Assembly: GCF_003051055.1 (NCBI RefSeq)
Contig: NZ_QAON01000014.1
Location: 1 to 64,000 of the forward strand
DNA length: 64,000 bases
Direction: 5' to 3'
Source of the DNA: Agitococcus lubricus
GTDB lineage: Bacteria; Pseudomonadota; Gammaproteobacteria; Pseudomonadales; Moraxellaceae
The translations under genes and the position numbers were made by a program. Shown piece by piece: positions 1 to 64,000 of this stretch. The notes under the pieces were generated by a model that saw only the letters and a program-made list of their open reading frames with translations, did no database searches and was not told where the DNA came from. The number at the start of each line of letters is the position of its first letter. Within the stretch, counting starts at the first letter, position 1.

Positions 1-81
1 TAAATTCAGGGCTAAAACGTTTTGCCATTTCTTCTCTCCAAACATAATTCTTAAATTAGCTTTAGAGGGAATAATTGTCCA
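1..81 (-). mobile_element. Possible insertion-sequence edge with the start of a transposase
   Basis: On the minus strand an ATG at position 28 opens a frame that leaves the window after MAKRFSPEF. It is preceded by a good ribosome binding site (GGAGAG, about 7 bases upstream). This N terminus resembles OrfA transposases of the IS3 type, but only nine residues are visible. If it is an IS, its end may lie near position 81, where the minus strand begins TGGACAATTATTCCC. I see no matching second end because the element runs off the window. The call rests on a very short peptide and on the disrupted AT-rich sequence beside it. Confidence 0.3.
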
Positions 82-156
82 TTTAGTTGGCTAGGATCAA
101 TTGACGATAAAATAAATTTAGAGATTGATATTGAGAATAGAGAAAAATTTTTTTAG
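82..156 (+). pseudogene. 3' remnant of an unidentified gene
   Basis: A plus-strand frame without a usable ATG runs from the possible IS edge to a TAG at 154-156 and ends in ...DIENREKFF. The next ATG (157) follows the stop directly. The frame looks coding (charged, no low complexity) but has no beginning, as expected for the tail of a gene cut by an insertion. Its family cannot be determined from about 25 residues. Confidence 0.22.
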
Positions 157-173
157 ATGATTTTTGGTGTTCA

Positions 174-602
174 TTGTTTTTCTCAATTACACATAGAAAA
201 TACTCAGTACCTTCTTCAATTAAAATATATGGAAATACAATGGTTTATCAAAAAAAAGAAACTTGGATAAAGCAAGGTATTGATTTATCAGTTTCTTTTT
301 CACCATATTTAGATATTCGCTTAGATACATATATAACTGACTGGTTGCCATATAATATAAGTAAGTATGGAGGTGTTAATGAAGATTATGAAGCTAATGC
401 TTATCGTTTAGAGTCTGCACTAACGGAGTTTGTAGAAAAAACAAGATTTTCGGTTGATACGGAACCTGTTATGTATTTAAGATATGACGGATTTCGACTA
501 TATAATCAAACTGTTGAAGAGACTGGCGAAATATTCTTATTTAATGAACAAGGCTCTATTATTGGCTTTTATAATGCTATAAGTAATAAAATTAGTTATT
601 GA
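174..602 (+). CDS. Hypothetical protein, possibly frameshifted at its 5' end
   Basis: This is a 142-residue frame opened only by a TTG and with no ribosome binding site in front of it. I do not recognise the family. It is acidic, rich in Tyr, Asn and Ile, has no signal peptide or membrane segment, and is much more AT-rich than the genes to its right. A second frame starts at ATG 157, right after the stop of the preceding remnant, and runs through a run of eight A at 250-257. A one-base change in that run would fuse the ATG-started frame to the body of this ORF, so the true N terminus may be in the other frame. The pattern of a gene tail touching a small downstream gene resembles toxin-immunity remnants, but that is a guess. 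Confidence 0.4.
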   Translation: MFFSITHRKYSVPSSIKIYGNTMVYQKKETWIKQGIDLSVSFSPYLDIRLDTYITDWLPYNISKYGGVNEDYEANAYRLESALTEFVEKTRFSVDTEPVMYLRYDGFRLYNQTVEETGEIFLFNEQGSIIGFYNAISNKISY

Positions 603-748
603 TATAGTAATCGTAGATTAGGTTGAGGAACGAAACCCATCACATTAATTAGATAAATCGCTGGTTTCCTACGTCAACCCATGCTGCTAAATGATGAAAA
701 CACATTAAACTAGCAGCGTCATCACTCTCAATCTAGGGAGGAAATTAA

Positions 749-1357
749 ATGAACTGGCCATCTTTGTGGCAAAGCCTAATTTTAGTGCCGCCCACTAATT
801 TATTAGCAGAATTACAAACAGCTTATGCACAAACACAGCGTTTTTATCACAGCCAACAACATTTACAAGAATGTTTAAGCCTATTAAATGAAGTAGAACA
901 TTTAGCCAAACAACCTGCCGAATTAGCCCTTGCGCTATATTTCCATGATGCAGTTTATAACCCACAAGCCAACGACAACGAAGCACAAAGTGCCGCATGG
1001 GCTGTGCAAGTATTAACTCAATGCCATGCACCACAAACATTAATACAGAGAATTGAACAACTCATTATGGCCACTAAAAATCACACCATTGCCAAAGATG
1101 ATGTTGATGGCCAATTATTATTGGATATAGATTTAGCGATTTTAGGGCAAGAATCGACTCGCTTTAATGAATATGAACAACAAATTCGCCAAGAATATGC
1201 GTGGGTCAGTGAACAAGATTACAGAGTGGGTAGGGCAAAAGTATTACAGAGTTTTTTACAACGCGAGACCATTTATCAAACGGATTATTTTAGACAACGA
1301 TTTGAACAACAAGCACGGCTGAATATTCACGCCGCGCTTGTTGGTTTAGACACTTAG
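749..1357 (+). CDS. HD-superfamily predicted metal-dependent phosphohydrolase (COG4339 type)
   Basis: This 202-residue cytoplasmic protein has the signature spacing of the COG4339 branch of HD hydrolases: YHSQQH at 33-38, the metal-binding FHD at 65-67, a later MATKNH segment and DIDLAILG near residue 127. These His and Asp residues are expected to hold the divalent metals; the natural substrate of the family is unknown. The start is secure because GGGAGGAA lies just before the ATG. The gene is convergent with the large lipoprotein gene to its right, with only one base between the two stop codons. Length and motifs look intact. Confidence 0.8.
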   Translation: MNWPSLWQSLILVPPTNLLAELQTAYAQTQRFYHSQQHLQECLSLLNEVEHLAKQPAELALALYFHDAVYNPQANDNEAQSAAWAVQVLTQCHAPQTLIQRIEQLIMATKNHTIAKDDVDGQLLLDIDLAILGQESTRFNEYEQQIRQEYAWVSEQDYRVGRAKVLQSFLQRETIYQTDYFRQRFEQQARLNIHAALVGLDT

Positions 1358-1358
1358 A

Positions 1359-4300
1359 TTATTCACATAAAACCAGTTTACTGTTCCACTCCTCAATAAT
1401 TGGTAATTTAATCGGCCAACGTTGCTCAAATAAAGTCAGCGTCATTTCTTCGCCAATCCAGCTACCGACATATTTTATATTTTTGGTGTTAATGCCTGCC
1501 GTAGCACGTATCCCTGCATCTAAGCCCAGTTTAAGTGCGCTTTGACAGGTAATTTCAGTGACACCCTCTAATTGACCTTGTACTGAGCGTGTGACCCAAT
1601 CCGCACCAAAGCGTTGGTCATATAACTGGTGCATATATTGTTTCAGCTCGTCGAGTTTCTTTGGATTTAAGTTCTCCAATTTCAGACCCATACGGTCAAG
1701 TTCCCGTACAGCTTCACGACCTGTCTTGAATTTTGGTAGTTCATTGCGAACAGGTAGTAGACAACTTGTTTTTTCCTCTTCATTCAAGAGGTCATAACAT
1801 TTAGAGGCTCTCTGTTCAAATATATAGTTTTGGACGGCTCTAATTTGATATTCATCATAAATTCTAACCAAGTCAGTTTGTAACTGTATGGTAGGTAAAT
1901 TCTTTTTCTCTACGGCAACGCCTGCTTCAAACCCCGCAGAGGCGTTCAAAAAGCCGCGTAAGGCGACATTGGCTAAGTTATTACCCACCCCTGTGACACT
2001 GCCTTGCATACGCAACTCAAGATAGGGTTCAACGTATAGACTGGCGGCCGTAATGCCAAATTCAAATTGAGATTTATAGGTTTCAAAGCTACGTGGAAAG
2101 TCTAAACGTTTGCTCACTGTTGTTTTGCAACCAGTCCGCCATGAACAAACTAAGTCTTGGTCATAAAAAGCATCAACCCCTAGTTTAGCCTTCATACCAC
2201 GAGTGTAAGCGGCAAAAATTTTAGCTTCACCGCCAAATTCAATGCCTGCACTGAGGGTAATTTCTGGCCGTAGAATAGTGGCAACAGGGCCTAAAATTGT
2301 GGTACCTGCGTTAATGGTAATCAAGGTATATTCTAGTTTAGGTTTTTCTGTCCCACGTTTCGTCCATTCACTGGAGTTTTTACCTGCTTTGACATTCACT
2401 TCTAAACGAGGCTCGACCGCCACTTCTGGAATCAGCTTAAACGCGGCTCTGGCATCAAATAAGCTAAAGTCAAAATAATAATCAACCGCCATGCCAAAAC
2501 CTAATTTGGCATTGACTCCTACAGAAAGCCACGGAAAGCGTTTGAAAGGCATGTCAATCGACAAACCATCACTACCTAATAAGTTAATATTGGGGGTAAC
2601 GGCTTGCTTAAATGGCGAGGGCAGTGGGTCGTTAGGACCAAAGTACCAAGGATTATCCGTTGTTTGACGAGATACTGGCATATTGGGTAAGCGCGCTTCT
2701 TTGAATGAGCATTTTGCTTTTGTGGCACAGCTAAAATCGGCAACAGTATATAAATCACCTTGTGGACGGTGTGTATCGTCAAAGCTAATAAATTCAAAAC
2801 CTGAGCGACCATCGAGGCGATGCGTTAAAAAGACGTTTTTGCGTACTTTGAGCACAGGACCAATGTCTTTTGCCCATGTCCATGCGGCGGCTGTGCGATA
2901 GGTTTCGCCTTGTTTTTTATTACCGCTAATCAAATACAAAGGGGTATTGGCTAAGACTTTTGCGTCCATGTGTTGCATAAAACGCATGTTGGCAAAATCA
3001 ATGGTTTTAGCGACCTGTTGAGCACTGGATTGATTCGCCGCGACATTAAAATCACGTGCATAGGCTTTATAGGCTTTATACACTAAGCGCTTATTATCGC
3101 ATTCGCCTTCGGCGGCGCGTAATGCTGATGTCCATACGGTATCATCTTTGGGGTCGTCTGGTAGTGTAGGGCGTGTATTCGGTGGCGTAGCATCGGCATA
3201 CAACACACATTTATCTTTGTGAACGACTAATTCCCATGCTTGTTTAGTTAAATGATTGCCACCACTTTTATCTTGATATTTAGGGATTGCGCCTGTCGAT
3301 GGATTGCTTTGTAATGGCGATGTACTAAAGTTTTCGTTTTGAACACTGACTTTAGGGTCACGTAAAACCGTCTTATCGGTGAGCATACTGACCGAAATAA
3401 TATCATCTAAGGTGAGTGCGGGTTTGTATTCGGTCGTCAAATAAAAAGAGGCTTGGCTTAAAACATCAGTGACTTCTTTATCACTAAAAGCAAAGTTAAT
3501 TTCCGTCCCTTGACTGGTGGTTGTTAAGGATAATATGTCATTAACGTTGACCAGTGGGTGTGGTAAATAGGGCAGGCTGAGTATGTAACCTGCTTCTAAA
3601 CTACGCAGTAACTCGGCAATATTGGTGTCTCGGGTGGTGATGGTGATGACGCCATTATCATCACTAATCACGACATCTGAATCAGGTGACAAGGCTTTAT
3701 AGGCTTTGACTTCATCCTTAAAAATAGCTTTGCTTTCTAAAACAGCATAGACGCTTTTAGATTGGTCTGGTCGAATTAAACAGGTCGTTTTATCGGTACT
3801 AATTTGGCTGCAACCGACCCAAGACACAATTCTCCGTCCTTCATCAGGGGTGACAGTAAGAGCATATTCCTCTTTTAAGGAACGTGGTACGGCAATATCG
3901 TAAGAGCCATCGGTATTGCGCCATTGGCCTTTTTTGAATAAGCCGCCCTTGAGAGTGCCATAGCCATTAAGATAAATATTCAGCTTTACATTACTGGCGA
4001 CATTTGTCTCAGGAAGCTCGATATTCGGTGCACTTGCACCTAGTAGCTCTCCAATATAGGTCAGACTATCGGAGTCACCATCATGTAGGCTATCAATAAA
4101 CGATTTACCTTTTGTGAGCGGTAAATGGTATTTATCAAAACCAACGACGAGTTTGGAGTGCATCGTCGTATCGCTCGGATTAAAGGCTAAAATATCCTCA
4201 TAATCTGTCACGACGTTGCCATTGATGTCTTCTGCCAGTAGCTGTGATGACATATCATCAATTTTTTCGCGTAGACTAAATGGCGATAACAAACCAATCA

Positions 4301-4820
4301 TGCTAAACATTTTTTGGTAAATGATTTCAGTTACAGGCGTGACGTTAATACTGGTACCTTTAAGCAAGTCATTGGCAAAGACAATCGCGTGTAATGCGCC
4401 CTTATTGGGTTTGGCATCATCTTTGGTGGTGGGGTTGTCGTCTGGGTCTAAGTCTGTACCGCCACGCACCTCGATAATCAAGGGTCTAAATTCAGGTAAG
4501 GCTTGAAGGAGCTGTAAATTAAACGAGCCATCATCATTGGTTGTGCCTTGAGCCAATAAGGTTTCGATGTCCATTGGGTCGTAGAGATACACCTCTGCGC
4601 CTTTGAGTGGCCCCATTTTGGCGTAATGAGGGACGGGGATGACGGTATTGGCAGCAATCATTGGCTCTTTGCTGAGTGGACTTTTTTGCGACAAGGTTTG
4701 AGCAAGAGATTGCGGCGTTTCGGCGTCATTACTGTTACAAGCGGCTAGACTGATTGCTAGAGAGAGGGGCAATAGCTTAGCCACTATACGTTTAGAAAAA
4801 GCATGTTGTGAGTGTGCCAT
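1359..4820 (-). CDS. Very large lipoprotein of unknown function (paralogue A)
   Basis: The protein has 1153 residues and a lipoprotein signal peptide: basic start, hydrophobic core and the lipobox LAAC with Cys28. It is therefore expected to be lipid-anchored, probably to the outer membrane. Residues of about 70-130 resemble a carboxypeptidase-regulatory-like beta-sandwich (ADGSF-type turn, then DLDPDDNP). The stretch around 750-900 has alternating hydrophobic strands (PFKRFPWLSVG, then AAFKLIPEVAVEPRLEV), suggesting a beta-rich domain. I do not recognise a named family. The whole sequence aligns with the N-terminal two thirds of the next gene upstream on the same strand, so the two arose by tandem duplication. 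This copy ends at ...KLVLCE, where its partner continues into lectin-like domains. Confidence 0.8.
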   Translation of the reverse strand: MAHSQHAFSKRIVAKLLPLSLAISLAACNSNDAETPQSLAQTLSQKSPLSKEPMIAANTVIPVPHYAKMGPLKGAEVYLYDPMDIETLLAQGTTNDDGSFNLQLLQALPEFRPLIIEVRGGTDLDPDDNPTTKDDAKPNKGALHAIVFANDLLKGTSINVTPVTEIIYQKMFSMIGLLSPFSLREKIDDMSSQLLAEDINGNVVTDYEDILAFNPSDTTMHSKLVVGFDKYHLPLTKGKSFIDSLHDGDSDSLTYIGELLGASAPNIELPETNVASNVKLNIYLNGYGTLKGGLFKKGQWRNTDGSYDIAVPRSLKEEYALTVTPDEGRRIVSWVGCSQISTDKTTCLIRPDQSKSVYAVLESKAIFKDEVKAYKALSPDSDVVISDDNGVITITTRDTNIAELLRSLEAGYILSLPYLPHPLVNVNDILSLTTTSQGTEINFAFSDKEVTDVLSQASFYLTTEYKPALTLDDIISVSMLTDKTVLRDPKVSVQNENFSTSPLQSNPSTGAIPKYQDKSGGNHLTKQAWELVVHKDKCVLYADATPPNTRPTLPDDPKDDTVWTSALRAAEGECDNKRLVYKAYKAYARDFNVAANQSSAQQVAKTIDFANMRFMQHMDAKVLANTPLYLISGNKKQGETYRTAAAWTWAKDIGPVLKVRKNVFLTHRLDGRSGFEFISFDDTHRPQGDLYTVADFSCATKAKCSFKEARLPNMPVSRQTTDNPWYFGPNDPLPSPFKQAVTPNINLLGSDGLSIDMPFKRFPWLSVGVNAKLGFGMAVDYYFDFSLFDARAAFKLIPEVAVEPRLEVNVKAGKNSSEWTKRGTEKPKLEYTLITINAGTTILGPVATILRPEITLSAGIEFGGEAKIFAAYTRGMKAKLGVDAFYDQDLVCSWRTGCKTTVSKRLDFPRSFETYKSQFEFGITAASLYVEPYLELRMQGSVTGVGNNLANVALRGFLNASAGFEAGVAVEKKNLPTIQLQTDLVRIYDEYQIRAVQNYIFEQRASKCYDLLNEEEKTSCLLPVRNELPKFKTGREAVRELDRMGLKLENLNPKKLDELKQYMHQLYDQRFGADWVTRSVQGQLEGVTEITCQSALKLGLDAGIRATAGINTKNIKYVGSWIGEEMTLTLFEQRWPIKLPIIEEWNSKLVLCE

Positions 4821-4934
4821 GGTATGTATCTTATGAAACCCTGAGATGTTTAGTTTTTTTGTTAATATAGTATGGTGTTTATTAAAATAATAGGCGTCAT
4901 GTTGAGTTTTTGATTGCGATGGGATGATAGAACA

Positions 4935-4962
4935 TAAAAAACGCGGCTTTTGAGCCGCGTTC
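4935..4962 (-). terminator. Rho-independent terminator after the lectin-domain lipoprotein gene
   Basis: A perfect 8-bp stem (ACGCGGCT/AGCCGCGT, 4941-4960) is followed on the minus strand by a run of six T. It lies 20 bases past the stop of the gene ending at 4980, so the two paralogous lipoprotein genes are probably separate transcription units. Confidence 0.85.
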
Positions 4963-4979
4963 TTTAGTGAGCATGATGA

Positions 4980-7900
4980 TTATTTCTCAATCACTGCTTT
5001 GCTGATGGTGGTATTACTTAACATAGCGTCATTCCAGCGGCCATTTTCCACTGTTTCGGCATAGTCTTCGTCCCCTACATTATTGGGTTCACCAAAGTTC
5101 CAATTGGTATAAGAGGGTGTTTCGCCAGAAATCCACTTCCAGTTGCCTTCTTGGTCTTTGTCGGTTAAACCAATCCAGTATTTGGTCGTGCTGGGGAAGT
5201 TGTCATGTAACCAAGTTTGTTCGTCTTGGTCGTTAATGGTGACTAAGTTCGCGCCTACACTTTGAGCCTTAGCTTGACAGTCAAGCCAAGAACCACAATC
5301 AATAATCGCATAGGAGTTTTTGGTCGTCGCATTAAACTTCCAATTGGGTTGTAAGCGTTCAAAGATGGCACGACCCACGTTGTTATTGGTGACTGCATCA
5401 TCATTCCAACGGCCATTACTTAACATGACTACAGCATCTTCATTGCCTGCATTATTGGGTTCACCACTATTCCAGTTACTGTAATTAGTGGTTTCACCAG
5501 ATATCCATTTAAAGTTACCTTCTTGCTGAATATCGTTAAAACCAATCCATGCGGATTTGCCGTTAAGCATGTTATCGACTAGCCATTTGTTTTCATCCGC
5601 GTTGCTAATGGTGGCCAAATTAGCCCCCATTGTGCGTGCTTTATCTTGGCATTGTTGCCAGTTACCGCACTCGACTACAACATAGGCTTTACTATTTTGA
5701 TTGTTGAGCTTCCAGTCAAGTATATCTTTACTACGTTCAATGACGGCACGATTGACACTGTCATCTTCGGTAGAGTTATCATTCCATTTGCCGCCGCCAA
5801 TCATACTGACTACATCTTCGTTGTTGACGTTATTGGGTTCACCACTATTCCAGTTGGTATAGTTAAGTTCTTCTTCGGTGTCCCACTTAAAGTCACCTTC
5901 TTGGTCTTTGTCGTTGAGGCCAATCCATGCGGATTTATTACCATTTGGCACGAATTTATCACTAACCCATTTATTTTCGGCTTCACTGCCAATAGTGACT
6001 AAGTGAGCACCAACTTGATTAGCTTGTGCCTGACAATCGTCCCAAGAACCGCATAATATCAGCGCGTATTGATTGCCTGTCGCTGAATTTGTTTGCCATG
6101 TAATGGTGTTAGTACCTTCTTCAGCCGTATCATCGGGTTCAGGCTTGTCGGCTTCCTCACACTCAGCAAGTTTTTCATTAAAATCGTCAATAAATTGTAA
6201 TTTGACCGGCCAGCGTTGCTCAAATAACGTGAGCGACATTTCTTCGCCAATCCAATCACCAACAAATTTAATATTTTTGGTGTTAATTGTGGCTGTGGCG
6301 CGATAACCTGCATCTAAACCCAGTTTTAGACCGAACTTACAAGACACCTTAGTAGACTTATTATATGAACCATCTAAAACTTTGTCGACAAAGTCGCCAC
6401 CATAGTTTTTATCATAGAGCGAGTGCATTTTAGCGGCTTGTGCTTCTACAACCTCAGTGGGGGCGTCGGCGATACTTTTATTGTATTTAGCGAGTTCGGT
6501 ATCAAGGCTAGTTGTACTCGCAAAAGAGCGGGCATAACTATTTGCCTGATTGAGACAACTTAAAAGCTCCCACGTAGATTTTGATAAACAGCCACGTGCC
6601 GTGAGTTGTTCTTGATAAACTAATTCTTGACCAATGCGTGTTTTATATTCATTGGCAATACGGTCGATGTCCTCATTAACTTGGTCACCAGGTTTATTGA
6701 TGGGCGCGACAGCAACGCCTGCTTCAAAACCAATATTGGCATTCAAAAAGCCACGTAAGGCAACATTGGCTAAGTTTTCACCCACGCCCGTCACACTGCC
6801 TTCCAAACGCATCTCTAAATAAGGTTCTGCATACAGTTGACCTTCAATACCCAGTTCAAATTGACTTTTGTAGGTTTCAAAACCACGCGGAAAGTCGAGG
6901 CGTTTATCAACCCGTGTTTCAGGTAAACAGCAACCATCCCATACGAGGTCTGCATTGTAGTATGCGTCAACGCCCATTTTGGCTTTTACGCCGCGTGTAT
7001 AGGCCGCATAAATTTTGGCTTCACCACCAAACTCAATGCCTGCATTCAGCGTGACATCAGGGCGTAAAATACTGGCAACTGGCCCTAAAACGGGATAACC
7101 AATATTAAAACGTAACATAGTGAGTTCGAGTTTGGGTTTTTCGGTATCTTTCTTTTTCCAATCACTGGTATTTTTACCTGCTTTTAAGTTCAGTTCTAAG
7201 CGTGGTTCAACTGCAACTTCTGGAATCAGCTTAAAGGCAGCCATGGCATCTAAAATACTGTAGTCAAAGAAATAGTCGACTGACATGCCAAAACCGAGCT
7301 TAGCACCAATACCAACACTCAACCACGGAAAACGCTTAAAGGGTAAGTCTAGAGCCAAGCCGTCTGAGCCTAATAAGTTATAGAGATTATTGACATCTAC
7401 CGCGTTTTTATAAGGCGAGGGGATGGGGTCATTGGGGCCAAAATACCACGGATTTGCGGTCGCTTGTTTATAGGTACGCATTTTCGGTAATTCGGCATCT
7501 TTTAAGCTACAGCGAGTCCCTTGTTTGCACTTAAAGTCGGCTACGGTATACAACTCGCCTTGAGGCTTACGATGTTTCTCAAAACTCAGCAATTCAAAAC
7601 CTGAGCGGCCATCACTTTTACGCGCCAAGAAAACGTTGTTGCGTATTTTTAATACAGGGCCAACGCCTTCTGCCCACGTCCATGCAGCGGCAGTACGCAT
7701 GGTCTCGCCTTGTTTTTTATTACCACTAATCAAATAGAGTGGTGTATTAGCCAAGGTTTTAGGGTCCATGTGTTGCATATAGCGCATATTGGCAAATTGC
7801 GCATGATTTGCATTAGTCCCATCGGTGTTTGACTTAGCGGCTAGATTAAAGTCACGTGCATATTGATTGTAAGGCTTATAAATCAGCGTTTTGTTGTGAC

Positions 7901-9617
7901 ATTCGCCATCGGCTGCGCGTAGCGCAGAAGTCCAAACGGTATCATTTTTAGGGTCATTTGGAATGACAGGGGGTGTGGTAGGCGGTGTTTCGTCGGCATA
8001 AATCACACATTTGTTTTTGTGAATCACCAACTCCCATGCTTTTTTAACTAAGTGCTTACCACCACTACGGTCACGGTATTTGGGCACAATCCCCGTCTGG
8101 CTGTTGGTGTTAGCCGTCGAGTTTTCGAAGTTGCTATCAGTGACACTAACTTTCGGGTCTTTGAGAATGGTTTTATCGTTTATCATCGTGACTGAGATGA
8201 TATCGTCTAAGCCAATTTGTGGCTTAAATTCGGGCGTAGAATAAAAACTTGCACGGTTTAAAACATCCGTCACTTGTTGGTCGATAAACTTAAATTGTAC
8301 TTCTGTACCAGAGTCCAATTTATTCACACTGACCATTTCGGTAATTTTGATAAGTGGGTGTGGTAAGTAGGGCAGGCTCATAATGACGCCGTTACTTAAT
8401 TGTGCCAAACCTGCGCCCATCGCCGCATTACGGGTGCTAATCGTCATAATGCCTGCATTATCACTAATCACAACATCTGAGTTAAGCGGGATATTGGTAT
8501 GTGATTTTACCTCAGGCTTAAACAGTGGCTCAGCGGCTAAGACAGCATAGACACTTTTAGATTGGTCGGGTTTGACTAAACACGTCGTGCGGTCGGTACT
8601 GATACTGCTACAACCCACCCACGAGACAATCTTCCGGCCAGCATCAGGTTTTACCGTTAAGGCATATTCTTCTTTGAGTGAACGTGGAACAGCGATTTTA
8701 TAAATGCCTTCGCTATTACGACGCGTACCTGTTTTGAATAGTCCGCTTTCTAAGGTGCCATCACCACTGACATAGATGTCTAATTTAACATTGTTGGCAA
8801 TGTTTGTTTCTTGAATATTAATATTAGGGGCACTTGCACCCAGCAGCTCCGCTGCATAATTACTTTTAGCCGCGTCATTTTCTCTCAAGGCTTCAATAAA
8901 CGATTTGCCACTGGCGAGGGGGCTGTGATACTTACTGAATGGCACATACAACTTGTTGTGCATGCTCATATCACTTGGGTTAAAAGCGAGTACATCTTGG
9001 TAGTTAGTGATAGTGTTCCCATTGATATCGCTATTCAATAATTGTGCAGCCATATCATCAAGTGCTTGGCGTAGCTCCAAAGGACTGAGTGTGCCAATCA
9101 TGGCTTCTAGTCGTTGATAAACCAGTTCAGTGACGGGTGAAATGATAATACTGTTGTTGCCTAATAAATCCTCAGCAAACACAATCGCATGTAAAAAACC
9201 TTGATTGGCAATCGGGGTGTTCGCTGTCGATGGATTATCGTCAGGGTCGATATCTGTACCGCCTTCTGCACGTAAAATGAGTGGACGTAACTCTGGCAAG
9301 GGTTTTAATAAGGTGAGTTGAAAACTGCCATCTGCACCCGTAGTGCCTTTGGCCAAAGCTACACCTTGATCCATCGGGTCATACACAGCAATAGTCGCTT
9401 GTTGCAGCGGCCCCATTTTGGCGTAGTGTGGTACTTTAGTTGACGTTCCCGCAACCACCATCGGCTCACCTGCCAATGGGGTTTTCTGCGCTAGCGTTGC
9501 GGCTAAGTTACTGCTACTCTCATCATTATTATTACAAGCCGCGATTGATAGGGCTAAGCAACTAGAAAGTGCTAACTTAAGCGTGGGTATAGCGTGCAAA
9601 GATTTAGATAATCTCAT
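4980..9617 (-). CDS. Very large lipoprotein with three C-terminal C-type-lectin-like domains (paralogue B)
   Basis: This 1545-residue protein has a lipobox SIAAC with Cys28, the same position as in its tandem paralogue. Residues 1 to about 1150 match paralogue A throughout. A short acidic linker (DKPEPDDTAEEGT) then leads to three tandem domains of about 125 residues, near 1168-1295, 1299-1420 and 1424-1545. Each begins with a CG.W..C segment, then has a GA.LVTI-type helix end, a WIG motif, a (Y)TNWN(S/F)GEPNN loop and a KWND or RWND motif. This is the layout of C-type-lectin-like domains. EPN and WND are the residues that in mannose-type lectins bind calcium and sugar. Only two cysteines per domain are present, fewer than in animal lectins. 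A surface adhesion or glycan-binding role is inferred. Confidence 0.85.
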   Translation of the reverse strand: MRLSKSLHAIPTLKLALSSCLALSIAACNNNDESSSNLAATLAQKTPLAGEPMVVAGTSTKVPHYAKMGPLQQATIAVYDPMDQGVALAKGTTGADGSFQLTLLKPLPELRPLILRAEGGTDIDPDDNPSTANTPIANQGFLHAIVFAEDLLGNNSIIISPVTELVYQRLEAMIGTLSPLELRQALDDMAAQLLNSDINGNTITNYQDVLAFNPSDMSMHNKLYVPFSKYHSPLASGKSFIEALRENDAAKSNYAAELLGASAPNINIQETNIANNVKLDIYVSGDGTLESGLFKTGTRRNSEGIYKIAVPRSLKEEYALTVKPDAGRKIVSWVGCSSISTDRTTCLVKPDQSKSVYAVLAAEPLFKPEVKSHTNIPLNSDVVISDNAGIMTISTRNAAMGAGLAQLSNGVIMSLPYLPHPLIKITEMVSVNKLDSGTEVQFKFIDQQVTDVLNRASFYSTPEFKPQIGLDDIISVTMINDKTILKDPKVSVTDSNFENSTANTNSQTGIVPKYRDRSGGKHLVKKAWELVIHKNKCVIYADETPPTTPPVIPNDPKNDTVWTSALRAADGECHNKTLIYKPYNQYARDFNLAAKSNTDGTNANHAQFANMRYMQHMDPKTLANTPLYLISGNKKQGETMRTAAAWTWAEGVGPVLKIRNNVFLARKSDGRSGFELLSFEKHRKPQGELYTVADFKCKQGTRCSLKDAELPKMRTYKQATANPWYFGPNDPIPSPYKNAVDVNNLYNLLGSDGLALDLPFKRFPWLSVGIGAKLGFGMSVDYFFDYSILDAMAAFKLIPEVAVEPRLELNLKAGKNTSDWKKKDTEKPKLELTMLRFNIGYPVLGPVASILRPDVTLNAGIEFGGEAKIYAAYTRGVKAKMGVDAYYNADLVWDGCCLPETRVDKRLDFPRGFETYKSQFELGIEGQLYAEPYLEMRLEGSVTGVGENLANVALRGFLNANIGFEAGVAVAPINKPGDQVNEDIDRIANEYKTRIGQELVYQEQLTARGCLSKSTWELLSCLNQANSYARSFASTTSLDTELAKYNKSIADAPTEVVEAQAAKMHSLYDKNYGGDFVDKVLDGSYNKSTKVSCKFGLKLGLDAGYRATATINTKNIKFVGDWIGEEMSLTLFEQRWPVKLQFIDDFNEKLAECEEADKPEPDDTAEEGTNTITWQTNSATGNQYALILCGSWDDCQAQANQVGAHLVTIGSEAENKWVSDKFVPNGNKSAWIGLNDKDQEGDFKWDTEEELNYTNWNSGEPNNVNNEDVVSMIGGGKWNDNSTEDDSVNRAVIERSKDILDWKLNNQNSKAYVVVECGNWQQCQDKARTMGANLATISNADENKWLVDNMLNGKSAWIGFNDIQQEGNFKWISGETTNYSNWNSGEPNNAGNEDAVVMLSNGRWNDDAVTNNNVGRAIFERLQPNWKFNATTKNSYAIIDCGSWLDCQAKAQSVGANLVTINDQDEQTWLHDNFPSTTKYWIGLTDKDQEGNWKWISGETPSYTNWNFGEPNNVGDEDYAETVENGRWNDAMLSNTTISKAVIEK

Positions 9618-9861
9618 GGAGATTCTCCAATAAGCGAGATATCATCAATGTCCAAAATAAATTCATTAGAACTCTCCAGTTAGCATAAAAAATAATGTAT
9701 AGGCCTGATTTATTATAGAAGGCATGATATGAAACCAATTTTGTAGAAATATAGAGAAAATCATCTTGCCTTTGCAAGTTTAATTTGATAAAAATGCAAA
9801 AATTATGTGTTAATAATACATTATAAGTGCTTTTAGATGTTATAAAATAAGGAATCACGCA
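9618..9861. promoter_or_regulatory. AT-rich divergent promoter region
   Basis: These 244 bases separate the divergent lectin lipoprotein gene and a small secreted-protein gene. The stretch is very AT-rich and must hold promoters in both directions. I see several -10-like TAATAA and TATAAG strings around 9810-9850 but cannot assign a unique promoter. Confidence 0.35.
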
Positions 9862-10383
9862 ATGCGTTCGTGTCTTTTGGTTTTTTTGTGTGCGATATCT
9901 ACATCAAGTCTGAGTTATGCTGACGCTGCGGCAGTAAAACAGGCAATACAAGATAATGTTCCTTTGCAGCAAGTCATAGAGTCTGAGTTGGCGAAAGGAG
10001 AAAAAATAACTGACGTGATAGAGTCAATCACGAGTGCTGCGCCAACACTCGCGTACCAAGCTATAGTCATTGCAATTACATTACAGCCTGATGCTAAGGA
10101 CGCATTATTAAAAGTAGCCGATAAATTGGGCTTAGACGCAAATATACTTAAAACGATGTTAGCGAATAACACAAATACTAAAAGCCCGACTAATACGACA
10201 TCTTCCAATACTGTATTGTTTGGCTCTGCTGGCGGCATTGCTAATCCTATGCAATTTATTCCTGTGAGAAATAATGCTGGCGGCGGCAGTGGTGGCGGTG
10301 TGATTATTATTGGTGATGATACGTGTTCGGGTATTAAAAACCCCGTCACAGGCGTTTCGTCCTGTGTTGCCTCTCCAAATTAA
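9862..10383 (+). CDS. Small secreted protein with glycine-rich tail
   Basis: This 173-residue protein starts with a cleavable signal peptide (MRSCLLVFLCAISTSSLSYA, then DA). The mature part has an alpha-helical segment (about 22-105) rich in Ala, Val and Ile, then a Thr/Asn/Ser linker, and ends in a Gly-rich stretch (NNAGGGSGGGVIIIGDD) with two cysteines in the last 25 residues. The start is supported by AAGGAATC upstream. I do not recognise the family. The gene is divergent from the lectin-domain lipoprotein gene and convergent with the thiolase gene, with which it shares a terminator hairpin. Confidence 0.7.
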   Translation: MRSCLLVFLCAISTSSLSYADAAAVKQAIQDNVPLQQVIESELAKGEKITDVIESITSAAPTLAYQAIVIAITLQPDAKDALLKVADKLGLDANILKTMLANNTNTKSPTNTTSSNTVLFGSAGGIANPMQFIPVRNNAGGGSGGGVIIIGDDTCSGIKNPVTGVSSCVASPN

Positions 10384-10390
10384 ATGTAAA

Positions 10391-10420
10391 AGAGCCTGCA
10401 TGCTTCAGCATGCAGGCTCT
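10391..10420. terminator. Bidirectional terminator hairpin
   Basis: A perfect 13-bp stem (AGAGCCTGCATGC/GCATGCAGGCTCT) with a TTCA loop sits between two convergent genes whose stops are at 10383 and 10428. The minus strand side is followed by a T-rich stretch, so it best serves the thiolase gene; the plus side has a weaker T tract. Confidence 0.8.
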
Positions 10421-10427
10421 TAGCGCT

Positions 10428-11609
10428 TTAGATAATTTCAATCGCCATCGCGGTGGCTTCACCACCACCAATACATAAAGAAGCAACACCACGTTTGCCG
10501 CCGTATTGTCTTAAGGCGTGAATCAAACTTAAAATGATACGAGAACCAGTAGAACCGACGGGATGACCTAGGGCACAAGCACCGCCATGTACATTTACTT
10601 TATCATGGGGAATGTTGTGTTTAATCATCGCCGCCATTGTGACCATCGCAAATGCTTCGTTAATTTCAAATAAGTCAACGTCAGCAACGCTCCAACCTGT
10701 TTTCGCAAATAATTTTTCCATCGCACCGATGGGGGCAATGGTAAATTCGCTTGGATGTTGAGATTGTGTGCTGTGGGCAACAATACGCGCCAAAGGTTGC
10801 AAACAACGTGCTTTAGCTGTGCTTTCACGCATTAACACTAAGGCAGATGCACCGTCAGAAATAGAGCTGGCGTTAGCGGCAGTGATTGTACCGTCTTTAG
10901 CAAATGCTGGTTTTAAGCTAGGAATTTTTTCGATTTTAGCATTACCAGGTTGTTCATCAATGGCAACTAAGGTATCACCATGACGACCTTTAACAGGCAC
11001 ACCCACGATTTCGGCTTCAAAACGGCCTTCAGCAATGGCTTTTTGGGCGCGTTGTAAAGAAGCAATGGCAAATTCATCCATTTGTTCACGGGTTAACTCT
11101 AATTTTGTCGCCATTTCTTGAGCAAAAGAACCCATTAAACGACCTGTTTCAGCATCTTCTAAACCGTCTAAGAACATATGGTCTTTAATGTCACCATGAC
11201 CCATACGATAACCACCACGCGCTTTGGTTAAGACATAGGGTGCATTGGTCATAGACTCCATACCACCTGCAACCGCAATATCAACACTGCCAGCCACTAA
11301 TAAATCGTGCGCAAACATGGTGGCTTTCATACCAGAACCACAAAGTTTGTTAATGGTGGTTGCACCTGTTGTGGCTGGCAAACCTGCTTTTAACATTGCT
11401 TGACGGGCAGGGCCTTGTTTTAAGCCCGCAGGTAACACACAACCCATAATCACTTCTTGTACATCTTCTGGTTGTAAACCAGCGCGTGCAATCGCTTCTT
11501 TAATGGCAACAGCACCTAACTCAGGTGCTGTGACGCTGGATAAAGACCCTTGGAAACCACCCATTGGCGTACGTGCACCATTAACAATAACAATCGGATC
11601 ATGGCTCAT
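10428..11609 (-). CDS. Acetyl-CoA acetyltransferase (thiolase)
   Basis: This enzyme condenses or cleaves acetoacetyl-CoA/acetyl-CoA in the cytoplasm. At 393 residues it has the usual thiolase length. The nucleophilic cysteine is in INKLCGSGMKA (Cys90), the catalytic histidine in CALGHPVGSTGSR (His349), the second catalytic cysteine in CIGGGEA (Cys379), and the NEAFA motif is present. The sequence favours a biosynthetic (PhaA/AtoB-like) rather than a FadA-type enzyme, but substrate range cannot be read off. The gene stands alone: no beta-oxidation or polyhydroxyalkanoate genes are adjacent. Confidence 0.92.
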   Translation of the reverse strand: MSHDPIVIVNGARTPMGGFQGSLSSVTAPELGAVAIKEAIARAGLQPEDVQEVIMGCVLPAGLKQGPARQAMLKAGLPATTGATTINKLCGSGMKATMFAHDLLVAGSVDIAVAGGMESMTNAPYVLTKARGGYRMGHGDIKDHMFLDGLEDAETGRLMGSFAQEMATKLELTREQMDEFAIASLQRAQKAIAEGRFEAEIVGVPVKGRHGDTLVAIDEQPGNAKIEKIPSLKPAFAKDGTITAANASSISDGASALVLMRESTAKARCLQPLARIVAHSTQSQHPSEFTIAPIGAMEKLFAKTGWSVADVDLFEINEAFAMVTMAAMIKHNIPHDKVNVHGGACALGHPVGSTGSRIILSLIHALRQYGGKRGVASLCIGGGEATAMAIEII

Positions 11610-11791
11610 AATATAAACTCCGTGAATAAATAGGCTTATGTTCAGCTAAGTTGCGTTTGACGATGGATATTGCTGGTAGTCAGCGCGTAGCAAGCGGAGA
11701 GAGCGACACCATGTTCACACAACTAAATTTGCCTCATATAAGTTGGTCGATTATACGGTATTTTTAACCGTCATCATATTCGACATGATAC
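11610..11791. other. Intergenic region upstream of the thiolase gene
   Basis: This stretch between the thiolase start and the GacA-like site must contain the minus-strand thiolase promoter. I see a short hairpin (ACGGT..ACCGT, near 11757-11771) but no gene. Confidence 0.4.
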
Positions 11792-11809
11792 TGTAGGAAA
11801 TATCCTACA
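11792..11809 (+). promoter_or_regulatory. GacA-type upstream activating site of the GGA-rich sRNA
   Basis: The 18-bp palindrome TGTAGGAAATATCCTACA fits the known GacA/UvrY site pattern TGTAAG-N6-CTTACA with one change per arm, the two changes being symmetric. Its centre is about 65 bases upstream of the expected transcript start. A -10-like CATAAT lies at 11853-11858, and no good -35 is at the right distance, as is usual for activator-dependent rsm promoters. Confidence 0.7.
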
Positions 11810-11864
11810 TTAACTGCGATATTTGACCATAGAGTCTAAAAGGGCAATTTGTCATAATGCACTC

Positions 11865-12108
11865 ACGGCGCAGGACGGTAGCAATGGAAAGCAAACAGGA
11901 CGAGGAAAGCCGTAGGAAGCTAGGGATATTAACGAGGAACGTTAACTATCATCAAATAATTAGGGATGGATGACATTTGATGAGTTTGCAGCAAAAGGAG
12001 TAGACACGGAGTCATTCAGGAAGGACTGCTGCGGGAAGCCATGATGGCAAGATAGGATGCAAAAATGAAAAAGCCCAAGTTCAGGATGAAAAACTTGGGC
12101 TTTTCTAT
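11865..12108 (+). ncRNA. CsrB/RsmYZ-type CsrA-sequestering sRNA
   Basis: Between a -10-like box (11853-11858) and a strong terminator the plus strand carries 16 GGA motifs in about 215 bases, many as AGGA or ACAGGA, the CsrA recognition core. One is displayed in the loop of a perfect 6-bp stem (TTAACG-AGGAA-CGTTAA, 11929-11945), the preferred CsrA site geometry; another is in the terminator loop. There is no convincing reading frame. CsrB, RsmY and RsmZ RNAs use such repeated sites to titrate CsrA. The gene is convergent with csrA itself. The start point is inferred from the promoter-like elements. Confidence 0.82.
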
Positions 12109-12110
12109 TT
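12068..12110. terminator. Shared terminator of the sRNA and csrA
   Basis: The stem AAGCCCAAGTT/AACTTGGGCTT (12071-12081 with 12092-12102) is followed by TTCTATTT on the plus strand and by TTTTTCATTTTT on the minus strand. It can therefore end both the plus-strand sRNA and the minus-strand csrA transcript, whose stop is at 12118. Confidence 0.85.
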
Positions 12111-12117
12111 CAGATAA

Positions 12118-12324
12118 TCAATTATCTAAATCGTCATGATCGTGATGTTGATGAATCACTTTTTCACGTTGAATACGTTGGTAAATTTCTTCACGATGGA
12201 CGGCAATCTCTTTTGGAGCATTCACGCCAATACGGACTTGGTTGCCTTTGACGCCTAAAACAGTGACGCTAACTTCATCGCCAACCATTAATGTTTCGCC
12301 AACACGACGGGTAAGAATTAACAT
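12118..12324 (-). CDS. csrA: CsrA/RsmA global post-transcriptional regulator
   Basis: CsrA is a small dimeric RNA-binding protein that binds GGA motifs in mRNA leaders and controls translation and stability. The first 55 residues are the canonical fold ([16 protein letters not shown], then [13 protein letters not shown] and the RNA-contacting VHREEIY). At 68 residues it is slightly longer than usual, ending in a His/Asp-rich tail ([11 protein letters not shown]). AGGAG precedes the ATG. It lies downstream of alaS-lysC, the pseudomonad order, and is convergent with a GGA-rich sRNA likely to be its antagonist. Confidence 0.97.
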
Positions 12325-12705
12325 AGTTAAACTCCTTGAATGATAATAAGTCCCACGACCAACAATAAACGGATATCAGGTATATGTTTTATGTTGTTTC
12401 GCACAGAAAATCAAGTTAAACACATGACTAACAAGAACAAGAATTACATAATTTGCTTAAGCTAAGCTGAAAATCATCATAATACTATCTGTAGTTTCTA
12501 ACGCTACCTTGAATATATTGTCTAACGCGTAGATTAACAAAAACTTAATCCAACTAGCGAAATATACATCACTGTTGCACCATCAAGCGGATGTTGACAG
12601 ATACAGTACTGACAATTTCATCTAAGAGAGACAACAGTTTAATCAACGTCGCTGTTCTTAAAGCGTATCGTGCAAAGCCTAGGGCTTTGCACGGGAGAGT
12701 GGTTA
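12325..12705. other. lysC-csrA intergenic region
   Basis: These 381 bases separate the lysC stop from the csrA start on the minus strand and probably hold csrA promoters. They contain one strong hairpin just after lysC (12670-12692). Otherwise I see AT-rich sequence without a supported gene. Confidence 0.5.
12670..12692 (-). terminator. Hairpin after lysC
   Basis: A perfect 10-bp stem (GTGCAAAGCC/GGCTTTGCAC) with a 3-base loop begins 14 bases past the lysC stop. No clear T run follows on the minus strand, so it may be a weak terminator or an mRNA-stabilising hairpin. Confidence 0.5.
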
Positions 12706-13932
12706 TCAGACACTCGGAGCATCTAAACCAAAGGCAGTATGTAACGCACGTACGGCTAATTCCATGTACTTTTCTTCTACAACCACGGAAATTTTGATTT
12801 CTGACGTTGAAATCATTTGGATGTTGATGTTTTCTTTGGCTAAGGTACCAAACATTTGGCTAGCAACGCCCGCATGAGAGCGCATGCCCACACCCACTAA
12901 AGACACTTTAGCAATTTTGTCGTCGCCAACGACTTCACGCGCACCAATTTCTTTAGCAATATTTTCTAAAATAGGTAAGGCTTTACGGAACTCGTTGCGG
13001 TGTACGGTAAAGGTAAAGTCGGTGGTGTTGTCGGCACTGATGTTTTGCACAATCATGTCGATTTCGATATTGGCATTACCAATGGGACCCAAAATGCGAT
13101 AAGCAATACCAGGGGTATCGGGTACGCCACGAATGGTTAATTTGGCTTCATCACGGTTAAAGGCGATACCTGAAATAACGGGTTGTTCCATTGCTTCCTC
13201 CGAATCTGTCGTAATTAAAGTGCCTTCGCCTTCACCAAAGCTGGATAGCACACGTAATGGCACTTGGTATTTGCCTGCAAACTCGACTGAGCGAATTTGC
13301 AATACTTTAGAACCTAAGCTAGCCATTTCTAGCATTTCTTCAAATGTGATTTTGTCTAAACGACGCGCTTGGGGTACAACACGTGGGTCAGTGGTGTAAA
13401 CGCCATCAACGTCGGTATAAATTTGGCATTCATCGGCTTTAAGCGCGGCTGCTAGTGCAACACCTGTGGTATCTGAGCCACCACGACCTAACGTGGTAAT
13501 GTTGCCTTGTGCATCAATACCTTGGAAACCTGCCACAATAATGACATTACGTTTGGCCAATTCGGCACGCATGGCGGTATCGTCAATCGCTTCAATACGG
13601 GCTTTAGTAAAGGCACTGTCTGTACGAATGGCAACTTGTGCGCCCGTCATGGATTTAGCGCCTAAACCACGTTTTTGTAAGGCCATGGCTAATAAGGCAA
13701 TCGTGACTTGTTCGCCTGTTGACACCATTTGATCGAGTTCGCGTGGGTCTGGCTCATCCGTAATAGCTTTAGCTAAGGCGAGTAAACGATTGGTTTCGCC
13801 GCTCATTGCCGAAACGACAACCACAATGTCGTGACCTTGTTGATGCCAACGCTCAACACGTTCGGCGACGGCTTGAATACGTTCAGGTGACCCAACAGAA
13901 GTGCCACCGTATTTTTGAACTATAAGCGCCAT
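12706..13932 (-). CDS. lysC: Aspartate kinase
   Basis: Aspartokinase phosphorylates aspartate, the first step of the lysine, threonine and methionine pathway. The 408-residue protein has the N-terminal kinase motif VQKYGGTSVG at 5-14, VVVVSAMSGETN, and the substrate-binding FQGID and GRGGSDTTGVALAAAL segments. Two C-terminal ACT domains (about 265-400) provide amino-acid feedback control. It is 12 bases downstream of alaS, so the two are almost certainly cotranscribed. Confidence 0.96.
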   Translation of the reverse strand: MALIVQKYGGTSVGSPERIQAVAERVERWHQQGHDIVVVVSAMSGETNRLLALAKAITDEPDPRELDQMVSTGEQVTIALLAMALQKRGLGAKSMTGAQVAIRTDSAFTKARIEAIDDTAMRAELAKRNVIIVAGFQGIDAQGNITTLGRGGSDTTGVALAAALKADECQIYTDVDGVYTTDPRVVPQARRLDKITFEEMLEMASLGSKVLQIRSVEFAGKYQVPLRVLSSFGEGEGTLITTDSEEAMEQPVISGIAFNRDEAKLTIRGVPDTPGIAYRILGPIGNANIEIDMIVQNISADNTTDFTFTVHRNEFRKALPILENIAKEIGAREVVGDDKIAKVSLVGVGMRSHAGVASQMFGTLAKENINIQMISTSEIKISVVVEEKYMELAVRALHTAFGLDAPSV

Positions 13933-13944
13933 AGTAAAGATTTC

Positions 13945-16572
13945 CTATTTTTGCTGTAACCATAAAGAGACACTGTTAAGCGCTTGAGGTAGGGCGGCAA
14001 CGTCAGTGCCTCCTCCTTGCGCCATATCTGGACGACCACCGCCTTTGCCACCTAACTGTGTTGAAATATGTTGTACCAATTCGCCTGCTTTGAAGCGTTG
14101 CGTTAAGTCAGCAGTGACACCTGCAATCACGGTGACTTTATCGTCTTCAACCGTGGCGAGGACTATCACACCCGAACCGAGTTTGTTTTTTAATTGGTCA
14201 AGTGTTGTACGTAAGGATTTAGAGTCTGCACTGTCGAGTTTAACGGCTAATAACTTAACACCATTGATGTCTTGAGTTTGAGACAATAAATCATTGCTAG
14301 CACTGCTGGCTAATTTTGCTTTTAAGCGGTCGATTTCTTTTTCTAAATCACGGTTACGTTCAGCCAGTTGTTGCACTTTATCGGCAACGGCTTGACGAGA
14401 ACCTTTCACTAATTGGCCAATGTGGGCTAGGGCTTGTTCGCCTTCCGCTAACCATGCTAAAGCGCCTGAGCCTGTTTTGGCTTCAATACGACGAATACCT
14501 GCGGCAACACCCCCTTCGCTAGTGATTTTTAATAAACCAATATCACCTGTACGACTAACGTGTGTACCACCACATAATTCAACCGAGAAGTTGTCTGTGC
14601 CCATGCTTAACACACGTACTGTGTCGCCATATTTTTCACCAAATAAGGCCATTGCGCCTTTGGCTTTGGCGGTATCAATATCCGTGACTTCAGTCGCAAC
14701 GGTACTATTAGCTAAGATTTGGCCATTCACTAAGGCTTCAATTTGACTGATTTGTTCGGCAGTGACACCTTCGGTATGTGAGAAGTCAAAACGTAAATAA
14801 TCAGCGCAAACTAAAGAACCTTTTTGTTGAACGTGTGTGCCTAAGGTTTGGCGTAAAGCGGCATGTAATAGGTGAGTCGCGGAGTGGTTGCGTGCGGTGT
14901 TGGCGCGTAAAGTATTATCAACTTGGCCTTCAACGCTATCATTCACTAACAGTTGACCTTGTGTGACGATGCCATGATGCAAAAAGGCGTTACCCACTTT
15001 AGTGGTGTTTTGTACTTCAAAACGGGTATGACCCACTGACAATACGCCAGTATCACCGACTTGACCGCCAGACTCGGCATAAAAAGCAGTTTTATCTAAG
15101 ACTACAACGGCTTTTTGACCTTCGTTGACGTGATTAACGGCTTCATCACCAATAAACATGGCCACAACCTTGCCTTCGCTGTGTGTGCTGTCATAGCCTG
15201 TAAACACAGTATCAACATCTACTTTGAGTAAGCTGTTGTAGTCAAAGTTAAACTTGCCAGCTTTTTGTGAGCGTTCGCGTTGTGCATCCATACAAGCGTT
15301 AAAGCCTGCTTCATCAATGCTTAAATTACGTTCGCGGGCAATATCTGCTGTTAAATCCATTGGGAAGCCGTAGGTGTCGTATAATTTAAATACTACGTCA
15401 CCACTGATGACTGTGCCTTGTAAGTTGACTAAATCTTGCTCAAGAATTTTTAAACCTTGCTCCAATGTGCGAGCAAATTGTTCTTCTTCTTGCTTTAACA
15501 CTTTTTCGATAAAGGTTTGGCGTTCAACCAATTCGGGATAAGCAGCGCCCATGACTTGGGCTAAAGCAGCAACCATTTTATAGAAGAAAGGTTGTGTTGC
15601 ACCGAGTTTATTGCCATGACGACAAGCACGACGAATAATACGACGTAATACATAACCGCGGCCTTCGTTGCTTGGCACAACACCATCAGCCACTAAAAAG
15701 CTACAAGAACGCGCATGGTCAGCAACGACTTTTAAAGAAGCTTGTTGTTCGTTGCTGCAACCAATTGCATCGGCAGCGGCTTGTAATAAATGTTGAAATA
15801 AATCAATTTCGTAGTTGCTATGAACGTGTTGCATTACTGCACTAATACGTTCTAAACCCATGCCTGTATCAACAGAAGGGGCAGGAAGCGGATGCAATAC
15901 ACCGTCAGCAGTGCGGTTAAACTGCATAAACACGTTATTCCAAATCTCGATATAACGGTCGCCATCTTCTTCGGCACTACCGGGTAAACCACCCCAAATG
16001 TCGGCACCGTGGTCATAGAAAATTTCGGTACAAGGACCACAAGGGCCTGTGTCACCCATTGCCCAGAAATTGTCTGAGGCATAAGGTGCGCCTTTATTGT
16101 CGCCAATACGAATAATCCGTTCAGCAGGGACACCCGCCACGTCTTGCCATAATTGGAAAGCTTCGTCATCGGTGGCGTAAACCGTGACCCATAATTTATC
16201 GCTGGGAATATTTAACCATGCAGGCGAGGTTAAAAACTCCCATGCATAAGCAATCGCATCGTGTTTGAAATAGTCACCAAAACTAAAATTACCCAACATT
16301 TCAAAGAAGGTATGGTGACGAGCCGTGTAACCGACATTTTCTAAATCGTTGTGTTTGCCACCTGCACGTACGCATTTTTGTGAGCTAACTGCACGCGTAT
16401 AAGCCCGTTTATCTAAACCCAAAAAGCAGTCTTTGAATTGATTCATGCCCGCATTGGTAAATAACAAGGTGGGGTCATTCGCAGGAATAAGGGAGCTAGA
16501 AGCAACACGAGTATGACCTTTGCTCTCAAAAAAGCTTAAAAAGGCTTCGCGAATGTCAGCACTGCTACGCAT
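13945..16572 (-). CDS. alaS: Alanyl-tRNA synthetase
   Basis: The enzyme charges tRNA-Ala. The 875-residue protein has the full domain order: class II catalytic core ([30 protein letters not shown]), tRNA-recognition helices, the editing domain with the zinc motifs [11 protein letters not shown] and ELCGGTHV, and the C-terminal DHHA1 region ending in [12 protein letters not shown]. The length is typical. It is followed by lysC after 12 bases and preceded by a 328-base gap from recX. Confidence 0.98.
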
Positions 16573-16900
16573 GGCAACTCCGAGACTAAAATAATCAAAT
16601 GGACGACAGATTAAGACTGATAGGTGGCTTTCGATTTTGATGGACGAAGCACTTTTTAAGAGGACAGTCTTACATAATCTTTATCTTAGTACCTGAAATA
16701 CCATCGCTTTTGGCAACGTATTTGCAAAAAATTAAGGCAGGTATCACAAGGCTAATAAGATAAGGGGCGAGATTATAACGTGTTCTTGGCGTGGAGCTAG
16801 AGTGTTGTTGTGTGAAAAAGATGAATGCTAGGCCGAAACAAGACAATTTAACGCAAAAAAGTTCAAAGAATAGGTGTGAATATCACTTCGTCGTATTAGC
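16573..16900. other. recX-alaS intergenic region
   Basis: These 328 bases lie between the recX stop and the alaS start on the minus strand and should contain the alaS promoter and leader. I see no convincing gene, terminator or leader peptide. Confidence 0.5.
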
Positions 16901-17371
16901 TCAGACGGAGTCTATATCTGAACTATGTTTGAGCGCATACCAAATTTGTTCGCTATTAAAGCCACGGTATTGTAAAAAACGGCATTGTTTGGCTTGCTCT
17001 TGACGTTCGGTAGGTAAGGCCAAACCAAATTTTTTGCTACGAACCTGTTGGGCGAGTGCGTACCAGTCGTAGTTTGCTAATTGTGTGTTGATGATATCGG
17101 CTGTCAATATGCCACGACGCTTTAGCTCTTGACGAATGCTGATTTCACCATGCCCTTTATGTACATAACTGCGAACCAATAACTCACAAAAACGCTCATC
17201 GCTTTGCCATGATTGCTGTACTAATTCTTGTAATATCGTCGTCACTTGCTCAGGACTTGCGCCTAGCTCAAGGAGTTTTTGTTGCAGCTCATACCGACTA
17301 TGTTCGCGACGCGTGAGCATGGCTAGGGCTTTGCTGCGTAGGGTAGCGTGACTTAATTCGGATGTGGACAT
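16901..17371 (-). CDS. recX: Regulatory protein RecX
   Basis: RecX modulates RecA filament activity. The 156-residue sequence shows the typical repeated three-helix pattern: ALAMLTRREHSRYELQQKL, then a W.SDERFCELLVRSY segment, GHGEISIRQELKRRGI, and a last repeat with CRFLQYRGFNSEQI. It starts 65 bases after recA on the same strand, the usual recA-recX arrangement, and is probably translated from read-through transcripts. Confidence 0.93.
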   Translation of the reverse strand: MSTSELSHATLRSKALAMLTRREHSRYELQQKLLELGASPEQVTTILQELVQQSWQSDERFCELLVRSYVHKGHGEISIRQELKRRGILTADIINTQLANYDWYALAQQVRSKKFGLALPTERQEQAKQCRFLQYRGFNSEQIWYALKHSSDIDSV

Positions 17372-17436
17372 AAGCGAGTGTCCATAAAAAAGAGAGGGCG
17401 ATACACGAAAAAGGTCATGTATCGCCTGAGTAGGGC

Positions 17437-18495
17437 TTAGATGGTCAAGTCATCACTGTCTAAGGCAGCTTCGCGCGCTTCTTCGTCAGAGGCTGCAACA
17501 GGTGCAGGTACAGCGAGTAATTTAGTACGGATTTCTGCTTCAATCACTTCTGCTACCGCAGGGTTTTCTTCAAAATATTTACAGGCATTGGCTTTACCTT
17601 GACCAATTTTGTTACCTTGGTAAGCATACCAAGCACCTGATTTTTGAATGATATTTTGGTCTACACCCAAATCGACCAGCTCACCTAAACGGTTTGTACC
17701 CTGACCATACATAATTTGGAAGGTAGTTTCGCGGAAAGGCGGCGCTACTTTATTTTTAACCACTTTGACTTTGGTTTCCGAACCTACTACTTCTTCGCCT
17801 TCTTTGACGGCACCTGTACGGCGAATATCTAAACGGACAGAGGCATAAAACTTGAGCGCGTTACCGCCTGTTGTGGTTTCTGGGTTGCCAAACATGACAC
17901 CAATTTTCATACGAATTTGGTTAATAAAGACAACTAAGCAGTTTGAGCGTTTGGCATTACCTGTAATTTTACGCAAGGCCTGACTCATTAAACGGGCTTG
18001 TAAGCCCATGTGCGAGTCACCCATTTCGCCTTCAATTTCAGCTTTAGGCGTTAAAGCCGCCACAGAGTCGACAATAATCACATCCACTGCACCCGAACGC
18101 ACTAGCATATCGGCAATTTCTAAGGCTTGCTCGCCGTTATCAGGTTGTGTGACCAATAAATTATCAACATCCACACCCAATTTACGAGCATAGGTCGGGT
18201 CAAGCGCATGTTCGGCATCAATAAACGCGGCTGTGCCGCCTTGACGTTGACATTCAGCAATCACCTGTAAGGTGAGTGTGGTTTTACCCGAAGATTCTGG
18301 CCCATAAATTTCAACAATACGACCTTTGGGTAAGCCGCCAATACCCAGCGCGATGTCTAGGCCTAAAGAGCCTGTTGAAATGGCTTGAATGGCTTCGGCG
18401 GTATGGTCGCCCAAACGCATGACTGTGTTTTTACCAAATTGTTTTTCGATTTGTGCTAAGGCTGCGCCTAAGGCTTTACGTTTATTCTCGTCCAT
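17437..18495 (-). CDS. recA: Recombinase RecA
   Basis: RecA catalyses strand exchange in recombinational repair. The 352-residue protein has Walker [10 protein letters not shown] (about 66-74), the [21 protein letters not shown] segment in shorter form, the DNA-binding loops, [20 protein letters not shown], and an acidic C-terminal tail ([18 protein letters not shown]). GGAGCAC lies before the ATG. In the upstream region I see no LexA box (CTG-N10-CAG); Moraxellaceae generally lack LexA, so this supports but does not prove that placement. Confidence 0.98.
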
Positions 18496-18805
18496 TATTG
18501 TGCTCCTACAGGAATGTGTATTATGAGTCGTGGTTTAGTGGTTATGAAAGAATGAGTCATCGCTTATAGGGGAACTTTAGCTAATTTGCAAGCGGTCAAA
18601 TGCTCACTTTCCTTGAGACCTATCATCGCAAAACAAGATGCGTTCGGCTAGCCTTGTTTGCGTGCTATGCGACGTAAATTGTCGCTACTGGACTAAGATG
18701 TATTTTTGAACAACAAAGCGTCAAGGCATTGTCATGTTGCTAAAAGTCAGTAGGGTTGCCAATAGAAATCCGCTACTATGACACGCTGAATACTAGGGGC
18801 AAACT
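18496..18805. promoter_or_regulatory. recA-mutS divergent intergenic region
   Basis: These 310 bases contain promoters for minus-strand recA and plus-strand mutS. I find no CTGT-N8-ACAG LexA-type palindrome and no other strong inverted repeat. The genes that separate recA and mutS in Pseudomonas (cinA and others) are absent. Confidence 0.4.
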
Positions 18806-21427
18806 ATGACCAATTTTGACGATCACACACCGATGATGCAGCAGTATTTGCGGATTAAAGCAGACTATACACAGGCTTTAGTATTTTATCGTATGGGTGA
18901 TTTTTATGAGTTGTTTTTTGAAGATGCACACAAAGCCGCGCGTCTGTTAGATATTACCTTAACCCATCGCGGTAAAACCGCAGGTACACCCATTCCCATG
19001 GCAGGTGTCCCTTTTCATGCGGTTGAAGGCTATTTAGCCAAATTAGTCAAACTCGGCGAAACGGTTGTTATTTGTGAGCAAGTGGGCGACCCTGCCACGA
19101 GTAAAGGGCCTGTTGAGCGTAAAGTGGTACGTATTTTAACGCCAGGTACGGTGACAGACGAAGCCTTACTCGATGCCAAACAAGAAGCCTTATTATTAGC
19201 GGTGCATGTTTATCAACAACACTTAGGTTTAGCCGTTTTAGATATCAGTAGTGGCCGTTTTAGTCTTTTGGGGTGTGAGCTAAGTCCTGATGCGTTATTA
19301 GCAGAGTTGGCACGGTTAAATCCTGCCGAAATTCTCATTAGCGAAGACTCTGCCATATTATCTTGGTTAGACCATCGCCCCGTCACTAAACGTCAGCCGT
19401 GGGAATTTATTTATGAGACGGCACAACATAGCTTATGCCAACAGTTTGACGTGAAAGATTTACAAGGTTTTGATTGTTTGCATTTACCCGCAGCCGTGAT
19501 TGCGGCGGGGGCGTTGTTGCAATATGCCAAAGAAACGCAAAAAACGGCTTTAGTGCATATTCAAGGTCTACGTGTTGAGAATGCCAGTGACTTTATTTAT
19601 TTAGATGCCGCTACCCGTCGCAATTTGGAGTTAAGTCAAACCTTAGCGGGTGAGTTTCAATACAGTTTGGCATGGGTCTTGGACAGTTGCCAAACCCCGA
19701 TGGGCAGTCGTTTATTACGCCGTTGGTTACATCAACCTTTACGTCATATTCCCACTTTATTGGCACGACAAACCGCCATTTCAGCGTTAATGACGGATTA
19801 TCAATACGAACATTTGCAAACGCATTTACAAGCGATTGGCGATTGTGAGCGTATTTTGGCGCGTATTGCACTTAAAACGGCGCGCCCCCGTGATTTGAGC
19901 CGATTACGGGAAGTCTTTGCCGAATTACCTGCCTTACAACAAAAATTAGCGTTGTGTCAGAGTGAAAAAGTCCAACAATTAGCGCAAGCGATTGGTGACT
20001 TTCCTGCCTTACACCATTTATTAAGTGGTGCGATTGTCGAAAATCCCCCCGTTGTCATTCGTGACGGCGGCGTATTAGCAGAAGGGTATGATGCAGAGTT
20101 AGATGAGCTGCGTGCTCTCAGTACGCACGCAGGGGATTATTTATTACAACTTGAAAATAAAGAGCGCGAAGCAACAGGCATCTCGACCTTAAAAATTGGT
20201 TATAACCGTGTCAGTGGTTATTATATCGAGCTAACGCGTGCTCAAGCTGACAATGCCCCCGCGCATTTTATTCGTCGGCAAACCTTAAAAAATGCAGAGC
20301 GTTTTATTACCCCCGAACTCAAAGCCTTTGAAGATAAGGCTTTATCTGCGGCATCACGCGCGTTGGCAAGAGAAAAATACTTATATGAGCAACTGCTCTT
20401 GGAGCTGGCTAAAGAGATTGCGCCATTGCAGCAGATGAGTATGGCCTTAGCTGAGTTAGATGTCTTGGTCGCGCTCAGTCAACAAGCTGACGAAGGGCAG
20501 TGGCACGCCCCACAGTTAGTTGACCATAGTTATTTAGATATACAACAAGGCCGACATCCTGTGGTTGAGAGGGTGTTAACACAACATCCGTTTACCCCTA
20601 ATGATACTCACCTTAGTCCACAACAGCGCATGTTAATTATTACTGGGCCTAATATGGGGGGTAAGTCTACGTTTATGCGTCAAACAGCGTTAATTGTGTT
20701 ATTGGCTCATATAGGCAGTTTTGTACCTGCGCAAGCTGCAACCATTGGTAGTATAGACCGCATTTTTACCCGTATTGGTTCGGCCGATGATTTAGCAGGC
20801 GGTCGTTCGACGTTTATGGTTGAAATGACAGAAACGGCCAATATTCTACAAAATGCAACCGCGCAGAGTTTAGTCCTCATGGATGAAGTGGGACGAGGCA
20901 CGAGTACCTTTGATGGTTTAGCCTTAGCATGGGCAGCAGCGGTGCATTTAATTGAAAAAATAAAGGCATTGACCTTGTTTGCTACGCATTATTTTGAGCT
21001 AACCAGTCTACCAGAGCATTACCGTGGTGCTGCAAACGTGCATGTGGCCGCCAGTGACTATGGTGAACATCTCGTCTTTTTGCATCAGGTACAAACAGGG
21101 GCAGCGAGCAAAAGTTTTGGTTTACAAGTTGCCAAATTAGCAGGAGTCCCCTTAGTGGTGATTCAAGCAGCGCAACATAAATTGCATGAATTAGAACAAA
21201 GCCCCCTTGCCAAAAAAGCTAAAAACAAACCAGCACCATTACAAACGGGATTATTTTCTGAGCCTATGATTATCGAAAAAGTCGTTGAAAAAGTGCGCAG
21301 TAAGCCGAGTCTCGTTGAACAAAACTTAGCTGCTTTGGATGTTGATAACCTAACGCCACGCGCTGCATTACAACACTTATATGAGTTACAAGCACTATTG
21401 ATAAAGCAAGCCGACATTAAGGCATGA
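18806..21427 (+). CDS. mutS: DNA mismatch repair ATPase MutS
   Basis: MutS recognises base mismatches and starts methyl-directed repair with MutL. The 873-residue protein carries the mismatch-contacting motif [15 protein letters not shown] near residue 30, the connector and lever domains, Walker [14 protein letters not shown] near 615, Walker [17 protein letters not shown], and the ATPase signature FATHYFELT. The length is complete. AGGGGC before the ATG is a reasonable ribosome binding site. fdxA follows after about 100 bases. Confidence 0.98.
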
Positions 21428-21529
21428 CAATAACAGGGATAATGCTTAGAATATAAGACGTTATCCCATCTTTTTGATGGTGTTCATCCCGTTAATGGAT
21501 ACACCCCTAATTTTAAGAGGCAAGACAGC

Positions 21530-21853
21530 ATGGCTTTTGTCGTTACCGAAAATTGTATTAAATGTAAATATCAAGACTGTGTAGAGGTTTGTCCTGTAGA
21601 CTGTTTCTATGAAGGTCCTAATTTTTTAGTCATTCATCCTGACGAATGTATTGACTGTGCTTTGTGCGAACCAGAGTGTCCAGCCAATGCGATTTTCTCA
21701 GAAGATGAAGTACCTAAAGGCCAAGAAAAATACATTAAATTGAACGCAGAATTAGCCGAAGTATGGCCAAATATCACCGAAAAAGGTGAAGCCCCAGCCG
21801 ATGCTAAACAGTGGGATGGTGTTAGCGATAAATTCCAATACTTAGAGCGTTAA
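21530..21853 (+). CDS. fdxA: 7Fe ferredoxin FdxA
   Basis: This is a 107-residue electron carrier with one [3Fe-4S] and one [4Fe-4S] cluster. The cluster ligands are visible: [17 protein letters not shown] for the first half and [12 protein letters not shown] for the second. The acidic C-terminal extension is typical of the FdxA family of proteobacteria. AAGAGGCAAG precedes the start. The mutS-fdxA order is the pseudomonad one and is followed here by an RsmZ-like sRNA on the opposite strand. Confidence 0.95.
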
Positions 21854-21857
21854 GCAC

Positions 21858-21882
21858 AGGCCGCCTTGAGCGGCCTTTTTTA
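21858..21882 (+). terminator. Rho-independent terminator of fdxA
   Basis: The stem AGGCCGC/GCGGCCT with a CTTGA loop is followed by a run of six T, five bases after the fdxA stop. Confidence 0.9.
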
Positions 21883-22140
21883 TAGTAAATTGCCGCGACG
21901 ATAGTCAAAAATAACTAAAGCAGTTTGAGATAAGCGAGTAGATTTTTAAGTGAAACGGTGCTGAATTAATGGCGCTTGGGGAGCGTAGTATCATTGTTTA
22001 CGCGATTGCCGTGATGATAAAAAGATAAAGCAGAGAATGGATGTAACGGCAGTTGATATAGCGTATTGATTGTATGGTGAAAACATACTTTATTAATGGT
22101 TAAGACAGCTATATCGTATGAGAATATTTTTCTGTACCCC

Positions 22141-22405
22141 AAAAACACAAGCGGGGCAGATAAACTGCCCCGATTTGTATCCATCCCGAACTTCCCTACA
22201 CGTCCTAGTGTCTCCATTCCGTCCTTTTATGCTTCTCAGCAATTGTCCTTTTCCTGTATCCTATAACGCGTCCTGACGAGTCCTTAGTGTAGTCCTCACA
22301 CTTCCTTCTGTACTTCCCATTACAACTAGCATCCTGCTATATCCTGTACGGCCTTGTGTTGTTCTTCATGAACTATTTTGTCCAACATCCTGTAACCGCC
22401 TTGTT
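22141..22405 (-). ncRNA. rsmZ: RsmZ/CsrB-type CsrA-sequestering sRNA
   Basis: The minus strand carries 20 GGA motifs between 22411 and 22180, many as ACAGGA or AAGGA. Some are displayed in hairpin loops: TAGCA-GGA-TGCTA (22327-22339) and AGTGT-GAGGACT-ACACT (22286-22302). It ends in a strong terminator (CGGGGCAG/CTGCCCCG, 22152-22172, then TTGTGTTTTT). A -10-like TATTAT lies at 22412-22417 on the minus strand. The place just after mutS-fdxA is where rsmZ lies in Pseudomonas, which supports orthology. The outermost motif (22409-22411) sits at the edge of the inferred transcript, whose start is not certain. Confidence 0.85.
22152..22172 (-). terminator. Terminator of the RsmZ-like sRNA
   Basis: A perfect 8-bp G+C-rich stem with a 5-base loop is followed on the minus strand by CTTGTGTTTTT. 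On the plus strand no T run follows, so it acts for the minus-strand sRNA. Confidence 0.85.
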
Positions 22406-22947
22406 GTGTCCATAATAACATAAAACGCTTTGACTACAAGTAGCCATCTGTCAGCTTTTGGCTATGTGGTCGCAAGATAGGAAATCTGTGTTTTTATAAA
22501 AAAATTATGTATTACAATTGGTTATGTTTTTTAAATGAGTTTATTTGATGTTGATTTATGGAAAAATAAGTAAAAATCGTACAGTAAATGTCAGATTTTT
22601 CCTACAAAATAAAACGTCAAACGGGCGTCAATCAAACACGCTATTTGATGGCTACGGCTAACATAATCGATAGTTTTACGCAGTTGCATGATACAGCTTG
22701 GATGTTTTAAGCGTAGGCACTATGTTAGATACACAAATGCTGATTAGATAGCGAAGCGTTACACCGAAATACACTAAGTAATAACAAAAACCTACAGTGC
22801 AAAACTCATTTTCAGCGTACCTTTATCACATCAAATAGAGATTCTGTTTTGTCCTGTGACGCGTTGCCCAATCGTTAATGTGGGCTCAAAATTTCAGGCA
22901 TGATGAGTCCTATCTTTTAGATATCTATAATAATAAAAGATGATAGT
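22406..22947. promoter_or_regulatory. Promoter region of the RsmZ-like sRNA and of the RNase T2-fold gene
   Basis: This 540-base stretch has no convincing gene. Next to the sRNA is its promoter. From about 22490 to 22590 the sequence is extremely AT-rich, and beyond it lies a GacA-like palindrome (22589-22606). The part from 22700 to 22947 should contain the promoter of the divergent RNase T2-fold gene. In Pseudomonas rpoS occupies the far side of rsmZ; no trace of rpoS is visible here. Confidence 0.5.
22589..22606 (-). promoter_or_regulatory. Distal GacA-type upstream activating site
   Basis: On the minus strand the site reads TGTAGGAAAAATCTGACA, matching TGTAAG-N6-CTTACA at 10 of 12 fixed positions. 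Its left arm TGTAGG is identical to that of the site in front of the other sRNA. It is about 190 bases upstream of the likely transcript start, with an AT-rich spacer. Confidence 0.5.
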
Positions 22948-23625
22948 GTGAGTGCGTATATGAAGTGGTGTGGTGTGATAGTTCAGGCTTGTCTGCTCGG
23001 GGTGTTATGGCCTCCCGTCTCTGTATTGGCTGAAGAACAAACTGCAAATGCGCAACCTATTAAACACCGTTATTTACTATCTATCAATTTAGCGCCTGCA
23101 TCGTGTACCTTACATCCCGAAACACGTGAGTTACGTCAATGCCAAGAAGGGTATTCATTAATTGTTCATGGTTTATGGACAGAAAAGAGTGCAACGAATA
23201 AGCCGACGATTTGTTCGGATAAACCGCCAGAGCTATCCCCTGTTCAGCAACGTGTGCTCGAAAAATTGATGCCTGATGAAACCGTACGTAATGCAGCATG
23301 GCAAAAATATGGCGCGTGTATGGGGCTAACAGCACAGCAGTATTTTCGTGCTATTATGTCGTATACCAATAAATTAAAATTACCTGAAATGTTCAAAGAA
23401 GAAGGGCTTGACCGTCAAGTTGACCGAGATGAGTTGGCAGCAGCGATTCAAAAGCTCAATACAGGACTCCCTGAGAAAGGCTTTTATTTACGTTGTCAAA
23501 CTAAGCAAGATAAAACATTTTTAACCGAAGTCCGTGTTTGTTATGACAAAGAAGGGCAGTTTGCCGAGTGTAAAACCTTTAAGCCAAACTGCCCTGATTA
23601 TATTACCTTAAGAGCCATTAAATAG
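22948..23625 (+). CDS. Secreted RNase T2-fold protein with a degenerate active site
   Basis: This protein of up to 225 residues has a signal peptide ending near VSVLA and is expected in the periplasm or outside. The first RNase T2 motif, IVHGLWTE, is intact with His74. The second motif, normally HEW.KHG.C, reads AAWQKYGAC (116-124). The catalytic Glu and both His positions are replaced while the structural Trp, Lys, Gly and Cys are kept. Several cysteines remain for the fold. It may be a non-catalytic binder or an enzyme with altered chemistry. The start is uncertain: GTG 22948 or ATG 22960 (MKWCGVIV), neither with a strong ribosome binding site. Its 3' end overlaps the next gene by 8 bases. 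Confidence 0.75.
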   Translation: MSAYMKWCGVIVQACLLGVLWPPVSVLAEEQTANAQPIKHRYLLSINLAPASCTLHPETRELRQCQEGYSLIVHGLWTEKSATNKPTICSDKPPELSPVQQRVLEKLMPDETVRNAAWQKYGACMGLTAQQYFRAIMSYTNKLKLPEMFKEEGLDRQVDRDELAAAIQKLNTGLPEKGFYLRCQTKQDKTFLTEVRVCYDKEGQFAECKTFKPNCPDYITLRAIK

Positions 23626-24859
23626 TCGTATGCCGCTCGGCTTCAAAACGTCGCGCTTCTAACATAGAGCGGTTCAGCCATGTATTTTTAGCAAGTTTCC
23701 CCATATTCAGAGCGCTGAATTGAAGACTACTTTTGAGATTATGCCAGTCACTCATTGCCTTAGGTAATTTCATTAAGTGAAAGTTGGCTTGAAATACGCC
23801 TTCTTTTGCAGCAATAAAACTCGGGCTAGCCAACGCAAACTGCGGAAAAAGCATAAAGCCAGTCTCACCAAAACTCATTAAACTGGGGATAGGTAATGGC
23901 TTAAACTCAAGTAGCGGCTTAGCTTGTGTTTGCCGTTTAATATTTTTAGCAATCAAAGCCCCCATGGGAATCGCGTGATATGCCTGTTTAGGAATGGCGG
24001 GTTCAATGCTCACAGTATCACCTGCAAGCCACACATTTGCTATAACGGTTGACTGCAAAAAAGCATTGACAGGAGCGTAACCTTGAGTGGGTGCTAATGG
24101 TGTTTGCGCCAGTAATGGATGCGGAATAGCACCTGCACACCATAACGTGACACGGCTATTGAGGCGTTGACCATCATCTAAAACAACCGCATCTTTTTCG
24201 ACGGCAATCACCGTGCGCCCCATATGCCATGTAATATCTAAGTCCCGCATTTTTCCTCTTAGATAGCTATCTAAACCGTGATAATGCGGCATCAATTGGG
24301 TATTTTGTTCAATAACATGCACTTGAAAACGCCATTGTTTTTGATAACGACGTATAATTTCTCCCAGCACTTCTAAGCCTTCAATATTTGCACCGACTAG
24401 AACGACAGGTCGGTTACTGATACCTAAACTATCTAGCCTTTGCAGTTGATGAGCTGCGCGTTCTGCATCGGCAATACAGCAAAATGGAATAGCATAGTTG
24501 GCAGCGCCTGCGATGTTTGAGACTAAACTTTGATTGCCAATAGCAACAATCAGTTGCTCATAAGGCACATAACTGCCTTTTTTTAATTGTACGCGCTGTT
24601 GTTGGTAGTCGATGGCGATGACTTCATCAAGCATAAATTGATGACCCGCCCGTTGAATCAGGTTCGCTCGGTCGTGTCGGAGTTGGTCGGCTTTTTTATG
24701 ACGAGAAATGAGTTCATGGATATGCGGCAGCCATTCAAAGTCTGGGCTAGGGTCAATGACGGTCACCTCATAATCACGCGCAGAGAGGCCTTTTGCAGCA
24801 TTCATTCCTGCGAAATTAGCACCAATAATCACAATACGTTGTCGATTAGCAATCAGCAT
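23618..24859 (-). CDS. NDH-2-like FAD/NAD(P)-dependent oxidoreductase
   Basis: The 413-residue flavoprotein has the N-terminal FAD-binding Rossmann motif IVIIGANFAGMNAAKGL (9-25), the conserved AIGNQS turn, a second nucleotide-binding segment VVLVGANIEGLEVLGEI, and VWLAGDTV of the FAD-contacting region. This is the arrangement of type II NADH dehydrogenases and sulfide:quinone oxidoreductases. The SQR redox cysteines are not evident, so an NDH-2-like quinone reductase is the better guess. The C terminus has amphipathic basic segments that could attach it to the membrane. It stands alone, convergent with the RNase T2-fold gene. Confidence 0.78.
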   Translation of the reverse strand: MLIANRQRIVIIGANFAGMNAAKGLSARDYEVTVIDPSPDFEWLPHIHELISRHKKADQLRHDRANLIQRAGHQFMLDEVIAIDYQQQRVQLKKGSYVPYEQLIVAIGNQSLVSNIAGAANYAIPFCCIADAERAAHQLQRLDSLGISNRPVVLVGANIEGLEVLGEIIRRYQKQWRFQVHVIEQNTQLMPHYHGLDSYLRGKMRDLDITWHMGRTVIAVEKDAVVLDDGQRLNSRVTLWCAGAIPHPLLAQTPLAPTQGYAPVNAFLQSTVIANVWLAGDTVSIEPAIPKQAYHAIPMGALIAKNIKRQTQAKPLLEFKPLPIPSLMSFGETGFMLFPQFALASPSFIAAKEGVFQANFHLMKLPKAMSDWHNLKSSLQFSALNMGKLAKNTWLNRSMLEARRFEAERHTTI

Positions 24860-25053
24860 TTGAGGTTCTCAATCAATATGCGAGCTGCTTTTATTGGCAA
24901 TGTCTCGCGTGAGGTTAGATGGTGAAGTCTGTCGCAAAGTCCTTAGTTAACTCACAATGAGCGTAGGCATCTGGGGTTAAAAATGCTATTTTTTAGTACA
25001 CCAAATCCGATGAAATAAACGGTTCTCAGCGCTTTAAGGATAACTTAACGACA

Positions 25054-26472
25054 ATGGCTATTGATTATTGTAAATATCATCCCTTGACATTAGCAACATG
25101 GCATTGCTCAGGTTGTCATATCAATGTCTGTGATGACTGCACACATATGACCAGCGATGTCGAGGCGCAGCCGCAGTGTTTGTTATGTAATCAGCCGTTA
25201 ACCATGATGAATGCCGAACGTGCCGTTCCACCTTTTTGGCAAAACTTCACCGATTTTTTACGTTTACCCTTTAATCTTTGGGGATTGATGTGGTTAGTAG
25301 TGGTAGCTTTACTGGTCAGTATGGCAAGTCAATTACCCATGCTCTTTGTCGTGGGACTGGGATTTTTTATCAGTACGGTATATGGTTGGTGTTTGTTACA
25401 GCAATTGATGTTGGGTGAGTTCAAACCACCGACGCTCGCCGTATTATCTAAATTAGATAAGCGTTTAGCCGTAGAAATGAGTGCTTTTTTGACGGCATTA
25501 TTGGTGGGGGCGGGTATAGCCGCTGAACGTATCCCGTGGTTAGCCACTTTATTGATGCTCGGTGTGGTTGTATTAATGCCGTTATGGTTAATGGCGGTTG
25601 CGGTTGATAAAAGTATCACTGCATTGTGGCAAGCACATGCCTTAAAGCATGTTTTGTCAGCAATTCAATTTGTATATTTACCGATTGCATTCACTGCCGT
25701 GGGTTTATCTATTGCTCTGTATAGCATGGTGCATTTATTGGCAGATGTGTTACCAATGACGCTGAATTTAGCCTTACGCCAAGTGGTATATGCCTACGGC
25801 GTATGGGTCATTATGGCGGTGTCGGGTTATACGGTATATCAGTTTCATAAAGCGTTGCAGTTGGAGTTAACACAAAAAAAGACGCGTAAACGGGTGGTTA
25901 TGCGTAAGTTGGATAACCAAACAAACCGTTTGGAAGTCTATCTCAAAGAAGGATTGTATGACCGTGCGGCAGCTTTATTAAAGTCACTGGCCGAAAAGCA
26001 AAAAAAAGACCCAGAAATTCAGGCGCGTTATTATCATCTTTTAGTATTTATGCAAGATAAAGAGCAAATTCCGTATCAAGCCTCAAATTATTTAGAAGCC
26101 TTATTAGAGGTAGGGCAGATGAGTCAGGCGTTGCAGGTGCTGAATAAGTTACAGTATTTGATGCCTGATTTTAGACCACAAACGCCAGACATCTGTTTCG
26201 ATTTAGCGAAAGCGTGCGTGGAAGAGCAAGACTATCAACGTGCCGTCAACTTACTGACTAAAATGCATCAGCATTATCCTAATTATGCCAATTTGCCAGA
26301 GGCTTATTTATTGTTAGCCAAATTATGGCATGACAAATTAGCGGATAAACATCAAGCGCTAGAAGTATTGGAGTATTTAGTGCTTCGTTTTACACGTCAC
26401 CCTCGTTTCCCACAAATTCAAGCCTACTGGCGTGAGTTAGGCGGTAAGCCTAAAGAAGATTTTTTACTTTAG
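25054..26472 (+). CDS. Membrane protein with N-terminal B-box-like zinc finger and TPR tail
   Basis: The 472-residue protein starts with a B-box-like zinc site (CKYHPLTLATWHCSGC, then CDDCT and CLLC, within the first 50 residues). Four to six hydrophobic segments follow between about 75 and 265. The cytoplasmic tail (270-472) is helical with TPR-like repeats (YDRAAALLKSLAEKQKKDP, QDYQRAVNLLTKMHQHYPNY). I do not know its function. Its 3' end overlaps by 4 bases that of the convergent gene, a rhomboid-like protein also with a TPR-like tail. Confidence 0.7.
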   Translation: MAIDYCKYHPLTLATWHCSGCHINVCDDCTHMTSDVEAQPQCLLCNQPLTMMNAERAVPPFWQNFTDFLRLPFNLWGLMWLVVVALLVSMASQLPMLFVVGLGFFISTVYGWCLLQQLMLGEFKPPTLAVLSKLDKRLAVEMSAFLTALLVGAGIAAERIPWLATLLMLGVVVLMPLWLMAVAVDKSITALWQAHALKHVLSAIQFVYLPIAFTAVGLSIALYSMVHLLADVLPMTLNLALRQVVYAYGVWVIMAVSGYTVYQFHKALQLELTQKKTRKRVVMRKLDNQTNRLEVYLKEGLYDRAAALLKSLAEKQKKDPEIQARYYHLLVFMQDKEQIPYQASNYLEALLEVGQMSQALQVLNKLQYLMPDFRPQTPDICFDLAKACVEEQDYQRAVNLLTKMHQHYPNYANLPEAYLLLAKLWHDKLADKHQALEVLEYLVLRFTRHPRFPQIQAYWRELGGKPKEDFLL

Positions 26473-27920
26473 GGTATAGGGTCTGTTTTTTGATTAGCGA
26501 GTTGCTGGTAATAGCTAGCACGTTGTTGATGATGAAGCTGTTCAAATAGTTGACTGAGGACAAGAGCTGCTTTTTTGGCTAGCACAGATGGACGTTTGCT
26601 TTCAGCACCACGTTTATACACCTCTTCAGCTTCTTTGTAGGCAGAAATACGTGCAAAACGCATGGCCAACTTAAAGCAGGTGTCACTGTCTAAGCTGGCA
26701 AAACTCAAACTACGCCGTTTATAGTCGTTGTAAATAGATAAAATCAGATGATTATCTGTTTTTTGATTGGCTAAGTTAAAAATCCCCATGGTGGTTGCTT
26801 CAAACTCAAGCTCCGCAGGTTTAAATTTAATCAAATGATATAAATGCTCTAGCACACGACGGTCGTCAGGATATTTTTCTAATAATGTCCGTAGTTGTTT
26901 TTCGGCATTCGCAAACTGCATCTCGCTAATTTTAGTTAAAATATGATGAAGCTCATGGCGATAGACCTCATCTTTTGGCACTTCATCGACAATCACCTCT
27001 TCGGTATCTGGTGTAGGCAGTTTGATAAACCAGCGTTGATATAAAAAGTGCAAGATGATGCCACTCACAAAAGCGACACTACAGGCAGCTAATAACCATA
27101 AATCGTGATGGCTCCAGCTATGATACAAAGCATAGGCAATAAATAGAGCCAAAAAAAGCCAACCATTTGTTTTGAGCTGACTGTTGAGTAATCTCAAACT
27201 TGCAGTCTGATTAAACCGAATAAAAGCCACACCTAATAGTGCCGAAATAGCACCAAATGCTCCAACAAGCGGAGAGATGGCATGTAAATGCGTGACTAAA
27301 TACACAATTCCTGCACTGAGACTGCCAACCGCCCAAGCGGTTAAGACAATACCACTGCCCAAACTATGTTCGAGCAAAATGCCCACCAGTAGTAGTAACA
27401 CAACGGCCAACAAAATATCTGCTGAGTTGTGGTCTAAAAAAGCATAAGTCACAAAGGTAATAGGCCGAAAACGCTGTGCATCTAAGCCTAATATTTGTGT
27501 GCTCATTAAATCACGTTGCTCATTAAATATGCGGCGATTTTCTTGCCATTGACTAAACACCTCAGTGTCTAAATAGTCGTCGCCTTGTTTAGTAATAGAT
27601 GCTGCAAAAGCATAATCAAAACCAATTTGTTGGCTAAGAAGGTCGTATTGACCACGGTCATAGGCTTTTTGTAGGGTATCTAAGGTCTGAGTTTGCTGCT
27701 GTTGTAACAGATGTGTGGGGTATAATGGCCACTCTACGGCTAATAAGTGTTGCTGATAATAACGCTGTAGATGCTGCTGACGCGCTGTATCTAAGGGCTG
27801 TAACCATGCGAATAATAATAACAGCAATGCACAAATCGCTAAACACAAACGGGGTGGCTTATGATAATCATAGGGTTTGTCTATGGGGGCGATGAGCATA
27901 TAAACCACCTTATCATGCAT
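26469..27920 (-). CDS. Rhomboid-like membrane protein lacking the catalytic serine, with TPR tail
   Basis: The 483-residue protein has one N-terminal membrane segment (about 27-41), an extracytoplasmic region, a block of six hydrophobic segments (160-300) and a soluble helical tail with TPR-like repeats. The membrane block resembles rhomboid proteases, including ITFVTYAFLDHN. However, the active-site motif GASG reads GAFGAI, with Phe222 where the nucleophilic Ser should be. The last membrane helix has HDLWLLAACSVAF instead of the usual HLGG helix. It should therefore be a rhomboid-like pseudoprotease. The assignment rests on motif and topology. Confidence 0.65.
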   Translation of the reverse strand: MHDKVVYMLIAPIDKPYDYHKPPRLCLAICALLLLLFAWLQPLDTARQQHLQRYYQQHLLAVEWPLYPTHLLQQQQTQTLDTLQKAYDRGQYDLLSQQIGFDYAFAASITKQGDDYLDTEVFSQWQENRRIFNEQRDLMSTQILGLDAQRFRPITFVTYAFLDHNSADILLAVVLLLLVGILLEHSLGSGIVLTAWAVGSLSAGIVYLVTHLHAISPLVGAFGAISALLGVAFIRFNQTASLRLLNSQLKTNGWLFLALFIAYALYHSWSHHDLWLLAACSVAFVSGIILHFLYQRWFIKLPTPDTEEVIVDEVPKDEVYRHELHHILTKISEMQFANAEKQLRTLLEKYPDDRRVLEHLYHLIKFKPAELEFEATTMGIFNLANQKTDNHLILSIYNDYKRRSLSFASLDSDTCFKLAMRFARISAYKEAEEVYKRGAESKRPSVLAKKAALVLSQLFEQLHHQQRASYYQQLANQKTDPIP

Positions 27921-27941
27921 TTTGGTTGAGAAAAATCAACA

Positions 27942-28736
27942 CTAATGGCCGAGAATAAAACTTAGCCCGACACAGACTAATAATACAGCAAACAGCTTTT
28001 TGAGTGTTTCTGCGGGCAAACGATGCGCTAGTTTGGCACCAACTCGGGCAAATAATAAACTGGTCGCACTGATGCCTAAAAATGCAGGAATAAACACAAA
28101 GCCCCATGCGCCTTTTGGCAAGCCTGTTTCATGCCATCCTGCCCACATAAAACCCAATGCTCCTGCGATAGCAATGGGTAGTCCGCAAGCTGAGGCACTG
28201 GCGACAGCATGGGTCATGCTCACACCATGTAAGGTGAGGTAAGGGACTGTAAAAGTACCCCCGCCGATGCCAAAAATTGCCGATACCACGCCAATACCAC
28301 TGCCTGCACTGGCTAATCCGACGGTATTGGGGAGTGGCATATTGCTTAGTTTACCTTTCCAGCCACTAAACATTTGTGCGGCAGTTAATAAAGCGAAACA
28401 TCCGATAATAATTTCGAGTTGTCGAGCGGGAATAGCATGGGCAATTTGTGCACCAATAATAGAACCAATAAATAAACCCAACGCTAATTTACGCACAATC
28501 GGCCATAACACGGCACCGCGTTGATGATGTGCCCAAATAGCACTCAAAGACGTGAGGACAATGGTTGCTAGAGACGTACCAATGGCCAAATGAGTCAAAA
28601 TATCAGCACTCAGACCTTGCGCCTTAAAGCTAAAGACTAAAACAGGCACAATGACCATGCCGCCGCCAATCCCAAATAAGCCTGCAACAAAACCAGAAAA
28701 ACAACCCAAAACTAAATACAACACTACATAATCCAT
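27942..28736 (-). CDS. TauE/SafE-family membrane permease
   Basis: This inner-membrane protein belongs to the sulfite exporter TauE/SafE (DUF81) family, which moves sulfonates, sulfite or other anions. It has about eight hydrophobic segments and the two family repeats GLFGIGGGMVIVPVL near the N terminus and IFGIGGGTFTVPYL in the middle. I place the start at 28736 (MDYVVLYLVLGC), just before the first membrane helix, giving 264 residues. A longer frame reaches 28811, but its extra residues look non-coding. The substrate is unknown; the neighbours give no clue. Confidence 0.85.
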   Translation of the reverse strand: MDYVVLYLVLGCFSGFVAGLFGIGGGMVIVPVLVFSFKAQGLSADILTHLAIGTSLATIVLTSLSAIWAHHQRGAVLWPIVRKLALGLFIGSIIGAQIAHAIPARQLEIIIGCFALLTAAQMFSGWKGKLSNMPLPNTVGLASAGSGIGVVSAIFGIGGGTFTVPYLTLHGVSMTHAVASASACGLPIAIAGALGFMWAGWHETGLPKGAWGFVFIPAFLGISATSLLFARVGAKLAHRLPAETLKKLFAVLLVCVGLSFILGH

Positions 28737-28897
28737 CGTTGAACCATTAACCTTATACCCGTATGACTGAGTTATTGCACCGAAATGAGTGCGACAGTCC
28801 TTAATAGACATGAGGGACTGTGCTGCGAGATGGCCATTTTCTACCCCTTAGCAAGGTATAGTAGACCGACTTTGCGGATGAGATATCCTGACAAATC

Positions 28898-28927
28898 TTG
28901 CTCAGAAAGATACAAAAAACGTATAAA
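28898..28927 (+). promoter_or_regulatory. Probable sigma-70 promoter of the export operon
   Basis: TTGCTC (28898-28903) and TATAAA (28922-28927) are separated by 18 bases, about 95 bases upstream of the TolC-like start codon. Confidence 0.45.
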
Positions 28928-28964
28928 ACCATGACAAATTCTACTACATATCTGACTAAAGCAT

Positions 28965-28983
28965 TCATATTTGTCACATATGA
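28965..28983 (+). promoter_or_regulatory. Palindromic operator candidate in the export operon leader
   Basis: The perfect inverted repeat TCATAT-N7-ATATGA lies between the likely promoter and the first gene of the TolC/MacA/MacB-type operon. Its size fits a dimeric repressor site. No regulator gene is adjacent, so the partner is unknown. Confidence 0.3.
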
Positions 28984-29021
28984 TTGCAGGTCAATAGCCG
29001 TATCTCAGCAAGGGGAAATTC

Positions 29022-30350
29022 ATGACGAAACGCAGTCCATTTTATTGGATAGGGTTAAGTATGATGATTTTAGTTACGCATCAGGCAAACGCGGCGCAAG
29101 ATTGTCAGGCGGTACTTACTTCTCCTTTAAGTTTGGAGTCTGCGGTCAATTATGGTTTGTGTCATCACCCACAAAGTCAACACGTATGGGCACAGTTAGC
29201 CGTACAAAAAGCGGGTCTAGCCATTAGCCAAGACAGTAATAAACCCGCACTCAGCCTTCAAGCCAGTACAGCAAATACATGGCAAGCAGGTGACAGCCAA
29301 TCGTCGATGAGTCTGCAAGCACAATTAAATTATTTATTATTTGATTTTGGCGAACGTAAAGCCAGTCAGCAACAAGCCCGTTATTTGCTAGATGCCGCAC
29401 AACTGATGCTGGATACGACCATTCAAAGCCTGAGTAAAGATATTGTGACGGCCTATTTAGCCGTGTTAAAAGTGCAGGCACAAATTGACGCAAAACAACG
29501 AGCCGTGACAGCCGCTCAACAGACTTATCGTGATGCCGAGGCACGTTATCAGGTTGGTAGTGGTACGCCACTGGAGGTGGTACAAGCAAAAGCAGCATTG
29601 GCTCAAACACAATTAGTATTAATACAAACCCAAAGTCAATTAGCAAACAGTCGCGGGGCGCTCGCCCTTGCGATTGGCTTAAGCCCACCCAAGCTCCCTG
29701 CATTAAGCCCTATCACAAATTTATACACGCCGAATTCTTTGACCGAACAACAATTGAGTCAATGGTTACAACAATCACAGCAACATAGCGATATTCGTAT
29801 CGAGCAAGCGAATCTTGAGGCGGCCAAGCAAGCTGTGTTAACAGCACGGTCTGCCAATAAACCGTCGGTGTCTTTGTCGGCTAACAGTGGATGGCAAGAC
29901 CGTGACGGCTCTGCCCAAGACAGTACAGGCTTAGCACTTAATCTAACCGTTCCTTTGGATATCGGTGGCGCTAAACAGGCACGTATTCAACAAGCATTAG
30001 CTAAACAGCAAGCGCAAGAAGCCAGTTTATTGGCGAGTCAACAACAGGTAGAGCAAACTGTCTGGCAGGCATTTTATGAGCTACAAGCAGCCGTAGCCAC
30101 CATACATGCTGCGCAAGAGAGTGTGGCGAGTAGTGATAAAGCATTAAAAGTGGCATTAGCGCGTTATCAGATGGGCTTAAGTACGATGTTAGATGTTCTC
30201 AATGCCCAGTCGGTATTGGCAAATAGTCAATTACAGCAAGTTAATGCGCAGTATGACGGTTTAACAGCGCGTGTGGCTCTCAGTTATCGTTTAGGTGAGA
30301 GTCTACAACCCACCATTCAACAATTTAGTACGGAGCCGTCTGCACCATGA
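29022..30350 (+). CDS. TolC-family outer membrane efflux channel
   Basis: The 442-residue protein has a signal peptide ending near ANA and the two-fold repeated outer-membrane efflux protein architecture: long Gln/Ala-rich coiled-coil helices (about 110-220 and 310-420), with VGSGTPLEVVQAKAALAQ and the matching MGLSTMLDVLNAQSVLANS. It should form the trimeric outer membrane and periplasmic tunnel for the exporter encoded by the next three genes, whose start overlaps its stop by 4 bases. AGGGGAAA precedes its ATG. Confidence 0.88.
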   Translation: MTKRSPFYWIGLSMMILVTHQANAAQDCQAVLTSPLSLESAVNYGLCHHPQSQHVWAQLAVQKAGLAISQDSNKPALSLQASTANTWQAGDSQSSMSLQAQLNYLLFDFGERKASQQQARYLLDAAQLMLDTTIQSLSKDIVTAYLAVLKVQAQIDAKQRAVTAAQQTYRDAEARYQVGSGTPLEVVQAKAALAQTQLVLIQTQSQLANSRGALALAIGLSPPKLPALSPITNLYTPNSLTEQQLSQWLQQSQQHSDIRIEQANLEAAKQAVLTARSANKPSVSLSANSGWQDRDGSAQDSTGLALNLTVPLDIGGAKQARIQQALAKQQAQEASLLASQQQVEQTVWQAFYELQAAVATIHAAQESVASSDKALKVALARYQMGLSTMLDVLNAQSVLANSQLQQVNAQYDGLTARVALSYRLGESLQPTIQQFSTEPSAP

Positions 30351-31507
30351 AACGTTTAAGTCTTATTGTCATGGTTTTAGTCTTGATAGCGGGCGGCGTA
30401 TGGGGCTATCGTGCACAAACCCAGACGGCCGACCAAACGATATATCGTCAACAAACCATTAGCCGAGGTGATGTTAGTCAGACTATCAGTGCTACAGGCA
30501 CACTCAACCCCGTGCGTGTGGTGAGTGTGGGTACACAAGTGTCGGGCACCGTGAAAAAATTAAATGTCGACTTTAATGATAAGGTGAGTCAAGGACAAAT
30601 ATTACTGACGCTTGATACCGACCTGATGCAAGCTAAGCTCGCACAAAGTGAGGCTTTATTACACAGTGCGCAGGCAAAACTCACCTTAGCGCAAGCGAAT
30701 CATAAACGTATGCGCGAGTTATTTGCTCAGCAATACATTTCTCAACAGGAGTTAGACCAGTCGGATGCCGATTTAGCCGCAAATGTAGCGCAATATGCAC
30801 AAGTAAAAGCCCAAGTACAAAGTGACCGTATCAATTTAGCGAATACGGTGATTCGTTCCCCTGTTGCAGGTGTGGTGATTGACCGTAGTGTGGATGAAGG
30901 ACAAACCGTGGCGGCCAGCTTTCAAACCCCTACCTTAATCAAAATTGCTCAAGATTTAAGTAAAATGCAAATCAATGCCAGCTTTTCTGAAGCCGATTTG
31001 GGAAAGTTAAGCGTCGGTCAGCAAGCCAATTTTAGGGTCGATGCTTTTCCGAATGGGCAGTATCAAGGCACGGTGCGTCAGATTCGTCTCAACCCAAGTA
31101 CGCAGCAGAATGTTGTTACCTATGATGTGGTAATTGATGTCGCCAATCCTGAGCTTAAACTACTACCCGGCATGACGGCTTATGTGGATATTGATTTAGA
31201 GCATAAAGAAAATGTTTTATTAGTGCCCAATGCTGCTTTACGTTTTAAGCCCAGCACTAAAGAAAGCGAAAACAAAACGCAAACCACGACAAGCCGTAAA
31301 CCTAAACGTGAACGCGGTATGGCAACGGTGTATGTATTGACAGCAGATGGTCAATTAAAAGCGATTCCTTTCAAAGCGGGGATTAGTGATGGCAAGTTTA
31401 CCGAAGTGCAATCCGCAGCGTTGAAAGAGGGAATGTCCGTGATTGTCGGTGATGGTCAAACAGCCAAGCAGTCCTCAAAAAATAGTGCACCGATGAGGGG
31501 TTTTTAA
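30347..31507 (+). CDS. MacA-like periplasmic adaptor
   Basis: The 386-residue membrane fusion protein has an N-terminal membrane anchor (about 5-20), a lipoyl-like domain (VSVGTQVSGTVKKLNVDFND), an alpha-hairpin (about 95-165) and the second lipoyl half (NTVIRSPVAGVVIDRSVDEGQTV). A beta-barrel follows. It links the inner-membrane ABC pump to the TolC-like channel. A Lys/Thr-rich insert (about 300-325) before the last strands is variable in the family. It overlaps both neighbours by 1-4 bases, so translation is coupled. Confidence 0.88.
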   Translation: MKRLSLIVMVLVLIAGGVWGYRAQTQTADQTIYRQQTISRGDVSQTISATGTLNPVRVVSVGTQVSGTVKKLNVDFNDKVSQGQILLTLDTDLMQAKLAQSEALLHSAQAKLTLAQANHKRMRELFAQQYISQQELDQSDADLAANVAQYAQVKAQVQSDRINLANTVIRSPVAGVVIDRSVDEGQTVAASFQTPTLIKIAQDLSKMQINASFSEADLGKLSVGQQANFRVDAFPNGQYQGTVRQIRLNPSTQQNVVTYDVVIDVANPELKLLPGMTAYVDIDLEHKENVLLVPNAALRFKPSTKESENKTQTTTSRKPKRERGMATVYVLTADGQLKAIPFKAGISDGKFTEVQSAALKEGMSVIVGDGQTAKQSSKNSAPMRGF

Positions 31508-32214
31508 TGAAAACCGCCATTATCAATGTGAGCCAGTTAAAGAAGACCTATCATACCGAGGCAGGTGCATTACCTGTGTTACATGGGATTAACTTAGCGA
31601 TTCACGAAGGCGAATTTGTTGCCATCATGGGGGCTTCAGGTTCTGGCAAGTCAACCTTTATGAATATTTTGGGGTGTTTAGATTCTGCAAGTCAGGGCGA
31701 CTATACCTTAGCAGGACAATCTGTTGCGCAGCTAAGTCGAGACCAATTAGCACATCTACGCAATCGGGTAATTGGTTTTGTTTTTCAAGGCTTCAATTTA
31801 TTATCGCGCACCACCTTATTGGATAATATCGCTTTGCCCCTCGTCTATGCAGGTATCCCAAAGACAGAGCGCCAACAACGCGCACAAACCCTATTGACTA
31901 AAGTGGGGCTAGAAAAATATAGCCAACACCGACCTAATCAAATTTCAGGTGGGCAACAACAGCGGGTCGCGATTGCCCGCGCCCTTGTTAATCAACCACG
32001 TTTAATTTTGGCCGATGAACCCACAGGCAATTTAGACAGTAAAACCAGTCAAGAGGTGATGTCTTTATTTTGCCAATTAAATGATGAAGGTATCACCATT
32101 GTATTAGTTACCCATGAGCCAGATATTGCTGCCTATGCCAAACGCTTAGTCCGTTTTAGCGATGGCCATATCGTCGAAGACCATGCCATCACACAACGGA
32201 GTTGGCCATGTTAA
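31507..32214 (+). CDS. MacB/LolD-type ABC transporter ATPase
   Basis: The 235-residue ATPase has Walker A GASGSGKST (about 42-50), the Q-loop FQGFNLL, the signature ISGGQQQRVAIARAL, Walker B LILADEPTGNLDS and the switch histidine in VTHEPD. It should power the separate FtsX-type permease encoded next, overlapping by 13 bases. Unlike in E. coli MacB, ATPase and permease are separate proteins here, as in many MacB-like exporters. The substrate (peptide, lipid or drug) cannot be read from sequence. Confidence 0.93.
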   Translation: MKTAIINVSQLKKTYHTEAGALPVLHGINLAIHEGEFVAIMGASGSGKSTFMNILGCLDSASQGDYTLAGQSVAQLSRDQLAHLRNRVIGFVFQGFNLLSRTTLLDNIALPLVYAGIPKTERQQRAQTLLTKVGLEKYSQHRPNQISGGQQQRVAIARALVNQPRLILADEPTGNLDSKTSQEVMSLFCQLNDEGITIVLVTHEPDIAAYAKRLVRFSDGHIVEDHAITQRSWPC

Positions 32215-33428
32215 TACCCATGTTGTACGAGGCGTTGGTGGCGATGTTGGCTAATCGCTTACGTAGCTTTTTAACCATGTTGGGGATGATGATTGGGGTG
32301 GCTTCTGTGGTGCTGATGTTGGCCATTGGGCAAACCGCGCGTGATTCGGTACAAAAAACCATAGATTCTATGGGTAGCCATTTATTTATTGTATTAGCAG
32401 GCTCAGCCAATACAGGAGGATTACGGACAGGCAGTGGTGGAGTCAGTACCCTCACAGTCGCTGATGCAACGGCTATCAGTGAATTAGCAGGGGTCAATGT
32501 AACAGCTCCCGTACTACAAACGCGCCAACAATTAGTGGCAAGTGGGACGAACTGGAGTACCGAGATTTTTGGTAGCACACCTGATTATTTAATTGCGCGG
32601 GGGTGGCAAATTCAGGATGGAACGTCGTTTGATGACAGTGATGTGCGCCAAAGTCGACGCGTTGCCTTGATTGGGGCGACAGTGGCACACAATCTATTTG
32701 CCGATGATAACCCGATTGGTCAAACACTGCGTATTGGTCGAACCCCCTATGAAGTCATTGGGGTATTGGCGGCTAAAGGTCAAAGTTTAGATGGACGCGA
32801 CCAAGACGATACAGTGATTGTTCCCTTAACCAGTGCACAACGCTATTTGGTAGGTAATCGCTGGCGTAATTCCGTACGTATGATATTGGTACAAGCCACA
32901 GATGAGTCCGTTATGCCACAGGTAGAAGGAGATATGGATACCTTGCTACGTGAACGTCATAAAATCGCGATAGAAGCAGAGCCTGATTTTTCGATACGTA
33001 ATCTCGCAGCGATTGCACAAACGGCTGCCGAAACCGCCAAAACTATGTCGTTATTATTGGGCGCAATTGCGTCTATTTCCCTTGTGGTAGGCGGTATCGG
33101 GATTATGAATATTATGTTGGTGTCGGTCACTGAGCGTACCCGTGAGATTGGTATTCGTATGGCGATTGGCGCACGCCAGCGTGATGTTTTGAGTCAGTTT
33201 TTGTTAGAGTCGGTCATGATTTCAGTGACAGGTGGCATTATCGGTTTGTTAGTCGGGATGGGCTGTGCGCAGTTAGTCGGCTCAATGTGGCAAACCAGTG
33301 TCAGTGTTTCGATGGATGCCGTGATATTAGCGTTTAGTGTTGCTGCGGTGACGGGTGTCAGTTTTGGCTTTTATCCCGCCTACAAAGCCTCTCGTTTAGA
33401 CCCAATCGAAGCCTTACGTTATCAATAG
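32202..33428 (+). CDS. MacB-type ABC transporter permease
   Basis: The 408-residue permease has one membrane helix at the N terminus (about 20-45), a large periplasmic MacB core domain, and three more helices (about 285-390) of the FtsX type with VGGIGIMNIMLVSVTERTRE and the EIGIRMAIGARQ coupling segment. The topology matches mechanotransmission-type exporters rather than importers. It ends the four-gene operon. A 212-base gap follows before the vWA lipoprotein gene, with a weak hairpin (GGGCTA/TAGCCC, 33587-33611). Confidence 0.9.
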   Translation: MAMLIPMLYEALVAMLANRLRSFLTMLGMMIGVASVVLMLAIGQTARDSVQKTIDSMGSHLFIVLAGSANTGGLRTGSGGVSTLTVADATAISELAGVNVTAPVLQTRQQLVASGTNWSTEIFGSTPDYLIARGWQIQDGTSFDDSDVRQSRRVALIGATVAHNLFADDNPIGQTLRIGRTPYEVIGVLAAKGQSLDGRDQDDTVIVPLTSAQRYLVGNRWRNSVRMILVQATDESVMPQVEGDMDTLLRERHKIAIEAEPDFSIRNLAAIAQTAAETAKTMSLLLGAIASISLVVGGIGIMNIMLVSVTERTREIGIRMAIGARQRDVLSQFLLESVMISVTGGIIGLLVGMGCAQLVGSMWQTSVSVSMDAVILAFSVAAVTGVSFGFYPAYKASRLDPIEALRYQ

Positions 33429-33640
33429 GCGCATGTCAGTCAGTTTGTTAAAACAGTCAATAGAGCTTAAAGCCTATCTCTTACTCACGCTGCATGACTG
33501 CGACGCGTCTATGCAGCCACCGTAACTAAAAATAATGGATGTGTTTTAACCCTTTTTAGCCCTATGTTGCGTTTACTGAATAAAGCGGGCTACTTTGTAT
33601 GTAACTAGCCCATCTCTCTTTATTAAACGGAATGTAAATA

Positions 33641-35335
33641 ATGAAATATCCCACCTTTAGCCTTATCGGCAGTCTGTTATTGGTGAGTGCATGCTCACAA
33701 AAAGAAATCGCTAACACGCCTGCTAAACCGCAATCTAGCCCTGCACCAAGCGTGATGGCGGAGCAATCAATGAGCGCTGAGTTGATGACAGGTCACTCTC
33801 AGGCAACAGGTAGTGCTAGCGCATCTCTAGGTGCCATGCGGCATAATATGGCCTTAGCTAAGATAGCTAGTCCTGCTGTTAGTATGACAGACCGTGCACT
33901 GAGGCATGAGGAACGGGATAAATTTAGCCATTTTTCGGATAATCCGATTAAACAAGTGAGTTTAGAACCTGTTTCTACCTTCAGTTTAGATGTAGACACA
34001 GGCAGTTATGCACTGGTACGTCAATATTTGCGTCAAGGTCGTTTACCGCCAACCGATGCTGTTCGTACAGAAGAGTTGATTAACTACTTTACTTATGAAG
34101 AGATACATCATCCCAGTCAACATCCGTTTGCTGTGCATACCGAATTAACGACTGCACCGTGGCAGCCAGCCCATTATCTATTAAGAGTGGGCGTTCAGGC
34201 TCAAGAACAACAACGACAAGAGCTTCCTCCAGCGAATTTAGTATTTTTAGTTGACGTGTCAGGCTCAATGGATGACGCCAATAAACTGCCCTTAGTCATT
34301 CGGAGCTTAGAGTTATTAACGGAGCAGCTACGCGCACAAGATAGTGTGTCCTTAGTGGTTTATGCAGGTCGCACAGAGGTGGTTTTAGAGCCAACGGCAG
34401 GCAACCGTAAAGCAGAAATAAGAGCCGCTTTAGCACGGTTGCAAGCAGGCGGTAGCACAGCAGGGGCGTCGGCTTTGAATTTGGCCTACCAAATGGCGCG
34501 TAAGGCTTACAAAAAAGACGGTATCAATCGTATCTTATTGGCGACGGATGGTGATTTTAATGTGGGTGTTACGGATACGCAGCAAATTAAGGACATCGTA
34601 CAGCGTGAACGTGAATCAGGTGTGACCTTATCGACCTTAGGTTTTGGTCTAGGGAATTTTAATGACGCCATGATGGAGCAAATAGCCGATGTTGGTAATG
34701 GCAATTATAGCTATATTGATTCATTAACGGAGGCGCGTAAGGTGCTAGTCGATGAGTTAAGCAGTACGTTTCATACAGTTGCGCAGGATGTCAAAATACA
34801 AATTGAGTTTAATCCCCAGTATGTCCGTGAGTATCGACTGATTGGTTATGAAAATCGTCAGTTAAAACGTGAAGATTTTAATAATGATAAAGTCGATGCA
34901 GGTGATGTGGGCGCGGGAAAACGTGTGACGGCTATTTATGAAATTACGCCTAACGGCGCACCATCCTCAGTAGATGCCTTGCGTTATCAGCAAGCACTTA
35001 AAAAAGCAGCAGTATCAACGCCAGAGTTTGCATTTTTGAAAGTACGCTACAAACACCCCAACAAAACACAAAGTGTGTTGTGGTCACAGGCTTTAGTCAT
35101 GCCGAAAACGGTGACTGAATTTAGTCAAGCAAGTGTAGACCACCGTTTTGCCTGTGCTGTAGCAGGTTTTGGTCAATTACTGCGTCAGTCTACACAAATG
35201 GCAAATTTCAGCTATCCTCAGCTCTTAGCGATTGCACAGCAGGCCAGCGCAAATGACCGTTTTGGTTTACGCTCAGAGTTTTTACAATTAGTACAAAACG
35301 CGAATAGTCTGACTAATCCCAGTCATCATGAATAA
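33641..35335 (+). CDS. vWA-domain lipoprotein (YfbK-like)
   Basis: The 564-residue protein has a lipoprotein signal peptide (LLVSAC, Cys19). A disordered Ser/Ala-rich linker follows, then the N-terminal vWF segment FSLDVDTGSYALVRQYL, and a von Willebrand factor A domain with a complete metal-ion site: DVSGSMDD near 205, the T of GGSTAG and the D of ATDGDFNVG. The C-terminal part is the DUF3520 region found in YfbK-type proteins. It is likely a periplasmic, metal-dependent protein-binding module. The ECF sigma factor and membrane protein genes right after it suggest a common envelope-stress circuit, which is an inference. Confidence 0.88.
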   Translation: MKYPTFSLIGSLLLVSACSQKEIANTPAKPQSSPAPSVMAEQSMSAELMTGHSQATGSASASLGAMRHNMALAKIASPAVSMTDRALRHEERDKFSHFSDNPIKQVSLEPVSTFSLDVDTGSYALVRQYLRQGRLPPTDAVRTEELINYFTYEEIHHPSQHPFAVHTELTTAPWQPAHYLLRVGVQAQEQQRQELPPANLVFLVDVSGSMDDANKLPLVIRSLELLTEQLRAQDSVSLVVYAGRTEVVLEPTAGNRKAEIRAALARLQAGGSTAGASALNLAYQMARKAYKKDGINRILLATDGDFNVGVTDTQQIKDIVQRERESGVTLSTLGFGLGNFNDAMMEQIADVGNGNYSYIDSLTEARKVLVDELSSTFHTVAQDVKIQIEFNPQYVREYRLIGYENRQLKREDFNNDKVDAGDVGAGKRVTAIYEITPNGAPSSVDALRYQQALKKAAVSTPEFAFLKVRYKHPNKTQSVLWSQALVMPKTVTEFSQASVDHRFACAVAGFGQLLRQSTQMANFSYPQLLAIAQQASANDRFGLRSEFLQLVQNANSLTNPSHHE

Positions 35336-35399
35336 GGGCGGGCTGAGGCATGGTCATTGATTATGATAGGCCTCGGACGTAGCACCAAGGAGACGTGGA

Positions 35400-35987
35400 T
35401 TGACCTTAACACAGGCACGTATCACTCCGTCTAAAGTGAATGCCAATAGTCGAGATGAAGACCTGATGTTGGCCTACCAACAGCAGCACCCACAGGCGTT
35501 TGATTATTTGTATCAACGCTATCGTCAGCCTTTGTTTTCTTATTTGATGCGGGTTTTTAATGACCAAAGCCTTGCCGAAGATGTGTATCAAGACATATGG
35601 CTGACCTTAATTAAGCAGCGTCAGCAGTATCAACTGACAGGTAGTTTTAGAAGTTATTTATTTTGTTTGGCACATACCCGTGTGATGGATATGTGGCGCC
35701 GACAAGGACGTTTGTCCTTAGAACATTCATGGTCTTTAGAAGAGCATGATACCACAGCATGTGCATGGTATGAGCCAGAAGCACAACTCGCACAATGGCA
35801 CTTGGCTCAACGATTAGCACATTGTTTACAGCAGCTACCTGACGAGCAACGCCTCATTATGTTATTACGCTTGGAGCTGGATACAGGATTATCTCAATTA
35901 GCACAACAACTCAATATCGCTTTTGAAACCCTAAAAAGTCGCTTCCGTTATGCACAAGCTAAAATTCAACGCTGTTTAGGCGAATAA
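35400..35987 (+). CDS. ECF-type RNA polymerase sigma factor
   Basis: The 195-residue protein has sigma region 2 (FDYLYQRYRQPLFSYLMR, AEDVYQDIWLTLI, promoter-melting RSYLFCLAHTRVMDMWRRQ) and region 4 (LPDEQRLIMLLRLELDTG, then LAQQLNIAFETLKSRF as the helix-turn-helix). It lacks regions 1 and 3, which defines the ECF group. The start is TTG; AAGGAG seven bases upstream supports it. It lies 64 bases after the vWA lipoprotein gene and 3 bases before a membrane protein that is the likely anti-sigma factor. Confidence 0.9.
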   Translation: MTLTQARITPSKVNANSRDEDLMLAYQQQHPQAFDYLYQRYRQPLFSYLMRVFNDQSLAEDVYQDIWLTLIKQRQQYQLTGSFRSYLFCLAHTRVMDMWRRQGRLSLEHSWSLEEHDTTACAWYEPEAQLAQWHLAQRLAHCLQQLPDEQRLIMLLRLELDTGLSQLAQQLNIAFETLKSRFRYAQAKIQRCLGE

Positions 35988-35990
35988 GTC

Positions 35991-36935
35991 ATGAATCCAG
36001 ATGAAGTAGACCCTAAGCTAAAAGCCTTATATCAGCAAATGCCTACGTTTGAGCCGTCTAAACAGATTGACCAATATCTCTTAGACCAAGCCTATCGTGC
36101 GCCCATACGCTCGACATGGCGACCCGTATTTGCGCTGGCGGCAAGTTTGGTTTTAGTCAGTAGTTTAGTTTGGTATTGGCAGGCACAGCCGCCGCAGACC
36201 GTTAGCCAAACCATTCAGCGTGAGGTGACCTCTGCCAACGTACCGCTTACGAGGACAGAAGAAAAAGCGAGTCATGCACAAGCAGCCGCGTCTCCGCCTG
36301 CACTGGCTGTCGAGCCTATGCCTGCTATGAGTCAGCCAAGCGCGATGACAAAAACGCTATCTCATCCTGAGACTATCATGACTGCGCCTCAGACTCATCA
36401 AGCAGAACAAGAACGGCTGGAAATAGTCGCGGCTGCGCCTGCGATAACAGCCGATAAATCCATCGCCAGTGACACCGTAGAGGCCATAACAAACCCAGCC
36501 GTGATGTCAGCACCGATGAATAGAGCAAGCATGGCCAAACCCGTACTCAAAGAGCAGCAAGCTATCATGATAGAGCAGGTTTATATCGGCATGACAATAG
36601 ACGCAGAGCATGCTCGTGGTTGGCAATGCCAAACTGAGGTGTGTCATATGCAATTAGAAAAGCCGTTACACACACAGTATTGGTACATACCGGCTCAAGG
36701 CGCGGAGCTTAATGCGTATGTGAATGCACAACGGGTACATACAATAAGACTCCGTCAACACATGACAGATATCCGTCAGACTCAACAAGCATTATTGACG
36801 CTAGGTACAGACTCAGCCGCACGTTGTGCAACAGAGCAAGGTGAGTTTTTACTCACACGAAAACTGGGCACACAATTACTACACTTGCGTTATCAAAACG
36901 CACACGTTGAGTTAATTATTTGCCAATCGGAATAG
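35991..36935 (+). CDS. Single-pass membrane protein, possible anti-sigma factor
   Basis: The 314-residue protein has a short cytoplasmic N terminus (1-44), one membrane helix (about 45-63, VFALAASLVLVSSLVWYW) and a long periplasmic part: an Ala/Pro/Met-rich linker and a C-terminal domain with three cysteines. Topology and position, 3 bases after an ECF sigma gene, fit an anti-sigma factor. The zinc-binding HxxxCxxC motif of the common class is absent, so if it is one it is of another type. I do not recognise the periplasmic domain. Confidence 0.55.
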   Translation: MNPDEVDPKLKALYQQMPTFEPSKQIDQYLLDQAYRAPIRSTWRPVFALAASLVLVSSLVWYWQAQPPQTVSQTIQREVTSANVPLTRTEEKASHAQAAASPPALAVEPMPAMSQPSAMTKTLSHPETIMTAPQTHQAEQERLEIVAAAPAITADKSIASDTVEAITNPAVMSAPMNRASMAKPVLKEQQAIMIEQVYIGMTIDAEHARGWQCQTEVCHMQLEKPLHTQYWYIPAQGAELNAYVNAQRVHTIRLRQHMTDIRQTQQALLTLGTDSAARCATEQGEFLLTRKLGTQLLHLRYQNAHVELIICQSE

Positions 36936-36961
36936 AAAGGTATGGATAACGGTAGATAATA

Positions 36962-36988
36962 AAAAAGCCAGCAATGAGCTGGCTTTTT
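36962..36988. terminator. Bidirectional terminator
   Basis: The stem AAAAAGCCAGC/GCTGGCTTTTT with an AATGA loop has A and T runs at its base that can work on both strands. It ends the plus-strand sigma operon and the minus-strand gltX-tRNA-Glu transcript. Confidence 0.88.
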
Positions 36989-36993
36989 AGATT

Positions 36994-37068
36994 TGGTGAT
37001 CCCACGGGGAATCGAACCCCGGTTACCGCCGTGAAAGGGCGATGTCCTGACCGCTAGACGATGGGACC
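36994..37068 (-). tRNA. tRNA-Glu (anticodon TTC)
   Basis: The minus strand folds into a complete 75-base cloverleaf with encoded CCA: acceptor GGTCCCA/TGGGATC, anticodon arm TCGCC-CTTTCAC-GGCGG with TTC, and T arm CGGGG-TTCGAAT-CCCCG. It lies 20 bases past the gltX stop on the same strand, so the tRNA and its own synthetase are probably cotranscribed. Confidence 0.97.
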
Positions 37069-37087
37069 GCATCTGAGGCCGCGAATA

Positions 37088-38596
37088 TTAAATCTCTTCG
37101 TGGGGGGTGTCAACACTTTTTAACGACTGCCAGTGCTTTTGCCATTCCGATTGCTCATTTTTTGACAATCCGCCTAAAATATCAACAGCTTGGCGTAAAC
37201 GTGCAAAGGTTAAGTCCGCTCCCAAGATGCCCATAGACTCCATGACGGGTGTACTAGACGGGCTACCTGCAATGGCCACAAAAAATGGAAACATAAAATC
37301 GCGCAACTTATAACCTAAAGCGGTACTGAGTTGACTGAGTACTAAACTAATTTGGTCATGGTTCCAAATGCGTAACTGCTCAAAATCCCATAGGGCATAT
37401 TGTAAAATGCGTTTAATTTCATCGGGCGTGAGTTTTTTATGTGCAAAGCGTTCGGCGCTTAAATTAACGTTGCCCGCAAAAAAGAAGGCAGCCCATTGTG
37501 CAGCGTCAGACAGGGTTTGAATACGCGGCTGAATTTGTTTGGCCACTAAACTTAAATACTGAGGGTTGATAGCCCATTGTTGAAATGCCGCCATAAAGTC
37601 GGTTAACGGCAACTCTTTGAGCCATTGACCATTTAGCCAACTGAGTTTTTCGACATCAAAGATAGGCCCTCCTAAGGATACGCGGCTTAAGTCAAAGTGG
37701 CTAATCATCTCTGCGAGACTAAATTTCTCACGTTCGTCAGGCATAGACCAACCCATACGACCCAAATAATTGAGTAAGGCTTCGGGTAAATAGCCCATAC
37801 GTTGATAGTAGGTGATACTGGTCGGGTTTTTGCGTTTACTGAGTTTGCTTTTATCGGGATTACGTAACAAGGGCATGTGGCATAAAACAGGTGCTTGCCA
37901 ACCAAAGTATTTATACAACAATAAATGTTTGGGTGCAGAGTTAATCCATTCTTCACCACGAATTACATGGGTAATTTCCATTAAATGGTCGTCAACGACA
38001 TTCGCTAAATGGTAAGTCGGTAGACCATCGGCTTTGAGTAAGACTTGCATATCGACATTTGCCCAGTCAATTTCAATCTTACCGCGTAGCATATCGTCAA
38101 CCTCACATACCCCTTCGCGGGGGACTTTCATGCGAATGACATGGCTTTCACCTGCGGCGAGTTTGGCATGGATTTGCTCGGTAGAAAGCTGCAAACAATG
38201 ACCATCGTAACCTAAGTTTTCTTTATTGGCCTGTTGTTGTTGACGCAGTGTTTCTAAACGGTGGCTATCACAAAAACAATGAAAAGCATGACCTTTAGTG
38301 ACCAATTCGGCTGCATGTTGTTGGTAAATGGCACTGCGTTCACTTTGACGATAGGGAGCATGTTTACCGCCGACGTCTGGGCCTTCGTCCCATGTTAAAC
38401 CTAACCATTTGAGCGACGCCAAAATTTGTGCTTCTGACTCTAAGGTTGAACGTACTTGGTCGGTATCTTCAATACGCAAAATGAATTGACCGCCGTGTTG
38501 ACGGGCAAAACAGAGGTTAAATAAGGCGATATAAGCAGTTCCCACGTGTGGAAAACCAGTCGGTGATGGAGCGATACGAGTACGGACAACAGTCAT
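37088..38596 (-). CDS. gltX: Glutamyl-tRNA synthetase
   Basis: The enzyme charges tRNA-Glu. The 502-residue class I synthetase has the HIGH-type motif [12 protein letters not shown] (9-20), the KMSKS-type motif SKLSKRKNP near 250, and the anticodon-binding alpha-helical C-terminal domain. Length is as expected. It is encoded directly upstream of tRNA-Glu on the same strand, an arrangement also seen in pseudomonads. The gene is preceded by a possible 47-codon frame on the same strand. Confidence 0.97.
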
Positions 38597-38643
38597 TGTA
38601 TGGCCTGATTAACTAAAAAATAATGCGCGATTATATCAGGACT

Positions 38644-38787
38644 TTAAGACCCTGCATCCTCTCGACCCAACATAGTCGCGAATTTCATAGCGGATATGTC
38701 TAAAGAACCAAGAGCGTCAATATCACTATCCATTAAGATTTGATACATAGCTAACAAATCCCGTTCAGACAAAAAGTTATATTGCAC
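38644..38787 (-). CDS. Possible small protein upstream of gltX
   Basis: A 47-codon frame on the minus strand, opened by GTG 38787 and ended by TAA 47 bases before gltX, reads VQYNFLSERDLLAMYQILMD and continues to ...MLGREDAGS. Its composition is that of a normal soluble helical protein, with no low complexity and no stops, in a gap otherwise without explanation. I see no ribosome binding site before the GTG; an internal ATG is also possible. Family unknown. It may be a real small protein or a chance frame. Confidence 0.4.
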   Translation of the reverse strand: MQYNFLSERDLLAMYQILMDSDIDALGSLDISAMKFATMLGREDAGS

Positions 38788-38896
38788 AAAGAGTATGCTA
38801 AAGTGTTATGAAGGGATATGAATGTGCGTACTTGAGTCAGTATCGCTAGCAATCCTTCAGTGTTATGGCGTGATATATAGTCTGGGTTGAGTCAAG

Positions 38897-40504
38897 ATGG
38901 CACAAGTCGAATTGGATAAAGATATTTTTTGGCGTTTAATTGAAATCAGTACCGCGCTGTCGAGTGAGCGTAACACGGCACGACTCTTTGAAAAAATATT
39001 GGATGCCGCTCAAGACTTTACAGGCGCAGACGGCGGCACTTTGTATTTGCTAAAAGAAAAGCACAACAAACAAGTCTTAGAGTTTGAAATTCTGCGTAAT
39101 AACTCGCTGAATTTAACCTTAGGCGGCACGTCAGGCCGACCCATCCCGTTTGCACCCTTACCTCTATACCGAGATGATGGCACACCGAATCATAATAATA
39201 TTGCCACTCATACTGCCTTAACACGCAAAATGGAAAATATTGCAGATGCCTATTGTGCTAAACATTTAGATTTTTCTGGAACGAAAGCCTTTGATGCGCG
39301 GGCAAATTATCGTTCCCAATCCTTTTTAACAGTCCCCTTGTGTAACCATGCCGACGAAGTGATTGGTGTCTTGCAGCTTGTTAATGCCAGAGATGCACAA
39401 ACGGGGCAAACCATCTCTTTTAGTCCACAAATTGAACCCATTGTTGCTGCTTTAGCTTCCAGTGCCGCAATTGCCTTAGAAAATCAAATTCTTTTACAAG
39501 ACCATAAAAACTTACTCGATGCCTTTGTACAAGTTATTGCACAAGCCATTGACGCCAAATCCTCACATACCTCTGCCCATTGCCAACGTGTTCCTGCACT
39601 GACAGAGTTAATTGCTAAAGCGGCTTGTGCTACGCAAGAAGGGCCACTGAAAGATTTTGATTTAGATGAAAGTGACTGGTATGAGCTAAGAGTGGCTTCA
39701 TGGTTACATGACTGTGGCAAATTAGCCACTCCTGATTATTTATTAGATAAAGCGACTAAATTGCATTTACTACATGATGGCATTGATACAGTAAAAGCGC
39801 GTTTTGCCGCATTGATGGCACAAACAGAAACGGCTTATGTAAAGAAAATGTTGGCTATGCCGTTAGCACAAGCCGAATTAGCGCAAGAATTAGCACAAAC
39901 CTTAGAGGCATTAGCGCAAGATTGTGCCTTTATTGAAATAGCTAACAAAGGCGGTGAGTTTATGAGTCCAGAGGCGAAAGCACGGATACACGCCATTGCT
40001 GAGCAATATTGGCAAGATACTAAAGGCCAACGACAGCCCTTACTCACTCCTGAAGAAGTGAGTTTTTTGTGTATCGAGCGTGGCACTATTAGTTTTGATG
40101 AGCGCCAAAAAATTAATGACCACATGACGGTCACAATTCAAATGTTAGAGTCTTTACCTTTTCCTAAGAATTTGAAACGTGTACCTGAGTATGCGGGTGG
40201 TCATCATGAAAAAATGGATGGTACAGGTTTTCCTAAGGGCTTAAGACGAGAGCAAATGTCTTGGCCAGCCCGTATGATGGCGATAGCAGATATTTTTGAA
40301 GCACTGACCGCCAGTGAGCGCCCTTATAAACCTGCGATGAAAATTTCACAGGCCTTGTCTATTTTGCAAAGAATGCGTAACCAAAATCATATTGATGGGG
40401 ATTTATACCATTTGTTTTTAGAAGCGAAGGTTTGGTACACCTATGCGAAAACCTTTTTAAAGCCCGAACAATTAGACGTAGAAGATTATCAGCCTTATCT
40501 CTAG
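38897..40504 (+). CDS. GAF and HD-GYP domain protein, likely cyclic-di-GMP phosphodiesterase
   Basis: The 535-residue cytoplasmic protein has an N-terminal GAF sensor domain (about 10-200: GADGGTLYLL, then FLTVPLCNHADEVIGVLQLVNA) and an HD-GYP domain (about 210-500). The latter has HTSAHCQRVPALTELI, the metal-binding WLHDCGK, HHEKMDGTGFPKGL and the downstream IADIFEALTASERPYK. The GYP triplet reads GFP, a conservative change seen in active members. HD-GYP enzymes hydrolyse c-di-GMP to pGpG/GMP; a signal bound by the GAF domain would control it. An extra helical insert of about 120 residues lies between HD and HHE. The gene stands alone. Confidence 0.87.
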   Translation: MAQVELDKDIFWRLIEISTALSSERNTARLFEKILDAAQDFTGADGGTLYLLKEKHNKQVLEFEILRNNSLNLTLGGTSGRPIPFAPLPLYRDDGTPNHNNIATHTALTRKMENIADAYCAKHLDFSGTKAFDARANYRSQSFLTVPLCNHADEVIGVLQLVNARDAQTGQTISFSPQIEPIVAALASSAAIALENQILLQDHKNLLDAFVQVIAQAIDAKSSHTSAHCQRVPALTELIAKAACATQEGPLKDFDLDESDWYELRVASWLHDCGKLATPDYLLDKATKLHLLHDGIDTVKARFAALMAQTETAYVKKMLAMPLAQAELAQELAQTLEALAQDCAFIEIANKGGEFMSPEAKARIHAIAEQYWQDTKGQRQPLLTPEEVSFLCIERGTISFDERQKINDHMTVTIQMLESLPFPKNLKRVPEYAGGHHEKMDGTGFPKGLRREQMSWPARMMAIADIFEALTASERPYKPAMKISQALSILQRMRNQNHIDGDLYHLFLEAKVWYTYAKTFLKPEQLDVEDYQPYL

Positions 40505-40604
40505 TGCCCTTTATAAAGCAGCCATACGTGTACTGAGCGCGGTCAACCTGTTTGTTGCCTCGCTCACTATCCTCAAACATCCTTATACAGCTTGAGTTTA
40601 GTAC

Positions 40605-41336
40605 TTAAGGTTCAAGAGACTTGAGGTGTAAGGTTGTTTCATCTCTTGAGGGACTCAGCCTTGCTAAACCAGTGAGTGCTTTATGAAAGGGGAAATATAG
40701 GGCTAAACAGACATACCAACAAATGATAGCAGAACTAAAATCGTGAGAAGGAAAATGCGCTCCGCGTGCCCACTGACCCAGTCCAAATAACGTCCCTAAG
40801 CTAATCACAACCGTCAAAATGCTACTTGCCCACCGTGGTTTGTAGTGTAAACAAACAAAATATAAGCTAAATAGCGAAAAAGCCCCCGAAGAATGGCCAC
40901 CGGGAAAACATTGACTAATTCCTAAATATTCAGGTTTATCACGCCATAGACCATAAAAAGTAACATGACCACCGTAACGGGTTAAGTCCCAAGGACAATC
41001 CATATTGGTTATATGTTTAAGGAGATTAACCAAGCCCGTGCCTAACGCAATACATAATAAAATGTAAAGCGCCACTTGACGGTATGGACGTAAATGAGGA
41101 ATTTTTAAGCTGGCTATAGCCATCAATAAACTGGCAAGCGCAATGGTAAAAATGAGTTTGCCGCCGCCTTTATGAATGAGTCGGTCTGCCCACCAACTGT
41201 CGCGGCCAATGAATTCACCATACCTAAAAAAAAAGTCACCTACCATAAAATCGAGGGGTGTCAACAAAAATAATAGGCCGACCAATGTGCTGATAAACAA
41301 GGGAATAATGAGGGCTTTGTGTAAGGAAAAGGGCAT
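40605..41336 (-). CDS. PAP2-family membrane phosphatase
   Basis: The protein has about six membrane helices and the PAP2 signatures CFPGGHSSG (motif 2) and RGAHFPSHD (motif 3) with their catalytic histidines. Motif 1 (normally K-x6-RP) reads KHITNMDCPWD, with Cys in place of Arg, as in the LpxT/lipid-phosphatase-like subgroup with a CPWDL segment. Such enzymes act on lipid phosphates, for example undecaprenyl diphosphate, on the periplasmic side. I start it at ATG 41336 (243 residues). A TTG at 41375 would add 13 polar residues without a ribosome binding site. Confidence 0.83.
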   Translation of the reverse strand: MPFSLHKALIIPLFISTLVGLLFLLTPLDFMVGDFFFRYGEFIGRDSWWADRLIHKGGGKLIFTIALASLLMAIASLKIPHLRPYRQVALYILLCIALGTGLVNLLKHITNMDCPWDLTRYGGHVTFYGLWRDKPEYLGISQCFPGGHSSGAFSLFSLYFVCLHYKPRWASSILTVVISLGTLFGLGQWARGAHFPSHDFSSAIICWYVCLALYFPFHKALTGLARLSPSRDETTLHLKSLEP

Positions 41337-41420
41337 AATGTGCCAACCATAATAACGACTGTTATATGATAACAAGGCACAAGAACGCGAAACTTAATAA
41401 AAACTTAATTGCTACAAAAT

Positions 41421-41448
41421 AAAAAGGACGCTAAGAAGCGTCCTTTTG
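41421..41448 (-). terminator. Terminator of pckG
   Basis: The stem AAAAGGACGC/GCGTCCTTTT with a TAAGAA loop is followed on the minus strand by TTATTTTG. It lies 19 bases past the pckG stop. Confidence 0.85.
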
Positions 41449-41466
41449 ATGAACAAAAGACGGATA

Positions 41467-43293
41467 TTAAACGTCTATTTTTTCACCGAGTGTCTGACGA
41501 CGTGTTTTTAAGCTGGCAGGTAATTTGTCAGCAATTTTACTAAATAGCTCATCATGGCTGGCTAATTCACGTTGCCAAGCGGCTTTATCTTGGCTAGTGA
41601 CAGCAGTGAAAAGCTCTTGGCTAAACTCACTACCTTCCCAAGATAAATCTTCATAACGTGGCACAACACCAATTGGGGTGTCTTGACCTGTAGCACGGTT
41701 TTCACAGCGGTCAATAATCCATTGTAAGACGCGCATATTTTGACCAAAACCAGGCCAAATAAATTTGCCATTGGCATCGGTACGGAACCAGTTCACATTG
41801 AAGATTTTGGGTAGCTTGGCACCAGACGCTGCAAGTTTTTCACCTACAGTTAACCAATGTGCGAAATAGTCACCAACGTGATAGCCACAGAACGGCAACA
41901 TTGCAAAGGGGTCACGACGCACAACACCTTGTTGCCCAACCGCCGCAGCGGTAGTTTCTGAACCCATCGTTGCTGCTTTGTAGACCCCATCTTGCCAGTC
42001 GGTTGCTTCTACAACCAGAGGCATGGTATCGCCACGGCGACCACCAAAAATAAAGGCAGAAATTGGGACGCCATTCGGATTTTCCCAATCTGCATCGATT
42101 GATGGACATTGACCCGCAGACACAGTAAAGCGAGAATTGGGATGAGCGGCTTTACGACCACAATCGGGCGTCCAATCTTGACCTGTCCAGTCAATCAAAT
42201 GGGCTGGTGCAGTTTTGCTTAGACCTTCCCACCATACATCGCCATCATCTGTTAAGGCAACATTCGTAAAGATGACGTTTTTATCTAAAGTCGCCATACA
42301 ATTCGGGTTAGTCGTGGTGTTAGTACCGGGTGCGACACCAAAGAAACCTGCTTCTGGATTGATGGCATATAAACGGCCATCTGCACCGGGTTTTAACCAA
42401 GCGATATCGTCACCCACAGTTTCAATTTTCCAGCCTTCAAAACCTGCAGGGGGGACTAACATAGCAAAGTTAGTTTTACCGCAGGCAGAAGGGAAGGCCG
42501 CAGCAACATAGTGCTTTTCGCCTTGTGGATTAGTCACGCCTAAAATTAACATATGTTCAGCTAACCAACCTTCATCACGTCCCATCACAGAAGCAATACG
42601 TAAGGCTAAACATTTTTTACCTAATAGGGCATTACCACCGTATCCAGAACCAAATGACCAGATTTCACGAGTTTCTGGGTAATGAACAATGTATTTTTCG
42701 GGATTACATGGCCATTTAACGTCATCGGCAGCCGTTAAAATCGGTTGGCCAACCGTATGCACACAGGGTACAAAATTGCCATTTTCACCTAAAACATCAT
42801 AAACAGCTTTGCCCATACGCGCCATGATACGCATATTGACAACGACATAAGGGCTATCTGATAACTCAACACCAATTTGTGCAATATGGCTACCTAATGG
42901 CCCCATAGAGAATGGAACGACATACAAGGTACGTCCACGCATGCAGCCTGCGAATAAACCGTTTAATTTATCACGCATAACCGCAGGGTCTTCCCAATTA
43001 TTGGTTGGGCCTGCATCTTCACGTTTAGCAGAGCAAATAAAGGTACGTTCTTCAACGCGCGCAACATCGGAAGGGTCAGAGCTGGCGAGGTAAGAGTTAG
43101 GACGTTTTTCGGGGTTTAGCTTGCGCATCATGCCTGTACTGACCATCAGGTCTAACAAGCGTTGATTTTCCTCTTCACTCCCATCACACCATTCGATGCG
43201 GTCTGGTTGTGTAAGTGCCGCAATTTCGGCGACCCAAGCGATAAGTTTTGTATGTTTGACAAAAGAGGGAGCATTGACAATAGTTTGACTCAT
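41467..43293 (-). CDS. pckG: Phosphoenolpyruvate carboxykinase (GTP)
   Basis: The enzyme converts oxaloacetate and GTP to phosphoenolpyruvate, GDP and CO2, the first committed gluconeogenic step. The sequence has the GTP-type features: the P-loop [13 protein letters not shown] with the reactive cysteine, the metal and substrate region, [14 protein letters not shown], and [11 protein letters not shown] near the end. I choose ATG 43293 ([14 protein letters not shown], 608 residues) over the TTG at 43311, because homologues start at this point. Three inverted repeats lie upstream and may control it. Confidence 0.97.
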
Positions 43294-43366
43294 GGTGTGA
43301 GGCCCAATCAACTAAAAAACATCCATGCACTACAGGGGTGACCTGATAGTGGTAATAAAGAAAGTG

Positions 43367-43392
43367 TGACATATCAGTTTTCTGATATGTCA
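43367..43392 (-). promoter_or_regulatory. Palindrome upstream of pckG
   Basis: A perfect inverted repeat with 11-bp arms (TGACATATCAG / CTGATATGTCA) and a TTTT spacer begins 74 bases before the pckG start. It has no T run, so it is unlikely to be a terminator; an operator for a dimeric regulator or a leader hairpin is more likely. Confidence 0.45.
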
Positions 43393-43547
43393 TGTGATTC
43401 AAAAACTAGAGCTTGCTGTCACATAGTACAAATAGGTTTTAGTTTAGCTAAAACACATGACGGTTAGTCTCTGTAATGGAGTAAGGTCTTAATATTATAT
43501 TTGTACCTAATACCTATACAGAGATTTGCTCTAAGGTAGCTGTTTTA

Positions 43548-43574
43548 CCTTAATACCATAGAACAGTATTAAGG
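43548..43574. repeat. Inverted repeat between pckG and tRNA-Ser
   Basis: CCTTAATAC and GTATTAAGG form 9-bp arms around a 9-base spacer. Function unknown. Confidence 0.4.
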
Positions 43575-43577
43575 GTG

Positions 43578-43602
43578 TGTGATGATGTTCGACATCATCA
43601 CA
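43578..43602. repeat. Strong hairpin just after tRNA-Ser
   Basis: TGTGATGATGT and ACATCATCACA form an 11-bp stem with a 3-base loop, 6 bases past the tRNA-Ser 3' end. The T run lies on the wrong side for a classical minus-strand terminator. It may help end or process the tRNA transcript. Confidence 0.45.
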
Positions 43603-43608
43603 AAAATA

Positions 43609-43698
43609 TGGCGGAGGTGGTGAGATTCGAACTCACGGACGGGGTAAACCGTCGCCGGTTTTCAAGACCGGTGCCTTAAACCGCTCGGCCACGCCTCC
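43609..43698 (-). tRNA. tRNA-Ser (anticodon TGA)
   Basis: The 90-base minus-strand sequence folds as a class II tRNA with a long variable arm: acceptor GGAGGCG/CACCTCC, D arm with GGCCGAGCGG, anticodon arm CCGGT-CTTGAAA-ACCGG carrying TGA, T arm GTGAG-TTCGAAT-CTCAC, discriminator G and encoded CCA. The sixth acceptor pair is C-A rather than a normal pair. It stands alone upstream of pckG on the same strand. Confidence 0.96.
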
Positions 43699-43763
43699 GG
43701 ATTCAGGGCGGCAAGGATACTCTAAAAAAGCGAAATTGTCACTAAAGGACAATACTTTCCGAT

Positions 43764-43790
43764 AAAAAAAGGCGCGAAATTCGCGCCTTT
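43764..43790 (-). terminator. Terminator of the ExbB/ExbD/AgmX envelope operon
   Basis: The GC-rich stem AAAGGCGCGAA/TTCGCGCCTTT is followed on the minus strand by a run of seven T. It lies 16 bases past the stop of the last operon gene (43806). Confidence 0.88.
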
Positions 43791-43805
43791 AGTCACAAAC
43801 TTGAT

Positions 43806-44828
43806 TTAGTTGGGATAGAAATTGACAGGATATTGTCCTTTCCAAACCTCAACATTGTCCTCGCCAAAGTTAAAACCTTTGACCATTGCAACAATTTTAT
43901 TTTCTAAATCAGGGTTGTTAAGGTCACTAGAAGCGACTTCACAGTTAGTCACTTTACCACTGGGGTCAATGGTGAGTTTTAACTTAATAGTCCCTTCCAT
44001 GCTGGGGTCATCTTTTAAGGCACGTTGATAGGCCTGATTGAGGCGACCGCCATTTTGGTCAAATACACGACGAATATTTTCGGTCGTCCGTTTACCAATA
44101 CCCCCTTCGCCACGTGTTTTGCTCCCGTCACCACCACCGCCAGTATTAGCGCCATCACCACCCGCAATGAGGCCACCTTTCATATCTTTGGTGCCTTTAT
44201 TGCCTAGGTTATAGTTACCCGTACCGCCTTTGCCTCCCGCTGTGCCTCCGCCATAACCAGAGCTAGCAGCGCCCGTGTAGGCTCCTACTGCGCCTGAGCC
44301 TGCACCTGCTTTTGCTGTAATCATATTACGGCTTGTGCCAACGGGCGCACCGCTATCTTTTTGCAATGCACCGCCAATATTGGGTTTGGAGGTGGCAACA
44401 ACGTCCATATCACGTAAGTCGGCTAAATCATCGGCAACAGATGAGAGGGCTTCTTGCGCTTTTTGGCGTGCTGCTTTTACCTGACTTTCAGTTGGTTTGG
44501 CTTTGGCTACTGGTTCTTCTTTAATTTCTACTGGTTTGGGTTTGTCCTGTGGTTTGGGTTTGTCTTCTGCAACGTCTTTTTTAGACTCTTTCTTCTCAAT
44601 CGGTTTAGGAGGAGGAGGGGGAAGCTCTATTTTACGTTCAACAATACGTGCAATCCGTTCTGGGACAACGGCTTCATTACGCGGTATGGGCGGAACTTTA
44701 ATCCACGGAATCACGACAAAACAAATAATAGAAATGGCTAATGCAATATAGTTAATGCGTTTGGCGCGTTTGGAATCATTTGGGAGTTCGTCCCAAGGTA
44801 AAAAACTTTTAATCAGTAATGCTGACAT
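43806..44828 (-). CDS. AgmX/PglI-type TonB-like energy transducer
   Basis: The 340-residue protein has one N-terminal membrane helix (about 26-44). A Pro/Lys/Glu-rich periplasm-spanning region follows (about 70-120: PPPPPKP, EDKPKPQDKPKPVEIK), then a Gly-rich linker (about 165-235). The C-terminal domain (about 240-340) contains IRRVFDQNGGRLNQAYQRAL and IKLKLTIDPSGKVTNCEV, the AgmX/PglI domain related to the TonB C terminus. Such proteins carry motion from an ExbB/ExbD-type motor to outer-membrane partners. It is the last gene of the operon and overlaps the ExbD-like gene before it by one base. In Myxococcus, AgmX (GltJ) belongs to the gliding machinery. Confidence 0.82.
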   Translation of the reverse strand: MSALLIKSFLPWDELPNDSKRAKRINYIALAISIICFVVIPWIKVPPIPRNEAVVPERIARIVERKIELPPPPPKPIEKKESKKDVAEDKPKPQDKPKPVEIKEEPVAKAKPTESQVKAARQKAQEALSSVADDLADLRDMDVVATSKPNIGGALQKDSGAPVGTSRNMITAKAGAGSGAVGAYTGAASSGYGGGTAGGKGGTGNYNLGNKGTKDMKGGLIAGGDGANTGGGGDGSKTRGEGGIGKRTTENIRRVFDQNGGRLNQAYQRALKDDPSMEGTIKLKLTIDPSGKVTNCEVASSDLNNPDLENKIVAMVKGFNFGEDNVEVWKGQYPVNFYPN

Positions 44829-45331
44829 TATTTTTTACCTCCACGCACGACAGCAAAGGATATCTTTGCGTAGTCACTGTCGCTACACGTCGCCATGACT
44901 TTACGAATCACACTGTAGGGCGTGTTTTGGTCGCCTAAAATAGTGATTTCGCGTTCAGGAACGCCTTGTTCATTCAGTGGTGGCGTCGTTTTTGAGGCGC
45001 GATACTTTAACTCGGTCGACAACGCTGGAATGATATCATTTTTTAATGCCATCACTGCGGCGACTGAACTCACCTGCATATCTTGAACCAAAATATCTTT
45101 ATTGGTAATCATAACCACTAAATTTTCTTTAGGGTCTTTTTCGGCAATCGACTGCGGTAACTTTAAGTCTTTAGTATCTGGCAATTTGGCAGGATTGCTG
45201 GAGTTAACAAGCAAGAAGAACACCAAAATGGTAAAGATATCCATCAGTGAGGTTAAACTTAAAGTCGCTTGACCCCCTTTAAGACGACGTTGTAAACGCT
45301 CATGACGTTTTACATGAGGGCTTTTATTCAT
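44828..45331 (-). CDS. ExbD/TolR-like motor subunit with the conserved aspartate
   Basis: The 167-residue protein has a basic N terminus, one membrane helix (about 24-44) with the proton-carrying aspartate in SLMDIFTILVFFLLV (Asp31), and a periplasmic ExbD domain. Homologous ExbD, TolR and AglQ/S subunits sit inside an ExbB/TolQ pentamer and use this Asp for proton flow. It overlaps the next ExbD-like gene by 4 bases, so the two are made together. Confidence 0.88.
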   Translation of the reverse strand: MNKSPHVKRHERLQRRLKGGQATLSLTSLMDIFTILVFFLLVNSSNPAKLPDTKDLKLPQSIAEKDPKENLVVMITNKDILVQDMQVSSVAAVMALKNDIIPALSTELKYRASKTTPPLNEQGVPEREITILGDQNTPYSVIRKVMATCSDSDYAKISFAVVRGGKK

Positions 45332-45846
45332 TGAGCACCTCCCATTGTGTCGGGTGGGGCATCACCAATACTGACATCAGGAAAAAGTGCATAACGTGCA
45401 AGTTTGCCTGTTTCGGTACTGACCACAATGCGCACCGCATCCATTGTATGAATCAATTTATCGTAGGGGGTATCTTGCTCAAGCAATATACTCGCTTCAG
45501 TGACGAGCGGGTACTGAGTCTTTACTGTGCGTAAATAATCGTTGAGTGCTTGATAGTCTAATTCCCCTTTGTCGTTAGTGGGTATGGTTTTTAGCGGGCC
45601 AGTTTGACGGTCGGCAACTAAAAACTTGTTTTTATACACCACGACTTCCAAAACCAAGGGTTTCTTTTGCTCAGCAGCCGCACCAGCACCACCACTAGGC
45701 ATAGATACCTGTAGCACAGCGACTTGTGTAAACACTGCATTTAGTAACAAGAATGGAATTAAAATCACCATTAAATTCATAAATGAGGTGATATCTAATT
45801 CGGGATTCGTGTCACGAGCTTTTTTAAGGCGTGACCGCATAATCAA
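45328..45846 (-). CDS. ExbD/TolR-like subunit lacking the conserved aspartate
   Basis: The 172-residue paralogue has the same architecture: basic start, one membrane helix and a periplasmic domain. In the helix the aligned segment reads SFMNLMVILIPFLLL, with Asn24 where ExbD-type subunits have the proton-carrying Asp. An Asp18 lies just outside the helix but in a different place. If the subunits form a heterodimer inside the ExbB ring, only one of the two would be protonatable. The gene is between the ExbB-like gene (34-base gap) and the Asp-containing ExbD gene (4-base overlap). Confidence 0.85.
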   Translation of the reverse strand: MIMRSRLKKARDTNPELDITSFMNLMVILIPFLLLNAVFTQVAVLQVSMPSGGAGAAAEQKKPLVLEVVVYKNKFLVADRQTGPLKTIPTNDKGELDYQALNDYLRTVKTQYPLVTEASILLEQDTPYDKLIHTMDAVRIVVSTETGKLARYALFPDVSIGDAPPDTMGGAQ

Positions 45847-45880
45847 CTCCTCTTCTATAGCAACGCATTAAATCCAAGTC

Positions 45881-46513
45881 TTAAGCGTTGTTACGAATTT
45901 GACGTAAAATATTGAGGAGTTTAACGGAAGCCATTTCTAAACTTTCAACGACTTCACCTGTGCGGCTTTGTAAAAAGGCATAGGCTAACAATAATGGAAT
46001 CGCAACCACCAAACCAAACGCAGTCGTGTTCATGGCAACCGAAATTGAGCTAGATAATAAGTCACCTTTTTGTGCGGGGTCAGCATTAGCAACAGCGGCG
46101 AACGCAATAATCAAACCTTGTACCGTACCTAACAAACCTAATAAGGTAGAAATGTTAGCAAAGGTGGCAATAAATGGCGTACGTGCCTCTAGGCGTGGTA
46201 AAACTTCCATTAAGGCTTCTTCCATCGCGGTTTCAACATCTTCCACACGACGGGCGGTTTCGTTGCGTTCTAAACCATAAGCTAAAATACGACCAATTTC
46301 AGAGTCATTATCTTTTACAGCTTTTAAAGCTTTTTGCGTATCACCTTTTTGAATGACGGGAAAAATTTCATCCCAAAGTGCTTTGTTAGTATTTTTGACA
46401 CGATTTAAGAAAATAAAGCGTTCGATAGTGATACCAACACCGACAAAAAGAATTAAAAGAATGGGGTACATAAAGAACCCACCGTCTTGAATAAAACGAA
46501 CGACTGACATCAT
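45881..46513 (-). CDS. ExbB/TolQ-like proton channel subunit
   Basis: The 210-residue protein has the MotA/TolQ/ExbB fold: one N-terminal helix (about 13-32), a cytoplasmic region (about 35-110), and two more helices (about 118-140 and 160-190). The conserved motifs are ISTLLGLLGTVQGLIIAF and VAMNTTAFGLVVAIPLLL, including the channel threonines. A single ExbB gene serves two ExbD genes here, as one AglR serves AglQ and AglS in Myxococcus. GGAGTAT precedes the start region. Confidence 0.9.
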   Translation of the reverse strand: MMSVVRFIQDGGFFMYPILLILFVGVGITIERFIFLNRVKNTNKALWDEIFPVIQKGDTQKALKAVKDNDSEIGRILAYGLERNETARRVEDVETAMEEALMEVLPRLEARTPFIATFANISTLLGLLGTVQGLIIAFAAVANADPAQKGDLLSSSISVAMNTTAFGLVVAIPLLLAYAFLQSRTGEVVESLEMASVKLLNILRQIRNNA

Positions 46514-46546
46514 GATGGTGATACTCCTGTTATTTAAAATAAAAAA

Positions 46547-46873
46547 TCAAGGTGTTTTAATGGTTGATAATTCTTGTAGTGCGCGAGCAAAATTCACTTC
46601 GCGAGAAACTACATCCCTGTCGATAGGCTCTAAGGTCTCTTGTAAAACAGAGGCTGTGATAGGATTTTTGGGCAGATAGTTTTCTTTATCTTTCCATGGC
46701 ACTAAGTTGAGCTCTAATGGCGCATCTTGGCTACCAATCACATCTGTCCCAAATTTAATATCCACATCGCTGCTGCTTGCTTTAGCAGGCTTTTTAGTGG
46801 TGGCCGCTTTATCGGCAGCAACACTGATGCTTGAGATGACTAAACAGCTACAGAGTAATACGGATTTCATCAT
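46547..46873 (-). CDS. Small secreted protein of the envelope operon
   Basis: The 108-residue protein has a signal peptide (MMKSVLLCSCLVISSISVAA). The short polar mature part has a Lys/Ala/Ser-rich start, then a conserved-looking segment (FGTDVIGSQDAPLELNLVPW). I do not recognise the family. The gene overlaps the TPR lipoprotein gene upstream by 4 bases and precedes the ExbB gene by 33 bases, so it probably belongs to the same complex. Confidence 0.7.
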   Translation of the reverse strand: MMKSVLLCSCLVISSISVAADKAATTKKPAKASSSDVDIKFGTDVIGSQDAPLELNLVPWKDKENYLPKNPITASVLQETLEPIDRDVVSREVNFARALQELSTIKTP

Positions 46874-48066
46874 GGCTGCGCTCCTGCGGCCGCTGAGTTT
46901 TCAGCATTGACCGTTGTTGTTTGTTCTACTGGCGTAGATTGTACGGCTTCTTGCGAAACAGTGGCAGTGTTTGGCTTCACGTTCTGGGTGTTTTTTGCCT
47001 GTTTTTTGCCCTTTTTGTTGCTTTTGGTATTTGTAGCCGTTGTATTAACAGGCATCACAACAGGCGTGCTTGAGTTGTCTGCTTGATTTGGACTGGCTGT
47101 GGTGTTATCGGTGTTTGTGGTCTCAGGATTGGCTGTTGGACTCTTATCCGTTTGACTATCAACAGCCTTCGTGCTTGTGTTATCAGGCGTCACAGTTTCT
47201 TTAGCAGGGGCTACGTCATTATTCGGACTGGGTGCAGATTCACTGGCAGGTGTTGCTTCTGGTGTTGGTGTTTCCTCAACAATGACTTCTTCTACTTTAG
47301 CCTTAACTGGAGGTTTATACACGCCTGTTCGCTTTTGTAAATCTACAATCCATTTGGCTACGGTTGCATCGGGTTTGGTTTGTAGTGCTTGATAGGCTTC
47401 ATAATGTTGTAAGGCAAAGGGGAGGTCTTGCAAATACAAATCCGCCAATACACCTAAATTAAAGTGCGCTTTTGCATACTTAGGACTGATGGTTAAGGCC
47501 TGTTCATAGGCTTTGCGAGATTCTACAAATTGACCTTGTTGACGTAAAACAAAACCCTGTAAGTTATAGATGTAGGGATTTTTACTATTAATACCCTGTG
47601 CTTTTTTGAGTAGCAAATCGGCTTCTTTAAAGTTTTGCTGTTGAATACGAATGAGGACTTGGTTAAGTACAGGGCCTACAAACTGGGGAGCTTTGGCTTG
47701 TACTTCTTCAAATTTGTTATAGGCGTCGTCCCATTGTTGCGCCTTGAGTAAGGTCAGTGCCTGTTGATAGTCTGCTAATACAGGCGCAGCCAGTTTCTTT
47801 TGTTCATCAGAAACGGGTGGAAGCTCTGGTTCTTGAGAGGTATCGACGGCCGCTTTAGTGACTTCTTTAACGTCGTCTTTTTTGACAATACCTTGAGCTG
47901 CGCGCTCTTTGGCGAGTTTTTCTAAATCAGGTTCGGTACTTTCGCTTACGGCTGTTGTGGTGGCTGTTGTAGGCTCTTCAACAACGGCTTTTTTGGGAGA
48001 AGAGGCGCAGGCAGCTAATAAGCTGCCCATTAAAATCGTCAATCCGAGTTGTTTGGTGTTGAGCAT
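46870..48066 (-). CDS. TPR-repeat lipoprotein of the envelope operon
   Basis: The 398-residue protein has a lipobox (LLAAC, Cys20). A disordered acidic linker leads to TPR repeats (about 85-240: ALTLLKAQQWDDAYNKFEEV, ADLLLKKAQGINSKNPYIYN, SRKAYEQALTISPKYAKAHF). The C terminus is a long Pro/Thr/Asn-rich low-complexity tail (about 265-398). TPR lipoproteins such as GltE belong to the Myxococcus gliding machinery; here the neighbours make a similar scaffold role likely. It overlaps the small secreted protein gene by 4 bases. Confidence 0.8.
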   Translation of the reverse strand: MLNTKQLGLTILMGSLLAACASSPKKAVVEEPTTATTTAVSESTEPDLEKLAKERAAQGIVKKDDVKEVTKAAVDTSQEPELPPVSDEQKKLAAPVLADYQQALTLLKAQQWDDAYNKFEEVQAKAPQFVGPVLNQVLIRIQQQNFKEADLLLKKAQGINSKNPYIYNLQGFVLRQQGQFVESRKAYEQALTISPKYAKAHFNLGVLADLYLQDLPFALQHYEAYQALQTKPDATVAKWIVDLQKRTGVYKPPVKAKVEEVIVEETPTPEATPASESAPSPNNDVAPAKETVTPDNTSTKAVDSQTDKSPTANPETTNTDNTTASPNQADNSSTPVVMPVNTTATNTKSNKKGKKQAKNTQNVKPNTATVSQEAVQSTPVEQTTTVNAENSAAAGAQP

Positions 48067-48076
48067 AACTGATTCC

Positions 48077-51000
48077 TCAATAAATCTCGTCGATACTGCT
48101 TTCTACTAGCTCAGTCTTTTTATAACGACCAGGCGATAATTCGGCGAGTGCAGCAAAGCTTTTTTGGACATAGCTGTCATAGACTTGCTCTTTAACCAAA
48201 TTGGCATTCACGGTATAAATGCCTATTGCTTTGTCTGCTAAGGGTTCTGCTTGCTCCTCAAGTAAAATACCATATTGCTCTAATTCGAGTTCACTCAAAC
48301 CTTTAGGACGTTCACTCGCTAATAGGTCTGCCGAGAGTTTTTGATAGATTTGTGCCTGTTGATAGTTGGCTGCTGTGGTAAATTCAGCAACGCCAATCAG
48401 GGCAACTTTGTTATAGGCACCTAATGCCGCTTGCATGGCCTTTTTCTTGGCCGCCAAACTCACTTTTAAGGGCTGTTTGAGAGTAATCGCTGCAAAACTA
48501 TCATATAAAGGTTGACTCATTTTGAAGTGAGCCATCGCGCCAAAATAACGAACACGTGGGCTGGCTTTGTCTGCGAGTTTATCGTAGGTTTGTGCCAAGC
48601 TCTTTAAGCTATTTTGTGCTTCGGTGTTGAGGTTATTTTTGCTGTAATACGTGTATAAGCGGAAAGTTGCTTCGGCACGTTGGTCAACGGGATTATTGGT
48701 ATCCGCAATATATTGTTGATACACCTTGATGGCTGCTTCGGGTTGTTTAATTTTTTCATAGGTTTCAGCAGCTAACCACAGTGCCTCACGTGCGGCGGCA
48801 GGATTTTTCTTGAGGTCGCGTGCAGCAATGACTTGATACTGTTGGGCTGCGTTGGATAAGTCATCCGTTTTTTCATAGGCGACTGCCAGCTTTTCTGGAA
48901 TATCTTGGCTCAATGGGTTGTCAGGGTATTTATCGCGAAAAGCAATTAAGACGGGAATAGCTTCTTTATATTTTTCGCCATTTAACAAGACAGTGGCAGC
49001 ATCAAAGTCAGAGCTTGCACGTAGTTTGGGGTCTGCGGCTGCTTGTGCGGCTTTTAAGAAGGCCTGTGCGGCTTGTTCGGGATTTTTGTCGTCGCGGAAT
49101 TTTTCGGCTTGACGATAATACGTCGTTGCTAAACGGTCTTGATAGCTGGCTTTTTGCTTGCTGTCGGCGATATTAAATGCCAATACTTGTTGATACGATT
49201 TATCGGCTTCTTCCCAATTCCCTTTATCGAAATACGCATTCGCAATAATCGCGGTTGCATCTAAACGTAGTTTTTCGTCAACAGGGGGATTCATGGCCAA
49301 TAAAGTTTGTGAAGTGCGTACTGCACCATCAAAGTCTTTGAAATTCAAATAAAGATTGGTCAGACCTTGTAATAATAAGGCGGCATTTTTATCTTGAGGT
49401 TGACTAGCAGCAAATTTGAAAATATTCGCTTCTAGGTCAGCACTCAGTTGTTTTGCACTGTCATCATAACTGGTGTAGTTATCAACAATATACTGAATAA
49501 CGCCTTGCATTACGACGGCTGTGTTAGGGTCTTGTGGGAACTTTTCTGCAAATTTGTAAGTGCTCGCTGCCCGTTTAGGGAAAATATCTTTGCGTGCGGC
49601 AAGGTCGTTGGCCAACGATTTATCCCAGTCTTGATAACTCAGGAGGGCAAAATACGCCGATTCTGCGCCTTTGGGATTGTTGTATTCGTAAGCGGTCTTT
49701 TCAAATTCGACAATCGCACTTTTATAGTCTTTTGCAGAATATAACACTTCGGCGAGCAATTGATTAACCACAATGGCATCTTCTTCTTTGGGGTTTAGGC
49801 TCAAATGCGCACGATACCATGTTGCTGCTTTTTGATAATCTGTCGGTAGATTGTTGATTTGTGCTAGGGCATGATAATGTTTAGCAAGGTCTACAATATG
49901 ACCTTCTAAGGTAGGCCTTAGTTTAGTACGGGTGGCCTCATCGGCTTGTTGCCAGAATGCGCTATTTGCATCATAGTGTTTAACAAAATCTTCTTTGGCA
50001 GTCACCACTAAAGAAGGAAAGCCGCCTAATTCATAGACATTAATGACCGCTGTACTTAAGTCAGGCGCAGTGGGGTCAAAGGGATGACGATTTATAAAAG
50101 AGTTATACGTATCGGCTGCTTCTTTGTACAGTTTTTTGCCAATATAGGCTTTGGCTAAGTTGTTGTAAATAATAGATTCATAGAACTTTTCACCGACTTT
50201 ATCAAAATACACATCGGCAGATTTAGCCCCTTCTAATTGAATAAAAGATAAGCTAATCACTTCTAGAGCATCATCTAGCGCTTCTTGTTCTTGTTTGCTT
50301 TTTTTAGGTTTTATCCAAATTTTTTCAGCAAAACCAAAGAATTCAGGTAAAGCAGATTCGTAATCGGAGGCACGATAAAATGACCAACCCCGTTTGTATA
50401 AGGATTGGTCATAGAAATCTGTTTTTTTGTCGCTGAGGACTTTACCGTAATAGTCAGCGGCTTCTAAAAATCGACGATTGGCAAAGGCATCTTCTGCCAA
50501 ACGGAAACGTACTTCTGTCAAATGGGGGGAGCTTGGATATTTCTCCGCAATCATTTTTAAGGCGGCAACTGACTCTTCTTTTTTGGTGAGTAAGTCATAG
50601 TTTTTAGCAAGCTCATAGTAAATTTCAGCACGTGATTCCGACGCAGGCATACGCTCAAGTAAATCTTGGTAAAAATCTACATTTTTCTCGAGCATTTCTT
50701 GTTCGGCTTTATCGGCTGCACTGCCAGAGCCTGTTTTCAGTCGGCGAGCAACCTTTAGATAGGCCGTGGCTGTGCCAGGGTCTTTAGCTTTTTTGGCATC
50801 TGCGACGAGTTGATTGTATAGCGCCTCGTTGAGTTTTTCGTTAATTTGTACTTCTAAACCGTCAGAGTTGGGAGCAACTTCGGTCACACCTGTCAGCGGA
50901 TTTGTGCGTGGCTGTAGTTTGTTTAAGCGTTCAGCAGGGTCGGCAAAATTAGCCGCAGGCTCAGGGTCTTTGAGAATAGGCACTTTGACACTGTCTAAGC

Positions 51001-51148
51001 TCGCCAAGGTTGGTTTGAATTTGGGTATGGCGGCAGGTGGTGGCACTACAACAACAGGTTTAGTAGGCGCAGGGGTACTACACGCAGTTAAAAAAGCGAT
51101 TGCGAGTGCTAAGGGACTTAGCCGATAAAAAGAAGTCTTAACAATCAT
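48077..51148 (-). CDS. Large TPR-repeat lipoprotein of the envelope operon
   Basis: The 1023-residue protein has a lipobox (FLTAC, Cys22) and a Pro-rich linker. Tandem TPR-like repeats then fill almost the rest (for example YYELAKNYDLLTKKEESVAALKM in shorter form, FRLAEDAFANRRFLEAADYY, NLAKAYIGKKLYKEAADTYN, IANAYFDKGNWEEADKSYQQ). It should be an outer-membrane-anchored periplasmic scaffold. The start overlaps the stop of the upstream gene by 4 bases (ATGA), showing translational coupling. It is similar in kind to the large TPR proteins of Agl-Glt and TtpC systems, but I cannot assign orthology. Confidence 0.82.
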   Translation of the reverse strand: MIVKTSFYRLSPLALAIAFLTACSTPAPTKPVVVVPPPAAIPKFKPTLASLDSVKVPILKDPEPAANFADPAERLNKLQPRTNPLTGVTEVAPNSDGLEVQINEKLNEALYNQLVADAKKAKDPGTATAYLKVARRLKTGSGSAADKAEQEMLEKNVDFYQDLLERMPASESRAEIYYELAKNYDLLTKKEESVAALKMIAEKYPSSPHLTEVRFRLAEDAFANRRFLEAADYYGKVLSDKKTDFYDQSLYKRGWSFYRASDYESALPEFFGFAEKIWIKPKKSKQEQEALDDALEVISLSFIQLEGAKSADVYFDKVGEKFYESIIYNNLAKAYIGKKLYKEAADTYNSFINRHPFDPTAPDLSTAVINVYELGGFPSLVVTAKEDFVKHYDANSAFWQQADEATRTKLRPTLEGHIVDLAKHYHALAQINNLPTDYQKAATWYRAHLSLNPKEEDAIVVNQLLAEVLYSAKDYKSAIVEFEKTAYEYNNPKGAESAYFALLSYQDWDKSLANDLAARKDIFPKRAASTYKFAEKFPQDPNTAVVMQGVIQYIVDNYTSYDDSAKQLSADLEANIFKFAASQPQDKNAALLLQGLTNLYLNFKDFDGAVRTSQTLLAMNPPVDEKLRLDATAIIANAYFDKGNWEEADKSYQQVLAFNIADSKQKASYQDRLATTYYRQAEKFRDDKNPEQAAQAFLKAAQAAADPKLRASSDFDAATVLLNGEKYKEAIPVLIAFRDKYPDNPLSQDIPEKLAVAYEKTDDLSNAAQQYQVIAARDLKKNPAAAREALWLAAETYEKIKQPEAAIKVYQQYIADTNNPVDQRAEATFRLYTYYSKNNLNTEAQNSLKSLAQTYDKLADKASPRVRYFGAMAHFKMSQPLYDSFAAITLKQPLKVSLAAKKKAMQAALGAYNKVALIGVAEFTTAANYQQAQIYQKLSADLLASERPKGLSELELEQYGILLEEQAEPLADKAIGIYTVNANLVKEQVYDSYVQKSFAALAELSPGRYKKTELVESSIDEIY

Positions 51149-53070
51149 AATTTTTCACTAGCTTTGGGGGTTGGCGCTGTATCAGCAGGCGCTAATTTGC
51201 TTTCAGTACGCTCCATCCCTAAATAAGTTTCGGCAATATAAGCGGTTAACCGTTGACGGCGTTCGTCAATCAAATTCTTGGCCAATGAGCGTAAATAGTT
51301 TTGGTACATGAGTTTGGCATCTGCTACCTCACCTTGTAATTTTTCGGCTTTGGCTTTGAGACTAGGAAACTTTTGACTGTTATTTCGTTGAACCACCGCT
51401 TTATTATCGGCTAACAAGGTTTCAACGGTAGCCAAGCGAGCCTTAGTCTCGCGCAGTTGATTGGTGGAGTCTTGCAGTTTTTCATAAATCTCATCGCGTG
51501 ATGCCGCATGACGAGCAACTTCAAACAGGGTTAAATCTTTTAAGCGGTTCAAACGTGTGAGCAGTTCTTGACTTTGTTTTTCATCTAGCCCCAGTTTACT
51601 CACTTTACGAATCAGTTTATTGATTTGTTGGAGGCGGGCGGTTTCGGCTTGGGTCGCTGCTTCAGAGTAAGCGTCTGCATTTGTGCCTAGACGCTTCGCT
51701 CTGATTTGAATGGCTTGCCATTTTTTGACTAAACCCACATATTTGTCGCGTAAAACTTTGAGCTGTGCTTCTTTGGCCGCAAGTTCGGGACGACGACTTT
51801 CCAGTGTCTGAGCCACTTCTTGTAGGGCAGTAATATCGCGCAGGCGCTCTTCTATTAAAGTTTGTAAACGTCCTAATTGCTGATATTGTCTAAAACCCTC
51901 GTTAAAGGCAGGGGAGGCAAATAATTTACTAAATAAGCCTGCCGTAATCGCATTGTTCGTGGCGGGAATTGTCTTTAAGTTTAAGGGGTCGGCATCGATG
52001 GTATTCATGCGTTGAGGGGCTAAGACATCAGGCCAATTGGCTTCGTCAACGCGTAAGGCGGAGCGCTCTAGTTGAGCTAATTGCTCACGTAGCGTTAATG
52101 CGCCAATACGATAACTGGCAATAGCTTGTGTACGAGCACCCAAATCTTCATAAACGCGCGCGGCCAGCAAAAAAGCCTCTTGTACCGCAGGGTCGGCAGG
52201 ATTGCGACTTTGTAACTCTAGCGCGGCGGGTAAAGTTTGCTCTAAGTCTTTATTCAAATAATACGAATAAGCCAAACTTAGTAAAGCAGAATTACTGTAA
52301 GGACCTTCTAAGCGTACACGCAATAAAGATTCGCGTGCCAGTGCGTATTTTTTATCTTGTAAGTATTTATAGGCAATAGCTAATGCCGCTTTATCTTTGA
52401 GGTTTAGGTTTTCGTCATCTGTGCCCGCTAAACGAATGACTTCGTTCAAATGAAAAATACCGACCTCAGGTTTGTTATTTTGAATATAAGCAATGCCTAA
52501 GTTGTACAAACCGTAACTGGCGGTAATCCCGTCACTACGCATGTCGGTGAGTAGATTAATCGCTTCTGGGTAGCTTTTTTTACGAATCAGAATATTGGCC
52601 AGCATCAAACGGCGTTCTGACTCTTGGTAAGAAGTTAAATTGCTCGGTGGTTTACGCAAATAGTTTTCGGATGGGGCATCATTCCCCATTTTATAGAGTA
52701 ATTTTGCATAACGCAGCCAAGGGGCATTACGTGTGCTAGACGGAATATCTTGTGCTTGAACGCGTGATAAAGCGGCATCTCCTTCGCGTGGCAAACCAAA
52801 CTCCGTGTATAAGTCACCCAATAAAATTTCTGTCGTTGGGTCATCGGCACTAAATAGTCCTTTCTCTTTATCTTCAATGACTTTATTGAGCGCAGAAAAA
52901 TGACGCCCTAAATGATAGTCATAGTAGATTTGGCCAAATTCTGGCTCGCGTGTATCCGTCGAGACGTCTAAACGTTTTTTGAGGTCTACTGCGTGCGCAT
53001 GTTGACTTGTAATGGCAACCGCAATGGCGATGGAGGCATATCGCCATGTTTTTTCCGCTATCCGCTTCAT
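51145..53070 (-). CDS. Periplasmic TPR and coiled-coil protein of the envelope operon
   Basis: The 641-residue protein has a signal peptide (YASIAIAVAITSQHAHA). TPR-type repeats follow (about 50-330: YGLYNLGIAYIQNNKPEVGIF, ALAIAYKYLQDKKYALARES), then a long coiled coil (about 400-610, with LEKE-type heptads such as LKAKAEKLQGEVADAKLMYQ). No lipobox cysteine is present, so it is probably soluble in the periplasm. It is the second gene of the operon and overlaps the large TPR lipoprotein gene by 4 bases. Confidence 0.78.
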   Translation of the reverse strand: MKRIAEKTWRYASIAIAVAITSQHAHAVDLKKRLDVSTDTREPEFGQIYYDYHLGRHFSALNKVIEDKEKGLFSADDPTTEILLGDLYTEFGLPREGDAALSRVQAQDIPSSTRNAPWLRYAKLLYKMGNDAPSENYLRKPPSNLTSYQESERRLMLANILIRKKSYPEAINLLTDMRSDGITASYGLYNLGIAYIQNNKPEVGIFHLNEVIRLAGTDDENLNLKDKAALAIAYKYLQDKKYALARESLLRVRLEGPYSNSALLSLAYSYYLNKDLEQTLPAALELQSRNPADPAVQEAFLLAARVYEDLGARTQAIASYRIGALTLREQLAQLERSALRVDEANWPDVLAPQRMNTIDADPLNLKTIPATNNAITAGLFSKLFASPAFNEGFRQYQQLGRLQTLIEERLRDITALQEVAQTLESRRPELAAKEAQLKVLRDKYVGLVKKWQAIQIRAKRLGTNADAYSEAATQAETARLQQINKLIRKVSKLGLDEKQSQELLTRLNRLKDLTLFEVARHAASRDEIYEKLQDSTNQLRETKARLATVETLLADNKAVVQRNNSQKFPSLKAKAEKLQGEVADAKLMYQNYLRSLAKNLIDERRQRLTAYIAETYLGMERTESKLAPADTAPTPKASEKL

Positions 53071-53100
53071 AATGTTATTCTGTCCTGATGACGAAACTGA

Positions 53101-53631
53101 TTAGTTTTTACTTTCCCATTCACGGAAGTTAAAAACGGCAGGTTGCGCATTCGATACGTCATCACCCGCTTTGATTTCAACAATCTTACGTAAGCTATTT
53201 TTGCTAAAGGTATAATTGACCGTGCGTTGAAAGTCTTTGCCGTTGGCGTCGTAGGCAGTAATAACCGCTTGAATATTGTGTGAGCCGCTGTTGACATTAC
53301 CCATATAGAGTCGCTGTAGGCCACCTTTGCTCAAGGCCACGGTTTCTTGTTCAGAATAAGCATGATAACTCACGATTTGGTCATCAATACTCAGCTTGAC
53401 ATCGACTAGACGCAGTTTACTGCCTGCATTGACTCCGACAAGAATGGTTGTGCTGGAGCTAGGGAACAACAATTCATTCTCTAATTGAGACACATCGCGG
53501 TTTAAGGTCAATACGTCGGACTTTAGGTCTTGTAAGTCTGATGGCAAACTGTTTTCGCCAGCCGCAAAGCTGGTAGAGCTAACAGCAGCAGTGAGACAAG
53601 CTACGAGTAAAAAAGAATATCCCTTGTTCAT
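53101..53631 (-). CDS. Secreted beta-rich protein, first gene of the envelope operon
   Basis: The 176-residue protein has a signal peptide (MNKGYSFLLVACLTAAVSST, cleavage after SFA). A short helical segment follows (SDLQDLKSDVLTLNRDVSQL), then a beta-sandwich-like region with YHAYSEQETVALSKGGLQRL and HNIQAVITAYDANGKDF, resembling an Ig-like fold. I do not recognise the family. It starts the minus-strand operon; the next gene begins 30 bases further on. Confidence 0.72.
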   Translation of the reverse strand: MNKGYSFLLVACLTAAVSSTSFAAGENSLPSDLQDLKSDVLTLNRDVSQLENELLFPSSSTTILVGVNAGSKLRLVDVKLSIDDQIVSYHAYSEQETVALSKGGLQRLYMGNVNSGSHNIQAVITAYDANGKDFQRTVNYTFSKNSLRKIVEIKAGDDVSNAQPAVFNFREWESKN

Positions 53632-53959
53632 GATAATAATCAGTCGCTATGGTTAAAGAAATTAGCTTGGGTATCATAAGACGAAGACGCTACCGAAATC
53701 AAAGTCTGATCGTGCGAAGTCTTAAGAAAAATAACATTAAACCCTATTTTTGCTGTCTAGTTAGCAGAATTTTAACGCGCTAATGTTTATTGCTCCGTAA
53801 ATTGTGCTTAGCAAATATCGTTATTTGTATAGGCTATGTCGCAATCAATGTCCTTAAAAAATAGACGAGAGCCAATGAATTAGCGTTAAAATGCGTGGCC
53901 ACCGCAGTCTGGGCATATTAGCGTCTCTATGCCTGCTGTGCCTATTATTTTAGAGTTAT
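53632..53959. promoter_or_regulatory. Divergent region between the envelope operon and pdxB
   Basis: These 328 bases hold promoters for the minus-strand envelope operon and plus-strand pdxB. The sequence is AT-rich in the middle. I see no clear operator palindrome and no gene. Confidence 0.45.
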
Positions 53960-55111
53960 ATGACAATTATGCGTATTATTGCCGATGAAAACATGGCCTT
54001 AGTGCACCATTTTTTTGGCCATTTAGGTCAATTAGAGTGCGTATCAGGACGCCATTTACACCCTGAGCAGGTACGTGATGCGGATATTTTGTTGGTGCGG
54101 TCGGTGACAACAGTCAATAAAGCCTTATTAGACCAGAGTCGTGTACGTTTTGTGGGGAGTGCAACCATTGGTGCAGACCATTTGGATATGCAGTGGCTGA
54201 ACGAGCAAGGCATCACGGTGAGTACGGCGCCTGGTTGTAACGCACGTAGTGTTGTCGATTATGTGTTGACGGCACTGATTCATTTGGCAAATCAGTATCA
54301 ATTTGACCTTACTCAACGTGTATTGGGTATTGTTGGCTTAGGTAATGTGGGTTATTTGTTGGCTAAAACGGCGCAACAGATGGGGTTGCGTGTACTAGGG
54401 TGTGACCCGTTGGTAACGCGTACTGATATTGAGCAGTTACCACTAAACGAACTACTGGAACAAGCGGATATTGTCTCGTTACATACCCCTTTAACCAAGA
54501 CGGGAACGTATCCTACCTATCATTTATTGAATGCCCAGAATCTACAAAACTTAAAAAAGCAGAGTATTTTAATCAATACAGGCCGAGGAGCGGCGATTGA
54601 TAACCGTGCATTGTTGGATTTTTTGACGCATCGGCCAAACTATTTACAAGCCGTTGTATTGGACGTTTGGGAACATGAGCCTTTACCTAATGCCGACCTC
54701 ATGCCATTGACGACGATTGCGACACCACACATAGCAGGCTATAGCTTAGAAGGAAAATGGCAAGGTACGGCATTTATTTATCAAGCCTTATGTCAATTTT
54801 TACAGCGTGAACCGCAATACAGACTGGCTGATTTTTTGCCACCCAATCGTCAGTTACAGTCCATCCAAGAAACGGGTCAATTATGGCCTGATTTACATCA
54901 GGTATTGGCACAAGTCTACCCTATAGTAAATGACGATACAGCCTTACGCCAAACCTTAGGTTTAATAGATAGCGAGCGAGCATTAGCCTTTGACCAACTG
55001 CGTAAACACTATTGGCAGCGTCGAGACTTAACGGCGTATGACGCAAGTCACACCTTGTATTCGTCCAAACTACAGACGATGTTAGTGGCGATGGGTCTGA
55101 AAACGGCCTGA
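53960..55111 (+). CDS. pdxB: Erythronate-4-phosphate dehydrogenase
   Basis: PdxB oxidises 4-phosphoerythronate in the de novo pyridoxal phosphate pathway. The 383-residue protein starts with the family motif RIIADENM and has the D-2-hydroxyacid dehydrogenase features: VRSVTTVNKALLD, the NAD-binding GIVGLGNVGYLLAKTAQQMG, LHTPLTKTGTYPTYHLL, the catalytic VLDVWEHEP with Glu, and TPHIAGYSLEGK with His. The C-terminal dimerisation domain is shorter and more divergent. ATG 53969 (MRIIADENM) is also a possible start. Confidence 0.94.
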   Translation: MTIMRIIADENMALVHHFFGHLGQLECVSGRHLHPEQVRDADILLVRSVTTVNKALLDQSRVRFVGSATIGADHLDMQWLNEQGITVSTAPGCNARSVVDYVLTALIHLANQYQFDLTQRVLGIVGLGNVGYLLAKTAQQMGLRVLGCDPLVTRTDIEQLPLNELLEQADIVSLHTPLTKTGTYPTYHLLNAQNLQNLKKQSILINTGRGAAIDNRALLDFLTHRPNYLQAVVLDVWEHEPLPNADLMPLTTIATPHIAGYSLEGKWQGTAFIYQALCQFLQREPQYRLADFLPPNRQLQSIQETGQLWPDLHQVLAQVYPIVNDDTALRQTLGLIDSERALAFDQLRKHYWQRRDLTAYDASHTLYSSKLQTMLVAMGLKTA

Positions 55112-55340
55112 ACTTTGCTTATAAAATCCGAGATTGTCCGATAAAAAACAGCGACTTTTTGCGATGAAGCTCTTAAAATCCGCGCTGCTCAAATGGACAT
55201 GTTGTCTCTGCGGATAGGGATGACTGCATCGTCTGAAACGCCAAACGGCAACAAACCCTAAACGATGATGGCCTAAGCGTGCTCCTTTTAAGTGAGCCAT
55301 TAGTACCAATACTGTGATTGTTGAAGGAGTACAAATAGTT

Positions 55341-56771
55341 ATGCTCAATCTCTTTGTTGGATTGTATTTACTGTTATCTATAGCGATTGGTTTGTATGCC
55401 GCCAGACGCGTACATAGTAGTCAAGATTATGTGGTTGCTGGCCGCAGCTTGCCTTTACACATTACAACAGCCACCGTGTTTGCGACATGGTTTGGCTCAG
55501 AAACTGTGTTAGGTACGTCATCAACCTTTATCACCGATGGTTTAGGCGGTATTGTGTCTGACCCCTTTGGCGCATCTTTATGCTTAATTTTTGTGGGTCT
55601 ATTTTTTGCCCGTCATTTATACCGAAAAAACTTGATTACGATTGGCGATTTTTTTAAGCAAAAATATGGTCGTGGTGTTGAGTTGGCGACGTCTATTGCC
55701 ATTATGTTGTCTTATTTAGGTTGGGTCTCGGCGCAAATGATTGCCCTTGGTTTGGTCTTTAATGTCTTATCACAAGGCGCTATCAGCAATGATGTTGGTA
55801 TTGTGATGGGAGCAGCGATTGTCATGGTTTATACCATTTATGGGGGGATGTGGTCGGTAGCAATGACCGATTTTGTGCAAATGATTGTCATTGTCTTGGG
55901 CATGTTATTTGTTGGGGTCGTGGTCACAGGCAAAATTGAAGGCGGCACAATGGCAGTGATTGAGCATGCCTCGAATGCAGGTAAATTTGAGTTTTGGCCA
56001 GAGCCGACCATGGCGGGTATTTTGGCATTTATTGGTGCCTTTGTGACCTTGGCTCTAGGTTCTATTCCGCAGCAAGATGTGTTTCAACGGGTTATGTCCG
56101 CAAAAGATGAAAAGACAGCCGTTCGTGGTGCGGTATTAGGTGGTAGTTTGTATTTTATTTTTGCCTTTGTACCTATCTTTTTGGCGTATTCCGCTTTTTT
56201 AATTGATGAAAAAATGGTGACTAATTTATTGGAAACCGATAGTCAATTAGTCTTGCCTACGCTCATTATGGAGCATACGCCTGTGATTGCCCAAGTGATG
56301 TTTTTTGGTGCGTTGTTGTCAGCGATTATGAGTACGGCTTCAGGTACTTTATTAGCGCCATCAACTATCTTTACAGAAAATATTCTACGTCCCTTCTTAG
56401 GGAATATCTCTGACCAACGCTTCTTACATATCATCCGTACGGTTGTGTTAGTCTTTGGCGTATTTGTCACCTTGTTTGCCTTAAATTCAAATTCTTCCAT
56501 TTTTGAAATGGTCGAAAATGCGTATAAAGTCACGTTGGTGGCCGCTTTTGTGCCCTTAGCAGCAGGTGTCTATTGGTCTAAAGCCAATACGCAAGGTGCG
56601 GTATTCTCTATGGTGGCAGGGGTCTGTGTTTGGATATTCCTAGAAGCAACTGCGCCCGAAGGTTTGTGGCCACCTCAGTTGGCAGGCTTAGTTGCAGCGA
56701 TAATAGGGATGCTGCTCGGCTCTTTATTACCTAGTTTTATTCCCTCACCCAAAGACCTTAAGCAACAATAA
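55341..56771 (+). CDS. Sodium:solute symporter family protein
   Basis: This integral membrane protein of about 476 residues has the 13-helix SSS-family pattern, with the early motif SQDYVVAGRSLPLHITTATV, then FATWFGSETVLGTSS, YTIYGGMWSVAMTDFVQM, and MSTASGTLLAPSTIF of the sodium site region. The substrate (proline, pantothenate, acetate or other) cannot be decided from sequence. I start at ATG 55341 (MLNLFVGLYLLLS). The GTG at 55314 would add nine residues in front of the first helix; GGAG lies between the two. Confidence 0.85.
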   Translation: MLNLFVGLYLLLSIAIGLYAARRVHSSQDYVVAGRSLPLHITTATVFATWFGSETVLGTSSTFITDGLGGIVSDPFGASLCLIFVGLFFARHLYRKNLITIGDFFKQKYGRGVELATSIAIMLSYLGWVSAQMIALGLVFNVLSQGAISNDVGIVMGAAIVMVYTIYGGMWSVAMTDFVQMIVIVLGMLFVGVVVTGKIEGGTMAVIEHASNAGKFEFWPEPTMAGILAFIGAFVTLALGSIPQQDVFQRVMSAKDEKTAVRGAVLGGSLYFIFAFVPIFLAYSAFLIDEKMVTNLLETDSQLVLPTLIMEHTPVIAQVMFFGALLSAIMSTASGTLLAPSTIFTENILRPFLGNISDQRFLHIIRTVVLVFGVFVTLFALNSNSSIFEMVENAYKVTLVAAFVPLAAGVYWSKANTQGAVFSMVAGVCVWIFLEATAPEGLWPPQLAGLVAAIIGMLLGSLLPSFIPSPKDLKQQ

Positions 56772-56781
56772 AAAACAGAGT

Positions 56782-56812
56782 AAGTGCTGCTTATTAGCAG
56801 TACTTCGCTTTA
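56782..56812 (+). terminator. Probable terminator after the symporter gene
   Basis: AAGTGCTGC and GCAGTACTT form a 9-bp stem with one G-T pair and a 6-base loop, followed by CGCTTTAT. The T run is short. Confidence 0.45.
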
Positions 56813-56985
56813 TGATAGTCTTGTCGGGCGAATAGCCAAGTCACGTGAAACACGCTACTATTCGGCCTTAAACAGATGATTAATATTGATGTAGATACAT
56901 CAGACGAATAATGATGATAACACTGGCCAGCTAGCCACTTTGTCAAACTAATAACTATATGATTTTGCTATCGAGGATATTTACC

Positions 56986-57564
56986 ATGTCTCGTCATTTT
57001 GCTGCGTTGGCTATATTGCCCCTGATGTTTTCGGCGTGGGTTGTTACGGCAGACGAATTGCCTGTTGCCTCAGCAGAAGATGAAACAAACGAGACGAAAC
57101 CTCTGACCATAAAAGAAAAGTTTGACCATACACTGAAACAACTTAAACCCGTCTCTACTTACGCAGGTATTGGTTTATTTAACGATATGCTCCATGCCAA
57201 TGTTGAAACAGTGACTGATTTAGGCAATTTTTATGTGCGTGTAGGGTCGTTTATTGAGGCAGATACAGGTGAAGTAGCCGCGAATGTTGGCTGGCGACAC
57301 CCCATTACCAATGGGCGTGATGAGTCAGGCTATTTTTTAGGTGCATTTATTGGACATGTCATTGCCAGTTCGTACAATAGAGACGACTATTTACGTTTAG
57401 GGATGGGGTTTGACTTGAGTTACCAATGGGTCAATGAACATACTCGTAAAACCATCAGTGTAGGTTTGGGGTCGGGATTTGATGACCGAGTTGACCCCAA
57501 TGCAACAGAGGTAGCTGCCCCTAAAGTGTTTATGAGTTTTAGTACAGCACTGAAAGTATTTTAA
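56986..57564 (+). CDS. Putative outer-membrane beta-barrel protein
   Basis: Started at ATG 56986 (preceded by GAGGA), the protein has 192 residues and a clear signal peptide (MSRHFAALAILPLMFSAWVV, then TADE). The mature part has alternating hydrophobic strands and aromatic girdles (TYAGIGLFNDMLHA, GNFYVRVGSFIEA, LRLGMGFDLSYQW, KTISVGLGSGF) and ends in ...ALKVF, a C-terminal Phe typical of outer-membrane barrels. I do not recognise a family. An upstream ATG at 56959 has no ribosome binding site. Confidence 0.68.
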   Translation: MSRHFAALAILPLMFSAWVVTADELPVASAEDETNETKPLTIKEKFDHTLKQLKPVSTYAGIGLFNDMLHANVETVTDLGNFYVRVGSFIEADTGEVAANVGWRHPITNGRDESGYFLGAFIGHVIASSYNRDDYLRLGMGFDLSYQWVNEHTRKTISVGLGSGFDDRVDPNATEVAAPKVFMSFSTALKVF

Positions 57565-58196
57565 TCTAAGCCTTCACCATATTGGGATGTCAGCTGAGCT
57601 TGTTGACCCTTTAATACAATGACGGCAACAAGCTAGATTCCCAAGATAAACGTGATTCAGTGGCGCGGTGTTGATTGAGTGCAGTCAAAATCAACCATTA
57701 GTAGATATGTTGATTACGCTCGCTAAGCATATATTCATTTTCGTAGTATCACTAAAATTGATACGGTAGAGCGGCAAAAAGCAGTATGTGTCGTCTGAAA
57801 CTCGGCGACTCGAGCGCGCTACTTATGTCTTGACCTTTCTTTCATTATTACATTACATTGTCTGACTGTCTAATCGTGACTAGCTCATCTCATCAGGGAT
57901 AGTCTAGCCATGAAATAATATATTTAGGACTAGCGTACAAAATACAGTTGACTGGTATCCTAAGCGCGGTAATCATTTGATGCGCTAATGTCTATTGAAT
58001 CAAAGACTTGCTATAAGCTCATCATAGATTACTTTAATTTGTCTAAATATATGATTTGTGTCACACTTTTTTGACGCTACTGATTGGTGGCGTTGTCAGC
58101 AGAGAGTGCATGTTGAACGATGATAGTCACTCACCTACACTCATGCTGTGCGTAATACGTCGTTTGCATAAGAATCTCATAAGGTAGTCCTGTCCA
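57565..58196. other. Gene-poor gap of 632 bases
   Basis: I see no convincing reading frame, tRNA or GGA-rich RNA here. A modest inverted repeat (GTTGATT..AATCAAC, near 57670-57695) may be a weak terminator or binding site. The last 60 bases must include the promoter and leader of the DUF445 gene. Confidence 0.4.
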
Positions 58197-59441
58197 ATGA
58201 TTGACGCAATTTTACAATTCTGGCAACAACTTCAAGCCCGACCTGATTTTTGGGGTTTTATTACGATTCCTATTGTCGCTTCTGTTGTGACATGGCTACA
58301 CGTTTGGATGGCACTCAAAATGGTGTTCTATCCCATTAGTTTTTGGGGTTTTAAGCTGGGTAACCTACCGATTGGCTGGCAAGGTATTGTGCCGCGCAAA
58401 GCAGGAAAAATATCGGGTATTTTAGTAGACCAATCCTTATCAAAAATCGGTTCATTAGATGAGTTTTTTCGGGAAATGCGTCCCGATGAAATGGCAGAAT
58501 TTATCAGTGAAACTTTAATGGAAAATGTAGAGGAGTTCATTGATGAAGTCATGGCCGACCGTAACCGAACCTTATGGGAAAATCTTCCTAATGCCATTAA
58601 ACGTCGTGTTTATCAGCATGTGCGTAAACAAATCCCCAGTATTATGGAAAGTTTAGTCACAGAGTTGACGTTTAATGTAGAGAATTTGGTCGATATGCGG
58701 CAAATGGTTGTCTCGCAAATGGAAAATGACCGCGCGTTAATGGTCAGAATGTTTTTGCGTGTCGGACAAAAAGAGATTGATTACATTTGGCATATGAGCT
58801 TTTGGATTGGTTTGTTTTTTGGTTTTGTGCAAATGGTGATTTGGCTATTTGTGCCGTGGCATTGGACGATTGTCTTTTGGGCAGGTTTGTGGGGCTTATT
58901 GACCAACTGGATTGCTATTTGGATGGTATTTAATCCGATTGAGCCAAAGAAAGTGTTAGGCATGACATGGCATGGTGCATTTATGCGTCGCCAAGAAGAG
59001 GTGTCTGAAGTTTTCTCGCACGTCAGTACACGCGAGCTATTTACCATCAAACAAATTATGTCGGAGATGATGTTTGGCCCTAAAGCCGATAAAACACGCA
59101 AAGTGATTAAGCGTCATATTGGTAAAATGCTAGACAGTCCTGTGGTACGTACTACCATTCAAATGACAATGGGCTGGGAGGAGTATGCCAAGCTCAAAGA
59201 TACGATTATTGATAAGTCGATTCATGCGACCATGGTACCGATTTCTGACCCAGACTTAAATGAAAGTCGTGCTGCCAAGGTGAATGAACTGTTCTTAGAA
59301 CGTATGAAAAAACTTACCCCAATGGAGTTTCAAAATTTATTACGTCCTGCCTTTAGGGAGGATGAGTGGATTCTTGTGGTATTGGGTGGGGTAACAGGGG
59401 CATTGGCGGGTTGGATTCAGTTGATGTTAGGCTTTAAATAG
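58197..59441 (+). CDS. DUF445-family membrane protein
   Basis: The 414-residue protein has a membrane helix near the N terminus (about 18-50), a large helical cytoplasmic domain with acidic and coiled segments (about 75-195), two helices in the middle (about 200-245) and one at the C terminus (WILVVLGGVTGALAGWIQL). The GGLTNWIA-type segment LLTNWIAIWMVFNPIEPK, typical of DUF445 proteins, is present. Function is unknown for the family. A DUF445 domain is usually about this length. It is flanked by a short repeat and a terminator. Confidence 0.8.
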   Translation: MIDAILQFWQQLQARPDFWGFITIPIVASVVTWLHVWMALKMVFYPISFWGFKLGNLPIGWQGIVPRKAGKISGILVDQSLSKIGSLDEFFREMRPDEMAEFISETLMENVEEFIDEVMADRNRTLWENLPNAIKRRVYQHVRKQIPSIMESLVTELTFNVENLVDMRQMVVSQMENDRALMVRMFLRVGQKEIDYIWHMSFWIGLFFGFVQMVIWLFVPWHWTIVFWAGLWGLLTNWIAIWMVFNPIEPKKVLGMTWHGAFMRRQEEVSEVFSHVSTRELFTIKQIMSEMMFGPKADKTRKVIKRHIGKMLDSPVVRTTIQMTMGWEEYAKLKDTIIDKSIHATMVPISDPDLNESRAAKVNELFLERMKKLTPMEFQNLLRPAFREDEWILVVLGGVTGALAGWIQLMLGFK

Positions 59442-59446
59442 TTAAC

Positions 59447-59468
59447 TCCCTGAGCATAGTCGAAGGGA
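59447..59468. repeat. REP-like hairpin, copy 1
   Basis: The core GAGCATAGTCGA is flanked by the complementary arms TCCCT and AGGGA. A second copy lies 130 bases further with the same core and different arms. The core resembles short repeats with a GAGCGTAGTCGA sequence that are widespread in proteobacteria. Confidence 0.65.
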
Positions 59469-59486
59469 CATTTTTTCAAGCCTCAA

Positions 59487-59516
59487 AAAAAAGCCGCGAA
59501 TTTCGCGGCTTTTTTA
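59487..59516 (+). terminator. Strong terminator after the DUF445 gene
   Basis: The stem AAAAAGCCGCGAA/TTCGCGGCTTTTT is followed by a T run. It may also work for the minus strand because both sides have A or T runs. Confidence 0.88.
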
Positions 59517-59576
59517 TGCTTAGATTAGGACTGACGCGGTTATCGCTTATTTGTTCGCATTTCAACCGTTTTCATG

Positions 59577-59600
59577 GTTACTGAGCGTAGTCGAAGTAAC
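59577..59600. repeat. REP-like hairpin, copy 2
   Basis: GTTACT and AGTAAC form perfect arms around the core GAGCGTAGTCGA, one base different from that of copy 1. The arms differ from copy 1 but remain complementary, so hairpin structure rather than arm sequence is preserved. Confidence 0.65.
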
Positions 59601-59648
59601 GGTTTTATGCTCACAAAACGCGCTAATTGCGGTGCAATGCGTAAGTCC

Positions 59649-61370
59649 TTAGATTTTAATCTTTTCTTTTAAGAAGTTAATTAAATCGCTATAAGCAATA
59701 TCTTGAGACTCACTGTCACGGCGGCCTTTGTATTCAATCGTGCCTGCATCTAAGCCTTTTTCACCCATCACTAAACGATGAGGAATACCAATCAATTCGG
59801 CATCGGCAAATTTAACACCTGGTCTTTCGTTGCGGTCATCATAGAAAACATCAAACCCTGCGGCAGTTAATTGCTCATACAATTTTTGGCTTTCTTCTTG
59901 AATACGTTGTGATTTTGCCCAGTTCATTGGCACTAAAGCAATATGGAAAGGGGCAATGGCATCTGGCCAAATAATGCCACGTTCATCGTAGTTTTGCTCA
60001 ATGGCAGAAGCAACCACACGCGTCACACCAATACCATAACAACCCATAGTCACCACAAACGGTTTGCCATCTTCGCCCAACACCGTACAGTTAAGGGCTT
60101 GTGAGTATTTTTTACCAAGTTGGAAAATATGGCCGACTTCAATGCCACGTTTTAACACTAATTTGCCTTGACCATCAGGTGATGGGTCGCCAGCAACCAC
60201 GTTACGGATATCGACAATGGCAGTCATTTGCGCATCACGTTCCCAGTTTAAGCCTGTTACATGTTTGCCATCCACATTTGCACCCGCAACAAAATCAGCT
60301 AAGGCAGCAGCAGAGCGGTCAACCAACACTGGAATAGTTAAACCTTGTGGACCAATAGAGCCAACATGACAACCAACAGCCGCTAACACGTCGGCTTCGC
60401 TAGCAAAGGTTAGGGGAGAGCCAACTTGAGCTAATTTTTCGGCTTTAATGTCATTTAATTCATGGTCGCCACGTAACACTAAAGCCACTAAACCATATTG
60501 GCCTTTGTCATCGGCTTTGCCGCGTACAATTAAGGTTTTGACGGTTTGGCTAGCATCAACCTTTAAAAACTCACACACTTCGGCAATGCTGTGGGCATTA
60601 GGAGTATCAACGCTTTGCATCACTTGGCTTGCAGCAGGGCGTTGGCTAGTGCAAATGGCCTCAGCCATTTCGATGTTGGCGGCATAGTTAGAGGTATCAG
60701 AAAAGGCAATTAAATCTTCACCGCTTTCGGCTAACACATGAAATTCATGTGAGCCATCACCACCAATTGAGCCAGTATCGGCTTGAACAGGACGGAAATC
60801 GACACCAATACGACTAAAAATACGGCAATAAGTGTCGTACATGACATCATAGGTTTCTTGTAAAGAGGCTTGATTAGCGTGGAAAGAATAAGCGTCTTTC
60901 ATAATAAATTCGCGTGAGCGCATGACGCCAAAACGTGGGCGAATTTCGTCACGGAATTTCGTTTGAATTTGATAAAAATTCACAGGTAATTGTTTGTAGG
61001 ATTGCAACTCATTACGCGCTAAATCAGTAATGACTTCTTCGTGTGTTGGGCCTAAAACAAAGTTAGCTTGGTGACGGTCTTTGAAGCGTAATAATTCTGC
61101 ACCATATTGCACATAACGGCCTGATTCTTCCCACAATTCGGCAGGTTGGGTAACAGGCATTAACACTTCTAATGCGCCAGAGCGGTTCATTTCTTCGCGG
61201 ACAATACGTTCAACTTTTTGTAATACGCGTAAGCCTAAAGGCAGCCAATTATATAAACCCGTGCCAACTTTGCGAATTAAACCCGCACGTAACATCAGTT
61301 GATGGGAGATAACCACCGCATCGGCAGGCGTTTCACGAAGTGTAGCAAGCAAAAAACGACTAGCGCGCAT
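59649..61370 (-). CDS. proS: Prolyl-tRNA synthetase
   Basis: ProRS charges tRNA-Pro. The 573-residue class II enzyme has motif 1 and 2 regions ([52 protein letters not shown]), an inserted editing domain (about 225-400), motif 3 ([17 protein letters not shown]) and the anticodon-binding C terminus. The length and domain order are those of bacterial-type ProRS. A repeat pair and a terminator lie between it and the convergent DUF445 gene. Confidence 0.97.
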
Positions 61371-61459
61371 AATAAATCACTATCCAAGAAAACAAAATGA
61401 TGCCGATTTTAGAACAACTGCGTTAAAATTGCCGCTTATTTTTAAGTGACTATCACCGT

Positions 61460-61867
61460 ATGTTGCCCATAACGCCTGAACAAATTACGCAATGGATTCA
61501 AGAAAGTGTGGTTGCGACACAAGATGGCACTTTTCAAGTAGTCGCGGTGCGTCCTTTAGAAGTAGATTGTCTGCTACCATATCATCCATATCAAATCCGC
61601 GCAGGGGGTACCTTATCGGGGCCAACCATGATGACATTGGCAGATGCCGCGATGTATGCGGCGGTATTGGCGCATTATGGCAAACAGCTGTTAGCTGTCA
61701 CCCAAGATTTTAGCATTCACTTTCTCAGTAAACCAACCGCCCATGATTTATTAGCCCACGCTAAAATTATTAAAGCAGGTAAGCGTTCCGTGGTATTGAC
61801 AGTACACCTATATAGCCAACAACGTTTAGTTGCCCATGCAACAGGCACGTATGCCTTACCACGTTAA
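61460..61867 (+). CDS. PaaI-family hotdog thioesterase
   Basis: The 135-residue cytoplasmic protein has the hotdog fold of the PaaI-type thioesterases, with the family's catalytic region GGTLSGPTMMTLADAAMYAA (Asp in LADAAM) and the strand VTQDFSIHFLSKP. Such enzymes hydrolyse acyl- or phenylacetyl-CoA. It is divergent from proS, 89 bases apart, and is followed by a Lon-like gene 85 bases later on the same strand. Confidence 0.85.
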   Translation: MLPITPEQITQWIQESVVATQDGTFQVVAVRPLEVDCLLPYHPYQIRAGGTLSGPTMMTLADAAMYAAVLAHYGKQLLAVTQDFSIHFLSKPTAHDLLAHAKIIKAGKRSVVLTVHLYSQQRLVAHATGTYALPR

Positions 61868-61952
61868 ACCAGATATGGCACACTGTATCACCTTAGTCGC
61901 AATACACTCATCAAGTAATCACCATTAGGGATTAACCGTGTTAGGAAAAATT

Positions 61953-64000
61953 ATGACCCCCCAAGCACTCTCGGTAGAACAATTATATAAAACGGCAATC
62001 GCAGACAACTTACCCGCATCGACCCGTCGTCTAAAACCTTTTAATGATTTTTTGGGGCAAGAACGTGCCAAAGAAGCGGTACTGATGGCATTAGCCATGC
62101 CACATGATGGTTATAATATTTTTGCAGTTGGCGAAAATGGTCTAGGCAAACGCACGATGATTAAACGCCTGTTGGCCGAAACAGCACAACAAGAAGAACC
62201 TGCCAGCGATTGGTGTTATGTCAATAATTTTGCTGACCCGCGCAAACCCATCGCACTGGAAATGCCCGCAGGTAAAGCCATACCATTTCAAAAAGCCATG
62301 ACCAAACTATGGCGTAGTTTGAGTAATGCGGTGCAAGCAGCTTTTCAGCATGAAAGTTATATTAATCGGGTTGAAGGTCTTAAAGGGGAATTGACCAATG
62401 CCCAACAGCAAGCACTACAAGAGTTGGCCTTGGAAGGCGAAAAACGTCAGTTAAAATTGGTCTTGCGTACACCAGGGGGGCATGGTTTTTCGCCCATTAG
62501 TGCCAATGGTGAAGTCATGAGCCTAGAAGCATTTAATGCCTTAACGCCAGAAGAACAGCAAGAGCGTAAACTGGCCATGCAAGACATGGAGCAACGGCTA
62601 CAAAAGTTAGCAGACCGTTTAGGACGTATGGAAGACCAAAACCGAGACCAAGTGCAAAAACTCAATGATGAAGTCACTTTAGCGACCATCGAACCGTATA
62701 TCAAAAAAATCAAAGAGCAGTACGACCACTTAAAAGAAATAGTCGATTATTTAAGCGCCTATCAACAAGATATTGTTGAAAATGTAGACTTAATTATAAA
62801 CAGTCAGGATTTAGAGTCTGATGCGGTAGCCAGCGTCAGTATCGACAATGCCATTCCGTCGCGTTATCAAGTCAATGTGATTGTCAGCCATCACCCCAAA
62901 AAAGGCGCGCCTGTCATTTTTGAAGACTTACCCACGCATTACAATTTGATGGGGCATGTCGAACAAGTCACTTATATGGGGACGGTCGCCACCGATTTTA
63001 CCTTGATTAGGGCAGGTGCATTACACCGTGCCAATGGGGGCTATTTACTATTAGAAGCCGAGCAGGTTTTGGAGCAGCCTTACGCTTGGCAAGGCTTAAA
63101 GCGCGCCTTACGTTCACGCGCACTCAAACTTTCTTCCTTAGAGCAAATGCTGACTTTAACGGGCACGATTTCACTTGAGCCAGACCCTATTCCTTTGGAT
63201 GTCAAAATCGTCTTGTTGGGTGACCGAGAAACGTTTTATTTACTGCAACAGTATGACCCTGAGCTAGAGCAGTTATTTAAGATTCGTGCCGATTTTGCTA
63301 ATACCATGAATCGTAGCCTCGAAAACGAGCAAAAATACGCCTACTTCTTGGCAGATTGTGTCGCTAAAGAAAAACTCATGCCTTTTGACCGTAGTGCGCT
63401 CATGGCGTTAATTGAAGAAAGCGCACGTAATGCCGAAGACAAAGAAAAACTCTCTTTACATGCAGCCAGTGTCGGTGACTTACTACGCGAAGCCAATTAT
63501 TGGGCAGAAAGTCAACAGCAAAAACACGTTCGCGTTGAGCATGTACGCTTGGCAATTGCGAGTCAGGAGCGTCGTCGTGGTCAATTACGTGAGTTATATT
63601 TAGAAGACATTGCCCACGGCACACAGCTTATTTTATGTACAGGTAAAGTGATTGGCCAAATTAATGGTTTGACGGTCATTCATTACGCCGATAGTGAGTT
63701 TGGTTTGCCCTCACGTATTACCGCAACCGTGCATCATCAAGGTGGCGGGGATGTCTTAGATATTGAACGCACAGTAGATTTGGGTGGCTCTTTACACGCC
63801 AAAGGCGTACTCATTTTATCCAGCTACCTAAAAGCCAAATTTGGTCGCGATAAGCCCCTACATTTTTCTGCCAGTATTGCCATGGAACAGAATTATGGTG
63901 GTGTAGAAGGTGACAGTGCAACCTTAGCAGAGTTGGCCGCGTTGGTATCTGCCATTACAGAAATTCCCATTCGTCAAGATTTAGGCATTACAGGCTCCAT
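61953..64000 (+). CDS. Lon-family (LonB-like) ATP-dependent protease, cut by the window end
   Basis: The reading frame opens at ATG 61953 (AGGA six bases upstream; GTG 61938 is an in-frame alternative) and leaves the window after about 682 residues. It begins with an ATPase domain with a Walker A-like GENGLGKRT (60-68) and LPASTRRLKPFNDFLGQERA before it, then a coiled-coil insert (about 130-260). The proteolytic domain has LPSRITATVHHQGGGDVLDI and the catalytic serine in VEGDSATLAEL (Ser655). The catalytic lysine should lie just past the edge. This is the architecture of the YcbZ/LonB-like group rather than classical LonA. Role: probably turnover of damaged proteins. Confidence 0.88.
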   Translation, partial: MTPQALSVEQLYKTAIADNLPASTRRLKPFNDFLGQERAKEAVLMALAMPHDGYNIFAVGENGLGKRTMIKRLLAETAQQEEPASDWCYVNNFADPRKPIALEMPAGKAIPFQKAMTKLWRSLSNAVQAAFQHESYINRVEGLKGELTNAQQQALQELALEGEKRQLKLVLRTPGGHGFSPISANGEVMSLEAFNALTPEEQQERKLAMQDMEQRLQKLADRLGRMEDQNRDQVQKLNDEVTLATIEPYIKKIKEQYDHLKEIVDYLSAYQQDIVENVDLIINSQDLESDAVASVSIDNAIPSRYQVNVIVSHHPKKGAPVIFEDLPTHYNLMGHVEQVTYMGTVATDFTLIRAGALHRANGGYLLLEAEQVLEQPYAWQGLKRALRSRALKLSSLEQMLTLTGTISLEPDPIPLDVKIVLLGDRETFYLLQQYDPELEQLFKIRADFANTMNRSLENEQKYAYFLADCVAKEKLMPFDRSALMALIEESARNAEDKEKLSLHAASVGDLLREANYWAESQQQKHVRVEHVRLAIASQERRRGQLRELYLEDIAHGTQLILCTGKVIGQINGLTVIHYADSEFGLPSRITATVHHQGGGDVLDIERTVDLGGSLHAKGVLILSSYLKAKFGRDKPLHFSASIAMEQNYGGVEGDSATLAELAALVSAITEIPIRQDLGITGS

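Follow-up and report, generated by a model that had tools for sequence, protein, structure and literature searches.

The window analysed here is a 64,000-nucleotide stretch of Agitococcus lubricus DNA (NZ_QAON01000014.1). Nine ORFs, named genes A to I in the order of transcription, lie on the minus strand between positions 43806 and 53631 (Table 1), separated from A to I by +30, −4, +10, −4, +33, +34, −4, and −1 bases. When the ORFs and their spacing were reread, the nine-gene same-strand set with gaps of 34 bases or fewer and short overlaps, as given in a preliminary description of this DNA, was confirmed, and so was its part list of one ExbB/TolQ protein, two ExbD proteins, an AgmX/TonB-like protein, three TPR or coiled-coil proteins, of which two are lipoproteins, and a pair of small secreted proteins. 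A terminator-like stem-loop follows gene I; it is a consensus match only, and the region has barely more sites of this kind than shuffled sequence (14 versus a shuffled mean of 12.6).

Table 1. Genes and sequence features of the A. lubricus operon
Feature	Positions	Strand	Basis
Gene A, secreted 176-aa protein	53101..53631	-	ORF, conserved family
Gene B, 641-aa TPR/coiled-coil protein	51145..53070	-	Weak TPR matches, conserved family
Gene C, 1023-aa TPR lipoprotein	48077..51148	-	TPR profiles
Gene D, 398-aa TPR lipoprotein, long low-complexity tail	46870..48066	-	TPR profiles
Gene E, secreted 108-aa protein, conserved P..VPW stretch, C-terminal helix	46547..46873	-	Low-confidence model, pLDDT 71
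Gene F, ExbB/TolQ/AglR-like motor protein	45881..46513	-	PF01618 (MotA_ExbB), 4e-29
Gene G, ExbD-like axle subunit, Asn24	45328..45846	-	PF02472
Gene G Asn24 codon AAT	45775..45777	-	
Gene H, ExbD-like axle subunit, keeps Asp31	44828..45331	-	PF02472
Gene H Asp31 codon GAT	45239..45241	-	
Gene I, candidate force transducer	43806..44828	-	AgmX/PglI-GltG-type TonB-like C-terminal domain
Terminator-like stem-loop and T-run, after gene I	43768..43790	-	Consensus match only

Among named motor models, gene F matched TolQ best, at 72.6 bits against a cut-off of 221, and among solved structures it matched TolQ and ExbB. In a motor phylogeny, gene F and 26 further core motors fell on one side of a branch with support of 100/100, the other side comprising 26 proteins, among them TolQ and ExbB of E. 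coli as well as three paralogues from the Agitococcus genome; the tree has long branches, among them that of E. coli ExbB, its sole labelled ExbB. Gene F thus stands apart from both TolQ and ExbB, and the grouping with TonB-associated ExbB that had been named beforehand as counting against the preliminary description did not appear. A TolQ-clade gene of the same genome sits on another contig (C13; L001). Anti-phage defence of the Zorya type was considered and rejected: gene F gave a weak ZorA match (3.5e-5), and none of the other eight proteins matched.

The two axle genes matched the ExbD profile at 1.5e-14 and 3.1e-12. Position 24 of gene G corresponds to the membrane Asp position of E. coli ExbD and TolR; in the gene G type it is Asn in 112, Asp in 11, and Ser in 1 of 124 aligned rows, the window copy carrying Asn, while the gene H type has the membrane Asp in 119 of 119 (rows above 120 bits only; some genomes occur in both sets, giving 120 and 115 distinct rows). 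Judged from these alignments, the axle looks asymmetric, with one Asp chain and one mostly Asn chain. Among environmental carriers, Steroidobacter agaridevorans (L179) has Asp in both chains, whereas Aliiglaciecola (L211) is of the Asn type. A 2022 review treats it as an open question whether two ExbD-like chains form a hetero- or a homodimer (PMC9389320). The conserved Asp/Asn difference bears on this question, because a homodimer of chains that lack the Asp would hardly be functional.

Read by eye, gene I has an N-terminal membrane segment followed by a Pro/Lys-rich linker. Its profile matches comprised TonB_C (2.9e-5), the AgmX/PglI C-terminal model NF033768 (1.9e-18), TIGR01352 (1.2e-7), and the GltG model NF033760 (6.3e-16, scoring 58 bits where the cut-off is 650); among solved structures, it matched TonB weakly (E 0.03). 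Lipobox cysteines were seen by eye in gene C (LTAC) and gene D (LAAC). Gene C matched generic TPR, CpoB, and BamD structures, its repeats being CpoB/YbgF-like, and gene D had a weak GltE match (9.8e-5). The TPR matches of gene B were weak and all under the Pfam cut-offs; its other half may be a coiled coil, as suggested by inspection and weak SMC-like matches. By size and gene content gene B is a candidate GltC counterpart, and by gene content gene C is a candidate for GltD; the GltC model matched 1 of 23 gene B members and 2 of 29 gene C members, and no GltD-named model was among the matches of the TPR proteins. For gene A, a structural model (pLDDT 87) predicted an N-terminal helix at residues 31 to 55 and a domain whose strands could be read as beta-sandwich-like. 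A fold search against the PDB returned no match for it at E≤0.001 (best E, 2.5e-3), and comparison with solved structures yielded nothing but coiled coils, none with E better than 0.2. A CopC match in the fold search was not significant (E 0.03).

To follow the operon across the class, we used gene B as the core marker in a sample of 369 genomes of Gammaproteobacteria, 85 of which held homologues (5 of them with E worse than 1e-10). Core gene order was identical, for the genes in view, in all 95 class-sample loci, a selection from the gene B match list, and in all 80 named loci, which are the best of at least 566 confirmed places ranked by match to the window's family and hence a biased set. 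Such constancy speaks against a chance arrangement. All nine genes were in view in 47 of the 95 and in 41 of the best 80. A core copy is also present in Geomonas, of the Geobacteraceae (L190). Some clusters have no motor genes in view, and all 22 such genomes that were tested hold a motor of the family elsewhere; this second motor may be no more than part of another full copy.

Genomes with the core tend also to carry, often next to it, an outer-membrane redox module comprising a DUF3570 barrel, thioredoxin, DUF4266, ApbE, and haem proteins, and a subtype of the core adjoins giant DUF11-type proteins. Among the matches listed, DUF3570 was found in 71 of 85 core-bearing genomes versus 24 of 284 genomes without the core, leaving 14 core-bearing genomes with none. 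A divergent type of DUF3570 occurred in 53/85 versus 4/284 genomes and the canonical type in 30/85 versus 22/284, the two having been sorted by hand with G136 and G076 (fragments) and G268 (which could be canonical) as borderline cases. Counted by family, again among the matches listed, the divergent type occurred in 28 of 45 families with the core versus 3 of 137 without; the total of 182 families is the highest code seen, and the Fisher tests allow for kinship only through this family count. Read by hand, the divergent DUF3570 gene in the 53 genomes of the matches listed lay directly beside the core in 28, at 4 to 28 kb in 14, and on another contig in 11. In split loci, A-B(-C) stands beside DUF3570, and C or D to I at another place. 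Clusters of DUF3570, DUF4266, thioredoxin, and ApbE were described for flavinylation by Meheust et al. 2021 (PMC8238504, available text). Flavinylation is not supported as a general feature of the linked barrel: of the 35 DUF3570 proteins matched, no more than 8 carry the [ST]GA[ST] motif, one being the canonical Agitococcus copy.

Neither the neighbours of the window copy nor those of the copy in genome G007 matched the redox flank families; a reading in terms of cargo thus cannot be derived from the window alone. In G007, a frame of 407 aa that lies upstream of the operon was dismissed as a linked gene: it matched no flank family and by eye appeared spurious, lying opposite a pdxB-like gene. 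The canonical DUF3570 set of Agitococcus (L229) lies on a contig other than that of the operon, and so do the very long DUF11-repeat frames of this genome.

Luciano et al. 2011 (PMC3169522) described, in their main text, a gammaproteobacterial Agl-Glt "core complex" of aglRQS, gltCDEG, and one extra gene. As set out there, these Group B genes also occur in Geobacter, their function was called unknown in 2011, and they form the conserved set from which Agl-Glt evolved and are unlikely to drive motility alone. In Agitococcus, one AglR-like gene, two ExbD-like genes, one GltG-like gene, and TPR genes are likewise clustered in one place. Judged by its matching gene content, the operon appears to be a stand-alone copy of the known core complex and not a new machine. 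The resemblance to Agl-Glt seen in the preliminary description is accordingly upheld by domain profiles and gene content, and the proton-driven trans-envelope anatomy by the motor, axle, GltG-type, and TPR profiles. Its claim of a complete apparatus in a gammaproteobacterium stands in part: the core set is present, but this kind of gene set has been known since 2011, and completeness is not borne out for gliding. Our literature search found no experiment on any gammaproteobacterial core copy and no functional study after 2011.

We favour, with a probability of about 0.72, the reading that this copy acts as a force transducer for surface components and not as a motility apparatus. Gene F would form a pentameric wheel and G with H a two-chain axle, together a putative proton-driven 5:2 inner-membrane motor. 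Proton flow through the Asp of the H chain would move gene I. The linker and the TonB/GltG-like tail of gene I would span the periplasm and tug at a scaffold made of TPR and other periplasmic proteins, namely A, B, and, at the outer membrane, the lipoproteins C and D, with gene E as a putative short docking peptide. The scaffold would then hand the force to a cargo in the outer membrane or on the surface. This cargo is probably the linked redox module in many relatives, and in the subtype it could be the giant DUF11-type proteins; in Agitococcus it would be encoded elsewhere than at the operon. The redox and giant-protein linkage thereby provides a concrete cargo candidate for many species. 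A bolder version, which we put forward only tentatively, holds that the mixed Asp/Asn axle is obligate and that the machine is an interchangeable drive, in which a single motor serves several transducer sets. It would power either giant surface proteins or redox assemblies at the surface, the latter built from an outer-membrane barrel, thioredoxin, and components with haem and flavin. If one Asp chain and one Asn chain are obligate, only half of the axle positions can carry protons.

The strongest competitor is a machine that helps to export or assemble polysaccharide or outer-membrane proteins, as opposed to a mover of mature surface cargo. The proteins linked to the core in relatives, among them a barrel, haem and LamG proteins, and giant secreted ones, would suit it, as would the BamD-like TPR matches of gene C and, in the available text of PMC3858216, the action of the related Nfs system on a polysaccharide coat. 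Yet no secretin, BamA-like, or glycosyltransferase gene recurs among the annotated flank families, and the same text reports that Agl-Glt and Agl-Nfs of Myxococcus act after export; we regard this role as possible but rather unlikely. An engine for surface motility, as Agl-Glt is in Myxococcus, would fit the core parts that the operon shares with Agl-Glt by domain and the very long DUF11-repeat frames of the genome, albeit these are on other contigs. However, of the additional gliding genes (Group A; gltA, B, F, H, I, J, and K), none was recognised by a model of that name among the nine proteins except for a weak match of gene I to the GltJ tail, and the adhesin CglB had no match in the Agitococcus genome, in a search whose control genomes gave no match either. 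Gliding is in our view highly improbable.

A further Ton- or Tol-Pal-type system, serving nutrient uptake or constriction of the outer membrane, is little more probable. Both systems share the motor superfamily and the TonB-like C-terminal domain with the operon, as the ExbB, ExbD, and TonB_C domains, the TolQ model as best named match, and the CpoB/YbgF-like repeats of gene C reflect; in addition, one flank protein of relatives carries PD40 propeller repeats. The PD40 repeat is also known from TolB. In contrast, the tree separates the operon motor from TolQ and ExbB, the two ExbD subunits of the operon are unlike each other, its TPR set is large, and the genome has a TolQ-clade gene elsewhere. 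A scan of the nine operon proteins found no TonB receptor, TolB, or Pal, and the recurrent flank families that are annotated, a subset of all, are not TonB receptors or Pal.

What the present analysis adds to the known core complex is its class-wide gene order, its separate motor group, the Asp/Asn asymmetry, the linkage and co-occurrence described above, and the motor-less clusters in genomes with a motor at another place. The word aspartate is absent from the article of Luciano et al., and its sections 7 and 12 name no redox linkage (PMC3169522, available text). The clustered AglR-like, two AglQ/S-like, GltG-like, and TPR genes of that complex are the same set as in Agitococcus; its main text counts seven genes and one additional, whereas nine recur in the present loci. 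GltG/PglI was described with an FHA domain (PMC3169522), which the Pfam scan did not find in gene I. The Meheust flavinylation clusters contain the same domains as the core neighbours of many relatives, but the core-linked DUF3570 is of the divergent type, with few copies bearing [ST]GA[ST]. The motor-TPR-vWA transducer sets of a 2025 study (Mol Biol Evol, PMC12204202) likewise set a putative transducer beside a TolQ-like gene, a pair of dissimilar TolR-like genes, and a TPR gene. In the available text of that study, which does not contain the words AgmX or GltG, this transducer ends in a vWA fold, whereas gene I ends in a GltG/TonB-like domain. The Agl-Glt and Agl-Nfs systems of Myxococcus xanthus similarly combine a GltG-type transducer and a TPR scaffold with a motor in which one ExbB-like protein is joined by two ExbD-like ones. 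There, AglQ and AglS are both reported with the membrane Asp (PMC9389320), in contrast to Asn24 in gene G and Asp31 in gene H. Furthermore, one Myxococcus motor serves more than one transducer set, according to the available text of Wartel 2013 (PMC3858216), and this sharing may parallel the motor-less clusters of the present gammaproteobacterial genomes.

Nine open reading frames lie head-to-tail on the minus strand, with intergenic gaps of -4 to +34 bases, and a terminator-like stem is present 3' of gene I; an Rfam scan of 43000-54500 returned a sole match, a tRNA downstream of the operon. The frames agree with the preliminary description, which had claimed nine one-strand genes with gaps of 34 bases or fewer and overlaps, and domain profiles bore out its assignment of one ExbB/TolQ, two ExbD, an AgmX/TonB-like protein and TPR proteins. 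Protein C is single copy in the genome. The C-terminal tail of protein D is long and of low complexity in the window, and D of most relatives measures ~190-300 aa. B and C form a single long frame of ~1390-1540 aa at six loci from several lineages (L067, L068, L125, L126, L127 and L135), which suggests that they act together.

Genes of the operon in order of transcription (A to I), and related features elsewhere in the genome of the window (G000)
Feature	Location	Strand	Length	Description
Operon	43806-53631	-		Genes A to I
A		-	176 aa	Secreted (signal peptide read by eye)
B		-	641 aa	Weak TPR and coiled coil
C		-	1023 aa	TPR lipoprotein (domain scan; lipobox read by eye)
D	46870-48066	-	398 aa	TPR lipoprotein (domain scan; lipobox read by eye)
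E		-	108 aa	Secreted (signal peptide read by eye)
F		-		ExbB/TolQ-like (motor)
G		-		ExbD-like (axle chain)
H		-		ExbD-like (axle chain)
I		-		GltG/AgmX-type TonB-like protein (candidate transducer)
L229	G000:C3:184000-203900			Canonical ApbE-DUF3570-DUF4266-TlpA set, on a different contig
DUF11-repeat frames	G000:C1:271007-284396; G000:C4:48223-48567		up to 4626 aa	On other contigs

Of the 369 genomes in the class sample, 85 encode a homologue of protein B (E <= 0.001), among them the window's own genome and G007 of the same family; at this threshold none was found in the three relatives listed that belong to the same order but to other families. Gene order in other genomes, a check proposed in the preliminary description, proved constant: A to I order was kept wherever genes were in view, in 95/95 class-sample loci fetched and in 80/80 loci from named genomes (the best 80 of at least 566 matches, hence a biased set). 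All nine genes were in view at 47/95 and 41/80 of these loci, respectively; the others were cut by a contig end, had a joint B-C frame, were split or lacked the motor. Among the named carriers are Steroidobacter, Peristeroidobacter, Aliiglaciecola, Aquabacterium, Thiohalomonas, Thiodiazotropha, Woeseiaceae and Geomonas.

The motor phylogeny, likewise proposed, covered 53 rows and separated 27 core motors from the rest with 100/100 branch support, the rest including E. coli TolQ, E. coli ExbB (long-branched, as was L002) and three paralogues from the window's genome. The tree left out a fourth paralogue (too long), three of 30 loci without a usable motor frame, and six rows, namely, one of 310 aa and five among the lowest-scoring. 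The window motor was sister to that of G007 (98/97). Motor-profile scores in 22 genomes showed a clean gap, with the core family at 299-377 bits and all others at <=133. Separately, L267 (G077:C5) and L268 (G179:C213) hold a related F-G-H-I set with no A-E in view and other large proteins adjoining; its F scores 305 bits, its G and H keep the Asn/Asp difference described below, and the search counted one internal stop in the L268 match.

To characterize the neighbors of the core in relatives, flank genes were clustered and one or two members per cluster were Pfam-scanned. Upstream of the core, a DUF3570 barrel of divergent type and a TlpA-like thioredoxin each recur at 27 loci and ApbE at 17, and DUF4266 (10 clustered) recurs as well. 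Also recurrent there are a 545-aa protein that matched no Pfam family and two proteins with weak OMP-barrel matches under the Pfam cut-off (one with SH3). Two further recurrent proteins bear CXXCH motifs, a LamG protein (two motifs) and an HZS_alpha-domain protein (mostly two). At L231 (G014), the upstream series runs as far as A and B, where the locus ends. Among the named loci (the best 80 of at least 566 matches), 59 extend 3 kb or more beyond A on its upstream side, and 53 of these hold at least one of DUF3570, ApbE, TlpA, LamG and the 545-aa protein. DUF3570 occurred in 71/85 core-bearing genomes versus 24/284 others (p 1e-40; shared ancestry partly controlled). Among the matches listed, which were sorted by hand, the divergent type occurred in 53/85 versus 4/284, or 28/45 versus 3/137 when counted by family as a partial control for shared ancestry, whereas the canonical type was less sharply partitioned (30/85 versus 22/284). 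A flavinylation motif was seen in only 8/35 DUF3570 matches in the loci fetched, one being the canonical protein of the window's genome, at L229, which bears TGAS. Five redox flank profiles gave no match among the window operon's own neighbors. Clusters of DUF3570, DUF4266, thioredoxin and ApbE, with flavinylation of one DUF3570, are described by Meheust et al. 2021 (PMC8238504), whose main text lacks the words TPR, ExbB and gliding. In the open-licence literature searched, only that paper named DUF3570/DUF4266, and none was found joining flavinylation with gliding motility or ApbE, ExbD and tetratricopeptide.

A and B occurred without F-I above threshold at 27 class-sample loci in 26 genomes. 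Four of these (G006, G186, G239 and G264), with the cluster at a contig end, were set aside, and a motor-profile search found a family motor elsewhere in all 22 tested (16/16 and 6/6). In one family (G035, G178 and G285), A-B(-C) lies next to DUF3570 and C or D to I lies at a separate place, with ApbE adjoining in two of three and an extra A-like gene there in G178. The split and motor-less copies are compatible with a shared motor and, in the lineages with split copies, tie the redox module to the core, but a second full copy accounts for part of them.

In a second core subtype, gene I is longer (~450 aa). DUF11-type matches were found in seven of eight downstream proteins scanned, below the Pfam cut-off at L064, L065 and L066 and as Pfam matches at L070, L074, L184 and L202; the eighth, at L072, is a cytochrome in which the CXXCH motif occurs 21 times. 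In Geomonas (L190), one protein with DUF11 and one with an OmpA domain lie upstream, and no such large frame adjoins I at the long-I loci L061, L104 and L152.

The operon is a member of a known system without a functional explanation, and what is new here are comparative clues to the motor and cargo of the core. Luciano et al. 2011 (PMC3169522) give a conserved core of gltC, D, E and G with aglR, Q and S, whose genes form a cluster in Gammaproteobacteria and Geobacter together with a further gene that Myxococcales lack; they present core function as unknown and motility by the core alone as unlikely. Wartel et al. 2013 (PMC3858216) repeat this account and demonstrate that a single Agl motor drives two transducer complexes, Glt and Nfs. 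No later functional study of a gammaproteobacterial copy was found in open-licence literature. The likeness to Agl-Glt in the earlier proposal stands. Gene content, published text and weak curated-model matches (gene I, 58 bits against GltG, cut-off 650; protein D, 9.8e-5 against GltE) are the basis for putative orthology with the Myxococcus genes.

The motif I-N-x-x-P-x-x-D is common to TolR and ExbD of E. coli, and its Asp is the proton carrier. At this column, aligned H chains have Asp in 119/119 rows; of the 124 G chains, 112 carry Asn, 11 Asp and one Ser. Ten of the 11 Asp-type G rows, three of them from Steroidobacteraceae, form one weak group (81/68), and the remaining one is from Geomonas; two changes of state are needed on a 46-row tree with 33/124 G rows and unsettled bootstrap. 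Protons may be carried by the H chain alone. No published account of this difference was found in open-licence literature, judged mostly by title and abstract. According to a review (PMC9389320), which gives the homo- or heterodimer state of AglQ/AglS as unknown, both ExbD-like chains of Myxococcus AglRQS carry the Asp, whereas in the window operon the residue is Asn24 for G and Asp31 for H.
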